Below are positions 1 to 64,000 of a stretch of 64,000 bases of DNA, one piece after another (the stretch's first letter is position 1; every line of letters begins with the position of its first letter). This DNA is from Gemmatimonadota bacterium. GTDB taxonomy: Bacteria; Gemmatimonadota; Gemmatimonadetes; Longimicrobiales; Gaopeijiaceae. Position numbers and translations under genes: made by a program. The DNA lies in NCBI GenBank assembly GCA_028873815.1, contig JAPPNN010000018.1, positions 1 to 64,000 of the forward strand. Reading direction: 5' to 3'. The notes under the pieces are model-generated. The model made no database searches. It saw only the letters and a list, made by a program, of their open reading frames with translations, and had not been told where the DNA came from.

Positions 1-154
1 TCCCGCTGGAAACCGGCCCCGCGTTCAGGCTCATTTGCCGTTGGACAAGACTCAGCCTTCCCTATCTCCCGCCGCCGGTGCAGATTGGAAGCCCTCCGGG
101 CGCCGGTTTCGCGCCGCGTCCGCCCACACCGCCCTCTTTCCCACGGACACCCCC

Positions 155-547
155 ATGAGTGATGCACCCGTTACTCACTACCGCCTGGCCGAGCAGCCCG
201 TCGAGGAGCTCAATCCCCTCATTTCGCGCAGCCTGATCACCGGCGAGCGGGCGATGCTGGCGCACGTCTACCTCAAGAAGGGCGCGGTCGTGCCGATGCA
301 CTCGCACGACAACGAGCAGATCACGTATGTGCTGGAGGGAGCGCTCCAGTTCCGGATCGGCGACGACGGGCCGCAGGACCTCGTCGTGCGGTCGGGCGAG
401 GTGCTGCACCTGCCCAGCAACGTGCCGCATGAGGCCGTGGCGCTGGAGGACACGATCGACGTGGACGTGTTCACGCCACCGCGGCAGGACTGGCTGGACG
501 GGACGGATTCCTACCTGCGGAGCGCCGGCTCCGCCGAGGAGGAATAG
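155..547 (+). CDS. Single-domain cupin protein
   Basis: A 130-residue protein that is almost entirely one cupin barrel. Metal-ligand candidates are H49, H51 and E54 in a HSHDNEQ motif and H92 in the second cupin motif (LPSNVPHEA). I chose the ATG at 155 because the in-frame upstream extension (from a TTG at 35) is low in conserved character, while the cupin begins soon after 155. The stop TAG shares its last base with the GTG of the following aminotransferase, so the two are translationally coupled. Small cupins of this type are dioxygenases, isomerases or ligand sensors; the sequence does not tell which, and no substrate is inferred. Confidence 0.85.
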   Translation: MSDAPVTHYRLAEQPVEELNPLISRSLITGERAMLAHVYLKKGAVVPMHSHDNEQITYVLEGALQFRIGDDGPQDLVVRSGEVLHLPSNVPHEAVALEDTIDVDVFTPPRQDWLDGTDSYLRSAGSAEEE

Positions 548-1479
548 TGGGGTCGGCGGGCAGGCTCGTCGGGAGCCCGTGGATCTGGAAGGACGGCGAG
601 TTCATCCGCTGGGACGACGCGCAGGTGCATGTGCTCAGCCTGGCGGTGCAGTTCGCGGCGTCGGTCTTCGAGGGCGTGCGCTGCTACGAGACGGCCAGGG
701 GGCCGGCGGTTTTTCGGCTGGACGCGCACCTGAAGCGGCTGATGGCGTCGAGCCGGACGTACCGGATGCAGCCGGACCACACGATCGACGAACTGACCGA
801 AGCGGTGTGCGCGACGATCCGCAAGAACGAATTGAGGTCGTGCTACATCCGCCCGATGGTCTTGCGGGGCTACGGGGCGGCGAGCATGCGCCCCGACCTC
901 AGCCCGATCGAGACCTATATCCCGGTGTGGCCGTGGGGGGCGTACCTGGGTGAGGAGGGGCTGGCGAAGGGGGTCGACGTGTGCGTGTCGTCGTGGAACC
1001 GGCCCGCGCCGAACACCGTGCCGAGCGGGGCGAAGTCGGCGGGCAACTACCTGGTGTCGACGCTGATGGTGATGGAGGCGTCGTCCCACGGCTATGTGGA
1101 GGCGATCGGCCTCGGGCCCAGCGGGCTGGTGAGCGAGGGCAGCGGACAGAACCTGTTCATGGTCGTCGACGGCGAGGTCGTCACGCCGATCCTGGACGGG
1201 ACTTCGCTGTCGGGCATCACGCGCCACTCCGTGCTGAAGATCTCGGAGGAACTGGGCTACACGGTGCGCGAGCAGCTGGTGCCCAGGGAAATGCTGTACG
1301 CGGCCGACGAGCTGTTCTTCACGGGAACCGCGTCGGAGGTGACGCCGATCCGGTCGGTCGACGGGCTGGAGGTGGGGAACGGGCGCCGGGGGCCAGTGAC
1401 CGAGCGCATCCAGACGCGCTACCTGGAGTTGGCGAACGGCGAGGGGCCGGATCCGTGGGGGTGGGTGACGTACTTGTAG
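547..1479 (+). CDS. ilvE: Branched-chain amino acid aminotransferase
   Basis: Fold-type IV PLP aminotransferase of 310 residues, the usual length for IlvE. The likely Schiff-base lysine is K163 in SGAKSAGNYL, and the SEGSGQNLF segment (about 195-203) and GTASEV segment are typical of the family. It transfers amino groups between glutamate and the keto acids of leucine, isoleucine and valine in the cytoplasm. The GTG start overlaps the cupin stop by one base (TAGTG). A leucine dehydrogenase and panB elsewhere in the window act on the same keto-acid pool. A D-amino acid transaminase is the main alternative, but the EGVRCY and SGAK motifs favour IlvE. Confidence 0.9.
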   Translation: MGSAGRLVGSPWIWKDGEFIRWDDAQVHVLSLAVQFAASVFEGVRCYETARGPAVFRLDAHLKRLMASSRTYRMQPDHTIDELTEAVCATIRKNELRSCYIRPMVLRGYGAASMRPDLSPIETYIPVWPWGAYLGEEGLAKGVDVCVSSWNRPAPNTVPSGAKSAGNYLVSTLMVMEASSHGYVEAIGLGPSGLVSEGSGQNLFMVVDGEVVTPILDGTSLSGITRHSVLKISEELGYTVREQLVPREMLYAADELFFTGTASEVTPIRSVDGLEVGNGRRGPVTERIQTRYLELANGEGPDPWGWVTYL

Positions 1480-1530
1480 GCGGGGCGGACGGAGCGGGCC
1501 GGCGGGCGCTCGAGGGCCGGCGGGCCCGAC

Positions 1531-2937
1531 TCAGCCCGCGGCGTTCAGCGCCAGCACCGCGTGCAGCAGCACATTGGCCCCGCGGGTGATGTCCTCGGGG
1601 GCGGTGTATTCGCGCGGCGAATGGCTGATGCCGTCGCGGCTGGGGACGAAGATCATGCCGACGGGACCCAGTTCGGCCATGCTCTGGGCGTCGTGCCCCG
1701 CCCCTGACGGCATGCGAAGGGTCGAGTAGCCGAGGTCGGTCGCGGCGCGTTCCAGCATGTCGCGGAAGGCGGGGGCGGTGGGGGCGGCGAGGCTCTCGTA
1801 GAATTGCTCGAATTCGATGGTGACCTCGCGGGCGGACTCGATTTCGCGGGCTCTTGCGACAATTTCGGACAAAATCTGGCCGATTTTGTCCATTTCGAGG
1901 TCGCGGATCTCGAGCGTGGCCCGCACCTCACCCGGCACGACGTTGGGCGCGCCCGGCACCGCCTCGATCCTGCCCACCGTGGCCACCTGCCGCCCCTCCG
2001 TGGTGGTCGCGACCTCGCTGACGGCGCGGATCAGGTCGGCGGTGGCGACGAGCGCGTCCCGGCGCTGGGGCATGGGCGTCGTGCCCGCGTGGTTCTGGGC
2101 GCCGAGCACGGTGATGTACCAGCGGCGGATGCCGACGATCCCCTCGACGATGCCGATCTGGGTCCCGGCGGCTTCGAGGACCGCGCCCTGCTCGATGTGA
2201 AGCTCGAGGAACCCGGCCATGGAACCGGGTTCGCGCTGCGCCTCGTCGAGCCGCGCGGCGTCGCCGCCGAGACGATTGATGCCGTCGCGAATCATGAAGC
2301 CGGAGGCCGTGACGACGTCGAATTCGAACGGCTCGACCCGCCCGACCAGCGCGCGGCTCCCCGTCTTGCCCCCCTCTTCGTTCTGGAAGACCACGACCTC
2401 GAGGGGGTGCCCCAGTTCGACCTCGTGGTGATGCAGGGTCAGCGCGACCTCGAACGCCGCCGCGCAGCCCACCATGCCATCGTAGCTGCCGCCCTCCGGC
2501 ACGGTGTCCATGTGGGACCCGATGACGATCGGCAGCGCGGCGGGGTCGGCGCCGTCTCGCCGGCCGATGAGGTTGCCGGCAATGTCCACGGACACCTGGA
2601 GGCCGGCGTTCTCCATGACGGAGGCGGCATAGGCCCGCGCGGCGATGTCTTCGTCGCTGTAGGCCAGGCGGGTCGTCCCGCCGTCGTCGCCGCCTCCGTA
2701 GCGGCGGAAGACATCGAGGATCGCGTTGAGCCGGTAGCCGTCGACGAGCGGGGCCTGCCCGAGGGGCGTGGCCGCCTGCGGCGGCGCGGCGAGGGTGGCC
2801 GCCCCGAGCGATGTGGGCAACGTGGCCGCCCGGAGCGACGCGGGGAAGGTGGCCGCCAGGGCCGCCGAGGCCTTCAGGAAGTCGCGTCGCGCGAACGACT
2901 CGCCGTGTTCGGCGGGCGGTAGCGGGTCACGGGGCAT
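1531..2937 (-). CDS. M20-family N-carbamoyl-amino-acid / ureido hydrolase, TAT-exported
   Basis: Zinc-dependent amidase of the hydantoinase/carbamoylase branch of peptidase family M20 (468 residues). Seen: GSHMDTVPEGG with a following D, the FQNEEGG metal-binding segment, ELHIEQG, the dimerisation-domain NHAGTTPM motif and GAGHDAQSM near the C-terminus. These are signatures of N-carbamoyl-L-amino-acid hydrolase, allantoate amidohydrolase and beta-ureidopropionase. The N-terminus has a twin-arginine signal (ARRDFLKA) followed by an Ala-rich hydrophobic stretch, so the mature enzyme is probably periplasmic, which is unusual for this mostly cytoplasmic family. The ATG at 2937 is preferred over a GTG at 2961. 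The substrate cannot be set from sequence. Confidence 0.88.
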   Translation of the reverse strand: MPRDPLPPAEHGESFARRDFLKASAALAATFPASLRAATLPTSLGAATLAAPPQAATPLGQAPLVDGYRLNAILDVFRRYGGGDDGGTTRLAYSDEDIAARAYAASVMENAGLQVSVDIAGNLIGRRDGADPAALPIVIGSHMDTVPEGGSYDGMVGCAAAFEVALTLHHHEVELGHPLEVVVFQNEEGGKTGSRALVGRVEPFEFDVVTASGFMIRDGINRLGGDAARLDEAQREPGSMAGFLELHIEQGAVLEAAGTQIGIVEGIVGIRRWYITVLGAQNHAGTTPMPQRRDALVATADLIRAVSEVATTTEGRQVATVGRIEAVPGAPNVVPGEVRATLEIRDLEMDKIGQILSEIVARAREIESAREVTIEFEQFYESLAAPTAPAFRDMLERAATDLGYSTLRMPSGAGHDAQSMAELGPVGMIFVPSRDGISHSPREYTAPEDITRGANVLLHAVLALNAAG

Positions 2938-2996
2938 TCGTCTTATCCTGGCCGGTGGCACATGGAACCCCCTTCAGAATAGGTGGACAGTCCGCT

Positions 2997-3698
2997 TTGG
3001 ACGAGGGAGCCTTCAACTTCGACGGCGACTACGGGGAGAGCTACGAGGCCCTGGCCCGGCAGGTCATCCCCGGGTACCTGACCTTCTTCCCCATGTTCGC
3101 CGCGCTCATCGAGCCGGATCTCCCGCCGGGCGCCCGGGTGCTGGTGATCGGTGCGGGCACGGGCATCGAACTCGTCACCCTCAAGCGGGTGCGGCCCGAC
3201 CTCCAGTTGCATGGGGTCGACCCCTCGGAGCAGATGCTGGAGATCGCGCGGCGGCGCGTCGCGGAGGCGGGGGTCGCGGACGGGGTCAGCTTCCAGCTCG
3301 GGTACGCGGAGGATGTCCCGGCCGCGCCGCTCTTCGACGCCGCAACCCTGATCAACGTGCTTCACTTCGTCCCCGACGACGGAAGCAAGGCAGCACTGCT
3401 GGGCGACATCGCGCGGCGAATGAAGCCGGGCGGCGTATTCGTCTTCTTCGACCTGCACGGCGGTGCCGATTCGGAGGAGCACGAGCGCTACCTGTCCACG
3501 TGGCGGCGCTACTGGACGATCCGCGGGATGACGGCGGACGAGAAACGCCGCTTCGACGCGCGGATTCGCGAGGGGATTCACTTCGCGCCGGCCTCACGGA
3601 TCGTCGAGCTGGCGCGAGATGTCGGCCTGACCGAGCCGAGTCGCTTCTACACGAGCCTGCTGTACGGGGGATGGACCTTTCGGCGGGCTGGCGGGTGA
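2997..3698 (+). CDS. Class I SAM-dependent methyltransferase
   Basis: Rossmann-type methyltransferase of about 233 residues. The SAM-binding glycine motif VIGAGTG lies at residues 50-56, followed by an acidic second-strand motif (HGVDPSEQM) and INVLHFVPDD at motif IV. The start is uncertain: a TTG at 2997 has AGGTGG ten bases upstream and begins right where the conserved sequence starts; an in-frame GTG at 2955 is the alternative. The true 5' end lies divergent to the M20 amidase gene. Substrate unknown; it resembles generic methyltransferases acting on small molecules. Confidence 0.8.
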   Translation: MDEGAFNFDGDYGESYEALARQVIPGYLTFFPMFAALIEPDLPPGARVLVIGAGTGIELVTLKRVRPDLQLHGVDPSEQMLEIARRRVAEAGVADGVSFQLGYAEDVPAAPLFDAATLINVLHFVPDDGSKAALLGDIARRMKPGGVFVFFDLHGGADSEEHERYLSTWRRYWTIRGMTADEKRRFDARIREGIHFAPASRIVELARDVGLTEPSRFYTSLLYGGWTFRRAGG

Positions 3699-3742
3699 CC
3701 TATTCGTAGGGGATGTTCTGCAGCGCAATGTCCTGTCGACCT

Positions 3743-5581
3743 ATGAAAAGGCCGCCCATGCGGATGTGGCTACCAGCGCTCGTGTCTCTGGCCGCAATTG
3801 CCGTGGCCGGTTGCGCCGATCTCGCGCTCGAACCCGGTCAGATCCCGCATTCGCTGTCGATCTCGCCCGAGGACGCCCGCGTCAAGGAAGGTGACGTCGG
3901 GGAGTTCACCGTCACGGTGTTCGACGAAGACGGACAGGTCATTCCGGGGCCGCCCGCGTGGGCGCCGGCCGCGTGGGAAGTGGCCGATCCATCCATGGTC
4001 GAGTTCGGACCGGACGGGAGTTTCACGGCGCTCGACAACGGCGAAGCGAGGATCGGAGCCCGCTCGGCCGGGCTGCTGGCCCGCACCACGCTGCTTATCA
4101 GCCCGGGCAGCGTGCGGCTGACGGCGCCCGCGGTCTACCTGAACCAGGCCATCCAGCGCCTCGACGGCACCGTGCCGCTGATCGCCGGACGCAAGGCACT
4201 GCTGCGGGTGTTTGTCACCGGCGACGAGGTCAGCTACTTCGAACCCCGCGCCTATGCGGACTTTCTGCTGGACGGGAGGGTGATTCATACGGCCCCGATG
4301 GACCCGCCGCACGTCATTCCCGATGCGATCGACGAGAAGTGGCGGTTGCAGTCATTCAACGCCGAGATCCCCGGTGAGGTGATCCGGCCCGGGATCGAAT
4401 TGTCCGTCGAAGTGGATCCCGACGGCGTGGTGCCCCTGCGGCCGGGCAGCGAGCGGAGGATCCCGGCGGAGGGCGCGCTGGCCCTCAACGTGGTCGAGCT
4501 TCCGGTGCACTATCAGACGCTGGTTCCCGTGATCGCCGCGACCGATCCCCGCGAACAGATCCGCATTTGGGCCGAAGACATGACCGCGGAGAGCGAGTGG
4601 CTGGAGTTTGCGCGCAGCGTTCTCCCGATCGGAGACATGCACCTGACGATGCACGAGCCCTTCTACACCTCGGTGGACTTGAACACCTTCGACGGCTGGC
4701 GGCAGCTCATCAGCGACATCAGGACCCTGCGGACCATGGAAAACGGCAGGGGCTACTACTACGGAGCCTTCCATCGTGCCAACCTCACGGGGCTCGTGGG
4801 GTTGGGGTACATCGGCTACCCGGTCAGCATAGGGTTGAGTCAGGACGATACCTTTGCCCACGAAGTGGGCCACAACATGAGTCTCGCCCATGCCCCTTGC
4901 GGCGGCGCAGGAGGGGCGGACCCCAAATTCCCCTACAAGGATGGCAGCACCGGGGTCTGGGGATACAATCCGGCTGGCGGAGGCATCGTCGATCCCGATC
5001 AATACAAGGATCTGATGGGGTATTGCAATCCGAGCTGGGTCAGCGACTACAGCTTCGAGAAGGCCCTGGACTTCCGGATTCGGACCGAGCTCAGGCCGGG
5101 CGGGGCGGATCCGGGGGGCGTGGACCCCGTGGATGTCCGTGGACCCACCGAGCAGACGCTTTTGCTGAGGGGTAGGGCGGTCGGCGGCGCGCTGGTGCTC
5201 GAGCCCGCCTTCCTGGTGGAGACGCATCCGGTGCTGCCGGACGGCGACGGCGCCTACCGCCTGGAAGGGTTCGGTTCAGGTGGTCGCGTCGTTTTCTCTT
5301 TCGGATTCACGCCGACGCCCCTGGAGTTCGGCGGAGGGGACTTTCTCTTTGCGGTGCCCTACGACGCGGAGTCGGATGGGGTGCTGGAGCGAGTCGTCCT
5401 GACGGGACCCGAGGGCGAGTTCGCGCTCGGGCCGTCCAGCACAAGTCCGATGGCCATCATCACCAACCGCGCCAACGGGCAGGTGCGCGCCATTTTGCGC
5501 AACTGGAACGGCGGCCTCAATCTTCTGGATGAAAACACCGAGATAATGGTCAGCGACGGCTTGCCCGACGTCGTGCGGTAG
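3743..5581 (+). CDS. Lipoprotein metzincin-like zinc metalloprotease with N-terminal Ig-like domain
   Basis: A 612-residue exported protein. The signal ends in a lipobox (AIAVAGC), followed by a bacterial Ig-like (Big_2 type) domain over about residues 35-130, then a catalytic region. The zinc site is HEVGHNMSLAH, with H373, E374, H377 and H383, and a Met-turn-like DLMGYC at 423-428 downstream, as in metzincins. The position usually held by glycine in HExxHxxGxxH is serine here. A C-terminal beta-rich region follows. It likely degrades protein substrates at the cell surface. The ATG at 3743 is chosen because it directly precedes the basic signal n-region; one at 3713 is also in frame. Confidence 0.82.
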   Translation: MKRPPMRMWLPALVSLAAIAVAGCADLALEPGQIPHSLSISPEDARVKEGDVGEFTVTVFDEDGQVIPGPPAWAPAAWEVADPSMVEFGPDGSFTALDNGEARIGARSAGLLARTTLLISPGSVRLTAPAVYLNQAIQRLDGTVPLIAGRKALLRVFVTGDEVSYFEPRAYADFLLDGRVIHTAPMDPPHVIPDAIDEKWRLQSFNAEIPGEVIRPGIELSVEVDPDGVVPLRPGSERRIPAEGALALNVVELPVHYQTLVPVIAATDPREQIRIWAEDMTAESEWLEFARSVLPIGDMHLTMHEPFYTSVDLNTFDGWRQLISDIRTLRTMENGRGYYYGAFHRANLTGLVGLGYIGYPVSIGLSQDDTFAHEVGHNMSLAHAPCGGAGGADPKFPYKDGSTGVWGYNPAGGGIVDPDQYKDLMGYCNPSWVSDYSFEKALDFRIRTELRPGGADPGGVDPVDVRGPTEQTLLLRGRAVGGALVLEPAFLVETHPVLPDGDGAYRLEGFGSGGRVVFSFGFTPTPLEFGGGDFLFAVPYDAESDGVLERVVLTGPEGEFALGPSSTSPMAIITNRANGQVRAILRNWNGGLNLLDENTEIMVSDGLPDVVR

Positions 5582-5607
5582 CCACCCCCACCGGAAGGAA
5601 GCTCGCC

Positions 5608-6897
5608 ATGTCTGGAACCATCAGCAAAACACGTTCTGCGGCGCCTATTCTCGCGCTTTTCACACCGGTTGTCCTGGGGGGCTGCGAGGCCGGATCCGAC
5701 GCGCCGGCCTCCAGCGCCGTGGCCTTCGAGGGCGCGCGAGTGATCGTGGGCGACGGTGCGGTGATCGAGGACGCCGTCTTCGTCGTGGACGATGGCCTGA
5801 TCGGGCAGGTCGGAGCGTCCGGGGCGATCGACATACCGGACGGCGCCGCCCGCGTGGACCTGAGCGGCAAGACCGTCATGCCGGCGATCGTCAACGCGCA
5901 CTTCCACCTGAATCCCGAACGGGGGGCGCGGACCGAGCAGCTCCGGCACTCCGCCTACTACGGCACGTCGCTGGCGGTAAGCCTCGGGCTGGACGATGGC
6001 GAGGCGGCCTTCGAGATGCGCGACGAGATGTTGACCGACGGCGCGCGTTCACAGACCGCGGGCCGGGGAATCACCTCCCCGGAGCCGGGCAGGAGCGAGG
6101 TTCCGCACTGGGTCACCACGGAGGACGAGGCGCGCGCGGCGGTGCGTGAACTGGCCGACCAGCAGGTCGACATCGTGAAGATCTGGGTCGACGACCGGGG
6201 GGGCCAGTACGAGCGGCTCTCGCCCGAACTCTACGGCGCGGTCATCGACGAGGCTCACGCCAACGGCCTGCGCGTGACGGCCCACGTGTTCCGCCTGGAG
6301 GACGCGAAGGGGTTGCTCCGCGCCGGTGTCGACGCCTTCGCGCACGGGATCCGCGACATGGACGTGGACGACGAGCTGGTTGCACTGTGGCGGGAGCGGC
6401 CGAACGTGGTGCTGGTCCCCAACCTGCCCGGGCCGGGAGTGGCCGAGAACTTCGACTGGCTGGCGGGGACCGTGTCGGCCGACCGGATCGCGGGAATGAA
6501 CGAGGGGTCGACGGACCGCCCCCAGGCGCAGGAGTTCTTCGGGATTCAGGCGCGCAACATGGTGCGGTTGCACGGCGAGGGCTTCCCGGTGTCGTTCGGG
6601 ACCGACGGCGGCTCACCGTGGGCCGTGCACCAGGAGCTGGCGGACATGGTGCGGGCCGGGATGTCCCCGGCGGACGTGATCGTGGCGGCGACGGGCACAT
6701 CGGCGGCGTTCGTGGGTGCCGACGACCTCGGCATGATCGAGGCGGGCAAGAGCGCGGACTTCATCGTGCTGGACGCGAACCCGCTCGACGACATTACCAA
6801 CACGCGCATGATCGACGCGGTGTATCTGCGCGGGGTGGCGGTGGACCGCGAGGGCATGGGCGCGGAGTTGCTGGGCCTCAGCCCCCCGGCCCCGTAA
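5608..6897 (+). CDS. Amidohydrolase-superfamily lipoprotein
   Basis: Metal-dependent amidohydrolase (429 residues) with a lipobox (VVLGGC, C26), so probably anchored in the cell envelope. Metal-binding H98 and H100 sit in NAHFH; a candidate carboxylated lysine lies in DIVKIWVDDRGG; later histidines are in TAHVF and FAHGIRD and the catalytic aspartate in SFGTDGG. It belongs with imidazolonepropionase-like/prolidase-like hydrolases common in Gemmatimonadota and related soil or marine bacteria. It follows the metalloprotease by 26 bases on the same strand and converges with an S9 peptidase, overlapping its 3' end by 20 bases. Substrate not determinable. Confidence 0.87.
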   Translation: MSGTISKTRSAAPILALFTPVVLGGCEAGSDAPASSAVAFEGARVIVGDGAVIEDAVFVVDDGLIGQVGASGAIDIPDGAARVDLSGKTVMPAIVNAHFHLNPERGARTEQLRHSAYYGTSLAVSLGLDDGEAAFEMRDEMLTDGARSQTAGRGITSPEPGRSEVPHWVTTEDEARAAVRELADQQVDIVKIWVDDRGGQYERLSPELYGAVIDEAHANGLRVTAHVFRLEDAKGLLRAGVDAFAHGIRDMDVDDELVALWRERPNVVLVPNLPGPGVAENFDWLAGTVSADRIAGMNEGSTDRPQAQEFFGIQARNMVRLHGEGFPVSFGTDGGSPWAVHQELADMVRAGMSPADVIVAATGTSAAFVGADDLGMIEAGKSADFIVLDANPLDDITNTRMIDAVYLRGVAVDREGMGAELLGLSPPAP

Positions 6898-9250
6898 TCC
6901 TGTACTCGCTTGGCGGCACCTCGCCGCGCAGGTGCTCCACGAAGTAGTCCCACGTCCGGCGCACCACGTAGGGCTCGCTTGAGTAGCCGTGGTTCCGGTT
7001 CGGCAGCACGAACATGTCGAAGTCCTTGTTGTGGGCGATCAGCTCCTCGATCACCCGGATCGTCATGTTGGGGTGCACGTTGTCGTCCAGCGTGCCGTAG
7101 TGCAGCAGCAGCTTCCCCGTCAGGTTGGCGGCCAGGTTCTGGTTGGCCTGGTTGTCGTAGTTGTCGGTGCCGTCCTCGTTCTCCACCAGCAGCCCCTGGT
7201 ACTTCTCCGCCCAGGGGAAGTGATAGCCGCGGTTGTCGTGGTTGCCGGCGCCCGACACGGCCACCTTGAAGAAGTCGGGCCAGCGCAGGATCGCGTCCGT
7301 CGACGAGAAGCCGCCACCGGAGTGCCCGAAGATGCCGACCCGGCCAAGGTCCATCTGGGGGTATCGGCCGGTCAGCTCCTTGAGCGCCGAGATGTGATCG
7401 GGGATGCCGTTGTCGCCCATGTTCGCGTAGTAGGCGTCGTGAAACGCCTTGGAGCGGAGCGGCGTGCCGAAGGCGTCGACCGCGAAGACGATGAAGCCGA
7501 GTTCGGCGAGCGCGCGGCCGTTGCCGCGCCCTGAGGCCGAGAAGTCGTACCGGGTGACGGCGCCGATCTGGGGGCCCGGATAGATGTAGTCCACGACCGG
7601 ATAGCTCGCGTCGGGGTCGAAGTCGGAGGGGAACCACAGCAGGCCATACACGCTGGTCGTGCCGTCGCGCCCCTTGGCCTCGAAGGGCACCGGCGGGATC
7701 CAGCCGGCCTCTTCGAGACGGGAAATGTCGGCGGTCTCGATGGTCTGCACGATCCGGCCGTCGCGACCGCGCACGACCGAATTCGGGGCCATCTCCGGAG
7801 TGGAGTACTGGTCCACGAAGTAGCGGCCGCTGGGCGAAGGCGTGATCTGGTGCACCGCGTCCTCGGAGCTGAGCAGCTGCAGGCCGGATCCGTCCAGGCC
7901 GACCCGGTACAGGTGGAGGAAGTAGGGATGCCGTCCCTCCTCCCGGCCCACTGCCGTGAAGTAGACGGTGCGTGAGGCCTCATCCACCTCCAGGAGCTGA
8001 GCAACCAGCCAGGGGCCGGAAGTGACCCGGTTTTTCAGGTTCCCGTCGCCGTCGTAGAGGTACAGGTGACCGAAACCGTCCCGCTCCGACCACCAGAGGA
8101 ACTCGGAACCGTTCCCGAGCACCTGCCAGGCGGGCGGAAACGAGGTGAAGTTGTTGAGTTCGACATAGGTCGGCCCGGTCTCTTCCAGCAGCTCGGTCGC
8201 GCTCCCGGTGGCCGCGTCCACACGGTAGAGCCTGTAGCTCCTGAAGTCGCGGCTGCGGTGCGTGTAGAACACGTGGCTGCCGTCCGCGGTCCATTGCACG
8301 TCGGCGAAGGCGGTGTCACCGCGGGCGAAGTTGCCCGGCTGGGGCGGGACATCGGCGCGGACCGAGGTGCCGGCCTCCGCGTCGAGGATCCACAGCTCCG
8401 ACGTGGGGACGATGGAGTCGCCCGGGAGCGCGTAGGCCCACGAGTGCAGGATCGGGCGCCCGTCGGCGGCTTCGAGCAGGTGGAAGCGCTCGACTTCGCG
8501 CTCGTCGTACCGGTGCGTGGCGATCCGGCGCGAATCGGGCGACCACTGCATGACCGGTGAGCGCTCACGGTTGGCCCGGCGGCTCGTGATCTCCTGGCAG
8601 CAGCCCTCGGGGATCGCGCCGTAGCCGAAATCGGTCTCGCCGTCGCGCGTCAGTTGCGTTTCCTCTCCGCTGGCGGCATCGCGCACCCACAGGTTCTCGT
8701 CGCGGGCGAAGGCGATCCAGCGGCCGTCGGGAGAGGGGCGGTCCGCGTCGGAGGGCGCGGTGGCGCTGGTGGGGCCAGCGCAGGTGTAGGCACCGATGTC
8801 GCAGGTCCACTGCACGGAGTCGGCGACCTGGAAGCGGATGGCGCCATAGCGCGCCGAGCCGCCGCCGTCCACGAAGTCGAACTCCTCGAAGGGCAGCGCC
8901 CGGCCCTCGTAGGCCGTGTCGGCGGCGAGCGACAGGGCAGCCGCCAGGCGCGCATGGTCGAAGGCGGGGCGGCGGGTGGCGGCCGCGGGGTCCACGACGA
9001 CGAACTCGTGACCGGAGTCGGTGCGGCTGCGGAACCAGAAGCGGTCACCGTCGAAGAACTCGGGCGCGACCTGGTCGCCCGAGATGAGTTTGGACGCGTT
9101 CCAGGGCAGGAACTGCTCGGCGCGCGCGTAGGCGCTTTCGCTGACCTGCTGGGCGGCGAGCGCTGAGGGCGCGGTGGCCACTGGGGCCGCGGTGGCCAGG
9201 AGGGCGAGCGCGGCCGTGGTGTGCGGGAGTCTGCGAAGGAACGTGGGCAT
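6878..9250 (-). CDS. Exported S9-family prolyl oligopeptidase / dipeptidyl peptidase IV-like
   Basis: A 790-residue serine peptidase: signal peptide (to about ALAAQ), an N-terminal DPP IV-type beta-propeller containing the MQWSPDSRR blade motif, and a C-terminal alpha/beta-hydrolase. The catalytic triad candidates are S644 in GHSGGG, the aspartate in TLDDNVHP and the histidine in NRNHGYS. The more usual nucleophile elbow is GWSYGG, so GHSGGG marks a divergent subfamily. The ATG at 9250 has GAGGT seven bases upstream and opens directly into the signal peptide. It is divergent from another S9 peptidase, with a 139-bp shared promoter region. It probably cleaves dipeptides from exported or imported peptides in the periplasm. 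Confidence 0.9.
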   Translation of the reverse strand: MPTFLRRLPHTTAALALLATAAPVATAPSALAAQQVSESAYARAEQFLPWNASKLISGDQVAPEFFDGDRFWFRSRTDSGHEFVVVDPAAATRRPAFDHARLAAALSLAADTAYEGRALPFEEFDFVDGGGSARYGAIRFQVADSVQWTCDIGAYTCAGPTSATAPSDADRPSPDGRWIAFARDENLWVRDAASGEETQLTRDGETDFGYGAIPEGCCQEITSRRANRERSPVMQWSPDSRRIATHRYDEREVERFHLLEAADGRPILHSWAYALPGDSIVPTSELWILDAEAGTSVRADVPPQPGNFARGDTAFADVQWTADGSHVFYTHRSRDFRSYRLYRVDAATGSATELLEETGPTYVELNNFTSFPPAWQVLGNGSEFLWWSERDGFGHLYLYDGDGNLKNRVTSGPWLVAQLLEVDEASRTVYFTAVGREEGRHPYFLHLYRVGLDGSGLQLLSSEDAVHQITPSPSGRYFVDQYSTPEMAPNSVVRGRDGRIVQTIETADISRLEEAGWIPPVPFEAKGRDGTTSVYGLLWFPSDFDPDASYPVVDYIYPGPQIGAVTRYDFSASGRGNGRALAELGFIVFAVDAFGTPLRSKAFHDAYYANMGDNGIPDHISALKELTGRYPQMDLGRVGIFGHSGGGFSSTDAILRWPDFFKVAVSGAGNHDNRGYHFPWAEKYQGLLVENEDGTDNYDNQANQNLAANLTGKLLLHYGTLDDNVHPNMTIRVIEELIAHNKDFDMFVLPNRNHGYSSEPYVVRRTWDYFVEHLRGEVPPSEYRITGPGG

Positions 9251-9389
9251 TGTGACCTCGGTGGCTGTCATGCTGGCGCGATTGCGAAGGGGCGTGGCTG
9301 GTTGAGCGACCACGTCGCCGATATAGTGACTTCGGTCTGGTTCCTGAGCCAGTCCCCCCGGTTGCTTGCAATCCACCTGGAGTCCGGTC

Positions 9390-11717
9390 ATGCGCCTCGC
9401 CGCCTGCTTCCTCACTCTCTTCAGCGTCCTCGCGCCGGCCACCGCCGCCGCCCAGGAGTCCCTCGACCCGGAGCGGGACGAACTGTACGCCCGCTACATG
9501 GCGATCCCGACCCTGATCAAGGGCGGCGTGATCTGCCCGGACATCGGACCCCTGGGTGGGGCGGCCTGCGCCGTCAACTGGATGGCCGACGGCCAGAGCT
9601 TCTGGTTCGCCGATGGGCAGCCCGACCAGACCGTCATCCAACGCGCCGATCCCGCGGCCGGCACCACCGAGCCCCTCTTCGACGCCGAACGCCTCCGTGA
9701 CGCGTTGACTCCCGTGCTGGGGCATGAGCCGCCGTACGAGGGACTGCCCTTCGACAGCTTCACGTTCGCCGGCGAGGGCGGCCAGGGCGCGGGTGAGCGC
9801 CTGGTGCGCTTCACCGTCGAGGATCGCGGCTTCGAACTCGATCTCGACAGCTACACGGTAACCGCCCGGCCCGCCGCCGAAGCCGAGGCCGCCGCGCGCG
9901 CGGCCCCGCGAGTCGTGCGCGAAGGCTTCACCAGTGGAGCGCCCGCGGTCATGGAGGTGCCCTCGCCCGACGGCCGCTGGCTGCTCACCGAGAAGGACGA
10001 CGGCCTCTGGGTGCGCGCCGGCTTCGACGGCCGGGAGCATCCGGTCATGGAGGACGGTGAGGAGGACTACGCGTGGAGCGTCGAGGGCGCGATGTGGGCG
10101 CCGGACGGGGGCCGGGTCGCGGCCATGAAGGTGGACAGCCGCCACATGGAACGCGTGCCGATCCTGCACTGGCTGAAGCAGACCGAGGAGGTCGAGTACG
10201 CTCCATACGCGAAGGCCGGCAATCCCATGCCGCGCCAGGAACTGCACATCGTGGACATCGTCGGCCGGCGGGCGGTCGAGGTCGATGTCGGCGAGGACGA
10301 GCAGATCCTGAGCCCGGTCGGGTGGCTGCCGGACGGGTCGGAATACCTCTTCCTGAGGATGCTCAGAAGCTACCAGACGCTGCACCTCGTCGCCGCCGAC
10401 CCCGCCACGGGCGAAACGCGCGTCGTCCTCGAAGAGACCCAGCCCACCTTCATCAAGGGAATCGGCACCACGCCGTCCTGGCGCGCTCTGGCCCGCCCGC
10501 TCACCGATGGCGAGCGCTTCCTCTGGATCAGCGAGCGCGACGGCTGGGACCACATCTACCTGTACGGCATGGACGGCAGGCTCATCCGCAGACTCACCGC
10601 GGGCGAGTGGCCGGTGCTCGGCATCGTTCACGTCGACGAGGCCGCGGGGTTCGTCTATTTCACCGGTCATATGGAGGAGGAGAGGCCGTACGACACACAC
10701 CTCTACCGCGCCTCGCTGGACGGCGGCGATGTGATGCGCCTCACGGAGGGAGAAGGTCAGCACAGCGCCACGGTGTCGCCCAGCGGCGCATACATCGTCG
10801 ACACGCATTCGAGCACGATCCGCCCGCCCCGCACCGAGGTGCGCACGACCGACGGCGAGTTCGTGCACGTCGTGACCGAAGCCGACGTGAGCGCGCTGGA
10901 CGAACTCGGCTGGATCCCGCCCGAGGAGTTCGTCGTGAAGGCCGCCGACGGCGAGACCGACCTCTACGGGGTCATCTACAAGCCGCACGACTTCGACCCC
11001 GCCAGGAAGTACCCGGTCATCGACTACATCTACAACGGGCCCTTCATCAGCTGGGTCCCGAAGACGTTCACCGACGGCCGCGGCCTCAGCCAGGCCGCCC
11101 TGGCCCAGCTGGGCTTCGTCGTGTTCATGGTCGACGGGCTCGGCACCACCGAGCGCGGCAAGGCCTTCCAGGACGTGGCCTACCGCAACTTCGGCCGCAA
11201 CGAAATCCCCGACCACCGGGCGGCGATGGAGAACGCCGCGGCGACCCGGCCGTGGATGGACCTCGACCGCGTCGGCATCCACGGAGGTTCATGGGGCGGA
11301 TACATGACCGTGCGGGCACTCGTCCTCGAGCCCGACTTCTACGACGTCGGCGTCGCGGTGAACGGCGTTTACGACATCCACGACCAGAACGCGTGGGCCA
11401 TCGAGCCCTACATGGACCGTCCCTGGGAGAACCCGGAAGGCTACGAGTACGGGTCAAGCCTGCGCCTCGCCGACCAGCTAAAGGCGAAGCTGCTCCTGAT
11501 CCACGGAACCAGCGACGTGAACGCCACCTTCTCGGCCACGATGAAGCTGGTCGAAGCGCTGATCCGGGCCGGGAAGCCTCACGACCTGATCGTGGTGCCC
11601 GAGCAGCCCCACTGGTTCACCGGCCAGAGCGCGGCGTTCACGGATGCCGCGAGGCGGCAGTACTTCCAGGAGCACCTGTTGGGGCTGACGGGGCGGGCGC
11701 GGGAGGTGATTCCGTAG
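9390..11717 (+). CDS. Exported S9-family dipeptidyl peptidase IV-like
   Basis: A 775-residue paralogue of the adjacent S9 peptidase. It has a signal peptide (MRLAACFLTLFSVLAPATAAAQ), a WD-like DPP IV propeller (about 60-500), and a C-terminal hydrolase domain with S634 in GGSWGGY, an aspartate in GTSDVNA and a histidine in EQPHWF. Both S9 genes share domain order but are clearly diverged, so this is an old duplication. The gene ends 16 bases before a copy of the iterated palindrome that marks the left edge of the accessory island. Confidence 0.9.
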   Translation: MRLAACFLTLFSVLAPATAAAQESLDPERDELYARYMAIPTLIKGGVICPDIGPLGGAACAVNWMADGQSFWFADGQPDQTVIQRADPAAGTTEPLFDAERLRDALTPVLGHEPPYEGLPFDSFTFAGEGGQGAGERLVRFTVEDRGFELDLDSYTVTARPAAEAEAAARAAPRVVREGFTSGAPAVMEVPSPDGRWLLTEKDDGLWVRAGFDGREHPVMEDGEEDYAWSVEGAMWAPDGGRVAAMKVDSRHMERVPILHWLKQTEEVEYAPYAKAGNPMPRQELHIVDIVGRRAVEVDVGEDEQILSPVGWLPDGSEYLFLRMLRSYQTLHLVAADPATGETRVVLEETQPTFIKGIGTTPSWRALARPLTDGERFLWISERDGWDHIYLYGMDGRLIRRLTAGEWPVLGIVHVDEAAGFVYFTGHMEEERPYDTHLYRASLDGGDVMRLTEGEGQHSATVSPSGAYIVDTHSSTIRPPRTEVRTTDGEFVHVVTEADVSALDELGWIPPEEFVVKAADGETDLYGVIYKPHDFDPARKYPVIDYIYNGPFISWVPKTFTDGRGLSQAALAQLGFVVFMVDGLGTTERGKAFQDVAYRNFGRNEIPDHRAAMENAAATRPWMDLDRVGIHGGSWGGYMTVRALVLEPDFYDVGVAVNGVYDIHDQNAWAIEPYMDRPWENPEGYEYGSSLRLADQLKAKLLLIHGTSDVNATFSATMKLVEALIRAGKPHDLIVVPEQPHWFTGQSAAFTDAARRQYFQEHLLGLTGRAREVIP

Positions 11718-11733
11718 GTTCGCAGGGGCAGGA

Positions 11734-11749
11734 CGTTTCAGCTGAAACG
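11734..11749. repeat. Iterated 16-bp palindrome, copy 1 (left edge of island)
   Basis: The perfect palindrome CGTTTCAGCTGAAACG lies 16 bases after the S9 peptidase stop. Identical copies are at 14869-14884, 19063-19078 and 45281-45296. No run of T follows, so it does not look like an intrinsic terminator. Confidence 0.9.
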
Positions 11750-11765
11750 CGTGAGCGATACCGCC

Positions 11766-12140
11766 CTTGGGCCCGGGTTCATTTGACTGGAAACCCGCGA
11801 AATCGCGTCAGAAAAAATGTAACTCGTTGCCTGCATCTGCTTGCTTACTTGACTGGTATTTGACTGTTACTAAGCCATTCTGTTTACCATTGTCAGTTCG
11901 GCGACTGCTCCCGACACTCCTGACCGCTCGGCGTCCGACGACAGGTTCGGCACATGCGACTAAGTATTTTGGGCGCGCTTGATACCCCCCGATTGGGCTC
12001 CACAGAACCCGAGTTTGTTTGATCGGAAACCCGCGATTTCTGTGGATAACTCCGTAAGATGTTGCCTTATAACGTCCTAATTGCTTGATGATTGTTTGAT
12101 CGATACTAAACCACCTTGTTTAGTATACTGGCCAGCCGAG
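11766..12140. repeat. AT-rich non-coding block with two ~125-bp imperfect direct repeats
   Basis: Two related segments, about 11766-11900 and 12002-12140, align over their whole length. Both share GGAAACCCGCGA, a following TAACTC, a TTGCTT tract, then TTTGA-N-TACTAA-N-CCA and a TGTTTA. Copy 2 contains a perfect 9-bp inverted repeat, ATACTAAAC (12103-12111) and GTTTAGTAT (12118-12126); copy 1 has a degenerate version. Copy 1 also has the dyad CGCGA-AA-TCGCG (11796-11807). The block is visibly AT-richer than its surroundings and has no convincing gene. It may be regulatory DNA, an attachment region or a remnant of a mobile element. The stretch 12141-12481 also holds no gene I can support; it is GC-rich and may be decayed coding sequence. 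Confidence 0.7.
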
Positions 12141-12481
12141 GTCCGCGCGCGAGCTGGGCCGCCACATGCAGGCGCAGGCGCTTGCCGACCAAGTGCGCGA
12201 ACGGCTACCCTCCGTGGCCGACCCGGCGGCCGGCTCCCGTGCGCGACGATTCAGGAGGTTTGGTGGGAAAGGCCACCCTTGGGACGCCCCCGGATCGTAC
12301 GGCCGGTGGGAGTCGGGCGGTTTTGACGCCGGACGCGACTCCAGCAATTCGCTCGCAACAGTGAGGACAAACCAGGATGAACGGAAGCTGCCCCGTCTGG
12401 GGCACACCAGCCCAGATCACCCGGAGGCCCAATCGCGACGCTTTCGACGTCGTGTCGCCACGAGCAGGTGGGGGGTATCAC

Positions 12482-13333
12482 ATGGACGGCCTTGACATGG
12501 CGGGGCTTCGGTCTCTTGGCCTTGACGACCGGACGAAGGCCATGTTGACCACGGCCCTGGTGGATCGGAGGCACCGGGGCGATGTGACACCGATGCTCGA
12601 CGCCGAACTCCTTGGGCGATGCAAGGAGTTGAAGCGGCTCAGCTCCGCCGATCGCGCCGATCGCTTACTGAGGTACTTGGCCGACCTGCAGAAGCACGAT
12701 CCTGACGAACATCCGCCAGTGATGCGTCTCGACGATCCAGGAGCCCTCGCCCATTCGGAATCCTGGAACGCCAATCAGATTAGTCATCTCGTGCGGCACT
12801 TGATCGATAGAGGATGGGTGGAAAGGCTGACGCACACGATCGGCGAGATGAATTGCTCGATAACGGTCGCCGGGGACGAGCACCTTCGGAAACTCCAGAG
12901 CGCTGACGATGATACGGGAGCGACGCGCAACGAAATGGCATTCGTGGCCATGTGGTTCGCCGACGAAATGGACGACCCGTACGACCGCGGAATCGCCCCG
13001 GCGATCAGGGATGCCGGATACGAGCCGGACCGAATCGACAGGCGACGGGATGTGGACAGAATCGACGACGCTATCCTCGATCGCATACGGGAGGCTCGAT
13101 TCGTCGTTGCAGACATGACCCACGGCCCGGACGGAGTTCGCGGCAGCGTGTACTATGAAGCCGGGTATGCTCGGGGCGTCGGTCGCGACGTGATCTACTG
13201 CTGTCGCAAGGACTGTCTGAATGGGCTTCCGTTCGACACGCGACAACATCGCCACATCGTCTGGTCGGAACCCGATGAACTTAGGCGCGAACTCGCCAAG
13301 ACGATCCCCGAGCGGGTCGGTCGTGTGACATGA
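12482..13333 (+). CDS. Protein with C-terminal nucleoside deoxyribosyltransferase/TIR-like domain
   Basis: A 283-residue protein in an accessory island. Residues about 1-148 are helical and include a segment resembling a winged helix (SHLVRHLIDRGWVERL). Residues about 150-275 form a Rossmann-like domain: EMAFVAMWF, a DRGIAPAI helix, a DRRRDVDRIDDAILDRIREARFVVADMTH segment read in two parts, GSVYYEAGYARG and LPFDTRQHRHIVW. These motifs match a widespread family with a nucleoside 2-deoxyribosyltransferase/TIR-like fold that attacks or rearranges nucleotide N-glycosidic bonds. The conserved glutamate in YYEAGYA fits a catalytic role. A defence or stress effector role is inferred from fold and context only. 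The ATG at 12482 has a G-rich ribosome site; an in-frame ATG at 12377 is possible. Confidence 0.72.
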   Translation: MDGLDMAGLRSLGLDDRTKAMLTTALVDRRHRGDVTPMLDAELLGRCKELKRLSSADRADRLLRYLADLQKHDPDEHPPVMRLDDPGALAHSESWNANQISHLVRHLIDRGWVERLTHTIGEMNCSITVAGDEHLRKLQSADDDTGATRNEMAFVAMWFADEMDDPYDRGIAPAIRDAGYEPDRIDRRRDVDRIDDAILDRIREARFVVADMTHGPDGVRGSVYYEAGYARGVGRDVIYCCRKDCLNGLPFDTRQHRHIVWSEPDELRRELAKTIPERVGRVT

Positions 13334-13351
13334 CCAGACTCAAGCGACTGA

Positions 13352-13530
13352 ACTCGGCGCCACTACCCGGACGCCTGGGCGAAGCTGCCGATTCCGCTTT
13401 GCGCGGAGGATGAGCAGACCGGGGAGTCGTCAGCGTCGTGGAGGCCATTCTGGAGGTGAAGGAGCGGAACTCGACCGCCGACATGGACGGCATGGAAGCT
13501 GAGTTCGGCCGGTTGGTGCCGCCGCTTTAA
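13352..13530 (+). pseudogene. Decayed C-terminus of an Eco57I-like DNA methylase/restriction enzyme
   Basis: A relic with no start. One frame reads YPDAWAKLPIPLCAEDEQ (from about 13364), the usual segment at the end of the target-recognition domain in TaqI/Eco57I-like and BREX-type adenine methylases. About 30 bases later, another frame reads SVVEAILEVKERN then a D-M-D-G-M-E-A-E-F-G-R-L-V tail ending at TAA 13528-13530, matching the family's final helix. The two pieces are in order but separated by a frameshift. No remainder of the gene is present upstream. It suggests that a restriction-modification gene once stood here. Confidence 0.62.
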
Positions 13531-13546
13531 GGGGTTGATGCGGCCT

Positions 13547-13912
13547 CTATGGTCCGAGCAGTTTTTCCTTGAGTATGCTTGTCAATAGCGATTGAAAGAC
13601 ATCGAGAGGTGCGGTGCCCCCAATCTCCTGGAGCTTCTCCTTTGCCGCCTCCCAAATCGATTTACTCCGAATACCGTCGAGAAAATCGTGTCCCGCATTG
13701 GTTAGGTCCGAAGGCGCATACCTGTATCCGTCCGGACCCAGTGCACGGCGATCATATACGTCAAGGTATCCGGCGTCGCCGAGCAGCTTGACATGATAGC
13801 TGACTTCCTCTTGTTCGTGCCCTGGGATCTCAACGAGATCAAAGCTCTGCGGATTCGGTCTGGCCTCGACTGCGAGCAGTATCTTTCGCATCAGATCCAA
13901 GTCTCTCTTCAT
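13547..13912 (-). CDS. DUF2513 domain protein
   Basis: A 121-residue protein starting MKRDLDLMRKILLAVEA, the hallmark of DUF2513, followed by a winged-helix-like region (about 20-75) with EVSYHVKLLGDAGYLDV and a YRYAPSDLTNAGHDFL segment. DUF2513 proteins are small and common in prophages and genomic islands; their function is unknown, though the fold suggests DNA or protein binding. The ATG overlaps the stop of the upstream membrane protein gene (ATGA), so the two are co-translated. Codon use and base composition are less GC-biased than in flanking core genes. Confidence 0.8.
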   Translation of the reverse strand: MKRDLDLMRKILLAVEARPNPQSFDLVEIPGHEQEEVSYHVKLLGDAGYLDVYDRRALGPDGYRYAPSDLTNAGHDFLDGIRSKSIWEAAKEKLQEIGGTAPLDVFQSLLTSILKEKLLGP

Positions 13913-14505
13913 TGTGCCCTCCGCTGAATGCTGCGGTCGTCGATAGCGCGAACGATCTCGTCGAGTATCGAGCGATGCCCCTGCATCTTGTGTTCCCAGA
14001 AATCCGCAATCCGTACGGCCTCCGGCTTTGCGACGTTCAACCAGTAGGGAAGGTTACGTCTTTGTTGAGCATCTTCGAATGCCCTACGACTATCCATAAA
14101 TCGTTCGTTCATGTACTTCTCTCCAACCGGTGACAGTTCTGCGACGGTTGATTGCAATGCCTCAATATGCTCGTGGCTCAGCGCCTTGTAGAGCAGTCCG
14201 GTGCGGAACATGTCGTTGGCTGTTGGGTATGATGCCTTCCCTAAATCGAAATATCCGAACCAAGTATGCAGGCTATCGCCATTTACCGCATTGCGATACT
14301 TGGTGATCTCCGAAAGCCATCTGTCGATCTTCTTGATGTTGAGGCGAAGCTCGAAAACGAGATTGTGCACCTGCTGCCGGTAGGCCCGCCGCTCCCAAAG
14401 TCTGGCAGCGAGAATGGTGATGAGCGTTCCGGCTATGACGCCGAGAAACGCGCCCGCCGCGGAGCCGACCAGATCGAACATCACAAGATTCACGGGATCG
14501 GGCAC
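13909..14505 (-). CDS. Single-span membrane protein of the accessory island
   Basis: A 198-residue protein with one N-terminal membrane helix (AGAFLGVIAGTLITILAA, about residues 16-33), a positively charged edge (RLWERRAYRQQ) and a soluble alpha-helical cytoplasmic part. It is coupled by ATGA overlap to the DUF2513 gene. The GTG start at 14505 is used; an ATG at 14481 would still keep the helix. I do not recognise a named family. The layout of an anchored helical protein plus a small winged-helix-like partner resembles membrane-linked accessory or defence gene pairs, but this is only a structural impression. Confidence 0.65.
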   Translation of the reverse strand: MPDPVNLVMFDLVGSAAGAFLGVIAGTLITILAARLWERRAYRQQVHNLVFELRLNIKKIDRWLSEITKYRNAVNGDSLHTWFGYFDLGKASYPTANDMFRTGLLYKALSHEHIEALQSTVAELSPVGEKYMNERFMDSRRAFEDAQQRRNLPYWLNVAKPEAVRIADFWEHKMQGHRSILDEIVRAIDDRSIQRRAQ

Positions 14506-14687
14506 TCTCGGGCTCCGTTCGGATTCGGGACCGCCGCGGCCCCGAGGTGAACCACTTGCAACAATGGGCCGTGCAAATGCTTGACGCTATGGTATGGTAT
14601 GTGATCAGGTCCTGTCGTGTCCAGTGCCACCGCCACAGCACCACAGCCATAGCCTCCAAGCGGCCCGGTCAGCATCTTGGCCGCCAT
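14490..14687 (-). CDS. Possible small hypothetical protein upstream of the membrane protein
   Basis: A short open frame (about 61-65 residues, Gly-rich N-terminus, then GPDHIPYHSVKHLHGPLLQ). A GGAGG stands just before its first ATG and would suit the ATG five codons later. Its stop overlaps the GTG of the membrane protein by 16 bases, which would fit translational coupling. No recognisable domain. It may be a leader or chance frame. Confidence 0.25.
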   Translation of the reverse strand: MAAKMLTGPLGGYGCGAVAVALDTTGPDHIPYHSVKHLHGPLLQVVHLGAAAVPNPNGARECPIP

Positions 14688-14868
14688 CCTCCGCGATTAG
14701 GCCATCATCTTGGGCACCCGGGCCAACGCGGTAGGCGAGGTCGCCAATCCAGCCGCCAGCCACGCTCCAACCGACACGGCTCCAAGTACCCTCTTCCTGA
14801 CCGAACTTCTACTGCGCCACCCACAACGTGACGCACCGTCACCCGCAGGCTGATCGACGCCGCGAAAA
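14506..14868. other. Stretch without a firm gene at the right end of the island
   Basis: Apart from the doubtful small frame at 14490-14687, this region shows only another short minus-strand frame ending near 14697 whose last residues look like a signal peptide (AWLAAGLATSPTALA) but which lacks a good start. It probably contains the promoter for the membrane protein/DUF2513 pair. The sequence ends at the right-hand copy of the palindrome. Confidence 0.4.
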
Positions 14869-14884
14869 CGTTTCAGCTGAAACG
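14869..14884. repeat. Iterated 16-bp palindrome, copy 2 (right edge of island)
   Basis: CGTTTCAGCTGAAACG, here extended to an 18-bp palindrome by flanking A and T (14868-14885). It lies two bases after the soxG stop codon on the minus strand. With copy 1 it brackets the whole accessory island. Confidence 0.9.
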
Positions 14885-14886
14885 TC

Positions 14887-15615
14887 TCACCCTGAAAACG
14901 CCCGTTCAAACACTTGCGTGAACAACCGCTCGCCACCCGGCCTTAGCCCGGCGATCCCGCCAGACGCCAGCGCCGCTTCCGCAAACGTCTCGCCGTAGCC
15001 ACGGGCCAGAGTCATCACGACCACGTCGCGGGCGAAAGTCACCACCTGGCAGGGCACGTGGAGCACCGGACCCTGCGTCAGGAAGGGCATGTCCCGGGCC
15101 GGGTCGAAGAGGTCCAGGGCGGTCAGGTGTTCCAGGACCTCCGAGACCCCGTCACCGACAAAGGCCAGCATGCAGTGTCCGTCGGTGACTTCGGTGAAGC
15201 CGGATTCGGCGGGCATGTCCGGCGCCGGCGTCGCTCCCAGGTGCCAGATCGCGACCTGCGTTCGGTTCATGCGGGTGATGACCAGCCCATCGTGCACGCC
15301 CACGTCACCGAACCCCTCTGGAACGGGGAGACCCATGGGCCGCAGGTCCGCCACGCCGCTGTCCTGAAAGTCCCAGCGCCGCCGATGGCTGAGGTCGACG
15401 AGCCGGGGGCCCGCACCGGGATGGCCGTCCCCGCGAGCGGGATCGCCACCCTCGCGACGCGGATGGCCGTCCTCGCGACCTGCATGGCCATCCTCGCTCT
15501 CATATCGCAACACGACGTTCCATCCGTCGCGCAGCTCCGTCTCGGCCGGCTTCGCGCCAAACGAGCAGGGCGAGCGGCGCAAGGCGCGGGGGCGGCCGGC
15601 AGAATGGCGTGTCAT
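14887..15615 (-). CDS. soxG: Sarcosine oxidase gamma subunit
   Basis: A 242-residue protein at the end of the sox operon. The C-terminal two thirds match SoxG/GcvT-like folds: TQVAIWHLGATP, GHCMLAFVGDGVSEVLEHLTALDL, and a final MTLARGYGETFAEAAL segment. The gamma subunit packs against the alpha and beta chains of heterotetrameric sarcosine oxidase. Its ATG overlaps the soxA stop (ATGA). Residues about 30-75 contain repeated Asp-Gly-His-rich units (DGHAGREDGHPRREGGD-like), which look like an expanded low-complexity insertion not usual for the family. Confidence 0.82.
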   Translation of the reverse strand: MTRHSAGRPRALRRSPCSFGAKPAETELRDGWNVVLRYESEDGHAGREDGHPRREGGDPARGDGHPGAGPRLVDLSHRRRWDFQDSGVADLRPMGLPVPEGFGDVGVHDGLVITRMNRTQVAIWHLGATPAPDMPAESGFTEVTDGHCMLAFVGDGVSEVLEHLTALDLFDPARDMPFLTQGPVLHVPCQVVTFARDVVVMTLARGYGETFAEAALASGGIAGLRPGGERLFTQVFERAFSG

Positions 15616-18600
15616 CGGCGCAGTCTCTGTCCCCTTGGGTCGTAGAAGTGCGGCGACATCACGAAGGCGGTGGAAGTCACGCGCTCTCCCGGCGTCTCCT
15701 CGTGGCAGAGGTGGATTCGCCGCCCCGGGAAGGCATGCTCCTTGTGCACAAGCGCCAGGCCGTACTGCCACCCCAGCGTCTCGCTGCTGCGCGTCGTGCA
15801 CACGTACCCCACGATCTTGTCCCCGTCGACCACCAGCGTTCCGTCCAGGGGAGCCTTCGCGCCTTCCTCCACCCGAAGTCCCACCAGCTTCAAGCGGCCC
15901 GTCTGCCCCACGCAGGCCCGCAGCGCGGGGGCGCCCACCTTCTTCGACACCGTGTCCTCGCGGTCCCACATCCACCCCATCCCGATGTCCGTCAGCGTGA
16001 CGCGCTGCTCCGATTCCGTCCCGATGATCACGTGCCCCTTCTCGGCACGCAGGCAGTTCTGCGCCTCCAGACCGAAAGGCCGGATCCCGAAATCGGCCCC
16101 CGCCTCCATCACCAGGTCCCACAGGTACGGGACGCAGCTCGCCGGCGCGTGCAGCTCGAACGACAACTCGCCCACGAACCCCAGCCGCAGGCAGCGCGCC
16201 TCGACCCCGTCGCCGACGGTGATCCGCCGGCACGCCAGGTACGGGAACGCCTCGTTCGAGACGTTGTCGCCGGTGAGCCGCTCCAGCACCCTGCGCGCGT
16301 TGGGCCCGGCGATGTTGAGCGACCCCAGCACGTCCGTGAGGTTGACGAGGTTGTAGTCCCAGCCGTCGTGCCGGGTGTGGAAGCGGAACCACTCGACCGT
16401 CGCCCCGGCACGCGCCGAACTGGTCGTGAAATAGTAGTCGTTTCGACCCTCGATTACGACGACGCCGTCGTCCATCAGCTGGCCCATGTCATTGCACATT
16501 GCCGAGTATTTGCAATAGCCCGGACGGGCCTTGCTCATGTCGGATATGTAGACCCGCTGCAAGGCCTGCAGGGCGTCCGGGCCATGGATCCGGAACTTGC
16601 CGAGCGGCGAGCTGTCGAGGACGCCGACGTTGGTGCGCACGCTCAGGATCTCGTCGCGGCAGGACGGGTCGTCGCCGAAGTGGCGGGCCCGCTGCCAGGG
16701 TCCCGCTCGGCGGAAGACCGCCCCTCTTGCCGCCTGCTCGGCGTGCAGCGGCGTCCGCTTGTGGACGTCGTGGCCAGGCCCCGCCAGGGTTGCGATGCTG
16801 GGAGCGGCCAGCGGCGGGCGCACCGTTGTGGCACGCGCCTTCTCCACCGGGTCGCCTCTCAGGTCGGCCATGATCATCGCCAGGTTCTGGCCCGCGACCC
16901 GGTACTGGCCCGGCCCGAGCCCGAACCCGGCAAAGCGCTTGGCCAGTTCCGGCACGTCCAGCCCCCGCGCGATCGACTCCTTCACGTTCTTGTAGGTGCC
17001 GTCCTCGTCGAGGTCGACGAACGCTTTCGCGCCGCGGCCGATGGCGGGGGCATGGATGACCCCGCAGCCGGGCGGTGGCCCGGGCAGCGCCTTCGCCTCC
17101 TGCCGGGCGGCCTCGACGGCCCGCGACGCCCGGCTCGGCGACACCGACCCCCGGCCTGGCGACCCCGACTGACCCTCGCCCATCACGCGGTTCCCGGCGC
17201 GAGCCACGTTCCCTGGCCGGCCGCCGCACCGCTCCGCCGCCCCGTAGCCGGCGACCCGTCCCGAGGCCTCGATGGAGCGCGGATCGCGCAGCCCCGTCAT
17301 GCTTCCCGCCACGAACACTCCCGGCGGCAGATCGGTAGGCTGGTAGCCGTGGGTGTGGGTGCAGTATTCGAACCGGGCATTGGCCGTCGCGAGCGTCCCG
17401 ATCCGGGGCTGCATCCCCGCGTTTGCGACCAGCAGGTCACAGCGGAAGCGTCGGGACCGGCCGCCCTTCAGGGACCGAAGGACGCAACCCCTCACGCGCT
17501 TCCTGCCCACTGCGCGCGAGACGGCGCAGCCCGGAAAGAGCGGTATCGCCCGGTCACATAGCGCCTCGAACACCGCCGCGCCCTGTTGGCCGGACTCGCG
17601 GGCGTCCGCAATGAACCGGACGCGCACGCCCAGGTCGTCGAGATCGATCGCCGCCTCCAGACCCAGGTCGTCGGCCACGCTGAAGGCAACCGACTTGCCC
17701 GGGCGGACGCCGTAGGAGCGCGCCAGACGCCACGCCGTGCCGACCTGCATCACGCCGGGCCGGTCGTTGTGGTTGAACACGAGCGGCCGGTCCATGCACC
17801 CCGCGGCGATCACCACCGTCCTGGCCCGGCATTCCCAGTGACATTCGCGAAAGGGGTCATCCTCCGTGCCCACGGTGAACCCCGTCACGAGGTTTTCGCC
17901 CCAGACACCGATGGCCGGCGAGCTTGTGAAAACCTTCACATTCTCCGCGGCCTGTACCTGCGCCGCGAGCGCCTCGGCGCGCCGGTACAGAGGCTCGCCC
18001 TCTAACTCGCGAACCCGCCACGCCAGATGTCCGCCAAGCCGGTCGCGCCGCTCGAAGAGGCAAACCCTGAGCCCGCTCTCCCCCGCGGCCAGCGCCGCCG
18101 CCATCCCCGCCGACCCCCCCCCGACCACCGCCACATCCGCGTTCAGGTAGCGCTCGGACCGAACACCGCCCCCGTATTCCCGCAGCGGATCGAGGACCCC
18201 CGTGCCCGCCATCCGCCTGAGGCCGGACTGGAACACTGGCCAGAGGAATTGGGGACGGTGGAAGAGGTGGTAGTAGAATCCAGCCGGCATCAACCGGTCG
18301 AACGCGCTGAGGAAGCCGAAGCGATCGCTCCTGGGGTCGCCGTGGACGTTCTGGGGCGCAACCGCCATCCCCGCGCGGAGTTCCGTGGTCTCCGCGCACT
18401 CGTTCGGGACCCCGTCGATCGACATGAACGTATTGGCCGACTCGCCCTCCATGCTGTACAGCCCGCGCGGGCGGTGATACTTGAGACTGCGCCCGAAAAT
18501 CCGCACCCCGGCGCCGTACAGCGCCGAAGCCACCGTATCGCCCGCGTACCCGGTCATCTCCCGATCCAGAAAGGTGAATCCGAGCGGACGCGAGAAGTCG

Positions 18601-18710
18601 ACGCGGCACGTGGGTCCAGGAGGCAAGCGGCTCGGCGGGCGGCTCGGCCCCGCACGGGGACGGTCAGGCCCCGCACCCCGGCCGCTCACCTCCGCCTGCC
18701 CGCGGCTCAC
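15612..18710 (-). CDS. soxA: Sarcosine oxidase alpha subunit
   Basis: A 1032-residue SoxA. Domains in order: an N-terminal ferredoxin-like region (GFTFLDREMTGYAGDT and KYHRPRG, about 45-95), an FAD/NAD-binding Rossmann region with VVGGGSAGMAAA, the SoxA middle region, and a C-terminal folate-binding GCV_T domain (GKFRIHGPDALQ, MCNDMGQLMDDGV). The complex oxidises sarcosine to glycine, passing the methyl group to tetrahydrofolate and electrons to oxygen. A GTG at 18710 overlaps the soxD stop (GTGA), the usual arrangement. A stretch of about 40 residues near the middle (MGEGQSGSPGRGSVS region) looks like a low-complexity expansion. Confidence 0.93.
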   Translation of the reverse strand: MSRGQAEVSGRGAGPDRPRAGPSRPPSRLPPGPTCRVDFSRPLGFTFLDREMTGYAGDTVASALYGAGVRIFGRSLKYHRPRGLYSMEGESANTFMSIDGVPNECAETTELRAGMAVAPQNVHGDPRSDRFGFLSAFDRLMPAGFYYHLFHRPQFLWPVFQSGLRRMAGTGVLDPLREYGGGVRSERYLNADVAVVGGGSAGMAAALAAGESGLRVCLFERRDRLGGHLAWRVRELEGEPLYRRAEALAAQVQAAENVKVFTSSPAIGVWGENLVTGFTVGTEDDPFRECHWECRARTVVIAAGCMDRPLVFNHNDRPGVMQVGTAWRLARSYGVRPGKSVAFSVADDLGLEAAIDLDDLGVRVRFIADARESGQQGAAVFEALCDRAIPLFPGCAVSRAVGRKRVRGCVLRSLKGGRSRRFRCDLLVANAGMQPRIGTLATANARFEYCTHTHGYQPTDLPPGVFVAGSMTGLRDPRSIEASGRVAGYGAAERCGGRPGNVARAGNRVMGEGQSGSPGRGSVSPSRASRAVEAARQEAKALPGPPPGCGVIHAPAIGRGAKAFVDLDEDGTYKNVKESIARGLDVPELAKRFAGFGLGPGQYRVAGQNLAMIMADLRGDPVEKARATTVRPPLAAPSIATLAGPGHDVHKRTPLHAEQAARGAVFRRAGPWQRARHFGDDPSCRDEILSVRTNVGVLDSSPLGKFRIHGPDALQALQRVYISDMSKARPGYCKYSAMCNDMGQLMDDGVVVIEGRNDYYFTTSSARAGATVEWFRFHTRHDGWDYNLVNLTDVLGSLNIAGPNARRVLERLTGDNVSNEAFPYLACRRITVGDGVEARCLRLGFVGELSFELHAPASCVPYLWDLVMEAGADFGIRPFGLEAQNCLRAEKGHVIIGTESEQRVTLTDIGMGWMWDREDTVSKKVGAPALRACVGQTGRLKLVGLRVEEGAKAPLDGTLVVDGDKIVGYVCTTRSSETLGWQYGLALVHKEHAFPGRRIHLCHEETPGERVTSTAFVMSPHFYDPRGQRLRR

Positions 18711-18949
18711 CTCATCTCCCGGTTGGTGCCCGGATCTCTCTTCGCCTTGAACCAGACGCCGCATCCCTGCCCGTGATACCACCATTCCTCCTGCGGCTCG
18801 TTCGGAATGAGGCGGAACTGCGTCCAGCGGAAGTGCTCCTCGGCGCTCAGCCCCTCCTGCTCCGGCCGCGGACCCCGCTCCTGTCCGCCGAAGGTGAACT
18901 CGTACACGTCGCGCTTGCCGCAGACGGGGCAGGTGAGGCGAAAGGTCAC
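18707..18949 (-). CDS. soxD: Sarcosine oxidase delta subunit
   Basis: An 80-residue zinc-binding SoxD. The start reads MTFRLTCPVCGKRDVYEF with the paired cysteines, then WWYHGQGCGVWFKAKRD supplying the remaining zinc ligands and the conserved C-terminal motif. It holds the alpha and beta subunits together. It lies between soxB and soxA and overlaps the soxA GTG by four bases. Confidence 0.95.
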   Translation of the reverse strand: MTFRLTCPVCGKRDVYEFTFGGQERGPRPEQEGLSAEEHFRWTQFRLIPNEPQEEWWYHGQGCGVWFKAKRDPGTNREMR

Positions 18950-18998
18950 GGGCGGGCCCCCACCAGTCGTCGCGCGCCCGTCAGTCGCTGCGCCACCA

Positions 18999-20219
18999 TC
19001 AGTCCCAGTGCCCGTACTTCATGACCGACGCCGTTTCACCCGAGTAGCGACCCTCCAGGAAACGTTTCAGCTGAAACGCCCTGAGGATATCCGGCCGCTG
19101 GCCGGTCGACATGTACTCGGCCATGTACTTGCCCGCCACCGGGCCGGACTTGAAGCCGAAGTATCCCCAGCCGGCATCGAGGTAGAGACCCTCGTAGCCC
19201 AGTTCGCCCTCCATGATCGGCGCCATGTCCGGGGTCATATCGGCGAGGCCCGACCAGATGCGCATGAAACGGACTCCGCGCAGCGCCGGCATGAGTTCGC
19301 CAAGCGCCTCGGCCTGGTGCTTCAGGTAGTACGCGGTGGCGTCGGTCGTGTAGTTGACCTGCGGGTCCATGTGCGCGCCGGTCGCGATTTCGCCCTTGAG
19401 CGTCTGGTTGGCGTAGACGTGGTACGCGCCCGAGCTGAAAACGTGATGGAGAAACGGCTTGAGGGGGTGCGTGACCATCGCCTGGATCGTGAGCGGGTGA
19501 ATGGGCAGCTCAATCCCCAGCATGGCCGCCACCGCCGACCCGTATCCCCCCGCCATGATCCCCAGACGCTTGCAACCGATGGCGCCCTGGCTGGTGCGAA
19601 CGCCGGTCACGCGGCCGTCACGCGTGTCGATCCCGCGGACCTCACACCCCTGGTGGATGTGCACGCCGTGCGCGCTCGCCCCCTTGGCCAGCCCCCACAC
19701 GACCGCATCGTGCCGCACGATCCCGCCGGGCGGATGGTACAGGCCACCGTGGATCGGAAACGCGGGCCGGTCCGAGATGTCGAGCCCCGGAATGACCTCC
19801 GCGCACTGCTGCGGATCGAGCACCTCCGACTTCACCTCGAGCAGGTTGTGGGTGCTGGCCAGCATCCGGATTCCGTTCATCGCGGCCTCGCTGTGCCCGA
19901 GGTTCAGGGTGCCGCAGTTGAAGAACATGAGGTTGAAGTCCAGCTCGTCGGTCAGGACGGCCCACAGCTTCAGGCCTTCATCGTAGAGCCGCACGTTCTC
20001 GGCCGTGCGCTGGTTGGCGCGGACGATCGCCGTGTTCCGCCCCGATCCGCCAAAGCCGATGTAGTGCGACTCGAGCACGGCGACGTCGCGGATGCCGTGT
20101 GTACGCGCCAGGTAGTAGGCGGTCGCGAGGCCATGTATGCCGCCGCCAATGATGACGACCTCGTAGTGGCGCTTCAGCGGCGCGGGATGCCAGAGACGAC
20201 GGGGTCGGAGCCAACTCAT
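18999..20219 (-). CDS. soxB: Sarcosine oxidase beta subunit
   Basis: A 406-residue DAO-family flavoprotein with the dinucleotide motif VVIIGGGIHGLATAYYLA at residues about 20-37, a RHDAVVWG segment in the region where this family attaches FMN, and a C-terminal GLYLDAGWGYFGFKSGP motif that closes the FAD site. It carries the active site for demethylation in the tetrameric enzyme. The stop is 49 bases from soxD. The iterated palindrome lies in its last codons, encoding F-Q-L-K-R in a position where related proteins have a similar F-x-L-x-R-F pattern. Confidence 0.93.
   Translation of the reverse strand: MSWLRPRRLWHPAPLKRHYEVVIIGGGIHGLATAYYLARTHGIRDVAVLESHYIGFGGSGRNTAIVRANQRTAENVRLYDEGLKLWAVLTDELDFNLMFFNCGTLNLGHSEAAMNGIRMLASTHNLLEVKSEVLDPQQCAEVIPGLDISDRPAFPIHGGLYHPPGGIVRHDAVVWGLAKGASAHGVHIHQGCEVRGIDTRDGRVTGVRTSQGAIGCKRLGIMAGGYGSAVAAMLGIELPIHPLTIQAMVTHPLKPFLHHVFSSGAYHVYANQTLKGEIATGAHMDPQVNYTTDATAYYLKHQAEALGELMPALRGVRFMRIWSGLADMTPDMAPIMEGELGYEGLYLDAGWGYFGFKSGPVAGKYMAEYMSTGQRPDILRAFQLKRFLEGRYSGETASVMKYGHWD
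19063..19078. repeat. Iterated 16-bp palindrome, copy 3 (inside soxB)
   Basis: CGTTTCAGCTGAAACG inside the 3' end of soxB, about 65 bases before its stop. It is translated as FQLKR, compatible with the family sequence, so here the palindrome has been accommodated within coding sequence. Confidence 0.9.
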
Positions 20220-20256
20220 CGGTCGGGGCGGCCCGCCCAGCGCCTGTTTGGAGCCA

Positions 20257-21573
20257 TCAGCCGATGACGGAATACGACGAGTCCGGATTCAGCGACCTCC
20301 TCCTGCTGAAGAAGCCGATGTCACAGGTCCGGCGCGTGTACGTGAGCGGTATCGTGACCGGGTCCGCATCGTGATCGTGGCCGCCCTCCTCCCGCTCGAT
20401 CAGTTCGGCCATGAGCTTCCCCGCCACGGGGGCGTTCTTGAACTGGTTGCCCGAGGTCCCCACGGCCATGTAGAAGCCGGGCAGGTCGGACTTGTCGTAG
20501 ATCGGGATCCAGTCGTCGGACACGTCGTACAGGTCCACGAGCCCGCCCGTCTGCCCGGGAATGCCCAGGCCCTTCAGCCGCTGGGCCTCGCGCATGACCT
20601 GCGTCTCCCACTGATGCGTGAAGTTCGTGTTGTAGTCGTCCGGGTCCTCGACCCACTCAAGCACGTCGCAGGGCGGGTCCTCGGAGCCGATCAGGATGTG
20701 GTTGCCGGTGGTGGGCCGCGAGTAGCAGCCGATGTCACCGTCGGAGATGAGGGGCGCAAGCTGGTTGTAGTCCAGGCCGGCGGGGGCCGGTACGTAGCAC
20801 ACCTCCTGCTTCAGGGCGCGCGTCGAGATGTTCATGCCGTCGAGCACGCCGGCCATTCGGTTGATGATCGCCGAGTGGGGTCCGCCCACATTCACCACCA
20901 CCGGTGCATGGATCGCGGTGCCGTCGGCGAGGCGTATTCCAGCGACGCGGCCTCCGCTCTTCAGAACCTCCACGACCTCCGCGTTGAAACGATACTCGCC
21001 GCCATGCGCTTCGTTCGCCCGCTGCAGGTTGTGGCACGCGAGGGTGGGATCGTCGATGTAGCCTGACTCGGGGATGTAGACGGCCCCGCGGATGTGACCG
21101 CCGGTGGGCTCGCCGAAGCGCGCGTCGCCGGTGGTGACCGGCGGACCGTACGTGCGGGTGTCGATCCAGGGGAAGCGCGCGCGCACACCGTCGGCGTTGA
21201 GGTCCTCGTAGGCGACGTGCAGCTCGTCGAGCGCGGCCATCACGTTGACGAGGTCCTTGTTGCGTTCGTTCTTGATGACGAGGCAGCCGGTGTTCACGTA
21301 CTTCGCCAGCCCCATCTCGTCGGCCACGCCCAGGTAGCGGCCCCAGTCGAGCCAGTAGAAGTAGCTTTCGCGCGCCATCGCGCAGCCGTCGGGCGTGGAG
21401 TAGTGCAACCGGATGATCGCGCAGGTGTTGCACGTCGAGCCGGAGCCGGCGGTCGGCTGCTTGTCCACGTTGAGGGTGCGGTAGCCGCGCTTGGCAAGCT
21501 CGAAGCCGGTGGCGGTGCCGATGACGCCGGCCCCGATGATGATCGCGTCGTAGTCTTGGTTCATAGGCTGCAT
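20257..21573 (-). CDS. DAO-family FAD-dependent oxidoreductase (sarcosine/dimethylglycine type)
   Basis: A 438-residue flavoprotein, first gene of the sox operon, 37 bases upstream of soxB. The FAD-binding motif AIIIGAGVIGTATGFELA lies near residues 8-26; NVGGPHSAIINRMAG and a C-terminal PGFYMAVGTSGNQFKNAP close the cofactor site. It is related to SoxB and to dimethylglycine or sarcosine dehydrogenases, so it probably takes the preceding or a parallel N-demethylation step in betaine breakdown. The substrate is inferred from operon context. The ATG at 21573 is used; a second ATG three codons on is possible. It is divergent from a BNR-propeller gene 85 bp away. Confidence 0.85.
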   Translation of the reverse strand: MQPMNQDYDAIIIGAGVIGTATGFELAKRGYRTLNVDKQPTAGSGSTCNTCAIIRLHYSTPDGCAMARESYFYWLDWGRYLGVADEMGLAKYVNTGCLVIKNERNKDLVNVMAALDELHVAYEDLNADGVRARFPWIDTRTYGPPVTTGDARFGEPTGGHIRGAVYIPESGYIDDPTLACHNLQRANEAHGGEYRFNAEVVEVLKSGGRVAGIRLADGTAIHAPVVVNVGGPHSAIINRMAGVLDGMNISTRALKQEVCYVPAPAGLDYNQLAPLISDGDIGCYSRPTTGNHILIGSEDPPCDVLEWVEDPDDYNTNFTHQWETQVMREAQRLKGLGIPGQTGGLVDLYDVSDDWIPIYDKSDLPGFYMAVGTSGNQFKNAPVAGKLMAELIEREEGGHDHDADPVTIPLTYTRRTCDIGFFSRRRSLNPDSSYSVIG

Positions 21574-21658
21574 TCTCTCTTGTTCAGGCCCCGGCGGCGG
21601 GCCATGGTGATCAACACAGACTTTGGACCACCGACCGTTTTTTGCAAGGAGTAGGACC

Positions 21659-23623
21659 ATGAAAGCGAGTGCCCTGCCGGTCATCGCCAGCGTGGCGACC
21701 GGCGCCGCGGTCGGCGTGACAGCCGCGCTGATCCCCACCGCCACCCCCCTCGCCGCCCAGTCCCCCGAGGTCGTCGTCGGCCCCAACCTCCGCGTGGGTC
21801 CGGGGCAGTTCAACGAGCCCTGGATCGCGGCCAGTCCGGACAACCCGGACTTCCTGATCGCGGTGACCCAGACGGGCGGGTTGAGCTTCCCGGATCCGGC
21901 CCTCGCCGCGACCCTGGCCATGCGCAACAACGCGGCCTTCCTGAGCCGCAACGGCGGGGTCGTGTGGGAGCCGATCACCCTGCCCGGCGACGAACCCGGG
22001 GCCTTCGACCCGATGGTGGTACCCGGGCCCGACGGCAGGATGTGGATCCTGTACTGCTACGTCGGCGCCAACACGATGGGTGACCTGCTCGGCCAGTCCG
22101 TGCGCAGCGACGGCACGATCATGGTGTGGTCGACCGACGACGAAGGGGCCACCTGGACCGGCCCGGCGCGCCTGCGCAGCCCCGTGCCGCCCGACCACGC
22201 CCGCATCGCCGCGGACTGGAGCGACGGCCCCAACCGCGGGCGCCTCTACGTGGTGTGGAACGACGTGCGCGACTCGTTCATCCGGGACGATTTCCAGCTC
22301 TTCGTGCACACCCTCGACGACGGCGGCAACACGGTGAGCGAGCCGAAACTGCTGGCGACGATCCCCGGCGGCAAGCTGGTGGCCACCGAGCCGGTCGTGC
22401 TCTCCGACGGGACGCTCCTGGTCACCTTCTACCAGTACTTCTTCCCGCTGTCCGACGAGAAGAACGCCCAAATGCCGTTCTTCACCATGCGGTCGGAGGA
22501 CGGCGGCGAGACCTTCACCGAGCCCGAGGTCGCGTTCCGGGTGGGCACCCACTCCTGGCCCTACGCGCAGACCGAGATGACCAGCGCGTTCACGCTGCCG
22601 ATCGTGGCCTGGGACCGCACGGACGGACCACACGGCGACAACATCTACATCGTCTGGGACGGGGTGACCGGAGGGTACGCAGCGACCCCTGGCACCTCCG
22701 ACATCTGGTTCCGGCGCTCCACCGACGGCGGGCGGAGCTGGTCGGACCAGATGCGGCTCAACGACAACGACCCGCCGGCACCGGGCGGCCCGCTCGACGA
22801 CCGCATGCTTCCCGTGGTCGAGGTCAACAGGGACGGGGTCGTGGGCGTCGCGTGGTACGACCGGCGCCGCGACGATACGCGCCGTTGCTGGGAGCTCTTC
22901 TTCACGTCGTCGTCGGATGGCGGCGAGACCTTCGCCGCGAACGTCCCGGTGGCGAGCGCGCCGTCCTGCCCGCCGCCGGCGCACGCCCCCGTGGCGCGCG
23001 TCCACAACGTCGCGGCCGACCCGGATGTGAAGGACCTGACCGAGGAAGAGATCGCGAAGATGGACCTGGTTCAGCGCATGACCATCCAGATGGCCGAGCA
23101 GAGCCGCAACGCCAGGGCGGAGTACTTCGGCGATCTGGGCCACGCCCGCCTGGAGGTCTCCTTCGACAACGCGCGGGGCAACCAGCCCGGTCATTACCTG
23201 GGGCTCGCGGGTGACGCCAACGGCGCCTTTCATCCCCTCTGGATCAGCCGCCGGAACGGAACCGACGAACTGTTCACGACCACGGTGGAGGTGACGGCAA
23301 GCGCCCCGGCCGCCCCTGCCGGCGAGGAGACGGACGTCACCGGTGAGCTGCTCGTGGTGGCGGGGCCGGTCGTGTACGACGCGGCCAGTGGCACGGCGAC
23401 GGTCGAGGTGCAGCTCCGGAACGTGTCGGACGGGGTGGTCCACGGACCCGTGCGGCTGCGCGCGGAGGGCGGCGAGGGCGAGTGGTCGTTCGAGGGCCGG
23501 ATAGGCTCGCACGACCGGCTCCCGCCGGGGGGCTTGAGCGAGCCGGTGAGGGTGGAGCTGACGACGGGGCCGGGGATGGACGCGAGGCTGGACTTCAGGG
23601 TCTACGGGAAGGTTGGCGGGTAG
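21659..23623 (+). CDS. Exported BNR/Asp-box beta-propeller protein (sialidase fold)
   Basis: A 654-residue exported protein with signal peptide (cleavage near PLAAQS) and a propeller carrying several Asp-box repeats: STDDEGATW, SEDGGETF, STDGGRSW and SSDGGETF. Such proteins are often labelled exo-alpha-sialidase, but I see no F-R-I-P arginine motif at the N-terminus, so glycosidase activity is doubtful; the fold also serves binding proteins. A C-terminal region (about 550-654) looks like a beta-sandwich. AAGGAG stands eight bases before the ATG. Its 3' end overlaps the convergent vapC by 22 bases. Confidence 0.82.
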   Translation: MKASALPVIASVATGAAVGVTAALIPTATPLAAQSPEVVVGPNLRVGPGQFNEPWIAASPDNPDFLIAVTQTGGLSFPDPALAATLAMRNNAAFLSRNGGVVWEPITLPGDEPGAFDPMVVPGPDGRMWILYCYVGANTMGDLLGQSVRSDGTIMVWSTDDEGATWTGPARLRSPVPPDHARIAADWSDGPNRGRLYVVWNDVRDSFIRDDFQLFVHTLDDGGNTVSEPKLLATIPGGKLVATEPVVLSDGTLLVTFYQYFFPLSDEKNAQMPFFTMRSEDGGETFTEPEVAFRVGTHSWPYAQTEMTSAFTLPIVAWDRTDGPHGDNIYIVWDGVTGGYAATPGTSDIWFRRSTDGGRSWSDQMRLNDNDPPAPGGPLDDRMLPVVEVNRDGVVGVAWYDRRRDDTRRCWELFFTSSSDGGETFAANVPVASAPSCPPPAHAPVARVHNVAADPDVKDLTEEEIAKMDLVQRMTIQMAEQSRNARAEYFGDLGHARLEVSFDNARGNQPGHYLGLAGDANGAFHPLWISRRNGTDELFTTTVEVTASAPAAPAGEETDVTGELLVVAGPVVYDAASGTATVEVQLRNVSDGVVHGPVRLRAEGGEGEWSFEGRIGSHDRLPPGGLSEPVRVELTTGPGMDARLDFRVYGKVGG

Positions 23624-24072
23624 GGGCGGCGCTTCGCCGGACGCGATCCGAGGGGATGGCGCCACTTCAGTCCCTCGAAGCGGCTGAAGTCGCGATCGGT
23701 GGTCACCCACTCGCACCCGGTTTCGATCGCCATGGCGGCGAAGTACGCGTCGGGGACGAGGTTGCCCTTCGCGGCCGCCTGACGGCACAGCCGTACGAAG
23801 ATGGACCAATGGCGAGCGCCCGGTGTCACTTCGATGCAGTTGGGCCGCGCGCGGAGTTGTTCCGCAAACCTTGTCGCATCGGAAAGAGTGCTTGGCACCT
23901 TGAAAACCCTGGGGTGCGTAACCACGCGGATAAATCCACTGAGAACCAGGGGACTCAGCCCGAAGGCCGCGTCGGAGTTGACCTCGGCGACCAGCCATTC
24001 GAGATATCGCTCGTGATCCCGAGCGTCTCGGCGATGGGCGTACACGAGGACGTTGACGTCGGGGAGAATCAA
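23602..24072 (-). CDS. vapC: VapC-family PIN-domain toxin
   Basis: A 156-residue PIN-domain ribonuclease, toxin of a type II toxin-antitoxin pair. Acidic active-site candidates: D5 in LPDVNVLVYA, the aspartate in LVPDAYFAAMAIE and those in VTTDRDF. The segment LSPLVLSGFIRVVTHPRVF is typical of this VapC subfamily. It likely cleaves RNA in the cytoplasm when freed from its antitoxin. The ATG overlaps the antitoxin stop by four bases. Confidence 0.9.
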   Translation of the reverse strand: MILPDVNVLVYAHRRDARDHERYLEWLVAEVNSDAAFGLSPLVLSGFIRVVTHPRVFKVPSTLSDATRFAEQLRARPNCIEVTPGARHWSIFVRLCRQAAAKGNLVPDAYFAAMAIETGCEWVTTDRDFSRFEGLKWRHPLGSRPAKRRPYPPTFP

Positions 24073-24317
24073 CCGTCGCCCTCCATCAGATCCATGAGGG
24101 TTGCGGAATCGTCAAGGTCGACGCCGGGCAGCAGGCCACCCTCTCCCGTGGTCGTAAGCTCCAGCGGCACAGGCGGTTTCGAGGTCCGGTCCCTGTGTCG
24201 CTCCAGCCGTTCCCGCAGCGCTTCCGTAATGACCGCGGTCACGGTCGTGCCCGACTCGAGCGCGTGACGCTTCACCGCCTGCATGAGATGGTCGTCCAAC
24301 CGAATCGTGGTTCGCAT
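24069..24317 (-). CDS. vapB: VapB-type ribbon-helix-helix antitoxin
   Basis: An 82-residue antitoxin. The N-terminal MRTTIRLDDHLMQAVKRHALESG is a ribbon-helix-helix DNA-binding domain; the acidic C-terminal tail (LDDSATLMDLMEGDG) is the probable toxin-binding segment. It would repress its own operon through the dyads just upstream. Coupled to vapC by an ATGA overlap. Confidence 0.9.
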   Translation of the reverse strand: MRTTIRLDDHLMQAVKRHALESGTTVTAVITEALRERLERHRDRTSKPPVPLELTTTGEGGLLPGVDLDDSATLMDLMEGDG

Positions 24318-24353
24318 GACATAAAGTCATATGTTATTGATGACAATATGTCA
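24316..24353. promoter_or_regulatory. Operator dyads of the vapBC operon
   Basis: Two palindromes share a TGAC/GTCA half-site: ATGAC-ATAAA-GTCAT (24316-24330, overlapping the vapB start codon) and TGACA-ATA-TGTCA (24341-24353). They lie in an AT-rich patch that also must hold the promoter. Ribbon-helix-helix antitoxins bind such paired short dyads, so autoregulation is the likely use. Confidence 0.7.
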
Positions 24354-24384
24354 ACCGCGAGCCATGGTGCCTCACACCTTGCAG

Positions 24385-24407
24385 ATTGTCAATCCGAATG
24401 ACAATCG
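24385..24407. promoter_or_regulatory. GATTGTCA inverted repeat upstream of vapBC
   Basis: A perfect 8-bp inverted repeat, GATTGTCA (24385-24392) and TGACAATC (24400-24407), spaced by seven bases. It has the same TGACA core as the vapB dyads, so it may be a third operator box; it could also serve in ending the convergent CocE-type gene. Confidence 0.5.
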
Positions 24408-24434
24408 GCGAGCCTCTGGCTCACCCGCAGCCCC

Positions 24435-26255
24435 CTACGACACCGGCCGCCTCCTCACCGGCACGCTCAGCCGGCTCTGATGCTCGCCGCCGTGATGGAA
24501 GGTGATCGTGGCCGTGCGCGCGTCGGCCCCCGACTCGTGCGTCACCCGGCCGCCGCTGTTGTAGTTCTTCTGCAGCCACACCGAGTTCGGTGAATTCAGG
24601 ATCAGGCGGAGGCGGCTGCCCGCCGCGATCTGGCGCGCGAAGAACTGGAAGCCGTCGAAGCGGTACAGGTTGACCTCACCCGGCGTCACCAGCTCCTCGA
24701 CCGTGCGCGAGTTGCGGTAGCGGGCGCGCATGATGTCGCCCGTCAGGAAGATGCTGGTGCCGTCGGGCATGATCTCGTAGACCGTCACCATGAAGTCGGT
24801 GTCGGGAACGTCGAGGCTCATCCACGCGTCGAATTCCATGAAGCCCGCGAGGTCGGTCTCGGTCTCGAACGGCTCGGTGTGGTAGACCAGGCCGTTATCG
24901 AACATGTTCAGCGCGAAGTGCTGGTTGAGCGGCTGCTCGCCCCAGAAGAAGTGTGAAAGGTTGTTGCCGGATTCGAAGGACTCGAACTGCCCGGGGCGGG
25001 TGTCGAGGGGGTCGTAGACGTACGAGTCGGCCGCGGTGTTGCCGGTGGGCTCCGGCGCGAGCGTCCCTGAACGGAAGACGTCGTTGGGGCGGCCGTCCGC
25101 GGAATCGAAGTAGTAGACGAGTTGGTCGTTCGCGACCTCTTCGAGGGCGTCCGCGTACTCCCAGGCGTCGCGGCCGGCGATATAGACGGCCACCCGCTTC
25201 TCGAGGAACCAGGGGCGCGGGCCGTCCTTCAGCGTCCAGTCGTACCACGCCTTGCGCAGCGAGTCCTGCGGGAGCAGCGCGTTGGGGCCGAACTCGAGCC
25301 CCCCCACCTGGTCCACCGAAGTGCCCACCCCGCCATGGTTCCACGGGCCGATCACCAGGTAGTGCCGCGCCCTGGCCGCCTCGTTGCCGTGGCGCATGTG
25401 CATGCGGTAGTGCTGCAGCGCGCCCCGCTGGTCGCCGTCGTAGTGCCCGGTGATCGTCAGGATGGGGATGTCCATCGCGGCGAGCTGATCGGGGCTAGGC
25501 GCCGAGGCCAGCCAGTACTCGTCGGGCGTGGGATGCTCCATCCACGTCTGGAAGCGCGTGGTGAGGTTGCCGACGATCTGGTCCAGCTCCGCGAAGGGGC
25601 GGTGGTTGAAGTACCGCTCGCCGAACGCGTCGGCCCACAGCTCCGCGTCACCGAAGATGGTGCTCTGCGCGGCCTTCCCGCTGGTGAACGTCAGCCAGGT
25701 CATGTTGTACGGCACGAAGACGTTGTGCACGAAGGGGAAGTCGGTACCGAGATAGGCCGCGGCGGCCGGCACGATCGATTCCAGGCTGGGCGGCAGCTCC
25801 TTGGCGGTCGCCCACTGGTCCCACCCGCCGTAGGACGCCCCGTACATCGCCACCTTCCCGTTCGACCATGGCTGCGCCGCGAGCCACTCCACTACATCGT
25901 GGCCGTCCTTGTCCGCGTCGTGGAAGGGCTCGAAGACCCCGTCGGAGTTGCCGCGGCCACGGACGTCCACGGCGGCGAAGACGTAGCCGCGGCGGGCGTA
26001 GTACCTCGCCTTCCCGTGGTAGACGTCAGCGATGTAGGGGGTGAATCCCAGGATGACCGGCAGCGGTTCCGTCTGGTCCGCCGGCCGGTAGATGGTGCCG
26101 CGCAGTTCGGTGCCGTCCCGCACAGGTATTGTCACGCCCCACTCCATTTGCACGTCGGAGAGTTGCGCGGCGGCGGGGAGCGGCGTGAGCAGCAGGGCGC
26201 CCAGCACGGCGGCGCTTAGCACGGCGGAGACGCTGACGAATCGCAGGGTCGACAT
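24435..26255 (-). CDS. CocE/NonD-family hydrolase (X-Pro dipeptidyl peptidase-like)
   Basis: A 606-residue exported hydrolase. After a signal peptide (to about AAAQ31) comes an alpha/beta-hydrolase domain with nucleophile S141 in YGASYGGWD, candidate aspartate in GHYDGDQRG and histidine in GPWNHGG, then the beta-jelly-roll domain typical of CocE and X-prolyl dipeptidyl peptidases (about 400-600). The family hydrolyses esters or X-Pro peptide bonds. The ATG at 26255 directly precedes the signal sequence. It is divergent from the HTTM gene. Confidence 0.88.
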   Translation of the reverse strand: MSTLRFVSVSAVLSAAVLGALLLTPLPAAAQLSDVQMEWGVTIPVRDGTELRGTIYRPADQTEPLPVILGFTPYIADVYHGKARYYARRGYVFAAVDVRGRGNSDGVFEPFHDADKDGHDVVEWLAAQPWSNGKVAMYGASYGGWDQWATAKELPPSLESIVPAAAAYLGTDFPFVHNVFVPYNMTWLTFTSGKAAQSTIFGDAELWADAFGERYFNHRPFAELDQIVGNLTTRFQTWMEHPTPDEYWLASAPSPDQLAAMDIPILTITGHYDGDQRGALQHYRMHMRHGNEAARARHYLVIGPWNHGGVGTSVDQVGGLEFGPNALLPQDSLRKAWYDWTLKDGPRPWFLEKRVAVYIAGRDAWEYADALEEVANDQLVYYFDSADGRPNDVFRSGTLAPEPTGNTAADSYVYDPLDTRPGQFESFESGNNLSHFFWGEQPLNQHFALNMFDNGLVYHTEPFETETDLAGFMEFDAWMSLDVPDTDFMVTVYEIMPDGTSIFLTGDIMRARYRNSRTVEELVTPGEVNLYRFDGFQFFARQIAAGSRLRLILNSPNSVWLQKNYNSGGRVTHESGADARTATITFHHGGEHQSRLSVPVRRRPVS

Positions 26256-26398
26256 CGAGGCCTCGCTTTGACGGATGCTTGGGTTGCAAGTGTGGCGTTG
26301 GCCACCGTAGTGACCACGCTGCGCAAGGTCGGCCACGCCGTCACGGCGGGCAATGGATGGCCGCGACATGGACCCCTGCTACATTTCCCGGCGCAATC

Positions 26399-27910
26399 AT
26401 GCATACGCTCGCCGCCCCGATCCACGCCCTCCCCCTCGATATCATGCGCGTCGTCGCGGGGGCCGTGCTCTTCGTCTACTTCGCCAACGCCCTGCGCCAC
26501 GCCGGCGACTTCAGCGACCCCGACGGCCTGATCGACCACCGGCTGTCTGCCCGCCTCTTTCCCCCGACCCGGATCGGCCTATTCCAGCCGGGGATGCCCG
26601 GTTGGGTCTTCCGCGCCGTCTACCTGTGCGCATGCGCGGCGGCGGTCCTGGTCGTCTTTGGCTGGCACCCGCGCGCGGCGGCCGCGTTCCTCTTCGCGGC
26701 GGCGGTATCGACCTATCGCTGGAACGCGCTCGTCGCCTACCTGGACGACTGCATCGTTCACTTGCTGTGCCTGTGGCTCGTTCTCCTGCCCGTCGGCGCC
26801 ACCCTGAGCCTGCCGGACCTTATCGGTGCCGGCGGGGGCGCGGCGGGACCGACGGCCGCTGCCGATTGGGCCGCGGCAACCGTCCCCGGCACCGCTCCCC
26901 GCGCCTTCATGGCCAACATGGCGCTGATCTACCTGGTGGCCGGCCTCTACAAGTTCTCGAGTCCGATGTGGCGGGGCGGCTCCGCCATGCACGCCGCACT
27001 GAAGATGCCGATCGCCCGCACCCCGGACTTCTGGTCGATCCGCCACCGACGCGTCCTGCGGCTCGTGACCTGGGCCGCACTCGTCCTGGAGCCGTTATTC
27101 GTCCTGATCTTCGTGCTGCCGGCGGGCTCGGCGGCCAAGTGGGCGCTCCTCGCAGCTGCTGTCGTGTTCCACGCGGGCATCATCGCCACGCTGAAGATCC
27201 CGTACTCCAACGCGCTCATGCTGGCCGCGCTGGCGCTCCCGTTCACGCCCGAGATCGTGCAGGGCATTTCGCAGGGCGTCGCGGCACCCGGGACGCCCGC
27301 GACCCCCGCCGCCGGCAACGGCCCCGCAGACATCGCCGCGCTCACCCTGGTCGCGCTCCTGGCGATCATGAGCGTCTGGCAGGCCGTGAGGGCGTGGCGC
27401 CGGCTGCCCAAACCGGGCCAGCCGTATTCCGGCAAGGCGTGGGCGAACCCCGTGCGCGCGCTCCTCTGGCTCGCAGGCCTCTACCAGAGCTACCGGCTGT
27501 TCGACTGGGTGGACGAGCGCAACTATCACGCTAGTTACGAGGTGCGGAGCCTCCGCCCAGGCCGCGAACGAAGCATCGACCCGCGCGAACTCTTCCCGGA
27601 AAGCATGCGGCATCTCCTCCTCCAATCCTACTTCTTCGGCAACGTCTGGCTGCAGATGGAGCCCGAAAAGCTCGCAGCCGTCCGCAATTCCCTGCTCGAG
27701 CGGCACGCCCGCAGGTTCGCGCGTGCCCACCCCGAAGCGGGCGACATCGAGGCGGTCGGGGTCGTCCAGCGGATCACCCCGGACAACCTCGAACTGTCCC
27801 GCGGCGAGCGGCTCCCGCTGATGCGCTTCACCTGCGCCAACGGGCAGGCCGGCGTGCACCTCCTCGACGGACCGCCACCTGAGCCGGCCTTGCGCCGCGT
27901 CCCCGACTGA
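26399..27910 (+). CDS. HTTM-domain multi-pass membrane protein (gamma-carboxylase-like)
   Basis: A 503-residue membrane protein with about eight to ten hydrophobic helices, such as RVVAGAVLFVYFANAL near the start and LVTWAALVLEPLFVLIFVL in the middle, and a soluble C-terminal part from about 385. The arrangement, including NMALIYLVAGLYKFSS, resembles the HTTM domain shared with vitamin K-dependent gamma-carboxylase. Bacterial members have unknown chemistry. Its stop is seven bases before the asparagine synthetase gene, so the two form an operon. Confidence 0.7.
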   Translation: MHTLAAPIHALPLDIMRVVAGAVLFVYFANALRHAGDFSDPDGLIDHRLSARLFPPTRIGLFQPGMPGWVFRAVYLCACAAAVLVVFGWHPRAAAAFLFAAAVSTYRWNALVAYLDDCIVHLLCLWLVLLPVGATLSLPDLIGAGGGAAGPTAAADWAAATVPGTAPRAFMANMALIYLVAGLYKFSSPMWRGGSAMHAALKMPIARTPDFWSIRHRRVLRLVTWAALVLEPLFVLIFVLPAGSAAKWALLAAAVVFHAGIIATLKIPYSNALMLAALALPFTPEIVQGISQGVAAPGTPATPAAGNGPADIAALTLVALLAIMSVWQAVRAWRRLPKPGQPYSGKAWANPVRALLWLAGLYQSYRLFDWVDERNYHASYEVRSLRPGRERSIDPRELFPESMRHLLLQSYFFGNVWLQMEPEKLAAVRNSLLERHARRFARAHPEAGDIEAVGVVQRITPDNLELSRGERLPLMRFTCANGQAGVHLLDGPPPEPALRRVPD

Positions 27911-27917
27911 CCCGCCC

Positions 27918-29987
27918 ATGTGTGGAATCGCCGCCATCCTGTCGCCCGACCCCGGCCGCCCGGTCCCCCAGCACGCCCTGCGCCGCGCCACCGCCGCGCT
28001 GCGCCACCGCGGCCCTGACGGCGAGCGGATCTGGGTCTCCCCCTCGGGACGCGCCGGACTGGGCCACAACCTCCTCGCGATCACCGATCCGGAAGGACAC
28101 CAGCCGATCGCCAGCGAGGACGGACGCCTCCACATCGTCGTCAACGGCCAGTTCTACGACTACAAGCGCATCCGGTCGGCGCTCAAGGCGAAGGGCCACC
28201 GCTTCCGCACGCGCTCGGACAGCGAGATCGCGCTCCACCTGTACGAGGACCTGGGTCCCGCGTGTCTGCCTCAACTGCGCGGCCAGTTTGCAATGGTTGT
28301 TTGGGATGAAGAGAGCGGCGTCCTCTTCGCGGCGCGCGACTGGTTCGGTCTGAAGCCCCTCTTCTATGCCCAGAAGGAAGGCCGCCTCTACCTCGCGTCC
28401 GAGGCCAAGGCACTGTTTGCCGCCGGCATCGCGGCTTCGTGGGACCCGCGGGGCGTCTACCACGCGCTCCACGCCTGCCCCGACGAGAGGATCTCGCTCT
28501 TCGCGGGCGTCTCGCAGGTGCCGCCGGGGCACGTGCTGCACGCCGACGGTTCCGGCGTGCGGCTTGAACGCTACTGGGACCTGCCCGTTCCGGTGCGGCG
28601 CTCCCGGTTGGTCCCGTTCCGCCGCCCACAGTCACCCGGCCCAACCGTGCACGACGCCATCGCGCGCGTCCGCGAGCTCACCGAGGAGTCCGTCGCGCTG
28701 CGCATGGTCGCGGCCGTGCCTGTGGGGTGCCTGCTCAGCGGCGGGCTGGACTCGTCGGCGGTGCTCGGCGTGGCGGCGGCGTGTGTCGACGACCCGGTCG
28801 CCGCGTTCACGGTCGGGTTCGAACGCCGCGACTACGACGAGAGCCGGGGCGCGCGCGAAGCGGCCGCGGCGGCCGGCGCGCGGCACACCGTCGTGACCGC
28901 CGCGGACTCCGACCTGGCCGACCACTTCGCCGACGCCGTGTGGCACGCCGAGACCATCCAGTACAACACGCACGGAGCCGCGCGCTACCTGCTCAGCCGG
29001 GGCGTGCGCGACGCCGGCTACAAGTCGGTGCTCGCCGGCGAGGGCGCCGACGAAGCGTTTTTCGGCTACGAGTTCCTGCGGGCGGCGTCGGGGGCCGGGC
29101 GGGGTTCCGGTGCGGGAGCGGCCCACGCTTCCGCCGCGGGCGGGCTCCCCCGCGCTGTCGCCCGCCTACCCCGCATCCTGTCAGCCCTGCTGCGCTCGCC
29201 CACGCGCCACTACCCCGGCCTCGCCGCCGCCTCACCCTGGCTCGCGCGCCTCGCGCTGCTGCTTCCGGCGGCCCCCTCGCTCTTCACGCGCCTGGCGGGC
29301 GGCCTCGGCCGGCTCCACGCGGTGTGTTCCCGCGATTTTCGGGACGGCTTCGCCGGGTACGACCTCTACCGCGCGTACTACCGCCGCTGCCGGCGGACCG
29401 CCGACCTGTCACGGCGCGAGCCCTCCCGGCGACTGCTGTACCTGTGGCTGCACTCGCTCTTCGTCAACTACCATCTCGCCGCCGACCGGCTCGACATGGC
29501 CCACGGCGTCGAGGTGCGGCTCCCCTTCCTCGACCACCACCTTTTCGAATACACGAACAGCCTCCCCGTCTCCCTCCTCGCCCACCATCCCCGCGAGAAG
29601 CACCTGCTGCGCGAGGCCATGCGCCCGTACATCCCCGACCCCGTCTACGACCGCGTGAAGCGTCCGTTCATGGGACCCTCGGCGGTCGGCACGGACGGCC
29701 CGCTCCACGACTTCCTGCAGGACACCCTGCGCGGTGAGGCTGTGCGCGCGGTGCCGTTCCTGGATCACGCGGCGGTAGAGCGCTTGCTGGACCAGCTGCC
29801 CACGCTTCCCGCCGAGGACCGTCCCTCCCTGGACTCGCTACTGCTCATGCTGGCGTCGGTGGCGGTGCTCCAGGAGCGGTATCGGCTGTCTCTGGCGCCG
29901 CTACGTGGCAAGTTGCGACGCGGATACGGGGCGTTCGATATCCATTCCTTCCGTGCGCAGCCCCGTGATCCGGCGCTACGGGATTGA
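27918..29987 (+). CDS. asnB: Asparagine synthetase, glutamine-hydrolysing
   Basis: A 689-residue AsnB-type enzyme. The N-terminal class II glutaminase begins with the nucleophile Cys2 (MCGIAAIL) and contains LRHRGPDG and VVNGQFYDY; the synthetase half has the pyrophosphate loop LSGGLDSSAVLG (about 272-283) and VLAGEGADEAFFGY. It is longer than common AsnB (about 550-630), mostly from a stretch after EFLRAASGAG (about 390-460). It could make asparagine or amidate another carboxylate; the close pairing with an HTTM protein hints at a specialised role. Confidence 0.88.
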   Translation: MCGIAAILSPDPGRPVPQHALRRATAALRHRGPDGERIWVSPSGRAGLGHNLLAITDPEGHQPIASEDGRLHIVVNGQFYDYKRIRSALKAKGHRFRTRSDSEIALHLYEDLGPACLPQLRGQFAMVVWDEESGVLFAARDWFGLKPLFYAQKEGRLYLASEAKALFAAGIAASWDPRGVYHALHACPDERISLFAGVSQVPPGHVLHADGSGVRLERYWDLPVPVRRSRLVPFRRPQSPGPTVHDAIARVRELTEESVALRMVAAVPVGCLLSGGLDSSAVLGVAAACVDDPVAAFTVGFERRDYDESRGAREAAAAAGARHTVVTAADSDLADHFADAVWHAETIQYNTHGAARYLLSRGVRDAGYKSVLAGEGADEAFFGYEFLRAASGAGRGSGAGAAHASAAGGLPRAVARLPRILSALLRSPTRHYPGLAAASPWLARLALLLPAAPSLFTRLAGGLGRLHAVCSRDFRDGFAGYDLYRAYYRRCRRTADLSRREPSRRLLYLWLHSLFVNYHLAADRLDMAHGVEVRLPFLDHHLFEYTNSLPVSLLAHHPREKHLLREAMRPYIPDPVYDRVKRPFMGPSAVGTDGPLHDFLQDTLRGEAVRAVPFLDHAAVERLLDQLPTLPAEDRPSLDSLLLMLASVAVLQERYRLSLAPLRGKLRRGYGAFDIHSFRAQPRDPALRD

Positions 29988-30080
29988 CACGTTCTCGCTG
30001 GTGCTCAAGGCGTCCCCCGGCCCGCCGATCCGCAGACCTTCCAAACTCGCCACCAGCCTCCGATTCCCTGGACGAATGAA

Positions 30081-30095
30081 CATAAGCGGCTTATG
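30081..30095. promoter_or_regulatory. Palindromic operator upstream of the AbiEii-type TA pair
   Basis: The perfect 15-bp palindrome CATAAGC-G-GCTTATG ends eight bases before the ATG at 30104 and overlaps a -10-like TATGATAT. It would let a repressor cover the promoter. Autoregulation by the small upstream protein is the likely reading. Confidence 0.6.
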
Positions 30096-30103
30096 ATATA
30101 GCC

Positions 30104-30370
30104 ATGGACAGCAACATCCAGAGATACCTGGCGGAGATCGGCCGCAGAGGCGGCAGGAGGAGCCGGCGCTCGCTGGACCCGGAGACGGCCAGGGCCATGG
30201 TGCGCGTTCGCGAGGCCCGGCGGGCGTATCGCGAGTTTCACGCCCAATGCTTCTGGTCCTACCGGAAAGACCTGGAAATCGGCCGGGCGGATGTGGACTG
30301 GGTTGCCGAGACGCTGAAGAAGAACGGGGACATGAGGGCCTGGAGGATGGCGGGGCGACTGTGCCGCTAA
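30104..30370 (+). CDS. Small basic protein, probable antitoxin partner of the AbiEii-like protein
   Basis: An 88-residue basic protein with a conserved look (IQRYLAEIGRRGGRRSRRSLDPETARAM read in parts, then VREARRAYREFHAQCFWSY). Proteins of this kind are regularly found just before AbiEii-like nucleotidyltransferase genes. The basic Gly-Arg region could bind nucleic acid. Its stop overlaps the next gene's GTG start by ten bases. The antitoxin role is inferred from position. Confidence 0.7.
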   Translation: MDSNIQRYLAEIGRRGGRRSRRSLDPETARAMVRVREARRAYREFHAQCFWSYRKDLEIGRADVDWVAETLKKNGDMRAWRMAGRLCR

Positions 30371-31176
30371 CCGTCTTCCAGCAGGAGCTGCTGGCGTTGC
30401 TGGCGCGCCCCGGGGGCTCAGATGGCTACCTGGCCGGCGGAACAGCGCTCAACTTCGCCCCGACGTCAGGCCGCTTCAGCGACGATATCGACTTCTTTCA
30501 CGACTCCATGGAGGCAGTGGCGGAATCGTTCGCGCGCGACAGCTACGTGCTCAAGGAAGCGGGCTACCACCTCAAGGTCCTGCTAAGCCAACCCGGTCTC
30601 ATACGCGCACTCGTCAGCGCCGGCGATCGGCAAACCCTGGTCGACTGGGCTCACGACTCGGCCTGGCGCTTCATGCCTCTGGTGCGAGACGAAATGGGCG
30701 GCCAGGTGTTGCACGAGGTGGACCTGGCGATCAACAAGGTGCTGACGCTGGCGGGTCGCGACGAGGCACGTGACTTCGTAGACATTCTCCACGCGCACGA
30801 GCATGTCCTGCCCCTGGGCGCAATGGTCTGGGCGGCCGTGGGCAAGGATCCCGGTTTCACGCCGGCTTCGCTGCTCGAACAGTTGAAGCGCCGGGGCCGC
30901 TACCAGCCCCTGGACATCGCCCGGCTTGCCCTCGCCCGGCCCTTCGATCTCGTCGAAGCAAAGACCGTTTGGCAGGCGGCACTATCGGATGCGGACAGAT
31001 TCATCCGCGGAAGGCCCCACGAAGAGGTCGGGTGCCTGTACCACGCGCCGAGACGCGGTCACTTCGCAGCGCCGTCGCCGGGGCTCTCCCTGCCGGAACA
31101 GGGTCTGGTGCCCCATTTCGGACAGCCGGGAGGGATCCTGCCGAGGGTCGCCGACATCGAGCGCTCGCAGCCCTAG
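30361..31176 (+). CDS. AbiEii/AbiGii-type nucleotidyltransferase toxin
   Basis: A 271-residue protein of the DNA polymerase beta-like nucleotidyltransferase superfamily. GYLAGGTALNF (about 23-33) and the metal-binding FSDDIDFF (39-46) are the AbiEii/AbiGii active-site motifs. In type IV toxin-antitoxin systems this toxin transfers nucleotides onto RNA or proteins and can stop growth or phage spread. The GTG at 30361 overlaps the upstream gene; a longer start would run in another frame. The 3' end overlaps the convergent secreted-partner gene by four bases. Confidence 0.82.
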   Translation: MPLTVFQQELLALLARPGGSDGYLAGGTALNFAPTSGRFSDDIDFFHDSMEAVAESFARDSYVLKEAGYHLKVLLSQPGLIRALVSAGDRQTLVDWAHDSAWRFMPLVRDEMGGQVLHEVDLAINKVLTLAGRDEARDFVDILHAHEHVLPLGAMVWAAVGKDPGFTPASLLEQLKRRGRYQPLDIARLALARPFDLVEAKTVWQAALSDADRFIRGRPHEEVGCLYHAPRRGHFAAPSPGLSLPEQGLVPHFGQPGGILPRVADIERSQP

Positions 31177-32309
31177 CTCGCCACCGGCCTCACGGTGACC
31201 GTGACCTCCACGTCCGCAAACAGCCCGCCGTCGTCCGCGCGCCCGCGCAGCAGATAGGTCCCCGGGCGGTCGAAGGTCACGTTCACGGTCCAGCGGCCGT
31301 CGTCGGGCAGCTCGGGAGGTACCCACAGCGGCGCCCAGGGTGAGTTGGCTCCGGCGCGGGTGTCCTCCCACACCTTGATCTGGGGCGGATCGAAGGTCAC
31401 GGGGCTCTCGGCGGTGACGGGGCCCTCGCCGGTCCCGGGGCCCTCGCCGATCGGAGTGGCGTCCCCGACCCCTTCGCCCCGGTACAGGAACCACGACATG
31501 AACAGGCCGTTGGCCTTCTGCACCGTGATCCGGGACGGCGGAGTGAGCTGTCTGCGGCTGAAGGTCGGCGGCGCGTCCCAGATCGAGTCGGCGCGCGCGG
31601 AATCGGCGGCGGTCTCGGGGGGCGGGGGCGGTGGTCGGCGGCGCGATCTCAACAGGCCATCGTCTTCCACGAGCACGGTGATGCCGAGCGGGACGCCCAC
31701 GGTGGCCTGGCGCGCTTCCGCGCCTTCCAGCGTGATCGTCGGGGGCTGGTTCGCGCGCATCTGCGCATTGCTCGATCCCGCGCCCAGCGCGCCGGTCTCG
31801 GACATGATCACGACGTTGTCCACCACGTAGTCGGGCCGCAGCGTGGCGTAGGCGCGCTCGGTGACGCCGTTGCTCGTCAGCGTCCACACGAGCTCCCGGT
31901 CGCCCCAGTCGGCAGGCACGCGGACCTTGAACACGAAGCGGTTGCGCCGTGGGAGGAAGTGCGTGGGCTGCCCCCGGTCGGCCGGGCCGGGCGAAAAGGC
32001 GTTGTGCTCGCCGACCGGCACGTCGACCTCTTCGAGCCAGTTCCGGTTCATGTAGCCGAACAGGAAGCTGAACGAGCCGTCCTCGTTGCGCTCCCAGCCC
32101 TCGTATGCGGGCGCGACGTTCTGGCCGCGCTGGTAGGTCTGGGCGGCAGCTTCGGGGGGGACCGCGAGGGCAACCAGCAGCGGGATCGCGAGCCGAACGG
32201 TCGCAAGCGCGGCCTGACGCAGCGTCCCAACCGCGGCCAGGCGCCGCACTCCGGGCAGCGCCACCACCGCAAACCCTTCTCCCACCCCGCTAGCGATTCC
32301 CGCGGCCAC
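31173..32309 (-). CDS. Exported partner protein of the haem-c/copper monooxygenase-like module, copy 1
   Basis: About 378 residues. A hydrophobic signal (LAIPLLVALAVPPEAAAQ) precedes the conserved block YEGWERNEDGSFSFLFGY, then PTHFLPRRNRFVFKV and ELVWTLTSNG; a Pro-rich loop (RRPPPPPPE) and a C-terminal beta-sandwich with GTYLLRGRADDG follow. It is paralogous to 56285-57178 (FEGWYRNDDGTFTLSFGFFNLN, PTHFPVRPRRDRGVFHV), which also lies directly after a haem-c/copper protein gene. No function is known to me. The GTG at 32309 overlaps the upstream gene by 20 bases; other in-frame starts up to 32375 exist. Confidence 0.75.
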   Translation of the reverse strand: MAAGIASGVGEGFAVVALPGVRRLAAVGTLRQAALATVRLAIPLLVALAVPPEAAAQTYQRGQNVAPAYEGWERNEDGSFSFLFGYMNRNWLEEVDVPVGEHNAFSPGPADRGQPTHFLPRRNRFVFKVRVPADWGDRELVWTLTSNGVTERAYATLRPDYVVDNVVIMSETGALGAGSSNAQMRANQPPTITLEGAEARQATVGVPLGITVLVEDDGLLRSRRRPPPPPPETAADSARADSIWDAPPTFSRRQLTPPSRITVQKANGLFMSWFLYRGEGVGDATPIGEGPGTGEGPVTAESPVTFDPPQIKVWEDTRAGANSPWAPLWVPPELPDDGRWTVNVTFDRPGTYLLRGRADDGGLFADVEVTVTVRPVAS

Positions 32310-33831
32310 GGTTCGCGCCTGTCGAATTGCCCGCCTGGTCGCTCTGGGCTCCGGCCCCATCCCCATCCGCTGCATAGTAGCGTGGGTTCCCGTTCTCGGG
32401 GATGACCATGCAGAGCGGACACCCGATCACGTGGTCGTTGGGACCGAGTGCGAGGCGCTCGCGGCGGAGCGCCATCTCTTCGACGAACTGCTCGTCGGTG
32501 AGGGCGACGCGCATGCCGAGGTCGATGAACATGTTGGCGACCGAGCGATTGCCGGAACCCTGCCAGTTGCGGGTGTCGGGCACGTTGCGGTTCGCTTCCG
32601 ACGTGTCCATGTAGCCGATGATGTGCAGGACCGTGCCCTTGGGCAGCAGGGGCTGGTGGTCCTGGGCGTAGGTGTAGCCGCGCACCCAGTTGTGGTCGTA
32701 GCCGACGCAGTTGATGGTCTCGACGTTGAAGCCCCAGATGGCCTCGAGGCACATGCGCATGCCGGGCGCGTGCAGGTGGGGCTCGAAGGTGACGATCTTG
32801 GTGTGCTGGTTGAGGACCTGGTAGGCGTGCAGTTCCTGGCCCGCCTCACCGGCCCGGATGTCGATGTCGCTGCCGTTGCCCAGGCCGAAGAAGGCCCGCT
32901 GGTACTTGGGCTCGTAGTCGGGCGGGTGGAAGCGGAAGCCGATCTCGAGGTGGGCGCGGGTGTCGCGGCCATTGGAGTGCAGGTGCAGCGAGTTGGAGAC
33001 GACGGATGAGCCGGCTCGCAGCAGGCGACCGGCGTCGTTGTCGAAGATGTCCGGCTCGCGGCCGACTTCGTGGACCGGCCAACTCGTGCTCCTGGGGCCA
33101 TCGCCCGCTTCTTCGGCGGGGACGCGCGTGCTCCAGATCATGTGGTGGACCACGAACCGGCCACCCACGGTGTGGCGCCCCTCGTGTCCGCCGTCGGGGT
33201 TGCGGCCGACGTCGTTGACCTCGCGGATCTCGACGGACTTGACGTAGCGGTCTTCGGTAAGGCCGGTCGGGATCGGTTCGATGTCGCCCCACCAGTCGGG
33301 GACATCGCTTTCCACCAGCACCTCGGGGAGCTTGACAATCAGGTCGGGTTCACCCGCGACCCACACCACTTCGTCGTCGAACTCGAGCGGGGGCGGGAGG
33401 TCGGCGGGATCGCCTTCAGGGGTGCCGGCGCGCCACCACTGCTGCAGCGTGGCGATCTCGCTGTCTTCGAGCGACATGTCGTCCTTGAAGTGCTGGATGC
33501 CGACGTCCTTCTCGACGTACCAGGGCGGCATCGCGCCTGCGCGGTCGCGGATCTGCGTGCGGCGGGCGATGCGGCTCGCGTAGGGTTCGATCTCGTCGAA
33601 ATGGACGAGCGACATCGGGGCCACGCCGTTGTCACGGTGACAGCGCACGCAAGCGCGCTGGAGGATGGGCGCGATGTCGCGGCTGAAGGTGACGTCGTCG
33701 TGGGCGGCGTCCGTCTGCGCGGCGAGCGGGTGCGGTGCGAGGGCCGTTGCGGTGAGGGCCATGCCGGCGAGTCCCGGGAACGTGAGCACCCCCGCCAGCA
33801 GTGAGGCTCCGGACACCTTTGCGATCGACAT
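32290..33831 (-). CDS. Haem-c / copper type II monooxygenase-like exported protein, copy 1
   Basis: A 513-residue exported protein. After the signal (to about LAAQ39) a single haem-c motif C61-VR-C64-H65 sits in a cytochrome-like domain (VTFSRDIAPILQ, AMPPWYV for the distal ligand). The rest has histidine patterns of copper type II ascorbate-dependent monooxygenases: FVVHHMIW, SLHLHSNG and EPHLHAPGMRM. Such enzymes hydroxylate C-H bonds using copper and an electron donor; here a built-in haem could deliver electrons. The substrate is unknown. The gene overlaps its partner gene by 20 bases, and the same two-gene module recurs at 54894-57178. Confidence 0.8.
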   Translation of the reverse strand: MSIAKVSGASLLAGVLTFPGLAGMALTATALAPHPLAAQTDAAHDDVTFSRDIAPILQRACVRCHRDNGVAPMSLVHFDEIEPYASRIARRTQIRDRAGAMPPWYVEKDVGIQHFKDDMSLEDSEIATLQQWWRAGTPEGDPADLPPPLEFDDEVVWVAGEPDLIVKLPEVLVESDVPDWWGDIEPIPTGLTEDRYVKSVEIREVNDVGRNPDGGHEGRHTVGGRFVVHHMIWSTRVPAEEAGDGPRSTSWPVHEVGREPDIFDNDAGRLLRAGSSVVSNSLHLHSNGRDTRAHLEIGFRFHPPDYEPKYQRAFFGLGNGSDIDIRAGEAGQELHAYQVLNQHTKIVTFEPHLHAPGMRMCLEAIWGFNVETINCVGYDHNWVRGYTYAQDHQPLLPKGTVLHIIGYMDTSEANRNVPDTRNWQGSGNRSVANMFIDLGMRVALTDEQFVEEMALRRERLALGPNDHVIGCPLCMVIPENGNPRYYAADGDGAGAQSDQAGNSTGANRGRGNR

Positions 33832-34015
33832 GCGGCACGCTTCTTTCCGTTGGGGCCAATTGGGTGGGCCACGGCCAAAGTCTATCCGGCCCGTCCGCGC
33901 GACGCAAAACGGTGGCGGCCTCTTCGGGTGGCGGCTCCGGCGGTTTGACCCGGCCGGGTCGCGACCCAACCTTGTCCCCCGACGCATCACCTCCCCTGAC
34001 CGACGGGACACCACT

Positions 34016-35005
34016 ATGTGCCGTACCTTTCTCGCCGCCGCGGCGTTGTCCATCGTTCCCTTGTCCGCCGCGTGCAATCCTGCCGACAGCGGTTCGGGCG
34101 ACGCTCCTTCGGCTGACGCTCCCGATGCCGTCGTGGCGGAGCTGCCCGAAGGCGCGGAAGCCATTTCCCTCCTGGGGGAGCCGCTGTACCCGCCCGAGCC
34201 CTCGCCCGAGGTGGCGGCCAGCCAGGCAGAGGACGAAGCCGCCGCCCGCGCCGACTACGAGGCCGACCCGGACGACGCGGACGCGATCATCTGGCTCGGC
34301 CGGCGCATCGGTTACACGGGCCGGTACCGGGAGGCAATCGACGTGTTCTCCGAAGGAGTCCGCAAGCACCCCGGCGACGCGCGCATGTACCGCCACCGCG
34401 GGCATCGCTGGATCAGCGTGCGCGAGTTCGACCGGGCCATCGAGGACTTGTCACACGCCGCCGGGCTCGTCGCTGCGGAGCCGGACGAGGTGGAACCGGA
34501 CGGCCAGCCGAACGAGCGCGGGATCCCCACGAGCACCCTGCAGTCGAACATCCATTACCACCTGGCCCTCGCCCACTACCTGAAGGGTGACTTCGAAACC
34601 GCGCTGCAGTCGTACGAAGACTACTTCGCCGTGACCACCAACCCCGACCAGCTCGTCGCGATCTCGCACTGGTGGTACATGGCGCTGCGGCGTCTCGGCC
34701 GTGACGAGGAAGCCGCAGCTGTTCTGGAGCGAATCACGGCCGACATGGACGTGATCGAGAACACGAGCTACCACCGTCTCCTCCTGATGTACCGGGGAGA
34801 GATCTCCGCTGACGAGTTGTGGAATCCCGAGGAAGACAATCCCGCCGGCGTGGCGATCGCCTACGGCGTTGCGGCGTGGCACCTCTACAACGGGCGCACC
34901 GAGCAGGCCGAGGAGATGTTCCGCCGCATCCTGGAGGGCTCCGGCTGGGCGGGCTTCGGCTACATCGCGGCGGAAGCGGAGATCGCGCGGCTTCAGAGCC
35001 CTTGA
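34016..35005 (+). CDS. TPR lipoprotein
   Basis: A 329-residue lipoprotein (lipobox LSAAC near residue 19, followed by an Asp-Ser-Gly-rich linker) with several tetratricopeptide repeats: IIWLGRRIGYTGRYREAIDVFSEG read in parts, then MYRHRGHRWISVREFDRAIEDL, HYHLALAHYLKGDFETAL and YGVAAWHLYNGRTEQAEEMF. TPRs bind partner proteins or scaffold complexes in the envelope. It is divergent from the haem-c/copper module (184 bp between starts), so the two may share regulation. Confidence 0.85.
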   Translation: MCRTFLAAAALSIVPLSAACNPADSGSGDAPSADAPDAVVAELPEGAEAISLLGEPLYPPEPSPEVAASQAEDEAAARADYEADPDDADAIIWLGRRIGYTGRYREAIDVFSEGVRKHPGDARMYRHRGHRWISVREFDRAIEDLSHAAGLVAAEPDEVEPDGQPNERGIPTSTLQSNIHYHLALAHYLKGDFETALQSYEDYFAVTTNPDQLVAISHWWYMALRRLGRDEEAAAVLERITADMDVIENTSYHRLLLMYRGEISADELWNPEEDNPAGVAIAYGVAAWHLYNGRTEQAEEMFRRILEGSGWAGFGYIAAEAEIARLQSP

Positions 35006-35027
35006 GCGGGCTACCCGTGGCTGTCGT

Positions 35028-35066
35028 GCTCATGGTTCAGTTTGGACCGCGAACTGAACTAAGAGC
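35028..35066. repeat. REP-like inverted repeat, copy 1
   Basis: Left arm GCTCATGGTTCAGTT (35028-35042) pairs with AACTGAACTAAGAGC (35052-35066), 13 of 15 positions complementary. The outer flanks (GTGGCTGTCG before, CGACACGGCAC after) also partly pair. It lies 22 bases after the TPR gene stop. Related copies are at 46409-46463 and 63823-63861, also just after genes. Confidence 0.8.
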
Positions 35067-35221
35067 GACACGGCACGTGAGGGCACCCCTGACGGCACGA
35101 AGACTCCGATGGGCTTATTTTAGTAGGCTGTTTTCCATCCCGACGTGTCGTCGTGAGGCAAGAGGCCGGGACGACCAAATTCCTCTCCAACCGATCTGAA
35201 GAACTGGAGCTCACCCGTACG

Positions 35222-36271
<1,050 letters not shown>

Positions 36272-36304
36272 AGGCTCGCGGGGCCGGACGCGGGCGACCC
36301 GGCG

Positions 36305-37099
36305 TCACACCTTGTACACGTGTTCCGGTCCGGGGAACTCGCCCTTCCGTACCTCTTCCGCGTAGCGCGAGACCGCGTCCTGCACCTCGGCGCCCAGCTC
36401 GGCGTAGCGTTTCAGAAAGCGGGCGGTGAATCCCTCGTTCAGGCCGAGCATGTCGTGCAGCACAAGTACTTGTCCGTCGCAGCGCGGCCCCGCCCCGATG
36501 CCGATCGTGGGTACTGCGAGAGCGGCCGTCACCCGTTGCGCGATCAACGCCGGCATGAGTTCCAGCACGATCGCGAAGACACCCGCGTTCTCGAGTGCCC
36601 TGGCGTCGCGCAACAGCTTTTCGAGCGCTCCTTCGCCGCGTCCCTGGACCCGCGGTCCCCCCAGCGCATGCACCGACTGGGGCGTGAAGCCCAGGTGTCC
36701 CATCACCGGAACTCCCGCGTTCACGAGCGCTTCCACCGCGGGCACGATCTCGGCGCCGCCCTCCACCTTCACCGCCCCAGCCCCCGTCTCCTTCAGGATG
36801 CGTCCCCCGTTGCGGACCGCGTCCACGGGCGATGTCTGGTAGCTGAGAAAGGGCATGTCCACGACAACCAGCGCCCGCGACGCACCACGGCAAACCATGC
36901 GTCCGTGGTAGATCATCTGGTCGACGGTGGCCGACAGCGTCGTCTTCTCGCCGCAGAGCACCGACACGAGCGAATCGCCCACCAGAATCGCATCGACACC
37001 GGCCGCGTCCACCATCGAGGCGAACAACGCGTCGTACGCGGTGATCATGACGATCGGCTCTCCCGCCTTCTTGCGGCGCGCGAAGTCCAGAACCGTCAT
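36305..37099 (-). CDS. panB: 3-methyl-2-oxobutanoate hydroxymethyltransferase
   Basis: A 264-residue PanB, typical length. Seen: MITAYDALFASMVDAAGVDAIL in the first strands with the metal-binding DS in VGDSLV, GGRILKETGAGAVKVEGG, GHLGFTPQS, and the TIGIGAGPRCDGQVLVLHDMLG active-site segment. It adds a hydroxymethyl group from 5,10-methylene-THF to 2-ketoisovalerate, the first step toward pantothenate. No panC or panD is nearby. It follows the P450/ferredoxin pair on the same strand with a 26-bp gap. Confidence 0.95.
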   Translation of the reverse strand: MTVLDFARRKKAGEPIVMITAYDALFASMVDAAGVDAILVGDSLVSVLCGEKTTLSATVDQMIYHGRMVCRGASRALVVVDMPFLSYQTSPVDAVRNGGRILKETGAGAVKVEGGAEIVPAVEALVNAGVPVMGHLGFTPQSVHALGGPRVQGRGEGALEKLLRDARALENAGVFAIVLELMPALIAQRVTAALAVPTIGIGAGPRCDGQVLVLHDMLGLNEGFTARFLKRYAELGAEVQDAVSRYAEEVRKGEFPGPEHVYKV

Positions 37100-37125
37100 G
37101 CTGGGGGGATCCTGTCCATGGCTCC

Positions 37126-37371
37126 CTACACCTCGTACGGCTCGCCCGTCGCCGCGTCGCTCAGCCGGATGGCCCCGGTGGGGCAGTTCTCCGCGGCCAC
37201 GATGATGTCCTCGACCGCGTCGCCCTCGGGGTCCACGACCTCGCTCTGCCGCCGGGCGTCGTGCGCGAACACGCCCGGCGCCAGAGTCAGGCACATCGCG
37301 TTGCCGACGCAGCGGTCATGGTCGACGTAGATGTCCAGCGCCACGGGCGCCCGCCCCGGTGACTTCGTCAT
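37126..37371 (-). CDS. 3Fe-4S ferredoxin, P450 electron donor
   Basis: An 81-residue ferredoxin with the reduced cysteine set of P450-linked 3Fe-4S proteins: C21, C27 (CVGNAMC) and C63 (NCPTGAI), with alanine where a fourth cysteine would lie. Its ATG overlaps the stop of the P450 gene upstream, so it is almost certainly that enzyme's redox partner. No ferredoxin reductase is in the window. Confidence 0.9.
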   Translation of the reverse strand: MTKSPGRAPVALDIYVDHDRCVGNAMCLTLAPGVFAHDARRQSEVVDPEGDAVEDIIVAAENCPTGAIRLSDAATGEPYEV

Positions 37372-38591
37372 GACCGCCACCTCACCGGCAGAGACTTGAC
37401 CGAGCGGAATTGCAGGCTGGGCTGGTACTCGATCCGGTCCGTCGCCAGTTCGAAGCGGGAGAATCGTTCCGCAAGGCCGCGGAACACCTCCTGTCCCTCG
37501 ATCCGCGCCAGCGTGGCTCCCAGGCAGTAGTGGATGCCGGACCCGAACGACAGATGCGGGTTGGGCCGCCGTCCGATATCGAACGTGTCCGGATCGTCGA
37601 AGACCGCGGGATCGCGGTTCGCGGCCGCCATGATCCAGCGCAGCGGCTCGCCCTGGCGGACGGTCCGGCCCGCGATCTCGACGTCTTCGGCGGCGATCCG
37701 CTGGGTCGACTTGACCGGCGGATCGTAGCGCAGGCATTCCTCTGTGGCCAGCCGCGCCGTGCCCTCGGGGTCGGCCTGGAGCCGCTCCCACTGGTCCGGA
37801 TTGCGAATGAAGGCCAGAAGACCGTTGCAGATCAGATTCATCGTGGTCTCGTGGCCCGCAAAGAGCAGCAGACCCGTGTTCACCAGCACCTGGCGCCTGT
37901 CGAACACACCCCGGTTCTCGCCCTCGGCAAGCACTGAAATGAAATCCGTCCCCGGTTCCACGATCCGTTCCTCCACCAGCGGCGCCGCATAGTCGACAAT
38001 TCCCCTCACGGCGTCGGCGAGGGGGCGGAGACGATAGGGCTCGCCCCGGTTGATGTACAGGATCCCGTCGGCCATCGCCCGAAGTCGGTCCCGGTCCTCG
38101 TACGGAACCCCCATCATTTCCGCGATGATGCGCACCGGAAGCGGCGCGGCGAGCTCCGTCAACACGTCCATCGACCCCTTGGCGTACACGCCATCGAGGA
38201 TCTCGCCGACCGCGGCGCGCACGAAGGGGCGCCACCGCTCCATCGCCTTGGGCGTGAAGTACCCGTGGACGACGCTGCGCTGGTTCAGGTGCTCGGGCCG
38301 GTCCTGCTCCACCAGCTGGTTCGCGCGGAAATCGCGGATCTCGTCGAAGAGGGGCAGGTCGACGGCATCGACCGGCGGATACGGCGGCGCCTCGACATGC
38401 CTGATCACCGCCGACGAGAAGAGCTCGTGGTGGCGCAGGATCCACACCAGTTCGTCGTATCCGGTCACCAGCCAGAGGCCGAAACGCTCGTTCAGGTGTA
38501 CCGGCTCGATCTCGCGGAGTGCGCCAAAGTAGGTGTAGGGGTCGGCAATCACCTCGGGCGCGAAGAGGTCGTCGGTGAGGACGGCCTGCAT
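37368..38591 (-). CDS. Cytochrome P450
   Basis: A 407-residue bacterial class I P450. The oxygen-activation helix has LLFAGHETT (242-250), the ExxR motif appears as EECLR (about 284-288), and the haem thiolate is C356 in HLSFGSGIHYCLGA. It is coupled to its ferredoxin by ATGA. It hydroxylates a small organic substrate; its sequence resembles CYP107/CYP125-neighbour soil P450s only in general terms, so no substrate is given. The start lies two bases from the stop of the upstream beta-lactamase-fold gene, suggesting one transcript. Confidence 0.93.
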   Translation of the reverse strand: MQAVLTDDLFAPEVIADPYTYFGALREIEPVHLNERFGLWLVTGYDELVWILRHHELFSSAVIRHVEAPPYPPVDAVDLPLFDEIRDFRANQLVEQDRPEHLNQRSVVHGYFTPKAMERWRPFVRAAVGEILDGVYAKGSMDVLTELAAPLPVRIIAEMMGVPYEDRDRLRAMADGILYINRGEPYRLRPLADAVRGIVDYAAPLVEERIVEPGTDFISVLAEGENRGVFDRRQVLVNTGLLLFAGHETTMNLICNGLLAFIRNPDQWERLQADPEGTARLATEECLRYDPPVKSTQRIAAEDVEIAGRTVRQGEPLRWIMAAANRDPAVFDDPDTFDIGRRPNPHLSFGSGIHYCLGATLARIEGQEVFRGLAERFSRFELATDRIEYQPSLQFRSVKSLPVRWRS

Positions 38592-38593
38592 GT

Positions 38594-40102
38594 TCAGCGA
38601 TCCCCGACCCGCGTGAATCGCAGGTTGCGCACGCGGCCGGCGTCGACCATGAGCGACTGGAAACGTCCACCCGCGGCTTCCGAGAACCGGAGCGTGAGTC
38701 CGCGTTCGGCCACGAGCACCCCGTCCCCTTCGGCCCCGGCCCGCAGGGTGAGCGGCTCCAACCGTCCCGCGTGAAGCGCGAGCCCGGCGCCGGCCTCCTC
38801 CAGAATCCGGTAGGTGGCATTCAACTCGGGACTGTGAAAGGACCCCGCGTAGCGCGTGCGGTTGGGGATGTCGCGGCCGGGCGGATCCTGCGGAGCGTCC
38901 CCCTCCCCTGCGGTCTCCGCCGGCGCATCGGCCTCGGCCTCCGCCTCCGCGTCCTCCGCGAGCGGTTCCATCCGGTCCTCCAGGTAGATCTCCGCGGTGC
39001 TCGCGATGAGCGCCATCGGGTCGATCTGCGAGCGGTTGCACAGCGCCACGAAGGAATGGCCGGTCTCGGGATAGCGCGACATGCCCGCGCGGTACCCGAC
39101 CCACGCCCCCCCGTGGCCGACCGTCGCCAGCCCGCGATGCTCGCCGTGCGCGATGCCGAACGCGTACGGAATCGTGTCGCTCGAGTTGAGCACGCCCCGC
39201 TGGTGCATGAGCGCCACCCACTCGGGCCCGCCGACCGTCCCGTCGGTCAGGTTGCGGTCCCACGCGGCCCACTCCTCCACCGAAGTGAAGATGCCCCCGT
39301 CGCCGACCATGTCGAGGGTGGTCACGTTGATGCGGAAGGCCTTGCCGTCGCCCTCACTGCCGCCGTCCCCGTCGCCGGTGGGCGCGTAGCCAATGGCGCG
39401 ATCCGGCACGATTTCGTTGTGGTCGTCGTGGAAGTGCGTGCGGGCCATTCCCAGCGGCTCGAAAAACTCGGTCTCGGCAAACTCCCGCAGGCTTTGGCCG
39501 GAGACGCGGGCCACGATCTCGCCGAGCAGAAAGTACCCGGAATTGCTGTACAGAAACTCGGAGCCCGGCGTGAAGTTGAGCTCGCGCTGGCTGTTGATCG
39601 CGTCGAGAACCTCCTGGTTGGTGTAGAAGTCCTCGCTCCGGTTGCCGGCCAGCGACATGAGCACGATGTAGTCGCGCACGCCGGACGTGTGATGCACCAG
39701 GTGTCTGATGGTTGGAGGATCGGAGTAGTCGGGGAACTCGGAGATGTAGTCGCGAACGGGGGCGTCCAGGTCGAGGTCGCAGCGGATGCCGAGGAGGGCG
39801 ATCGCGGCGGCCGTGAATTGCTTGGAGACCGAGCCGATGCGGTGAATCGTCGCGGGACCATTCGGGATGCCGTGGTCGAGGTTGGCTGTGCCGTAACCGG
39901 TGGCGTGGACCAGGCGGCCGTCCCGGATCACGCCCACCGAGCAGCCGGGCCCGTCGGGGCTGGCGTAGTCGGCGAAGACGGCGTCGACGCGGGCGAGGAG
40001 GGCCGGGTCGGTGTTGGCGCCGCAGGCAGCGAGCGTGGCTGTAGCGATCAGGGTCAGCGTAGCGGGACGCCCCGTGCGGATCGCGGAAGTGCTTACTTTC
40101 AT
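38594..40102 (-). CDS. Beta-lactamase-fold serine hydrolase, lipoprotein
   Basis: A 502-residue class C beta-lactamase/esterase-like lipoprotein (lipobox TLAAC, C27). Active site: S91-V-S-K94 (SxxK), YSNSGY as the tyrosine motif and VGHGGAW as the third box. The middle contains an acidic Ala-Glu-rich linker (about 405-430), then a C-terminal lipocalin-like domain. Such enzymes act as peptidases or esterases on D-amino acid or ester substrates rather than as true beta-lactamases. Its ATG is two bases from the ATG of the divergent MutS-like gene. Confidence 0.87.
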   Translation of the reverse strand: MKVSTSAIRTGRPATLTLIATATLAACGANTDPALLARVDAVFADYASPDGPGCSVGVIRDGRLVHATGYGTANLDHGIPNGPATIHRIGSVSKQFTAAAIALLGIRCDLDLDAPVRDYISEFPDYSDPPTIRHLVHHTSGVRDYIVLMSLAGNRSEDFYTNQEVLDAINSQRELNFTPGSEFLYSNSGYFLLGEIVARVSGQSLREFAETEFFEPLGMARTHFHDDHNEIVPDRAIGYAPTGDGDGGSEGDGKAFRINVTTLDMVGDGGIFTSVEEWAAWDRNLTDGTVGGPEWVALMHQRGVLNSSDTIPYAFGIAHGEHRGLATVGHGGAWVGYRAGMSRYPETGHSFVALCNRSQIDPMALIASTAEIYLEDRMEPLAEDAEAEAEADAPAETAGEGDAPQDPPGRDIPNRTRYAGSFHSPELNATYRILEEAGAGLALHAGRLEPLTLRAGAEGDGVLVAERGLTLRFSEAAGGRFQSLMVDAGRVRNLRFTRVGDR

Positions 40103-40104
40103 CC

Positions 40105-42081
40105 ATGAAACGTGATGGTCGCCGCGAAGACGCCGCAAGCACTTCCCCTGTAGCGGTCTACGCGGAGCGGGCGGAGCGCTTCGACCGCGAGGCGGCCGCG
40201 AAAGCGGCAACGGTCCGTGCATACGGGACATGGCGCCTGGTCGTCTTCGCGGCAGCGGTGGCCGGCGCCTGGTGGCAGGTCGCCTCGGGACAGGGGACGG
40301 CGGCCTGGGCGGTCCTTGCCGGCTCGGCGGTGGCGTTCACGGTCCTCGTCGTGCGGCAGCGGGCCGTGCGGCAGCGCTTGCGGCGCGCCGAGTTCATGGC
40401 CGACTTCAACCGGGCCGGGATCGCCCGGGTCGAACGCCGCTGGGCGGATCTGCCACCCGCGCCCCGGTTCACCGCTCCGGCAAGCCACGACTACGCCACG
40501 GACCTCGACCTGTACGGCGATGCGTCGCTGCTGCGGCTGGTCGGGACGTGCGGGACGGCGCCCGGGTGGCGGACGCTGCAGTTGTGGCTGCTCGGCCGGG
40601 CCGATGCGGCAATCATTGCGCTGCGTCAGGAGGCGGTCCGCGAGATGGCCGCGGCGATGGACTTTCGGGATCGCCTCGCGGCGGAGGCGCGCCTCGCGGA
40701 GGCATCTACGCCCGGCCAGGAAGCCTCGGCGCCTGGCCAGTCGGCATCCGCATCCAGGTCCGGCGCGGCATCGCATCGGATCGACCCTGATGCGCCGACC
40801 GAACGCTTCCTTCGCTGGGCCGAGGGCGATTCCTGGTTGCGGAACCACCGGTGGGTCCTGATCACGGCGTCGGTGCTTACACCGGTGAACCTCGCAGCCA
40901 TCGCCCTGTTCGTTGTGGGCACGGTACCCACCGCGGTGCTGGCCTGGCTGTTGCTCAGCTCGGTCCTGGTGCGCATGCTGAGGCGCAAGGCGATCCGCCA
41001 GGTCTTTGCGGAGGCGGGCGACGGCGAATCCGGGGTCCGGCGGTACGGCGGCCTTCTCGGGCACCTCCACGACGCGCCCCTCGAGTCGTGCTACATGACC
41101 AGGATCCGACAGCGCATCGGCGACGGGCCGCGGGCCGCCCCCCAGGAGATCGCCAGGCTGCGGCGGCTCCTGGACCTGGCCGATGTCCGCAGGTCGCCCC
41201 TCTTCCACCTCCCCCTCGCCATCGTGCTGCACTGGGACGTGCACGTCCTGGCCGCGCTCGAGCACTGGAAGGCGCGGTCGGGCCGGCGGGTGCGGGACTG
41301 GCTCGAAGCGGTCGGTGAGGCGGAGGCGCTGGCGGCCCTCGCCGCCGCCGCGGCCGACCACCCCGACTGGACCGTCCCCGCACTGGACCGGGACGCCCGC
41401 ACGCTGCGGGCCCGCTCACTCGGTCACCCGCTTCTCGCACCCGCGACCTGCGTGCGCAACGATGTCGAGGTCGGGCCCGCGGGCTCGTTCCTGCTCGTGA
41501 CGGGCTCCAACATGTCGGGCAAGTCGACGCTGCTCCGGGCTGTCGGGCTCAACGCCGTGCTGGCGCAGGCCGGGGGACCCGTGTGCGCCGACGAACTGCG
41601 GATCCCGCCGATGCGCGTCGTGACCAGCATGCGGGTAGAGGATTCGGTCACCGGCGGCGTGTCCTTCTTCATGGCTGGCCTGCACCGGCTGAAGGAGGTT
41701 GTGGAGGCGGCGCGCTTCGGCGGGAACTCTCCCCCCCGGCCGGATTCCCCCTCGTCCGGCGCCGGCGCACCCTGCACCCTATACCTCCTCGACGAGATCC
41801 TGCGGGGCACCAACAGCGCCGAGCGGCGGATCGCGGCGCGTACGGTGTTGCGTCACCTGCTGGAAACGAACGCCATCGGCGCGGTGACCACACACGACCT
41901 GTCGCTCGCCGACGCCGAGGACCTCGTCGCGCGGGCCGTGGCCATGCACTTCACGGAATCGGTGGGCGACGGAGCGGACGGCCTCGCGTTCGACTACCGG
42001 CTGCGCCCGGGCATCGCGACGTCGACGAACGCGCTTAAGCTGCTGGAGATGGTGGGGCTGGGACCGGACGCCGGCGGCTAG
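40105..42081 (+). CDS. Membrane-anchored MutS-family ATPase
   Basis: A 658-residue protein. Two hydrophobic pairs near 42-85 and 248-292 (LVVFAAAVAGAWW, VLITASVLTPVNLAAIALFVV) predict membrane insertion; a MutS-type core follows and the C-terminal ATPase has Walker A TGSNMSGKST (466-475) and Walker B LYLLDEILRGTN (D563, E564). The mismatch-reading domain of MutS is missing. This matches a poorly studied group of transmembrane MutS-like proteins; a role in recombination or membrane-linked DNA handling is only inferred. The ATG is two bases from the divergent start of the hydrolase, so its leader lies in that gene. Confidence 0.85.
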   Translation: MKRDGRREDAASTSPVAVYAERAERFDREAAAKAATVRAYGTWRLVVFAAAVAGAWWQVASGQGTAAWAVLAGSAVAFTVLVVRQRAVRQRLRRAEFMADFNRAGIARVERRWADLPPAPRFTAPASHDYATDLDLYGDASLLRLVGTCGTAPGWRTLQLWLLGRADAAIIALRQEAVREMAAAMDFRDRLAAEARLAEASTPGQEASAPGQSASASRSGAASHRIDPDAPTERFLRWAEGDSWLRNHRWVLITASVLTPVNLAAIALFVVGTVPTAVLAWLLLSSVLVRMLRRKAIRQVFAEAGDGESGVRRYGGLLGHLHDAPLESCYMTRIRQRIGDGPRAAPQEIARLRRLLDLADVRRSPLFHLPLAIVLHWDVHVLAALEHWKARSGRRVRDWLEAVGEAEALAALAAAAADHPDWTVPALDRDARTLRARSLGHPLLAPATCVRNDVEVGPAGSFLLVTGSNMSGKSTLLRAVGLNAVLAQAGGPVCADELRIPPMRVVTSMRVEDSVTGGVSFFMAGLHRLKEVVEAARFGGNSPPRPDSPSSGAGAPCTLYLLDEILRGTNSAERRIAARTVLRHLLETNAIGAVTTHDLSLADAEDLVARAVAMHFTESVGDGADGLAFDYRLRPGIATSTNALKLLEMVGLGPDAGG

Positions 42082-42152
42082 CGGGCCACGGCCCGGCACG
42101 TGCAGCGCCAGACCCTATCGCGGGACACGGGCCGATGTCATAGCATTCCTGT

Positions 42153-43331
42153 GTGACCCCTCCACCCCTCACCCTTGTCATCCTCGCGGCAGGACGCTCC
42201 ACGCGCTTCGGCCGTCTCAAGCAGCTCACGCCGATCGGTCCCGGCGGCGAGGCCCTCCTCGACTACGCCCTCCATGACGGCGCGCTCGCGGGGTTCACAC
42301 GCTTCGTGCTGGTGATCCAGGAGGACAAGCAGGGTGACTTCGACGCACACCTCGCCCCCGCCGTCGCGGCCGGGCTCGACATCCGCTACGTGTACCAGCG
42401 GCTCACGCTCGAAGGGGGCGACCCGCCGTCGGGCCGCACTCGTCCCTGGGGTACGGGCCACGCCGTCCTCACGGCCGCGGAGCGCATCAGCGGCTCCTTC
42501 GCACTCTGCAACGCCGACGACTTCTACGGTCGCGGGGCCTTCGCAGCGCTGGCGAACGCGATTCGTGAAGGGGAAGGTGCAGCTGCAGGCGGTACATCCA
42601 TCGGCGTCCCGACGACCCCGGGCACCGAAGCCGCGGTTACGGCCGATTCGGCTCGCGATCCCCTGCCCGCATTCGTGGTCGGGTATCCGCTCGAGGTCAC
42701 GCTGTCCGAGAGCGGTGGCGTATCGCGGGGGATCTGCGACGTCGACGGAGCCGGCACGCTTCAGCGCCTGGCCGAAGGCTTCGAAATGCGCCGCTCCGGG
42801 AACCGGGCCCGCGGCCGCGACGTGGCCGGAAGGCCCGTTGACGTGCCCTTGGACACTCCGGTCTGTACGAACCTGTGGGGATTCCCGGAAGCTACGAGTA
42901 GTGACAAAATCCATGATGAATCTGTCGTAGTCGCTCGTGAATCCGGACACAAGGACGATAGTGAGCATGTAGCAGGTACTCGGGAGGACAAAATCATGGG
43001 TGATTCTGTCATGTCACCCAGTCGAGGACGCCACGCAAGTGGGCTGGTGCCCGGTTCCGGGATTCTGTACCAGCTGCACCGCCTCTTCTCCGAGTTTCTC
43101 GCCTCGGGCCCCGGACTCGACCGCGAGTTCTACCTCACCGAAGCGGTAAACGAATTGATCGCCGACGGACTGGTTCACTGCAGGGTGCTGCCCACCCGTG
43201 AAACCTGGCTCGGCGTTACGTTCCCCGACGATCACTCCCAAGTGGCCGAATCCCTGCAGTCGCTGGTAGACTCCGGGGTCTATCCGATGCGTCTTTGGGA
43301 CGCTCCGCCGACCCTCCCTGCCCAAGGCTGA
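42153..43331 (+). CDS. NTP-transferase-domain nucleotidyltransferase with an in-frame insertion
   Basis: A 392-residue nucleotidyltransferase: LVILAAGRSTRFGRLKQL (G-rich loop, residues 7-24), WGTGHAVL, CNADDFYG, then the C-terminal TNLWGF and EFYLTEAVNELIADG motifs typical of sugar-phosphate-like nucleotidyltransferases. It activates a phosphorylated small molecule with an NTP; the substrate is unknown. Between TNLWGFPEA and GILYQLHRLFSEF about 50-55 residues of unlike composition (Asp, Glu, His, Ser, Val rich) are inserted. The start is GTG. The insertion keeps the frame and the downstream motifs intact, so the gene may be functional. Confidence 0.82.
   Translation: MTPPPLTLVILAAGRSTRFGRLKQLTPIGPGGEALLDYALHDGALAGFTRFVLVIQEDKQGDFDAHLAPAVAAGLDIRYVYQRLTLEGGDPPSGRTRPWGTGHAVLTAAERISGSFALCNADDFYGRGAFAALANAIREGEGAAAGGTSIGVPTTPGTEAAVTADSARDPLPAFVVGYPLEVTLSESGGVSRGICDVDGAGTLQRLAEGFEMRRSGNRARGRDVAGRPVDVPLDTPVCTNLWGFPEATSSDKIHDESVVVARESGHKDDSEHVAGTREDKIMGDSVMSPSRGRHASGLVPGSGILYQLHRLFSEFLASGPGLDREFYLTEAVNELIADGLVHCRVLPTRETWLGVTFPDDHSQVAESLQSLVDSGVYPMRLWDAPPTLPAQG
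42890..43055. repeat. Palindromic element inserted in the nucleotidyltransferase gene
   Basis: This segment is AT-richer than the rest of the gene. It holds two related 24-bp dyads, 42903-42926 and 42987-43010, each beginning GACAAAATC and ending TCTGTC; the second is close to a perfect inverted repeat (GACAAAATCA with TGATTCTGTC around TGGG). Limits are approximate and come from where the encoded protein departs from and rejoins the expected family pattern. It resembles, in principle, palindromic elements inserted in reading frames of Rickettsia. Confidence 0.65.
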
Positions 43332-43336
43332 AGCCG

Positions 43337-45109
43337 ATGCAACTTGCCCCCCTCGACTGGATCGTCATCGCCCTGTACGGGCTGACGGCTCTCGCGATCG
43401 GCCTCTATTTCGCGAGACGCGCGGGCACGGGCGCCGACGAGTTCTTCCTGTCGGGGCGCAAGCTTCCGTGGTGGCTGCTGGGCACGTCCATGGTCGCGAC
43501 GACCTTCTCGACCGACACGCCCAACCTGGTCGCCGACTTCGTGCGCACCGGGGGCGTCGCGCAAAACTGGTCGTGGTGGGCCTTCCTCATCACCGGCATG
43601 TGCACCGTCTTCTTCTACGCGAAGCTATGGCGCAGATCGGGCGCGCTCACCGACATCGAGTTCTACGAGTTGCGCTATTCGGGGCGGCCGGCCGCCTTCC
43701 TGCGCGGATTCCGCGCCCTCTACCTGGGCATCTTCTACAACGTGATGATCATTGCGACCGTCACGCTCGCCGCGACCAAGATCGGCGGCGTGCTGCTCGG
43801 CCTGGACCCGCTCACGACGGTCCTGATCGCCGGGTCCGTGACCATGCTCTATTCGGCCACTTCGGGGCTCTGGGGCGTGGTGGTCACGGATCTCGTGCTG
43901 TTCGTCGTGGCAATGGTTGGATCGGTCGCCGCGGCATACTTCGCGTTGGCGCAGCCCGAGGTCGGCGGTCTCGCGGGGCTCGTGGGCAACCCCGAACTGC
44001 GGTCGGCGATGAGGTTCTTCCCCGACTTCTCGAACTGGAGCGTCGCCGCGGGCATCTTCATCATTCCGATCGCCGTGCAGTGGTGGAGCGCGTGGTATCC
44101 GGGATCCGAGCCCGGCGGCGGGGGCTACGTCGCCCAGCGGATGCTGGCCGCCAGGAACGAGAAGGAATCCATGAAGGCGACGCTGTGGTTCAACGTCGCC
44201 CACTACGGGCTGCGGCCCTGGCCGTGGATCATCGTGGCGCTCTGCTCGATGGTGATCTACCCGGAGCTGGCCGACATCCAGGCCCGGTTCCCGGACCTCG
44301 ATCCCTCGCTGGTCGGCAACGACCTTGCCTACCCCGCGATGCTCGTTTTCCTGCCGGCGGGCCTGCTGGGTCTGGTGGTCGCGTCGCTGGCGGCGGCGTA
44401 CATGTCGACGATCAGCACGCAGCTCAACTGGGGTTCGTCGTACGTGGTGAGCGACTTCTACCGGCGGTTCGTGAACCCGGAGGCGAGCCAGCGGCGGCTG
44501 GTGGCGGTGGGTCGGCTGTCGACGGTGGGGCTGATGGTGCTCGGCGCCTTCATCGCGCTTCAACTGGACACCGCGGGCCAGGGCTTCCAGATCCTGCTCC
44601 AGATCGGGGCCGGGACCGGGCTCATCTTTCTTCTGCGCTGGTTCTGGTACCGGGTCAACGTTTGGAGCGAACTCGCCGGAATGACGATTTCGTTCCTCGT
44701 CGCCATCTATTTCGCGTGGGTGCACGGGGCGCTCGGGTTCGAGCCGCTGACCGGCTGGCAGCAACTGGTCATCGGTGTAGCGATCACCACCGTGGGGTGG
44801 CTCGCGGTGACTTTCGTGACACCGCCCGCACCCCGGGAGACCCTCCAGCGCTTCTACGACCGGATCCAGCCGCTCGGCAAAGGGTGGCGGCGAGTGGTCG
44901 ACGTCGGCACCGGCTCGCGTGACGCCGAATCGATCACCGCCGCGTTCCTGGCCTGGTTCCTGGGGTGCGTGCTGGTCTACGCGGCACTGTTCGCGACCGG
45001 TTACCTGCTGTACGGGCAGGCGCTCGCGGGGGTGGCCGCGCTGGCGGTCTCGGCGGGGGCGGGGGTGTGGCTCTTCCGGCTATTGCCCAGACTCGGCTTC
45101 TCGGGTTGA
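43337..45109 (+). CDS. Sodium:solute symporter, SSS family
   Basis: A 590-residue integral membrane transporter with the 13-15 helices of the SSS family, beginning LDWIVIALYGLTALAIGLYFA and including the FFLSGRKLPWWLLGTSMVATTFS region with its sodium-binding serine/threonine residues. Substrates in the family include sugars, amino acids and vitamins. Its stop TGA overlaps the TTG start of galactokinase, so a sugar (galactose-like) substrate is a reasonable inference. Confidence 0.9.
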   Translation: MQLAPLDWIVIALYGLTALAIGLYFARRAGTGADEFFLSGRKLPWWLLGTSMVATTFSTDTPNLVADFVRTGGVAQNWSWWAFLITGMCTVFFYAKLWRRSGALTDIEFYELRYSGRPAAFLRGFRALYLGIFYNVMIIATVTLAATKIGGVLLGLDPLTTVLIAGSVTMLYSATSGLWGVVVTDLVLFVVAMVGSVAAAYFALAQPEVGGLAGLVGNPELRSAMRFFPDFSNWSVAAGIFIIPIAVQWWSAWYPGSEPGGGGYVAQRMLAARNEKESMKATLWFNVAHYGLRPWPWIIVALCSMVIYPELADIQARFPDLDPSLVGNDLAYPAMLVFLPAGLLGLVVASLAAAYMSTISTQLNWGSSYVVSDFYRRFVNPEASQRRLVAVGRLSTVGLMVLGAFIALQLDTAGQGFQILLQIGAGTGLIFLLRWFWYRVNVWSELAGMTISFLVAIYFAWVHGALGFEPLTGWQQLVIGVAITTVGWLAVTFVTPPAPRETLQRFYDRIQPLGKGWRRVVDVGTGSRDAESITAAFLAWFLGCVLVYAALFATGYLLYGQALAGVAALAVSAGAGVWLFRLLPRLGFSG

Positions 45110-46332
45110 ACTGGCTGGCCAGCGCGCCCGGCCGCGTCAACCTGATCGGCGAGCACACCGACTACAACGGCCTGCCGGTGTTCCCCATGGCCATCGACCG
45201 GGACGTGCGCATTGAATACCGGGTCAGCGACCACCCGGTCGTGCGGCTGGACAGTCCCCTGGCGCGTTTCGACCCGTTCACGTTTCAGCTGAAACGTCCC
45301 ATCGAGGCGGCGAGCCAGGGACACTGGTCCAACTACGTGCGAGCGGCGGCCAAGGGACTGATGGAGCATGGCGTGCGGATGGAGCGGGGCATCGAGGGCA
45401 CCGTGACGGGCGACGTGCCGATCGCATCGGGATTGTCGTCCTCGTCGGCACTGGTGGTGGCGTCGGCGCTGGCTTTGCTGAAGGCGAATGGGGTGGAGGT
45501 GGGGCGGGACGCCGGGCCGGGCCCGACCATCTCCGGGCTCGAACTCGCCGCTCTCATGGCGCGCGCCGAGCGGTTCGTGGGGCTTGAAGGCGGCGGAATG
45601 GACCAGGCGGCGTGCCTTCATGGTGTCGCGGGCCACGCGCTCCGCATCGACTTCGAGCCGCTGCGGGTGAAGCCCGTGGCCGTGCCGAAGGGGTGGCGGT
45701 GGGTCGTGGCGTCGTCGCTGGTGCGGGCCGAGAAGTCGGGAGGCGCACGCGAGGCGTACAACGAGCGGGCGAGGCAGTGTCGGGAGGCGCTGGCGGGGGT
45801 GGGCGACGCCTTCGCCAACGACGGGCCGACGACCCCGGAAGGCGCCCGCTCGGGTGCTGTGGCGCTCACGTACCGTGATTTGGTCGCGCACGGCGACATG
45901 GACGGCCTGCTTGACCACGCCCGCCGCATTCTCGCCCCCGTGCTGTTTCGCCGGTTCCGGCATGTCGTGACGGAGGGCCGCCGGGTGGCGCGGGCCGAGG
46001 TGGCCATGCGCGATGGCGACATGAGCCGGTTCGGCAACCTGATGGTGGGCTCGCACGATAGCCTCCGGGACGACTACGAGGTGAGCACGTTCGAACTGGA
46101 CAAACTCGTCACGGTGGCGCTGGAGGCGGGAGCGGCGGGCGCCCGCCTAACCGGCGCCGGCTTCGGTGGGTGCGCGGTAGCACTGTGTGACCAGGCCGCC
46201 GTCGGGGCGGTCATGGACGCTCTTGCCGCTCGCTTCTACGAGCCGCGCCTGGGACAGCCACCGACCGGTGACGAGATGTTCGCCGCGAAGCCGAGCGGCG
46301 GCGCAAGGGTGCGGATCGCGGACAGGCCTTGA
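45106..46332 (+). CDS. galK: Galactokinase (GHMP kinase)
   Basis: A 408-residue GHMP kinase. It starts with the galactokinase signature APGRVNLIGEHTDYNGLPV (residues 7-25), then the ATP loop PIASGLSSSSALV (105-117) and the third motif ARLTGAGFGGCAVAL. It phosphorylates galactose or a related sugar. TTG at 45106 overlaps the transporter stop (TTGA); no ATG lies near the conserved N-terminus. The iterated palindrome falls at codons 59-64, encoding TFQLKR in a stretch that is variable in the family. Confidence 0.9.
   Translation: MNWLASAPGRVNLIGEHTDYNGLPVFPMAIDRDVRIEYRVSDHPVVRLDSPLARFDPFTFQLKRPIEAASQGHWSNYVRAAAKGLMEHGVRMERGIEGTVTGDVPIASGLSSSSALVVASALALLKANGVEVGRDAGPGPTISGLELAALMARAERFVGLEGGGMDQAACLHGVAGHALRIDFEPLRVKPVAVPKGWRWVVASSLVRAEKSGGAREAYNERARQCREALAGVGDAFANDGPTTPEGARSGAVALTYRDLVAHGDMDGLLDHARRILAPVLFRRFRHVVTEGRRVARAEVAMRDGDMSRFGNLMVGSHDSLRDDYEVSTFELDKLVTVALEAGAAGARLTGAGFGGCAVALCDQAAVGAVMDALAARFYEPRLGQPPTGDEMFAAKPSGGARVRIADRP
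45281..45296. repeat. Iterated 16-bp palindrome, copy 4 (inside galK)
   Basis: CGTTTCAGCTGAAACG, extended by flanking A and T to 18 bp (45280-45297), in the 5' third of galactokinase. Identical to the copies at 11734, 14869 and 19063. Confidence 0.9.
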
Positions 46333-46352
46333 CCCGGATGGACGAAACAGCG

Positions 46353-46400
46353 TCCGGCGCGAATCGGGCGACCACTGCATGACCGGTGAGCGCTCGCGGT
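46353..46400 (-). pseudogene. Short duplicated fragment of an S9 peptidase gene
   Basis: A 48-base segment matches 8523-8570 inside the S9 peptidase gene at 47 of 48 positions, including synonymous sites. Read on the minus strand it encodes RERSPVMQWSPDSRR, a blade of the DPP IV propeller. The flanks do not match and no further part of a peptidase gene follows. It sits between galK and the second REP-like repeat. Confidence 0.8.
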
Positions 46401-46408
46401 CAGCAAAC

Positions 46409-46463
46409 GCTGTCCGACTGTTAGTACAACTTGGGACATAAACTAAACCAAGAGCAGGACAGC
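46409..46463. repeat. REP-like inverted repeat, copy 2
   Basis: Outer arms GCTGTCC (46409-46415) and GGACAGC (46457-46463) pair perfectly; between them AACTAAACCAAGAGC (46441-46455) is the family right arm, while the left arm has decayed (GACTGTTAGTACAACTT). It lies right after the S9 fragment and after galK. Confidence 0.7.
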
Positions 46464-46523
46464 TCGTCCAAGGGGTACTGGACACGCTAGCTTTCGCCGT
46501 GAACGCCCTGGAAGCTGGTCGTG

Positions 46524-47711
46524 CTAGCCCTGGGGCTTCACCAATCGCAACACCTGCGGATGCTCCACGTCGTTGAGGTCGCGCCCCACGCCGAATACCT
46601 CGTTCACGCCCACCCGCATCACCTCGAACCGCGCCGGCGTCTCGACCACGCCGAGCCATACCCCGGACGAGTCCCACACATACCAGTCCTGGGGCTCGTA
46701 GCGACGCGCAAGGCCGAGGAACTCGCCCGCCCAGACGTTGCCCTCGGCATCCAGGAGCATGTTCTGGTAGGCAGGCTTCCTGGTGGGAATCGGCAAGCGA
46801 TCCAGAAGGTCCCGAATGTACGGCCTCGGGTTGCGCCCGAGCCGCACTTGCCGTTCGCGGTCGACTTCCTCTTCGGTCACGGCCAGCGAGATACCGGGAA
46901 TCCTTGCGATCAGGTGCACATCTCCGGTCTGGCCGTCGAGGATCGAGTATTCCAACCCATCCGCGAGTCCCACCACGACTTCACCTCGCCCGGTCGGCAC
47001 CACGTGGGTCATCCGCCCCATCACGGGATTGACCTCAACTTCGGGAAGGAAAAAGAGCTCGTTGCCGGGAATCTGCGCGACCGCATGCACGGAAGTCCGG
47101 TCCTCGGACATTCGCACGATCATCGCCGGATGGCGTTGGAGGCCCGACTCCAGGTCCTCGTCTTCCATCGTGTACCCGGCTTCCAATCCCCAGACGAGGT
47201 CCGACGGCACCGGGTGCCGAAGCGACGTCGCTCCGCCCGGCACCCTGAACGTGCTGATCAACCCTGAGTCGATGTCGAACTCCGCAGCCGATGCTCCAAG
47301 CGCGAAGTCCACCCCGAGGAGCGCGCTAGCATGGGTCTCCACGACGGACCACAGGATGCGAAACTCCCCCGGTCCCTCGCCTGGCCCGCCGAAGGCCCGC
47401 AGAAAGAGTCCGTCCGCATCGTAGACCCGGATCTGCTGCGAGCCCCCGTCGGCAACCACCAGATGGCCGCTGCGAGCACGCAGCACATCCCGCACACCAA
47501 GGAAGAGGTGCATGTCCCCCGTGCCGGATTCGGCCAGGTCGACCAGCGGCTGCGCCTCGACGCGCCACCCGGCGCCCTCCCTCCAAGCCGGCGCGACCGA
47601 CTCGACGATCCGCACCCCAAGGCTGTCGCGGGAGGTGCCCGTCGGGCGCAGGCCGGCTTCGCAACCGACCAGCCCGAAGACGACAACGGCCGTTGGTCCT
47701 ATCCGCCTCAC
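46524..47711 (-). CDS. 6-bladed beta-propeller lipoprotein
   Basis: A 395-residue lipoprotein (lipobox FGLVGC) with NHL-like propeller repeats: GHLVVADGGSQQIRVYDADG then GLFLRAFGGPGEGPGEF, and similar blades. It is a diverged paralogue of 62460-63731, with the shared opening IVES(V/A)xPA and G-P-G-E-G-P-G-E-F. Such lipoproteins are abundant in Gemmatimonadota and probably bind ligands or other envelope proteins. The GTG at 47711 overlaps the TolB-like gene stop (GTGA). Confidence 0.85.
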   Translation of the reverse strand: MRRIGPTAVVVFGLVGCEAGLRPTGTSRDSLGVRIVESVAPAWREGAGWRVEAQPLVDLAESGTGDMHLFLGVRDVLRARSGHLVVADGGSQQIRVYDADGLFLRAFGGPGEGPGEFRILWSVVETHASALLGVDFALGASAAEFDIDSGLISTFRVPGGATSLRHPVPSDLVWGLEAGYTMEDEDLESGLQRHPAMIVRMSEDRTSVHAVAQIPGNELFFLPEVEVNPVMGRMTHVVPTGRGEVVVGLADGLEYSILDGQTGDVHLIARIPGISLAVTEEEVDRERQVRLGRNPRPYIRDLLDRLPIPTRKPAYQNMLLDAEGNVWAGEFLGLARRYEPQDWYVWDSSGVWLGVVETPARFEVMRVGVNEVFGVGRDLNDVEHPQVLRLVKPQG

Positions 47712-49579
47712 CCGCCCCGCCCGCCCGGCCGGGGCCGTCCACCGCGCCGCCACAATTCGCGCGCCTGCCGCACGATCTCCGTGAAGCGCGGGTCACTGCG
47801 CAGCGGATCCCACATGGAACTGCTCGTCAGGCCGACAAGCCCCGGATCGCGATTCCGGACTGCGGCTTCGAGGTGGTCCAGGGCCGCGGCGCGGTCACCC
47901 AGCCCGAGGGCCGTGGCCGCCATCTCCACGTCCGAAACGCGTTCGCCGCGTGCAACAAGGCCCTCATTGTGTTCGTGCCGCCAGCGCCAGTAGCTCCCCG
48001 GATCGTGTTCCTCGAACGTCTCATGCAGCGCCTCGACGGAGGCGACCGCCTCGGGCGTTTCACCCTGGGTAGCCAGAATCCGCTGCTCGCGGACCTGGAC
48101 GGCACCCGCGTGGTTGCCCAGGAGCAAGTGTGCTTCCTCCAGGCCCGACCAGGCCGGAGCGATGCTCGAATCGGCCTCAAGGATTGCCTCGAACACAACG
48201 GCCGCGCTGTCGTAGCGGCCCTCCTGCAGCAGACGGTGGGCCCCGATAAGAGGAGAGCCCCGACCGAGCCGACGCCCGAACCGGGTCGATTCCAGCAGGT
48301 AGCGCCGCCGGAGCGAGTCCCCCGCTGTCTCCATGGCCCGAGCCGCTTCCGCCGCCATCTCCACCCCCGCGCTCACCGCCGCGTCAACGCCTGCGTCGAT
48401 ACCCGTGCTCACGCCCGCGAAGCCCGCGCCCAACTGGTCGAACAGCACGACCCTCGCCGCCGCCACCTCGTCTTCTGCACCCCCCAGGGCCTCGGCCCGC
48501 CGCACATCCTCCAACACCTGCGCCAGGACTTCCGGCGGCACCGAGTCGCGGTTCGGCAACTGCATCAGGCGTACGCCCGCCCTCCATGCCACGGGCAGCG
48601 AGAAGCTCGAATCGAGCGCCACCGACCGGTCGAAGTAGGCCAGAGCCGCCTGCAGCCCCTCGGGCGTCCGCTGCTCCAACTCGCTCCTGCCCTGCAGAAA
48701 CGCCCGGTAGGCGTCCGGATCCACCTCGGCGACCCTGTCGACCTCCTCGATCATCTGATCGCCCAGTTCGCCCTGCACCGTGCCGGCGATCTCGACCGCG
48801 ACCTCCGTCTGCAGCCGCAGAATGTCCCTCATTTCGCGCTGGAAAGTGCGCGACAGCATGTGCGTATCGGTCGCGGCGTGCAGGAGTTGCAGCGTAATCC
48901 GCACACTGTCGCTCTCGGACGTCATGGCCACGGAGCCAGTAACCACGGCCTGCACGCCCAGCTCCGCCGCGATTTGTGGCAGCAGCAGGTCGGAATCGGC
49001 ATACCGCTCCACCGATGTCCGCGATACGACCCGGAGGCTTGTGAGGAGACTGAGTTGGGTGATGATCTCCTCGTGGAGCTGGCGGGCGAAGAGATCGTCC
49101 CCCTCCGCGAAGTCCGCCAGGGGAAGGACCGCGATCGCTGTAATGGGCGCATTCGGATCCAGGCTCGCGAACCGCGCGCCCGCGGCCGGTGCGGCGTCGG
49201 TTCCCGCGCTGGCGTCCCCCGTCACTGCGCTCCGCTGGAACCACACCAACCCCAGCGCGACCGAGATCGAGGTCACGACCAGCAGCGCCAGACGGGGCGC
49301 CATGGTGACCTTTACACCGCCCGGAGACTGGCGCGTCTTCGCCAGCCCTTCCGGGGTCAGGTCGTAGACCCACGCGAAGGCCAGCACGACCGGGAGGCCC
49401 AGGAAGGCCGCCACCACCAGCGACTGCAGCACCCAGTCCGGCGCATTGAAGGCCGGAAGCACGATCTCGCCGAGCTGCAGCACCACGAACGCCGCCGCCA
49501 CGTACACCCCGCCCGCACGCACGACGTGCCTCCGGCGCAGTTCCTGCCAGAAGGCAACCAGCCCCTGCTTTGGCTTCAT
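47708..49579 (-). CDS. TolB/FlgO-like N-terminal membrane protein with TPR repeats
   Basis: A 623-residue protein. The first 100 residues hold two or three membrane helices (AGGVYVAAAFVVLQLGEIVLP, VVAAFLGLPVVLAFAWVYDLTPEG) in the pattern seen before adenylate-cyclase/TolB-like proteins; a third helix is LALLVVTSISVALGLVWF. Next a FlgO/TolB-like domain (IAVLPLADFAEGDDLFARQL, LGVQAVVTGSV), then TPR-like helices to the C-terminus. These proteins are thought to be signalling or scaffold parts; the exact role is unknown. It is the first gene of a pair with the propeller lipoprotein. Confidence 0.82.
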   Translation of the reverse strand: MKPKQGLVAFWQELRRRHVVRAGGVYVAAAFVVLQLGEIVLPAFNAPDWVLQSLVVAAFLGLPVVLAFAWVYDLTPEGLAKTRQSPGGVKVTMAPRLALLVVTSISVALGLVWFQRSAVTGDASAGTDAAPAAGARFASLDPNAPITAIAVLPLADFAEGDDLFARQLHEEIITQLSLLTSLRVVSRTSVERYADSDLLLPQIAAELGVQAVVTGSVAMTSESDSVRITLQLLHAATDTHMLSRTFQREMRDILRLQTEVAVEIAGTVQGELGDQMIEEVDRVAEVDPDAYRAFLQGRSELEQRTPEGLQAALAYFDRSVALDSSFSLPVAWRAGVRLMQLPNRDSVPPEVLAQVLEDVRRAEALGGAEDEVAAARVVLFDQLGAGFAGVSTGIDAGVDAAVSAGVEMAAEAARAMETAGDSLRRRYLLESTRFGRRLGRGSPLIGAHRLLQEGRYDSAAVVFEAILEADSSIAPAWSGLEEAHLLLGNHAGAVQVREQRILATQGETPEAVASVEALHETFEEHDPGSYWRWRHEHNEGLVARGERVSDVEMAATALGLGDRAAALDHLEAAVRNRDPGLVGLTSSSMWDPLRSDPRFTEIVRQARELWRRGGRPRPGGRGG

Positions 49580-49631
49580 CTGTCGATCCCGTCCGGTCGT
49601 CACCAGCCAACAACGCATTATGCACACCGCC

Positions 49632-49646
49632 GTCCCATTATGGGAC
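49632..49646. promoter_or_regulatory. Palindrome upstream of the TolB-like/propeller operon
   Basis: The perfect 15-bp palindrome GTCCCAT-T-ATGGGAC lies 52 bases upstream of the ATG at 49579, in the only intergenic space between this operon and the divergent ATPase gene. A regulator site is likely; no partner protein can be named. Confidence 0.45.
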
Positions 49647-49779
49647 CCCCGAGGGTTGGGTTTCGCTAGTGCGCACAGGGTTGCACCACCGCGCTGAGAG
49701 AGGACGTGTGGGTCCCGAGCCACGCAAAACGAGGGCCCGACCGGGAGTCCCACCGCTCGCATCAGAAACAGCATTATCC

Positions 49780-49813
49780 TTGCTAATCACTAATGATCAT
49801 TTGAGATTAGCAA
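49780..49813. promoter_or_regulatory. Nested operator-like dyad upstream of the DUF4143 ATPase
   Basis: Outer arms TTGCTAATC (49780-49788) and GATTAGCAA (49805-49813) pair perfectly; between them lies the inner palindrome AATGATCATT (49792-49801), so the whole 34-bp site is centred on GATC. It ends two bases before the ATG at 49816 and stands in a clearly AT-rich patch. It would be well placed to block translation or transcription of the ATPase gene. Confidence 0.75.
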
Positions 49814-49815
49814 TT

Positions 49816-50982
49816 ATGATCACACGACGTCACACCGCACTTGTCCAGCGCGATCTCGCCGCGTTCCCCTCGGTCGTACTCCTGGGGCCCCGCCAGGCGG
49901 GGAAGACTACGCTCGCCCGGGCAATCGCCGACACGCATCCACACTCCATCTACCTGGACCTGGAGGACCCCTCCGACCAGGCGCGTCTGGGGAACACACG
50001 CGACTATCTCGACCTCCACCGGCATCGGCTGGTCATCCTGGACGAGGTTCAGTTGGTGCCCGATCTCTTCCGGATCCTTCGCGGACAGATCGACATACGG
50101 CGCCGCGCGGGTCGCGCCTCCGGACACTTCCTGCTGCTGGGGTCGGCGTCGGGGATGCTGCTTCGCCAGTCCGCCGAGTCGCTCGCGGGACGCACGGCGT
50201 ATCACGAACTGCCGGGATTCGATGCGCTGGAAGCCGGTACCGATCTCAACCGGTTGTGGCTGAGGGGCGGATTCCCGGAGAGCTTCACCGCGACGGACGA
50301 TGATCTCAGCATCCGCTGGCGGGCGAACTTCATCCGCACCTACCTCGAGCGGGACCTCCCACAGTCGGGACTCAGGGCTCCGGTCGAGACGCTTCGCCGG
50401 TTCTGGACGATGTTGTCCCATCGCCAGGGCTCGGTCTTCAACGCCGCGGAGTTGGCGCGGAGCCTCGGGGTCTCGGTGCCATCCGTGAACCGCTACACGG
50501 ATACCCTCGTAGACATGATGCTGTTGCGGCGGCTTCAGCCCTACCACGCCAACGTGGGAAAGCGGCTCATCAAGTCACCCAGGGTCCTCGTGCGTGACAG
50601 TGGCGTCGTGCATGCCCTCCTCAACATCCGGTCCCTGGACGATCTCCTGGGGCACCCGGTCGCGGGCGCCAGCTGGGAGGGCCTGGTCGTCGAGAACCTG
50701 ATCGGAGCCGCTCCCGTCGGCACGGACGCATTCTTCTACAGGACCCGGTCCGGGGCCGAGATCGACCTGTTGCTGCTACTCCCCGGGCAGGAGTTGTGGG
50801 CCGTCGAGGTGAAGCGGTCTTCGGCACCGCGAGTGCCGCGGGGATTTCGCGTTGCCACGGCGGACGTCTCGGCCACGGCCAGGTTCATCGTGTACCCGGG
50901 GACCGAGACCTATTCCCTCGGAGACGAGATCACGGCCATACCGCTGCCCGCGCTCATGGAGTGGCTGATCGCGCGGGGCTAG
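49816..50982 (+). CDS. AAA-type ATPase with C-terminal DUF4143
   Basis: A 388-residue ATPase. Walker A GPRQAGKT (24-31), Walker B LVILDEVQ, SASGMLL sensor region, RTYLERDLPQ and, at the end, the DUF4143 nuclease-like fold with a D-E-V-K pattern (SGAEIDLLL and WAVEVKRS). Members are common, often horizontally moved, and their role is unknown; the C-terminal domain looks like a restriction-endonuclease fold. The strong dyad just before its ATG suggests tight self-control. The upstream frame is open, but the ATG at 49816 fits the conserved N-terminus. Confidence 0.88.
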   Translation: MITRRHTALVQRDLAAFPSVVLLGPRQAGKTTLARAIADTHPHSIYLDLEDPSDQARLGNTRDYLDLHRHRLVILDEVQLVPDLFRILRGQIDIRRRAGRASGHFLLLGSASGMLLRQSAESLAGRTAYHELPGFDALEAGTDLNRLWLRGGFPESFTATDDDLSIRWRANFIRTYLERDLPQSGLRAPVETLRRFWTMLSHRQGSVFNAAELARSLGVSVPSVNRYTDTLVDMMLLRRLQPYHANVGKRLIKSPRVLVRDSGVVHALLNIRSLDDLLGHPVAGASWEGLVVENLIGAAPVGTDAFFYRTRSGAEIDLLLLLPGQELWAVEVKRSSAPRVPRGFRVATADVSATARFIVYPGTETYSLGDEITAIPLPALMEWLIARG

Positions 50983-51112
50983 CCGCGGCGGTACAGGCCG
51001 GCGACAGACTGCGCTCGCTCCGGCGGCAAACGAGCGCCCCGCGACACGTTGCCCGCCGTGGGAGAGCGAACCACTATCCTCGCCAGCCATCGAGTGCCCC
51101 AAGGAGGATCCC

Positions 51113-52531
51113 ATGCGCCGCCCGCCGACCCGCTTCGCCACCACGACCCTTTTCCTCGCGGCCGCGGCCATGCTCGCACCGCCGGTGCCGCAGAACGCCC
51201 ACGCGCAGTCGCGCTCGCCCATCCAACCCGGCACCCGCTGGACCCTTGCAGCGGTGGGAGACGTGATCATGAACCGGCGGACGGCGCAGTTCGATCATCC
51301 GGGGGATCCGGGGTTCCATGAGCTTGCCAACATCATTCGCGGGGCCGACGCGGCGTTCATGAACCTGGAGCAGTCGGTGTTCCGGCTGCAGGAGTTCACC
51401 GGCTGGCCGGCGGCGGAGAACGGCGGCAACTACGAGGTCGGCTCGCCCGAGACGCTGCGGGACCTGGTCGACATGGGCTTCGACCTTTTCAACAACGCCA
51501 ACAACCACACCACCGATTACGGCGTCGAGGGGATGCGGCTGACCAACCGGCTGATGGACGAGTGGGGGCTGGTGCACTCGGGGGCCGGCGAGAACCTGGG
51601 GTGGGCCAGCCGTCCGGGGTACCTGGAGACGCCGAAGGGGCGGATCGCGCTGATCGGGATGGCGTCCACCTTCACGCCGATGTCGCGCGCGGGGAGGGCC
51701 GGGCCCACGGTACAGGGGCGGCCGGGGCTGAACCCCCTGCGGCTGAGCACCCGCTACGAGGGTTCGGCGGAGACGATGGCCGCACTTCGGGACGTGGCGC
51801 GCCGGCAGGGCGGGAGCGTGTCGGAGGATGAGGACGCGCCGGTGCGGGTGTTCGGCAGGACCGTGTATCCGGGTGACGAGGACCGCACGATCGTGTCGCT
51901 GAACGACGTGGACCGCGAACGGGTGCTGCACGAGGTCCGCAACGCGACCGACCAGGCCGACTACGTGGTGGTCAACAGCCACTCGCACGAGCCCGGCAAC
52001 GCGTCGCAGGTGCCGCCGCCGTGGATGGAGGAGTTCGCGCGGCAGGCGATCGACGCGGGGGCGAACACGTTCATCATTCACGGGCCGCACCAGCTGCGCG
52101 CGGTCGAGATCTACAATGGGCGGCCGATCTTCTACTCGCTGGGCGACTTCATCTTCCAGAACGAGACGATCGATCCGATGCCGTCGGACCAGCGCGACCG
52201 CTACGGTCTTCCACTGGACCGGCTGGCGTCCGAGATCTATGACACGCGCTTCCGGGTGGATGAGGACGGGAACCCCACGACCGGCTTCCCGACCGAGTCC
52301 CGGTGGTACGAGAGCGTGGTTCCGGTGGCCACTTTCGAGGGCGGCGAAGTGGTCGAGATCGTCTTCCACCCGATCGAGCTGAGCTGGAAGGCGCCGCGGG
52401 GCCGCCGGGGCACCCCCCGGATCGCGCCTGAGGAGCTGGGCCGCAAGATCATCGAGCACCTGGCCGCGCTGTCACGGCCGTATGGGACCGAGATCCTGTA
52501 CGAGGACGGTGTGGGGGTGTGGCGGCGGTAG
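51113..52531 (+). CDS. CapA-family (poly-gamma-glutamate biosynthesis-like) exported metallophosphatase
   Basis: A 472-residue exported protein with signal peptide (to about NAHAQ32). Metal-binding motifs of the CapA calcineurin-like fold: LAAVGDVIMNR, NLEQSVF, NNANNHTTDYG, NSHSHEPG and HGPHQLRAVEIYNG then FYSLGDFIF. In Bacillus CapA takes part in capsule poly-gamma-glutamate handling; lone family members in other bacteria have unclear substrates. AGGAGG precedes the ATG by a good distance. No capB or capC is nearby. Confidence 0.87.
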   Translation: MRRPPTRFATTTLFLAAAAMLAPPVPQNAHAQSRSPIQPGTRWTLAAVGDVIMNRRTAQFDHPGDPGFHELANIIRGADAAFMNLEQSVFRLQEFTGWPAAENGGNYEVGSPETLRDLVDMGFDLFNNANNHTTDYGVEGMRLTNRLMDEWGLVHSGAGENLGWASRPGYLETPKGRIALIGMASTFTPMSRAGRAGPTVQGRPGLNPLRLSTRYEGSAETMAALRDVARRQGGSVSEDEDAPVRVFGRTVYPGDEDRTIVSLNDVDRERVLHEVRNATDQADYVVVNSHSHEPGNASQVPPPWMEEFARQAIDAGANTFIIHGPHQLRAVEIYNGRPIFYSLGDFIFQNETIDPMPSDQRDRYGLPLDRLASEIYDTRFRVDEDGNPTTGFPTESRWYESVVPVATFEGGEVVEIVFHPIELSWKAPRGRRGTPRIAPEELGRKIIEHLAALSRPYGTEILYEDGVGVWRR

Positions 52532-52588
52532 CGTCGCGGCTTCAGTGGTGTGGGGGATGAGCTTCGGCCCTGGCCGTCGCGGCCTCCC

Positions 52589-54322
52589 CTACGGCAGCCC
52601 CGGCGGCGGCACCCGGTGCTGCGTCGTCTGCTCGAAGGCGTAGGCCAGTTCGATTAGCCGGGGTTCGCTGCAATTGACCCCCGTGAAGCCCACGCCGAAG
52701 GGCGCGGGGCGGGCGTCGAACCCCTCCGGGAACGGCTGCGCGGGTGCGTTGGGCACGAAGCCGAAGGGCACCACGATAATCGGCGTGCCGGACCGGGCGG
52801 CGAGCCCCGCGCCCCGGCTGCCGGGGGTCAGGATCGCGTCGAGGTCGTGCTCCGCGAGAACCGCGTCGATCCCGCGCGTCCGGCTCAGCAGCTCGTCCCT
52901 CGCCATGTCGGCCTCGTTGCGCGCGCGGTCGGCCTCGACGTCCATCTCGTCGGAGATATCGAAGCGGGCCTGACCGTACTTGATGGCGCCCGCGCGCCCG
53001 TGTGCGGCGTTCCACTCGCGCAACTCGGTGAGCGTGGCGACCGGCGCGTCCGGCCCCAGCGTTGCCAGCCACGCGTTGAAGTCCCGCTTCGCACCGTATT
53101 TGAAGTTGACGGAGCAGTCCTCGTCGGCACCCCTCCCCTGGTGGCCACCCGCGCAGAACCCCCACGCGGCGAAGTTCGAATCCGGATCGGCCGTGAAATA
53201 GCTGGGCACGTCGGCAGGGTCGATCACCACCGCGCCCTGGGCCACCAGCACCATGATCGCCTCCTCCATGAGCGCGCGCTGAGCCTCGTTGAGTCCGCCG
53301 CGCGTCCGGTCCTCGCCGTCGAGCCGGATCGGGTCGTAGTAGAACGCACGCGGAATGCCGATGCGGGCCCCGCGCAGCCCGTCCGGGTTCAGGAAGGGCC
53401 GGTAGTCGCGCCCTGGCGGCGGCTCACAGATGTCGGTCGCGGGATCGTTCGGATCGGGCGTCGCGCTCTCCATGCCGCCAAGCAGGATGGCGGCGTCGGC
53501 CACGGTGCGCGCCATCGGGCCGGCCATGTCGTGGTCGAGGGTGACCGGCGCGATCCCCCAGCGGCTGATCCGCCCCAGCGTCGGGCGGATCCCCACCAGC
53601 ATGTTGGCGTTCGACGGGCTGATCACCGAGCCGCCGGTGTCGGTCCCGACGTTCGCGGCCCAGAAGCTCGCCGCGGTGCCGATGCCGGAGCTGGACCCGC
53701 CGGTGCTGAGCGCGGGACGCCCGTCGAAGGTGGCCGGGCGGGGGTCGCGGCGCGGGTCGTACGGGTTGTAGGCGAACCCGGTCAGCGCGTTGTAGTTCCC
53801 GGGCATGGGATTGGGCGGCCCCGCCATCCAGTTCGCGAACTCGGTGAGGCCGGCCTTGGCGATGATGATCGCGCCAGCCTCGCGCAGGTTGGTGGTCAGC
53901 GTGGCCTCGTACGGCGGCACGAAGCCATCGAAAGCGAGCGCCCCCGCGGTGGTCGGCAGGTGGCTTGTGTGGATGTTGTCCTTCAGCGCGACCGGGATGC
54001 CGTGCAGGGGGCCCCGCACATTCCCCCGCGCTCGTTCCGCATCGAGCGCATCGGCTTCGGCCAGTGCGTTTTCGTTGATGGAGATGGCGGCGTTCAGCCT
54101 CCCCTCGTAGAGCGCGATCCGCAACAGGTACGCGGCAACGAGCTGCCGCGAGGTAAGTTCGCCGCGGTCCATCGCGGCCTGCAGATCGGGGATCGTGGCT
54201 TCCACGACGGGGAACGGCTCAGGCTCGGCGGCGGGACCGGCGCAAGCGGCGAGCGCCACGACCAGAGGGAAACACCGGCAGCCCATCGATGGTCGGAGCA
54301 GGTGAAGCACACGAGACATCAT
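52589..54322 (-). CDS. Amidase-signature family lipoprotein
   Basis: A 577-residue amidase. The Ser-cisSer-Lys triad is K114 (VALKDNIHT), a cis-serine at about 211 in STGGSSSGIGTA, and nucleophile S232 in GTDTGGSV. The N-terminus has a lipobox (VALAAC), placing the enzyme in the envelope. It hydrolyses amides or peptide amides; the substrate is unknown. It lies 12 bases after the epimerase relic on the same strand, so it was or is co-transcribed with it. Confidence 0.9.
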   Translation of the reverse strand: MMSRVLHLLRPSMGCRCFPLVVALAACAGPAAEPEPFPVVEATIPDLQAAMDRGELTSRQLVAAYLLRIALYEGRLNAAISINENALAEADALDAERARGNVRGPLHGIPVALKDNIHTSHLPTTAGALAFDGFVPPYEATLTTNLREAGAIIIAKAGLTEFANWMAGPPNPMPGNYNALTGFAYNPYDPRRDPRPATFDGRPALSTGGSSSGIGTAASFWAANVGTDTGGSVISPSNANMLVGIRPTLGRISRWGIAPVTLDHDMAGPMARTVADAAILLGGMESATPDPNDPATDICEPPPGRDYRPFLNPDGLRGARIGIPRAFYYDPIRLDGEDRTRGGLNEAQRALMEEAIMVLVAQGAVVIDPADVPSYFTADPDSNFAAWGFCAGGHQGRGADEDCSVNFKYGAKRDFNAWLATLGPDAPVATLTELREWNAAHGRAGAIKYGQARFDISDEMDVEADRARNEADMARDELLSRTRGIDAVLAEHDLDAILTPGSRGAGLAARSGTPIIVVPFGFVPNAPAQPFPEGFDARPAPFGVGFTGVNCSEPRLIELAYAFEQTTQHRVPPPGLP

Positions 54323-54334
54323 GCAGTGCCCTTG

Positions 54335-54688
54335 CTACCTCGCGTGCCACGCCGCCAGAACCGTCCGCTCCTTCTCGCGACTCATCCCGAAGCGGCGCTG
54401 CTCCCAGCGATAGTTCTGGCAGTTGTTGTCGAAGACGACGTCCCAGGTCCGCCCCTCCAGCGCGGAGTGGTCGTCGTTGCGGTCCCCGACGAGACGCTCG
54501 ACGCCTTCGGGCAGATCCGCGTCGGCGCGGCCCCGCGTGAAGATCGTCACCTCGTGCCCCCGCTCCATCGCGTACCGGACCGTGTGCGGCCCGATGAATC
54601 CGGTCCCGCCCAGGATCAGAAACCGCTTCGGCGCCTGGCGACGGGTCGGGGTCGACGATGTCGGGTCGGTCGCTCGTCCAAAGGTCAT
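54335..54688 (-). pseudogene. Internally deleted NAD-dependent epimerase/dehydratase relic
   Basis: Only 117 codons. The N-terminal part is a good Rossmann start (KRFLILGGTGFIGPHTV, then ERGHEVTIFTRGR and LVGDRNDDHSALEGRTWDVVFDN). It then jumps to FGMSREKERTVLAAWHAR, the C-terminus of the family. The paralogue at 59016-60191 (RILILGGTGFIGPHQV ... EQEAEVLAMWHA) shows that about 240-250 middle residues are missing. The frame is kept and an AAGGAG site precedes the ATG, so a short protein might still be made, but it lacks the catalytic and substrate regions. Confidence 0.72.
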
Positions 54689-54893
54689 TCTTCGTCTCCT
54701 TCGCAGAGTCAGTCTCGGCAAGGCCTTCACCGTAGCGCATCCGTCACGTTGCGGCCATCACGGGAGCCGCAAAGCCTCCGCTTGCCTCGCCGGCCATATC
54801 GTGCGCATTGTAGGAAGGATCGGAGCCGCGCCGTGCGTGGCGCGCGGGATACGGGGGCGGCTCCGCGCGATCGCTCTTGAAGGAGGACTGCCC

Positions 54894-56285
54894 ATGCGCA
54901 GCCTGCATGTCCGACCCGACCGCGTGTCGACCCCCCTGGCCGTCCTGGCCCTGGGCATCGTGGCGACCCTGGCCGCCCCTCCCGTCGCCGCACAGCAATC
55001 CGCGGCGAACGGCGGTGCGCACGAGAACGAGGTGACGTTCTCGAAAGACGTCGCCCCCATCCTGCAGGCCAACTGCGAGATCTGCCACCGGCCGGCGTCC
55101 GTGGGTCCCATGTCGCTCATGACGTACCAGGAGGTGCGCAGGTTTGCGTCGCGTGCGCGGGATCTCGTCTCGAAGCGCCTCATGCCTCCGTACCACCTCG
55201 ACACCGGGGTCGGAATCCAGGAAATCAAGGACGATTGGCGGCTGACCGACGACGAGATCGAAACCGTCGTGGCGTGGGTGGACGCCGGAGCGCGCGAGGG
55301 GGATCCAGCCGACCTGCCGCCGCCGATCGAGTGGCCGAACGAGCAGAAGTGGCAGCTCGAGGACATCCTGGGGCCGCCCGATCACGTGATCAAGTCGAAG
55401 CCGTTCGACGTGCCCGCCGAGGGCGGTGACACCTGGTGGCGGCCTCGCGTGCCGACCGGGCTTGACGAGGACAAGTGGGCGATGGCGTTCGAGACGCGTC
55501 CGTCGTTCCCGGCTGGCCGTCAGGTCGTCCACCACGCGATCCCGCGCCTCCTGCGGCTCAACGAGGAAGGCGAGTACCGCCGCATCCAGAGCCTGTCCGA
55601 GTACGCCATGGGCAAGGTCGGCGAGATCGTGCCGGGCGATGCCGCGCGGCTTCTGAAGGCAAGTGACATGATCGAGTGGGACGCCCATTACTACCCCATG
55701 GGATACGACGTACCTGGGGACCAGGTGGAGCTGGGCGTCTGGTTCCACGAGGAAGGCTACGAGCCGGAGTTCCAGCAGGACCTGCGCCTCTACCCGCTTC
55801 GGGGCGACATCGCGCTGGCGCCCGGCGGGACCGCGATGACCCAGGGCTTTCACCGGTGGGACCACCCCGTGCGCATCGACAGCTACCAGCCGCACGGCCA
55901 CGTGCACCTGCATGCGATGTCGATCCAGGCGGTGTACCCCGACGGCGATGTCGAGCTGATCAGCATGGTCACGGACTTCGACGCCCGCTGGCACCACAGC
56001 TACATCTACGAGGACGATGTGGCGCCGCTCCTCCCGGCTGGGACGGTTGTCGTGCTCACCGGGTGGTACGACAACACCACCGAGAACGAACTCACGCCGG
56101 ATCCGGACATCTGGTACGCGCGCGGCTCACGCACGATGGACGAGATGTCGCACGCGTGGATCGCCGTCACCCACCTGACCGAGGACGGCTACCAGAGGCT
56201 GGTCGAAGAGCGGGAGGCCAAGCTCGCGACCGACAGCGAAGACGACAGCAGCGGCAGCGGCAACGACGGTACCGACAGCCGCTGA
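54894..56285 (+). CDS. Haem-c / copper type II monooxygenase-like exported protein, copy 2
   Basis: A 463-residue paralogue of 32290-33831. The haem-c motif C61-EI-C64-H65 is at the same positions; VTFSKDVAPILQ, LMPPYHL and GDPADLPPPIEW match copy 1 block by block. Candidate copper-site histidines are in VVHHAIPRLL, DAHYYPMG and PHGHVHLHAMS. The distances between histidines differ from copy 1, so the substrate may too. AGGAGG stands seven bases before the ATG. Its TGA overlaps the ATG of its partner gene by one base (TGATG). Confidence 0.8.
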   Translation: MRSLHVRPDRVSTPLAVLALGIVATLAAPPVAAQQSAANGGAHENEVTFSKDVAPILQANCEICHRPASVGPMSLMTYQEVRRFASRARDLVSKRLMPPYHLDTGVGIQEIKDDWRLTDDEIETVVAWVDAGAREGDPADLPPPIEWPNEQKWQLEDILGPPDHVIKSKPFDVPAEGGDTWWRPRVPTGLDEDKWAMAFETRPSFPAGRQVVHHAIPRLLRLNEEGEYRRIQSLSEYAMGKVGEIVPGDAARLLKASDMIEWDAHYYPMGYDVPGDQVELGVWFHEEGYEPEFQQDLRLYPLRGDIALAPGGTAMTQGFHRWDHPVRIDSYQPHGHVHLHAMSIQAVYPDGDVELISMVTDFDARWHHSYIYEDDVAPLLPAGTVVVLTGWYDNTTENELTPDPDIWYARGSRTMDEMSHAWIAVTHLTEDGYQRLVEEREAKLATDSEDDSSGSGNDGTDSR

Positions 56286-57178
56286 TGCGCAGCCCATCTG
56301 TGGAGTGGACCGCGGCCGCGGCGAGGATCGTGCCGGCGGTGCTCCTCCTGCTCGTTGTGTGTGCGGCGTCGGACGTGCGCCTGCACGCCCAGGAGCGACA
56401 GCGGCTGCCTCTTGCCCCGATCCTGCCCAAGGGGGACGAGGTGGCCCCCTTCTTCGAGGGCTGGTACCGCAACGACGACGGCACCTTCACGCTCTCCTTC
56501 GGGTTCTTCAACCTGAACAGCCAGCAGGTCCTCGACATTCCGATCGGTCCCGCCAACTTCATCGAGCCGGCCGAGTTCGACGGCATGCAGCCCACCCACT
56601 TCCCGGTGCGTCCGCGCAGGGACCGGGGCGTCTTCCACGTCACGGTGCCGGCTTCCTACGAGGACGGGGAACAGGAGGTGGTGTGGACGATCACGGCGAA
56701 CGGATACACCAACGCGACCCCGGGTCGTGTCGGGATCCCTGCGCTGCAACTGGACTACGGGCCGCGGGCCATGGGATCGGTGCCGCCGGTCGTGCGCTTC
56801 ACCGCCGACGGGCCGGCGGGCCAGCACATCCAGGGCGTGTGGGGGGAGCCGCGCACCGCCACGGTCGGCGAGCCGCTCACGCTGACGGTGTGGACGGAAG
56901 AGGTCTCGGTCCGCGCACCCGACGACATGGTCAACCAGGTCGTCGACGTCGGGCTGAGCTGGTTCAAGCACCAGGGGCCCGCCGGCCGGGTCGCGGTCGA
57001 TCCCAGGCGCGTGGTGGTGGAAGGCGGCACCGGCGAGGCTACCGCGAGCGTCGTGTTCAGCGAGCCTGGCGAGTACGTGCTGCGTGCGCGCATCGACAAC
57101 TGGGACGCGAACGACAGCACGGGCGGCGACCAGTGCTGCTGGACGAACGCCTACGTGCGCGTCACGGTTACGCCCTGA
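56285..57178 (+). CDS. Exported partner protein of the haem-c/copper module, copy 2
   Basis: A 297-residue exported protein (signal VPAVLLLLVVCAASDVRLHAQ). It has the same FEGWYRNDDGTFTLSFGFFN block, PTHFPVRPRRDRGVFHV and EEVVW-type segments (seen as QEVVWTITANG) as copy 1 at 31173-32309, followed by a C-terminal beta-sandwich (EPGEYVLRARIDNWDAND, then QCCW). Its order after a haem-c/copper gene is the same. It is likely to bind, stabilise or guide that enzyme, but no function is established. Confidence 0.75.
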   Translation: MRSPSVEWTAAAARIVPAVLLLLVVCAASDVRLHAQERQRLPLAPILPKGDEVAPFFEGWYRNDDGTFTLSFGFFNLNSQQVLDIPIGPANFIEPAEFDGMQPTHFPVRPRRDRGVFHVTVPASYEDGEQEVVWTITANGYTNATPGRVGIPALQLDYGPRAMGSVPPVVRFTADGPAGQHIQGVWGEPRTATVGEPLTLTVWTEEVSVRAPDDMVNQVVDVGLSWFKHQGPAGRVAVDPRRVVVEGGTGEATASVVFSEPGEYVLRARIDNWDANDSTGGDQCCWTNAYVRVTVTP

Positions 57179-57198
57179 CGCGCGGGTGATCGCCTGAC

Positions 57199-58134
57199 GT
57201 GGCCGTAATCGAGACAACCGGGCTCACCAAGCGCTTCCCCGCGGTGCTGGCCGTCGACCGCGTCTCGCTCACGGTCGAGCAGGGCCAGGTCTTCGGCTTC
57301 CTGGGGCCGAACGGCAGCGGCAAGACCACGACGATCGGGATGCTGATGGGCATCATCAAGCCCACAGCGGGGAGTTTTCGACTCTTCGGCGCAGGCGCCC
57401 CGCGGGATCTGCTGGCCGCGCGCGCGAGGGTCGGAGCCACGCTGGAGACGCCGAACTTCTACCCCTACCTCAGTGGCCGTGACAATCTGCGGATCGCTGC
57501 GGCGATCAAGGGGATCGGCAAGGCGCGGATCGAGGAATGTCTGGACATCGTGGGGCTGCGCGGGCGCGGCAAGCATCGCTTTCGGACCTATTCGCTGGGC
57601 ATGAAGCAGCGGCTTGCGCTGGCGGCCACGATGCTGAACGACCCCGAGCTGATCGTGCTCGACGAGCCGGCCAACGGCCTGGATCCGAAGGGGATGAAGG
57701 AGGTCCGCGACATCATCCGGCTGCTGGCGGACCGCGGAAAGACGATCTTCCTGTCGAGCCATCTCCTGTGGGAGGTGGAACGCACGTGCACGCATGTTTC
57801 GATTGTGAGGAAGGGTCGGGTTGTCGGCACCGGGACGGTGGCGGAGATCGTCGGGGACGAGATCACCGCGGTCGTGCGTGCGGAAGATGACGAGGCGTTG
57901 CGCACGGCCCTGGAGGCCTTTCCGGAGGCGACGTCCGTGCGCGCATCCGACGAGGGGCTGGTGGTCGCGCTGGCGTCGGACGACCTCGCGGCCCTCAACC
58001 GGTATCTCGCGGGCCACGGGATCTACGTCTCGCATCTGGCGCGGCGGCACCGGAGCCTTGAGGACGCCTTCATGGACCTTACCGGCGAGGACGAAGGTGT
58101 GGGCCAAGCGTCGCTGACGGAGTTCGCGTCGTGA
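57199..58134 (+). CDS. ABC transporter ATP-binding protein
   Basis: A 311-residue ABC ATPase: Walker A GPNGSGKTTT (36-45), signature YSLGMKQRLALA, Walker B LIVLDEPANGLDP and H-loop SSHLL. The exporter-type domain with a C-terminal extension (about 225-311) is typical of ABC-2 systems that move lipids, peptides or drugs outwards. The GTG start at 57199 follows the partner gene by 20 bases; its stop overlaps the permease GTG (GTGA). Confidence 0.93.
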   Translation: MAVIETTGLTKRFPAVLAVDRVSLTVEQGQVFGFLGPNGSGKTTTIGMLMGIIKPTAGSFRLFGAGAPRDLLAARARVGATLETPNFYPYLSGRDNLRIAAAIKGIGKARIEECLDIVGLRGRGKHRFRTYSLGMKQRLALAATMLNDPELIVLDEPANGLDPKGMKEVRDIIRLLADRGKTIFLSSHLLWEVERTCTHVSIVRKGRVVGTGTVAEIVGDEITAVVRAEDDEALRTALEAFPEATSVRASDEGLVVALASDDLAALNRYLAGHGIYVSHLARRHRSLEDAFMDLTGEDEGVGQASLTEFAS

Positions 58135-58941
58135 GGCTGCCCGGCGTTCTGGCTCGGATCGAGGCGCTGAAGGCCGTGAAGCGCCCCGCGTTCTGGGTGA
58201 CCATGGGCGTGTTCGCCGCCTTCAATACGATCGCGAACTTCGCGCCGGGCGGCGGCTCCGAGCGGGCCGGATTCCCCGATGCGTGGAGGGGCATCATCGA
58301 GCCCGCGATCAACCTCGGGCCCGTCTTTCTGGCGGCCCTGATGATTCTGCTCTTCGCGCCCGAGTTCCGGTGGCGGACCGCCCGGCAGAACGTCATCGAC
58401 GGGCTGAGCAAGGAGCAGTTCTACTGGGCGAAGGTCCTGCTGCTGGCCGTGCTGGTTGCACTCTTCTTCGTCACTTCGGTCGTGATCGGCACCCTGCCGT
58501 TCGTCCTGGACCCGGGTGGAGGAGGCGGCACCTTCGTCGAGCCCATGGACCTCAACTACATGCTCGGGTTCGTCGTCGCGCTTCTGCTCTGGAGCACGGC
58601 GGGGCTGATGATCTCGGCGCTGGTTCGGGCTGCGGGTGCCGGGCTGGGTTCTGCTCTTCCTCTATTTCATCTGTGAGCAGATCGTCACGCAACTGCTTTC
58701 GATTCGGTGGAGGGCGCTCGAGCGCTTTTTCGACTTCCTGCCGGCCCAGCTGTTCCAGACGATCACGAACTCGGCTCTGTACTACCCCGAGGTGCTGGCA
58801 CGCACCAACGCCGCGCGGGCCGAACGCGGCCAGGACCTCCTGGTGTACCCGGATCTGTGGATCCCGCTGGTCGCGGCGATGGCCTACGTTGTACTCTTCC
58901 TGGGGCTGGCCTACGTGAACATGCACAGGCGGGATCTGTAG
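58131..58941 (+). pseudogene. ABC-2 type permease with a single-base frameshift
   Basis: The first frame encodes membrane helices up to LLLWSTAGLMISALVR and then runs out of pattern and stops at 58676. Another frame continues with PGWVLLFLYFICEQIV and further helices to 58941 (LWIPLVAAMAYVVLFLGLAYVNMHRRDL in parts). Removing one G from the GGG at 58627-58629 joins the two into one continuous protein of about 269 residues. The gene is thus either broken or carries a sequencing error. Its partner is the ATPase just upstream. Confidence 0.8.
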
Positions 58942-59015
58942 CCGCACAGGGCCTTTGCCAGGGCCGGGAGCGCCAACGTCCCTGCCCGCACACTCTGGAA
59001 GCAAGGAAGGCGAGA

Positions 59016-60191
59016 ATGACGACGAATCGGCGTGACTTTCTGAAGACGACGGCGGCCGCGGGAGGCGCGGTCGCGGCAGGGATGGGTTCGTTCGCACTCA
59101 CGGGATGTGCGGCTGAAGGAGATGGCCCCGCGGCGGGGTCCCAGGGTGCGGGCCAGCCCGGGGCCGCGAGGCCGCTCAGGATCCTGATCCTCGGCGGAAC
59201 CGGCTTCATCGGCCCCCACCAGGTCGAGTACGCACTGTCGCGCGGCCACGAGGTCACCCTCTTCAACCGCGGCCGCACGAACGCGCAACTCTTTCCTGAA
59301 GTGGAGAAGCTCATCGGCGACCGCGAGAGCGACCTCACCGCGCTGGAAGGGCGAAGCTGGGACGCGGTTGTGGACAACTCGGCCACCAACGCCCCGCACT
59401 GGGTCGAGGCGAGCGCCAACCTGCTGAAGGACACGTGCGAACGGTACATCTTCGTGTCCACGAGGTCGGTGTACGCCGACACCAGCCGGATCCCCATGAC
59501 GAGCGACGCGCCGGTGTGGACCCACGAGCTGGCCGGTGTGGAACCGGGCGCCGAGCGGCTGCCATACGGACTCGGCAAGGCGGTGTCCGAGCAGATCGTC
59601 CGGGACATCTTCGGCCAAGACCGTACCCTTGTCTTCCGGCCCGGTCTGATCATCGGCCCCGGCGACCCGACCGATCGCTTCACCTACTGGCCCGTGCGGA
59701 TTCATCGGGGCGGCGAGGTACTTGCGCCCGGCGACGGCACCGACCCGGTGCAGATCATCGACGTGCGCGATTTCGGCGACTGGCTGGTGCGCATGGCCGA
59801 GGCGGGCGAGTCCGGCACCTACAACGTGGTCGGGCCGCGCACGCCGCGTCCCATGGCCGAGCTGCTGTACGGGATCCGCGCGGTAACCACGGCCGAGACG
59901 ACCTTCACCTGGGTCGACACCGACTTCGCGATCAATGCGGGGCTGCGCCCCTACGGCGAGATGCCGGTATGGCGCCCCGCGCGTGACGGTGCGGAGGGTT
60001 TCGCCCGCTTCGACCTCACACCAGAGGTGGAGAAGGGGCTGACGTTCCGGTCGCTGGCCGACACGACAGCCGCGACTCTGGAGTTCCACTTCTCGCGGAC
60101 GCCGGAGCGGCAAGCGGAATTGCGGGCGGGGATTACCGCAGAACAGGAGGCCGAGGTGTTGGCCATGTGGCATGCGTCGCAGCGGGGCTAG
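59016..60191 (+). CDS. TAT-exported NAD-dependent epimerase/dehydratase
   Basis: A 391-residue short-chain dehydrogenase-type protein. The N-terminus has RRDFLKTTAAAGGAVAAGM, a twin-arginine signal, then a lipobox-like cysteine (TGCAAEG). The NAD-binding fold starts RILILGGTGFIGP; YIFVSTRSVYA and YGLGKAVSEQIV supply the catalytic serine/tyrosine region. It acts outside the cytoplasm, perhaps on a sugar derivative. GGAAGG lies nine bases upstream of the ATG. Confidence 0.87.
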   Translation: MTTNRRDFLKTTAAAGGAVAAGMGSFALTGCAAEGDGPAAGSQGAGQPGAARPLRILILGGTGFIGPHQVEYALSRGHEVTLFNRGRTNAQLFPEVEKLIGDRESDLTALEGRSWDAVVDNSATNAPHWVEASANLLKDTCERYIFVSTRSVYADTSRIPMTSDAPVWTHELAGVEPGAERLPYGLGKAVSEQIVRDIFGQDRTLVFRPGLIIGPGDPTDRFTYWPVRIHRGGEVLAPGDGTDPVQIIDVRDFGDWLVRMAEAGESGTYNVVGPRTPRPMAELLYGIRAVTTAETTFTWVDTDFAINAGLRPYGEMPVWRPARDGAEGFARFDLTPEVEKGLTFRSLADTTAATLEFHFSRTPERQAELRAGITAEQEAEVLAMWHASQRG

Positions 60192-61899
60192 GCGCGTGGT
60201 TCGCGGGTTGTCGGCTCTCGCGCTTGCCGCCTTCGTTGTGGCCGGATGCGAGACACGCGAGGGCGTCGATCTGGTGCTAAGGGGCGGTATCGTCGCCACC
60301 GTGGACGCCGACAACACCATGGCCGAAGCGGTCGCGATCGACGACGGCTGGATCGTCGCGGTGGGCACCGACGCGGACATCGAGGGCTACATCGGCACCG
60401 ACACAGAGTTGATCGAGCTGGACGGCCGGTTCGCCATGCCCGGCTTCATCGAGGGACACGGACACTACATGAGCCTCGGCAACTCGAAGACGATCCTCGA
60501 CCTCACCGGCGCGGCCAACTGGGACGAGATCGTGCAGATGGTGGCCGACGCGGCGGCCGAGGCCGAGCCCGGCGAGTGGATCCGCGGCCGCGGCTGGCAC
60601 CAGGAGAAGTGGGACCGCCCACCGGACCCCGCCGTCGAGGGCAACCCGACCCACGCGTCGCTCACGGCGGTCAGCCCCGACAACCCGGTGCTCCTCGGCC
60701 ACGCTTCCGGCCACGCCGGCTTCGCCAATGCCGCCGCGCTCGCGCTGGCCGGCTACGACCGCGACTCCGAACCGCCCCCCGGCGGCGAACTGGTCCGCGA
60801 CGAGAACGGCGAACTGACCGGTCTCCTGCGCGAAACCGCCCAGCGCCCGGTCTCCGGTGCCTTCGCCGATTCGCAGCTGGGCCGCACGACCGAAGAGATC
60901 GAAGCCCAGTTCCGGCGCGAGGTGATGCTGGCCGCCGAGGAGGCGCTGTCCAAGGGCGTAACCTCGTTCCAGGACGCGGGCACCGGTTTCGGCACCATCG
61001 ACCGCCTGAAGGAGATGGAGGCCGAGGGCGAACTCCCCATCCGCCTCTACATCATGGTCCGCCGCCAGTCCAACGAGGAGATGGACGCGCGTCTGCCCGA
61101 CTACTACATGCCGTCCGAAGGCGACGACTACCTCACCGTACGCTCCATCAAGCGGCAGATCGACGGCGCGCTCGGGTCGCACGGCGCATGGCTCCTGGAG
61201 CCATACGAGGACATGCCCAGCTCGGCCGGCCTCGTCCTCGAAACCGTGGAGGACATCACCGGCACCGCCCACGTCGCCATCAAGCACGGCTTCCAGGTCA
61301 ACACGCACGCGATCGGCGACCGCGCCAACCGCGAGGTGCTCGACATCTACGAGTCCGTCTTCGACTCGGCCGGCACGCGCGACGACCTCCGCTGGCGGAT
61401 CGAGCACGCGCAGCACGTCCACCCCGACGACATCGCCCGCTTCGCCGAGCTCGGGATCCTCGCCTCCATGCAGGGTGTCCACGCCACCTCCGACTTCCCG
61501 TGGGTGCCCCTCCGACTGGGCGACACCCGCGCAGAGGAGCGGACCTACCTGTGGCGGTCCTTCCTCGACGCCGGCGTGCCCATCAACAACGGCACCGACG
61601 TCCCCGTCGAGGACATCGACCCGCTCGCCAGCTTCCGCGCTTCGGTCACCCGCCAAACCGCCGACGGGTCGATCTACTACCCGGAGCAGAACATGACCCG
61701 CACCGAGGCGCTCCGCAGCTACACGATCAACAACGCCTACGCCGCCTTCGAGGAGCAGTACAAGGGCTCGCTCGAAGTCGGCAAGCTGGGCGACGTGGTC
61801 GTCATCGACCGCAACATCCTGACCGTGCCCGACGAGGACCTCGCGGACGCGCGCGTCGACATGACCATCGTGGGAGGAGTGGTTCGTTATGAGCGGTAG
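60172..61899 (+). CDS. YtcJ-like amidohydrolase lipoprotein
   Basis: A 575-residue amidohydrolase of the YtcJ/exoenzyme regulatory branch. It carries a lipobox (FVVAGC), the metal motif EGHGHYMSLG, GRGWHQEKW, a lysine in VRSIKRQIDGALG, HAIGDRANREVLD, RIEHAQHVHPDD and NNGTDVPVEDIDPL. It hydrolyses amide or imide bonds of an unknown substrate, probably at the outer surface. The start at 60172 overlaps the epimerase by 20 bases; a GTG at 60196 is an alternative. Its stop overlaps the RidA gene by 11 bases. Confidence 0.87.
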   Translation: MRRSGARRVVRGLSALALAAFVVAGCETREGVDLVLRGGIVATVDADNTMAEAVAIDDGWIVAVGTDADIEGYIGTDTELIELDGRFAMPGFIEGHGHYMSLGNSKTILDLTGAANWDEIVQMVADAAAEAEPGEWIRGRGWHQEKWDRPPDPAVEGNPTHASLTAVSPDNPVLLGHASGHAGFANAAALALAGYDRDSEPPPGGELVRDENGELTGLLRETAQRPVSGAFADSQLGRTTEEIEAQFRREVMLAAEEALSKGVTSFQDAGTGFGTIDRLKEMEAEGELPIRLYIMVRRQSNEEMDARLPDYYMPSEGDDYLTVRSIKRQIDGALGSHGAWLLEPYEDMPSSAGLVLETVEDITGTAHVAIKHGFQVNTHAIGDRANREVLDIYESVFDSAGTRDDLRWRIEHAQHVHPDDIARFAELGILASMQGVHATSDFPWVPLRLGDTRAEERTYLWRSFLDAGVPINNGTDVPVEDIDPLASFRASVTRQTADGSIYYPEQNMTRTEALRSYTINNAYAAFEEQYKGSLEVGKLGDVVVIDRNILTVPDEDLADARVDMTIVGGVVRYER

Positions 61900-62458
61900 A
61901 GAGCGACCGTTTCCGCTATGGCTTCGCCCCGCCCGCGGACCGGCGGCGACCCCACCCTGGCGCGCCTGCAGGATGCCAGCCCTCGCCGCGCTCGCCGCGA
62001 TCATCGCCTGCGAATCACCTCCCCCGCCCGGCGAGGACGCCCGGCAGGAAGACAGCGCAATGCCCGAACCCACACCCATCGAACACATCGTCCCCGAGGG
62101 CGTCGCGCGGCTGCCCGTCTTCACGCCCGCCGTCCGCGTCGGCGACCTGGTCTTCCTCTCCGGCGCGATCGGTACTCCGCCCAGCGGCGAACTGCGCGTC
62201 GTCGAGGGCGGCGTCGGCGCCGAGACGCGTGCCACCATGGACAACATCGGCCGCATCCTCGACGCGGCGGGGCTCGGCTTCGCGGACCTCGTGAAGTGCA
62301 CGGTGTTCCTCGCCGACATGGCCGACTACGCGGAGATGAACGAGGCCTATGTCACGTACTTCGAGGGCATCGAACCGCCGGCACGCTCAGCGATGGCCGG
62401 CAGCGGCCTGGCACTCGGAGCGAGGGTGGAGATCGAGTGTATCGCGCGGGCGAAGTGA
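61889..62458 (+). CDS. RidA-family lipoprotein
   Basis: A 189-residue protein. Residues about 60-189 are a RidA/YjgF domain: DLVFLSGAIGTPPSGEL, NIGRILDAAGLGFADLVKCTVFLADM and PPARSAMAGSGLALGARVEIECIA with the substrate arginine. Cytosolic RidA removes reactive enamines. This one carries an N-terminal hydrophobic segment ending in a lipobox (ALAAIIAC) and is thus probably exported, which is unusual. It is coupled to the amidohydrolase by an 11-base overlap. Confidence 0.85.
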   Translation: MSGRERPFPLWLRPARGPAATPPWRACRMPALAALAAIIACESPPPPGEDARQEDSAMPEPTPIEHIVPEGVARLPVFTPAVRVGDLVFLSGAIGTPPSGELRVVEGGVGAETRATMDNIGRILDAAGLGFADLVKCTVFLADMADYAEMNEAYVTYFEGIEPPARSAMAGSGLALGARVEIECIARAK

Positions 62459-62459
62459 G

Positions 62460-63731
62460 GTGACCGGTCGGCCGGTCTTGCCGACGTTCGCGGGGATTCT
62501 GGTCGTCGGCGCTACCGCAGGGTGTGACGAGGGCCCGGACCCCGCCGACTGGCCGGACGAGCTCGCCTACGGAGTCAGGGACAGCGCCGGGGTCACAATC
62601 GTGGAGAGCGCGAGCCCGGCGCCCGATTCGCGTCTCGCGTGGCGGGTCGGACCGCAACCCCGGGTTTCCGTCGGCGTCCCGACGGCGGACGAGGATTACC
62701 AGCTATACGAAGTCGGCGACGCGACCAGGCTGGCCGACGGCCGAATCGTGGTCGCGAACGGGGGTTCGAATCAGGTGCTGGTGTTTGACGACGCTGGCCG
62801 CTACCTGAGCGCCTGGGCGGGCCCGGGCGAGGGCCCCGGTGAGTTTCGGTCGCTGGCGCTCGTGGAACCGTGGACCGCCGACTCCCTGATCGCCGCCGAT
62901 TCGGAGCAAGGCCGGGTTTCCATCTTCGATCTGGAAGGCGAACCCGGCAGAACCATGACACTGATGGGTGAACCCGGTGTCCTGGGCAGGTCCATAAGCG
63001 CCGACGCGAGAGAACACCGGATGATGGGTCTCCTTCCGAACGGAGCGATCCTGACCAGGGACCCCGGTGGAGCCTTCACCGAGGGACTGTGGCGGTGGGA
63101 CCATGTCTACGGTCTCGCTAGTGCCGACGGCAGCGCGGCGGTGTCTCTCGGCGACTACCCCGGACCGGAGACCTACTCCGAGAGCATCTTCGTCGAAGAA
63201 GAAAGGATGGTCTATGTCACCCCTCTGAGGCACCCGTTCGGCAAGACGACATTCACGGCCGTGTGGGGCGATCTGGTCGCCTTTGGACGCAACGAGACGT
63301 ACGAGATCAATGCCTTAGCCAACGACGGTTCCCTCGCGCGTATCGTGCGCCGCGAGCATGTGGTTGGCAGTCCGACCGAGGCCCAACTGGATGCCGCCAT
63401 TCGCGAACGTCTTGCGGATCTTTCGGACGAAGACCGCAATCGCAGGCTGGAAGTCGCCGCCAACGTCCCGATGGTCGAGACCTTCCCGGCCTACTCCGGC
63501 CTGCAAGCGGACGCACTCGACCATCTCTGGGTCCGCGAGTTCAAGCTCCCCGGCGACGAGAGCGAGAATCCGGTCTGGACCGTCTTCGATCCTGAGGGCC
63601 GCGCTCTGGGATTCGTCGAGTCCCCGCCCGGCCTGACGATCTACGAGATCGGCGCGGATTACATCCTGGGAAAGCGCACCGACGAGCTGGATATCGAGTA
63701 CGTGGAGGTGTGGGCACTGAGTCGCCAGTAA
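62460..63731 (+). CDS. 6-bladed beta-propeller lipoprotein
   Basis: A 423-residue lipoprotein starting with GTG one base after the RidA stop (VTGRPVLPTFAGILVVGATAGC, lipobox TAGC). Blades include GRIVVANGGSNQVLVFDDAG, then GPGEGPGEFRSL, and a GLQADALDHLWVREF segment. It is a paralogue of 46524-47711. Ligand unknown. Confidence 0.85.
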   Translation: MTGRPVLPTFAGILVVGATAGCDEGPDPADWPDELAYGVRDSAGVTIVESASPAPDSRLAWRVGPQPRVSVGVPTADEDYQLYEVGDATRLADGRIVVANGGSNQVLVFDDAGRYLSAWAGPGEGPGEFRSLALVEPWTADSLIAADSEQGRVSIFDLEGEPGRTMTLMGEPGVLGRSISADAREHRMMGLLPNGAILTRDPGGAFTEGLWRWDHVYGLASADGSAAVSLGDYPGPETYSESIFVEEERMVYVTPLRHPFGKTTFTAVWGDLVAFGRNETYEINALANDGSLARIVRREHVVGSPTEAQLDAAIRERLADLSDEDRNRRLEVAANVPMVETFPAYSGLQADALDHLWVREFKLPGDESENPVWTVFDPEGRALGFVESPPGLTIYEIGADYILGKRTDELDIEYVEVWALSRQ

Positions 63732-63822
63732 GCCCAACCGACCCTGCGGAGCCCCTGGAGACCATCGCGGGACGGTGCCGCGCCAGGTCCGGTGTGTGGA
63801 CCAACCCTCCCCTGGCTGTCGC

Positions 63823-63861
63823 GCTCTTAGTTTAGTTTAGGTCATAAACTAAACTAAGAGC
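63823..63861. repeat. REP-like inverted repeat, copy 3 (perfect)
   Basis: Perfect 17-bp arms GCTCTTAGTTTAGTTTA (63823-63839) and TAAACTAAACTAAGAGC (63845-63861) around a five-base loop. It follows the propeller gene by 91 bases. The inner sequence also resembles the ACTAAAC/GTTTAGT dyad in the island block at 12103-12126. Confidence 0.85.
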
Positions 63862-64000
63862 CGCACACTGCCGATCCTGCGGGTAGGTACAGGGAGGCTA
63901 GGCGCTGGCGGGGGCTGGTAGTTCGGCGCGTCCAGGACGCGCGCTTCGATCAGCAGGCTCCGGTCTCCGGTGCAAATGCCCCGAGAGATTTCGAGCAGCG
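63849..64000 (-). CDS. Possible partial gene running off the window edge
   Basis: On the minus strand a frame without stop enters from 64000 and reads LLEISRGICTGDRSLLIEARVL then DAPNYQPPPAPSLPVPTRR before stopping inside the perfect inverted repeat at 63849-63851. The codon pattern is fair, but the frame has only about 50 codons here and no recognisable domain; it could be noise. Confidence 0.3.
   Translation of the reverse strand, partial: LLEISRGICTGDRSLLIEARVLDAPNYQPPPAPSLPVPTRRIGSVRLLV

Follow-up and report, generated by a model that had tools for sequence, protein, structure and literature searches.

An in-frame insert with two palindromic dyads in a nucleotidyltransferase gene

The analyzed window is a 64,000-nucleotide stretch of DNA from a Gemmatimonadota bacterium. 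It contains an open reading frame at 42153–43331 (+ strand) that encodes a MobA-like/sugar nucleotidyltransferase (NTase) of 392 amino acids, as assigned by its match to the Pfam family NTP_transf_3 (PF12804; E 1.3e-8) and by its orthologues in the same genus. A sequence-only reading of this DNA had proposed that a foreign in-frame segment interrupts the gene between TNLWGF and the next helix, and the same-genus alignment bears out both the insertion and its location. In ten same-genus species without the insert, only one or two residues lie between TNLWGF and the following helix. The insert residues are missing from most same-genus orthologues, and this alignment indicates that the segment is a true insertion and not conserved family sequence. 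The insert occupies about 42888–43058 (+ strand), with approximate bounds that agree to about one codon with the 42890–43055 proposed previously; its size, estimated then as 50–55 residues, is about 57 codons. The frame is open throughout the insert region, without a stop codon.

As the earlier reading had noted, the insert contains two related 24-bp dyads. Dyad 1 (42903–42926; GACAAAATCCATGATGAATCTGTC) has the form GACAAAATC-CATGAT-GAATCTGTC, encodes DKIHDESV and represents a genus-wide motif. Dyad 2 (42987–43010; GACAAAATCATGGGTGATTCTGTC) has the form GACAAAATC-ATGGGT-GATTCTGTC and encodes DKIMGDSV. Both lie in codon phase 0 and are 79% identical to each other. They are separated by a 60-bp interior (42927–42986) that sets a start-to-start spacing of 84 bp and is not common to other loci. 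The dyad motif is matched 0 times in 100 dinucleotide shuffles of the window, and no Rfam family is matched within the window.

The insert exists in several states among the same-genus orthologues. Inserts of about 57 residues with both dyads are found in three genomes (G000, G004 and G019), shorter inserts with a single dyad (DRFxxESV or near) in five (G018, G007, G021, G011 and G017) and an eroded insert in two (G003 and G015), while G001 retains a stub without a dyad. In an AlphaFold model, residues 248–302 form a coil with a pLDDT of about 25 between a strand (residues 236–244) and a helix (residues 304–317); the model was built from a six-sequence input and is weak overall, with a mean pLDDT of 51. 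A second, more distant NTase homologue (about 40% identical), which has no insert, is encoded on contig 81 of G000 (locus L063), in the same genome.

The dyad motif is abundant in one genus

A search of 23 genomes from the genus with the motif GACARAWTC-N6-GAWTYTGTC, allowing up to two mismatches, gives 286 sites (per-genome counts summed), versus 2 for the reversed control. The genome search for dyads gives 15 sites at the same threshold in the genome that carries the window. Site-rich genomes contain up to about 30 strong sites each, located in and between unrelated genes. One of the richest, G021, has 31 sites in a single-contig genome, which indicates that assembly fragmentation does not explain the abundance; the genomes are mostly metagenome-assembled genomes (MAGs). 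Site-poor species (G006, G010, G014, G002 and G016) form a clade on the NTase+LmbE tree, which indicates that site gain or loss has been lineage-wide. Two of them, G006 and G010, still carry dyads like those of the AMP-binding enzyme, HisD and UvrA genes, as assigned by sequence likeness. In three species, G002 and G016 among them, motif matches are few and include GAGAGAATCGAGCGCGAATTTGCC, which falls at codon 2 of a PNPase-like gene (L087 1501–1524; also L088 and L092) and is probably a chance match.

Other genera of the family have 0–6 motif sites per genome, and the paired-site system is restricted mainly to one genus. Two genomes of other genera, G044 and G047, have 4 and 6 matches with 0 for the control, and one locus, L083, has a pair at 93 bp; these may represent a weak version of the paired sites outside the genus. 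In a two-dyad scan of public contigs, 30 of 35 are MAGs of Gemmatimonadota/Longimicrobiales. The remaining matches, one each in Geothermincola, a Clostridia MAG, two Treponema and Niastella, are probably due to chance. The named members, with record names such as RHO, COS and SB, suggest that the genus is mostly sponge-associated.

Paired dyads are spaced by integral helical turns

Each 24-bp dyad consists of inverted half-sites, (T/G)GACA(G/A)A(T/A)(T/A)C, around a free 6-bp centre, and the outer arm bases are more conserved than the inner ones. The start-to-start spacings of unique pairs cluster at 84–87 bp (46 pairs), 93–96 bp (15), 41–42 bp (6) and 50–52 bp (6), with one pair at 90 bp. Other spacings below 200 bp among unique pairs in the fetched loci are isolated single values, and the reversed motif yields zero sites in this analysis. 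The four clusters correspond to 8, 9, 4 and 5 turns of 10.5 bp, respectively. Codon phase does not account for the spacing, because 95 is not divisible by 3 and the 84-bp spacing is also found in intergenic pairs. As the loci were gathered via the motif search, the counts do not represent a random genome sample; the independent-locus groups, drawn by eye from the cluster list, comprise about a dozen unrelated loci.

Many loci carry an additional half-site 12 bp outside the dyad (GTGACAGATTCCGT-GACAGATTC), and sharing between loci beyond the dyads is confined to these outer half-sites. Beyond them, 14 loci selected as unrelated have interiors with an identity of 0.320 versus 0.287 after shuffling (central 30 bp, 0.320 versus 0.305); a distant relationship between two of these loci is possible and would only increase the identity value. 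The complementarity of the arms is near the independent-arm expectation at almost every position, with a modest excess at position 5.

DNA-level constraint on the sites

In three sets of intergenic orthologues in the genus (NCS2-permease side, Fic/IDH and amidohydrolase/S9), the arms are 97–100% identical and the spacing is exactly 84 bp, with an interior identity of 30–80%. A fourth intergenic set (DinB/DUF3179) is looser, with spacings of 84 versus 85 bp and arms 81% identical. The best-sampled coding site is dyad 2 of LmbE (10 species), in which rare codons are frozen: the codon identity given residue identity is 0.959 versus a null of 0.631 (sd 0.116), a value reached by 0 of 3219 null windows. 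Small clades alone give weak results in such codon-conservation tests, with 3–23% of null windows equally high. The arms are filled with AGA and TCT, which account for 2.3% of Arg and 4.1% of Ser codons in these genes. The encoded peptide varies (DRFxxESV, DTIRGEFV, DKIMGDSV) and the DNA motif is constant.

Some sites entered genes by loop insertion, as in NTase, LmbE and apparently an alpha/beta hydrolase, and others originated without an indel. Dyad 1 of LmbE in one clade replaces native codons, such as those of GEAADGSHLF, without an indel. The NTase gene also has a native-codon site (TDSEYYLSEA), at which five species carry GACAGATTCCGAGTACTATCTGTC or a sequence one base off, G011 has a weaker match and most others have GACCGCGAGTTCTACCTC-like codons. 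The simplest reading is that the native-codon sites would have arisen by substitution; ectopic conversion is an alternative.

Genomic context of the sites

Of 184 sampled sites, 122 are located in predicted genes (called by codon bias in the fetched loci) and 62 are intergenic. The genic sites occupy codon phase 0 in 78 cases, phase 2 in 41 and phase 1 in only 3; phase 1 sets an NGA codon in the right arm and thereby carries a stop risk. The host genes include those for PIG-L deacetylase, FAD/Fe-S oxidase, an AMP-binding enzyme, ArgS, PfkB, HisD, UvrA, an IMS-family (ImuB-like) polymerase and Fic, functions that are unrelated and share no common pathway. Genic sites are often distant from any start, and many of the intergenic ones are flanked by convergent genes. 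In G021, the sites are spread around the chromosome and occur both inside and outside the region of the dnaA antipode, extending to 1.99 and 2.19 Mb from dnaA (antipode at 2.24 Mb, with the origin assumed at dnaA). No macrodomain distribution of the sites is seen in this genome.

Putative sites for a DNA-binding protein

The insert is probably a pair of putative sites for a sequence-specific DNA-binding protein, selected on the DNA and with a role that is more likely architectural. Each 24-bp dyad would be bound by a dimer, and two dyads on one helix face, 8 turns (84–87 bp) or 9 turns (93–96 bp) apart, would be jointly bound in a cooperative or short-loop complex, sometimes joined by a third dyad at 4 turns and by the half-sites 12 bp outside. 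Genic sites would be fitted into tolerant protein loops, either by in-frame insertion or by construction from native codons. An architectural role, which might consist in marking or compacting the chromosome, similarly to the SlmA, Noc or MatP sites, is favoured over a regulatory one because most sites lie off promoters and the host genes are unrelated. We tentatively extend this to a genus-wide chromosome-marking system of phased palindrome pairs, in which selection for DNA sites could have inserted peptides into, and rewritten codons in, conserved unrelated enzymes; this broader proposal is possible but still doubtful.

The known architectural systems provide partial parallels. SlmA of E. 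coli binds about 50 short palindromes that are scattered and mostly lie in coding regions (PMC3116907), and the present sites resemble those of SlmA and of Noc, the B. subtilis nucleoid occlusion factor, in being dispersed palindromes that are mostly coding. In contrast to the 12-bp SlmA sites, which are excluded from Ter, the dyads here measure 24 bp, are paired at 8 or 9 turns and in G021 are also found near the dnaA antipode, and some of them came with an insertion. The matS sites, a 13-bp motif present in 23 copies (PMC3116907), are likewise dispersed palindromic chromosomal sites, but those described here are not confined to one chromosome region. Besides the weak small-clade codon tests and the intergenic share of the sites, several points stand against the preferred reading: a MatP homologue is absent (0 of 23 genomes; the E. 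coli control is positive), the distribution in G021 appears unlike that of MatP or SlmA sites, and even site spacing around the G021 chromosome is weakly supported (p 0.01–0.07, depending on the merging rule). No paper on such sites in Gemmatimonadota was found in the open-access literature, and none of the top open-access matches, either for the arm sequence or for bacterial binding sites located in genes, evidently describes them.

If true, the binding-site reading would provide a clear bacterial case in which selection for a DNA-binding site overrides protein-coding constraint, and inserts with the look of selfish protein-coding palindromes could turn out to be binding sites that the gene has accommodated. 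In-frame palindromic inserts elsewhere would need a test of spacing and arm conservation before they are labelled mobile. The motif and its spacing also constitute an exact bait for the putative DNA-binding protein of this uncultured lineage.

Alternative explanations

Operators of a classical transcription factor, a repressor or activator that acts by looping and has the host or downstream genes in its regulon, are an unlikely explanation. The pairs are helically phased, as are looping operator pairs of the LacI/GalR type, which place two dyads on the same helix face at integral turns; the lac O1–O3 spacing is 92 bp. The intergenic share of about one third exceeds the expectation for a gene-dense genome, and this excess, together with sites at starts or between divergent genes, means that regulation also fits. 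However, LacI/GalR operators are located at the promoters of one or a few operons, whereas here many pairs lie mostly within unrelated genes, often far from starts, or between convergent genes. Only a minority fit promoter placement (the divergent Fic/isocitrate dehydrogenase gap and the PfkB start), and a coherent regulon was rejected because the host genes are unrelated.

The sequence-only reading had likened the insert to the protein-coding palindromic elements of Rickettsia. A mobile element of that type, or one resembling MITEs or REPINs, tolerated in frame and with any function being secondary, is distinctly unlikely. It would agree with the true loop insertions, with the perfect extended palindromes (GTGACAGATTCCGT-GACAGATTC-N6-GAATCTGTC) whose outer half-sites are common to many loci, and with the numerous sites in convergent intergenic regions. 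Rickettsia palindromic elements (RPEs) were reportedly described by Ogata et al. in 2000 and 2002, and PMC2229807 is a review of them. Like RPEs, the sites are palindromic DNA that lies in frame in conserved genes, with matching positions in orthologues (NTase and LmbE alignments), and also occurs between genes. RPEs form families of repeats that share a unit of 100–150 bp (PMC2229807, PMC3767692), but here no whole unit is common to the loci: only the half-sites and the helical spacing are shared, the interiors are near shuffled, and the insert lacks a long stable stem-loop in the transcript. Furthermore, the spacing is quantised at 8 or 9 turns, several dyads lie on native codons without an indel, and the intergenic interiors diverge with arms and spacing kept. 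A MITE with a shared interior was rejected on the near-random interior. The sites resemble REP/REPIN sequences in that short palindromes are paired across an arbitrary spacer, but differ in being inside coding sequence; a RAYT/REPIN system was rejected, as no RAYT (Y1_Tnp) transposase is found in any of the 23 genomes with positive controls.

Core sites of a site-specific (tyrosine) recombinase are highly improbable. The arm–6-bp–arm layout with a free centre recalls dif, with its 11-6-11 layout, and the integron simple sites, which likewise have inverted arms around a centre. Nevertheless, the centres within a pair are often unlike, the sites hold orthologous places with no rearranged cassettes seen, and conservation is strongest at the outer rather than the inner arm bases. 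RNA hairpins acting in mRNA processing or stability have next to no likelihood: many copies can be drawn as perfect stem-loops, and the antisense strand of the insert has a somewhat stronger fold than its shuffled versions (z −1.99), but the sense strand does not (z 0.35), helical phasing is a property of DNA, and the arms do not covary, which argues against a hairpin. Finally, an ordinary variable protein loop, which would suit the low-confidence predicted loop that contains the insert, is refuted because the motif recurs in intergenic regions as well as in unrelated genes.

Other features of the sampled loci

At 6326–6444 of locus L118, the dyad GACAGATAGTATGCAGATTCTGTC covers the likely PfkB start codon and a second dyad is located 95 bp upstream; this pair is a possible regulatory case. 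At 1750–1845 of locus L008 (contig 38 of G000), degenerate tandem repeats (TTGCCGAATTGCCAGATGAARTC-like) lie beside a dyad and form a second, different repeat type; the gene near these repeats is presumably VPS10/sortilin-like.
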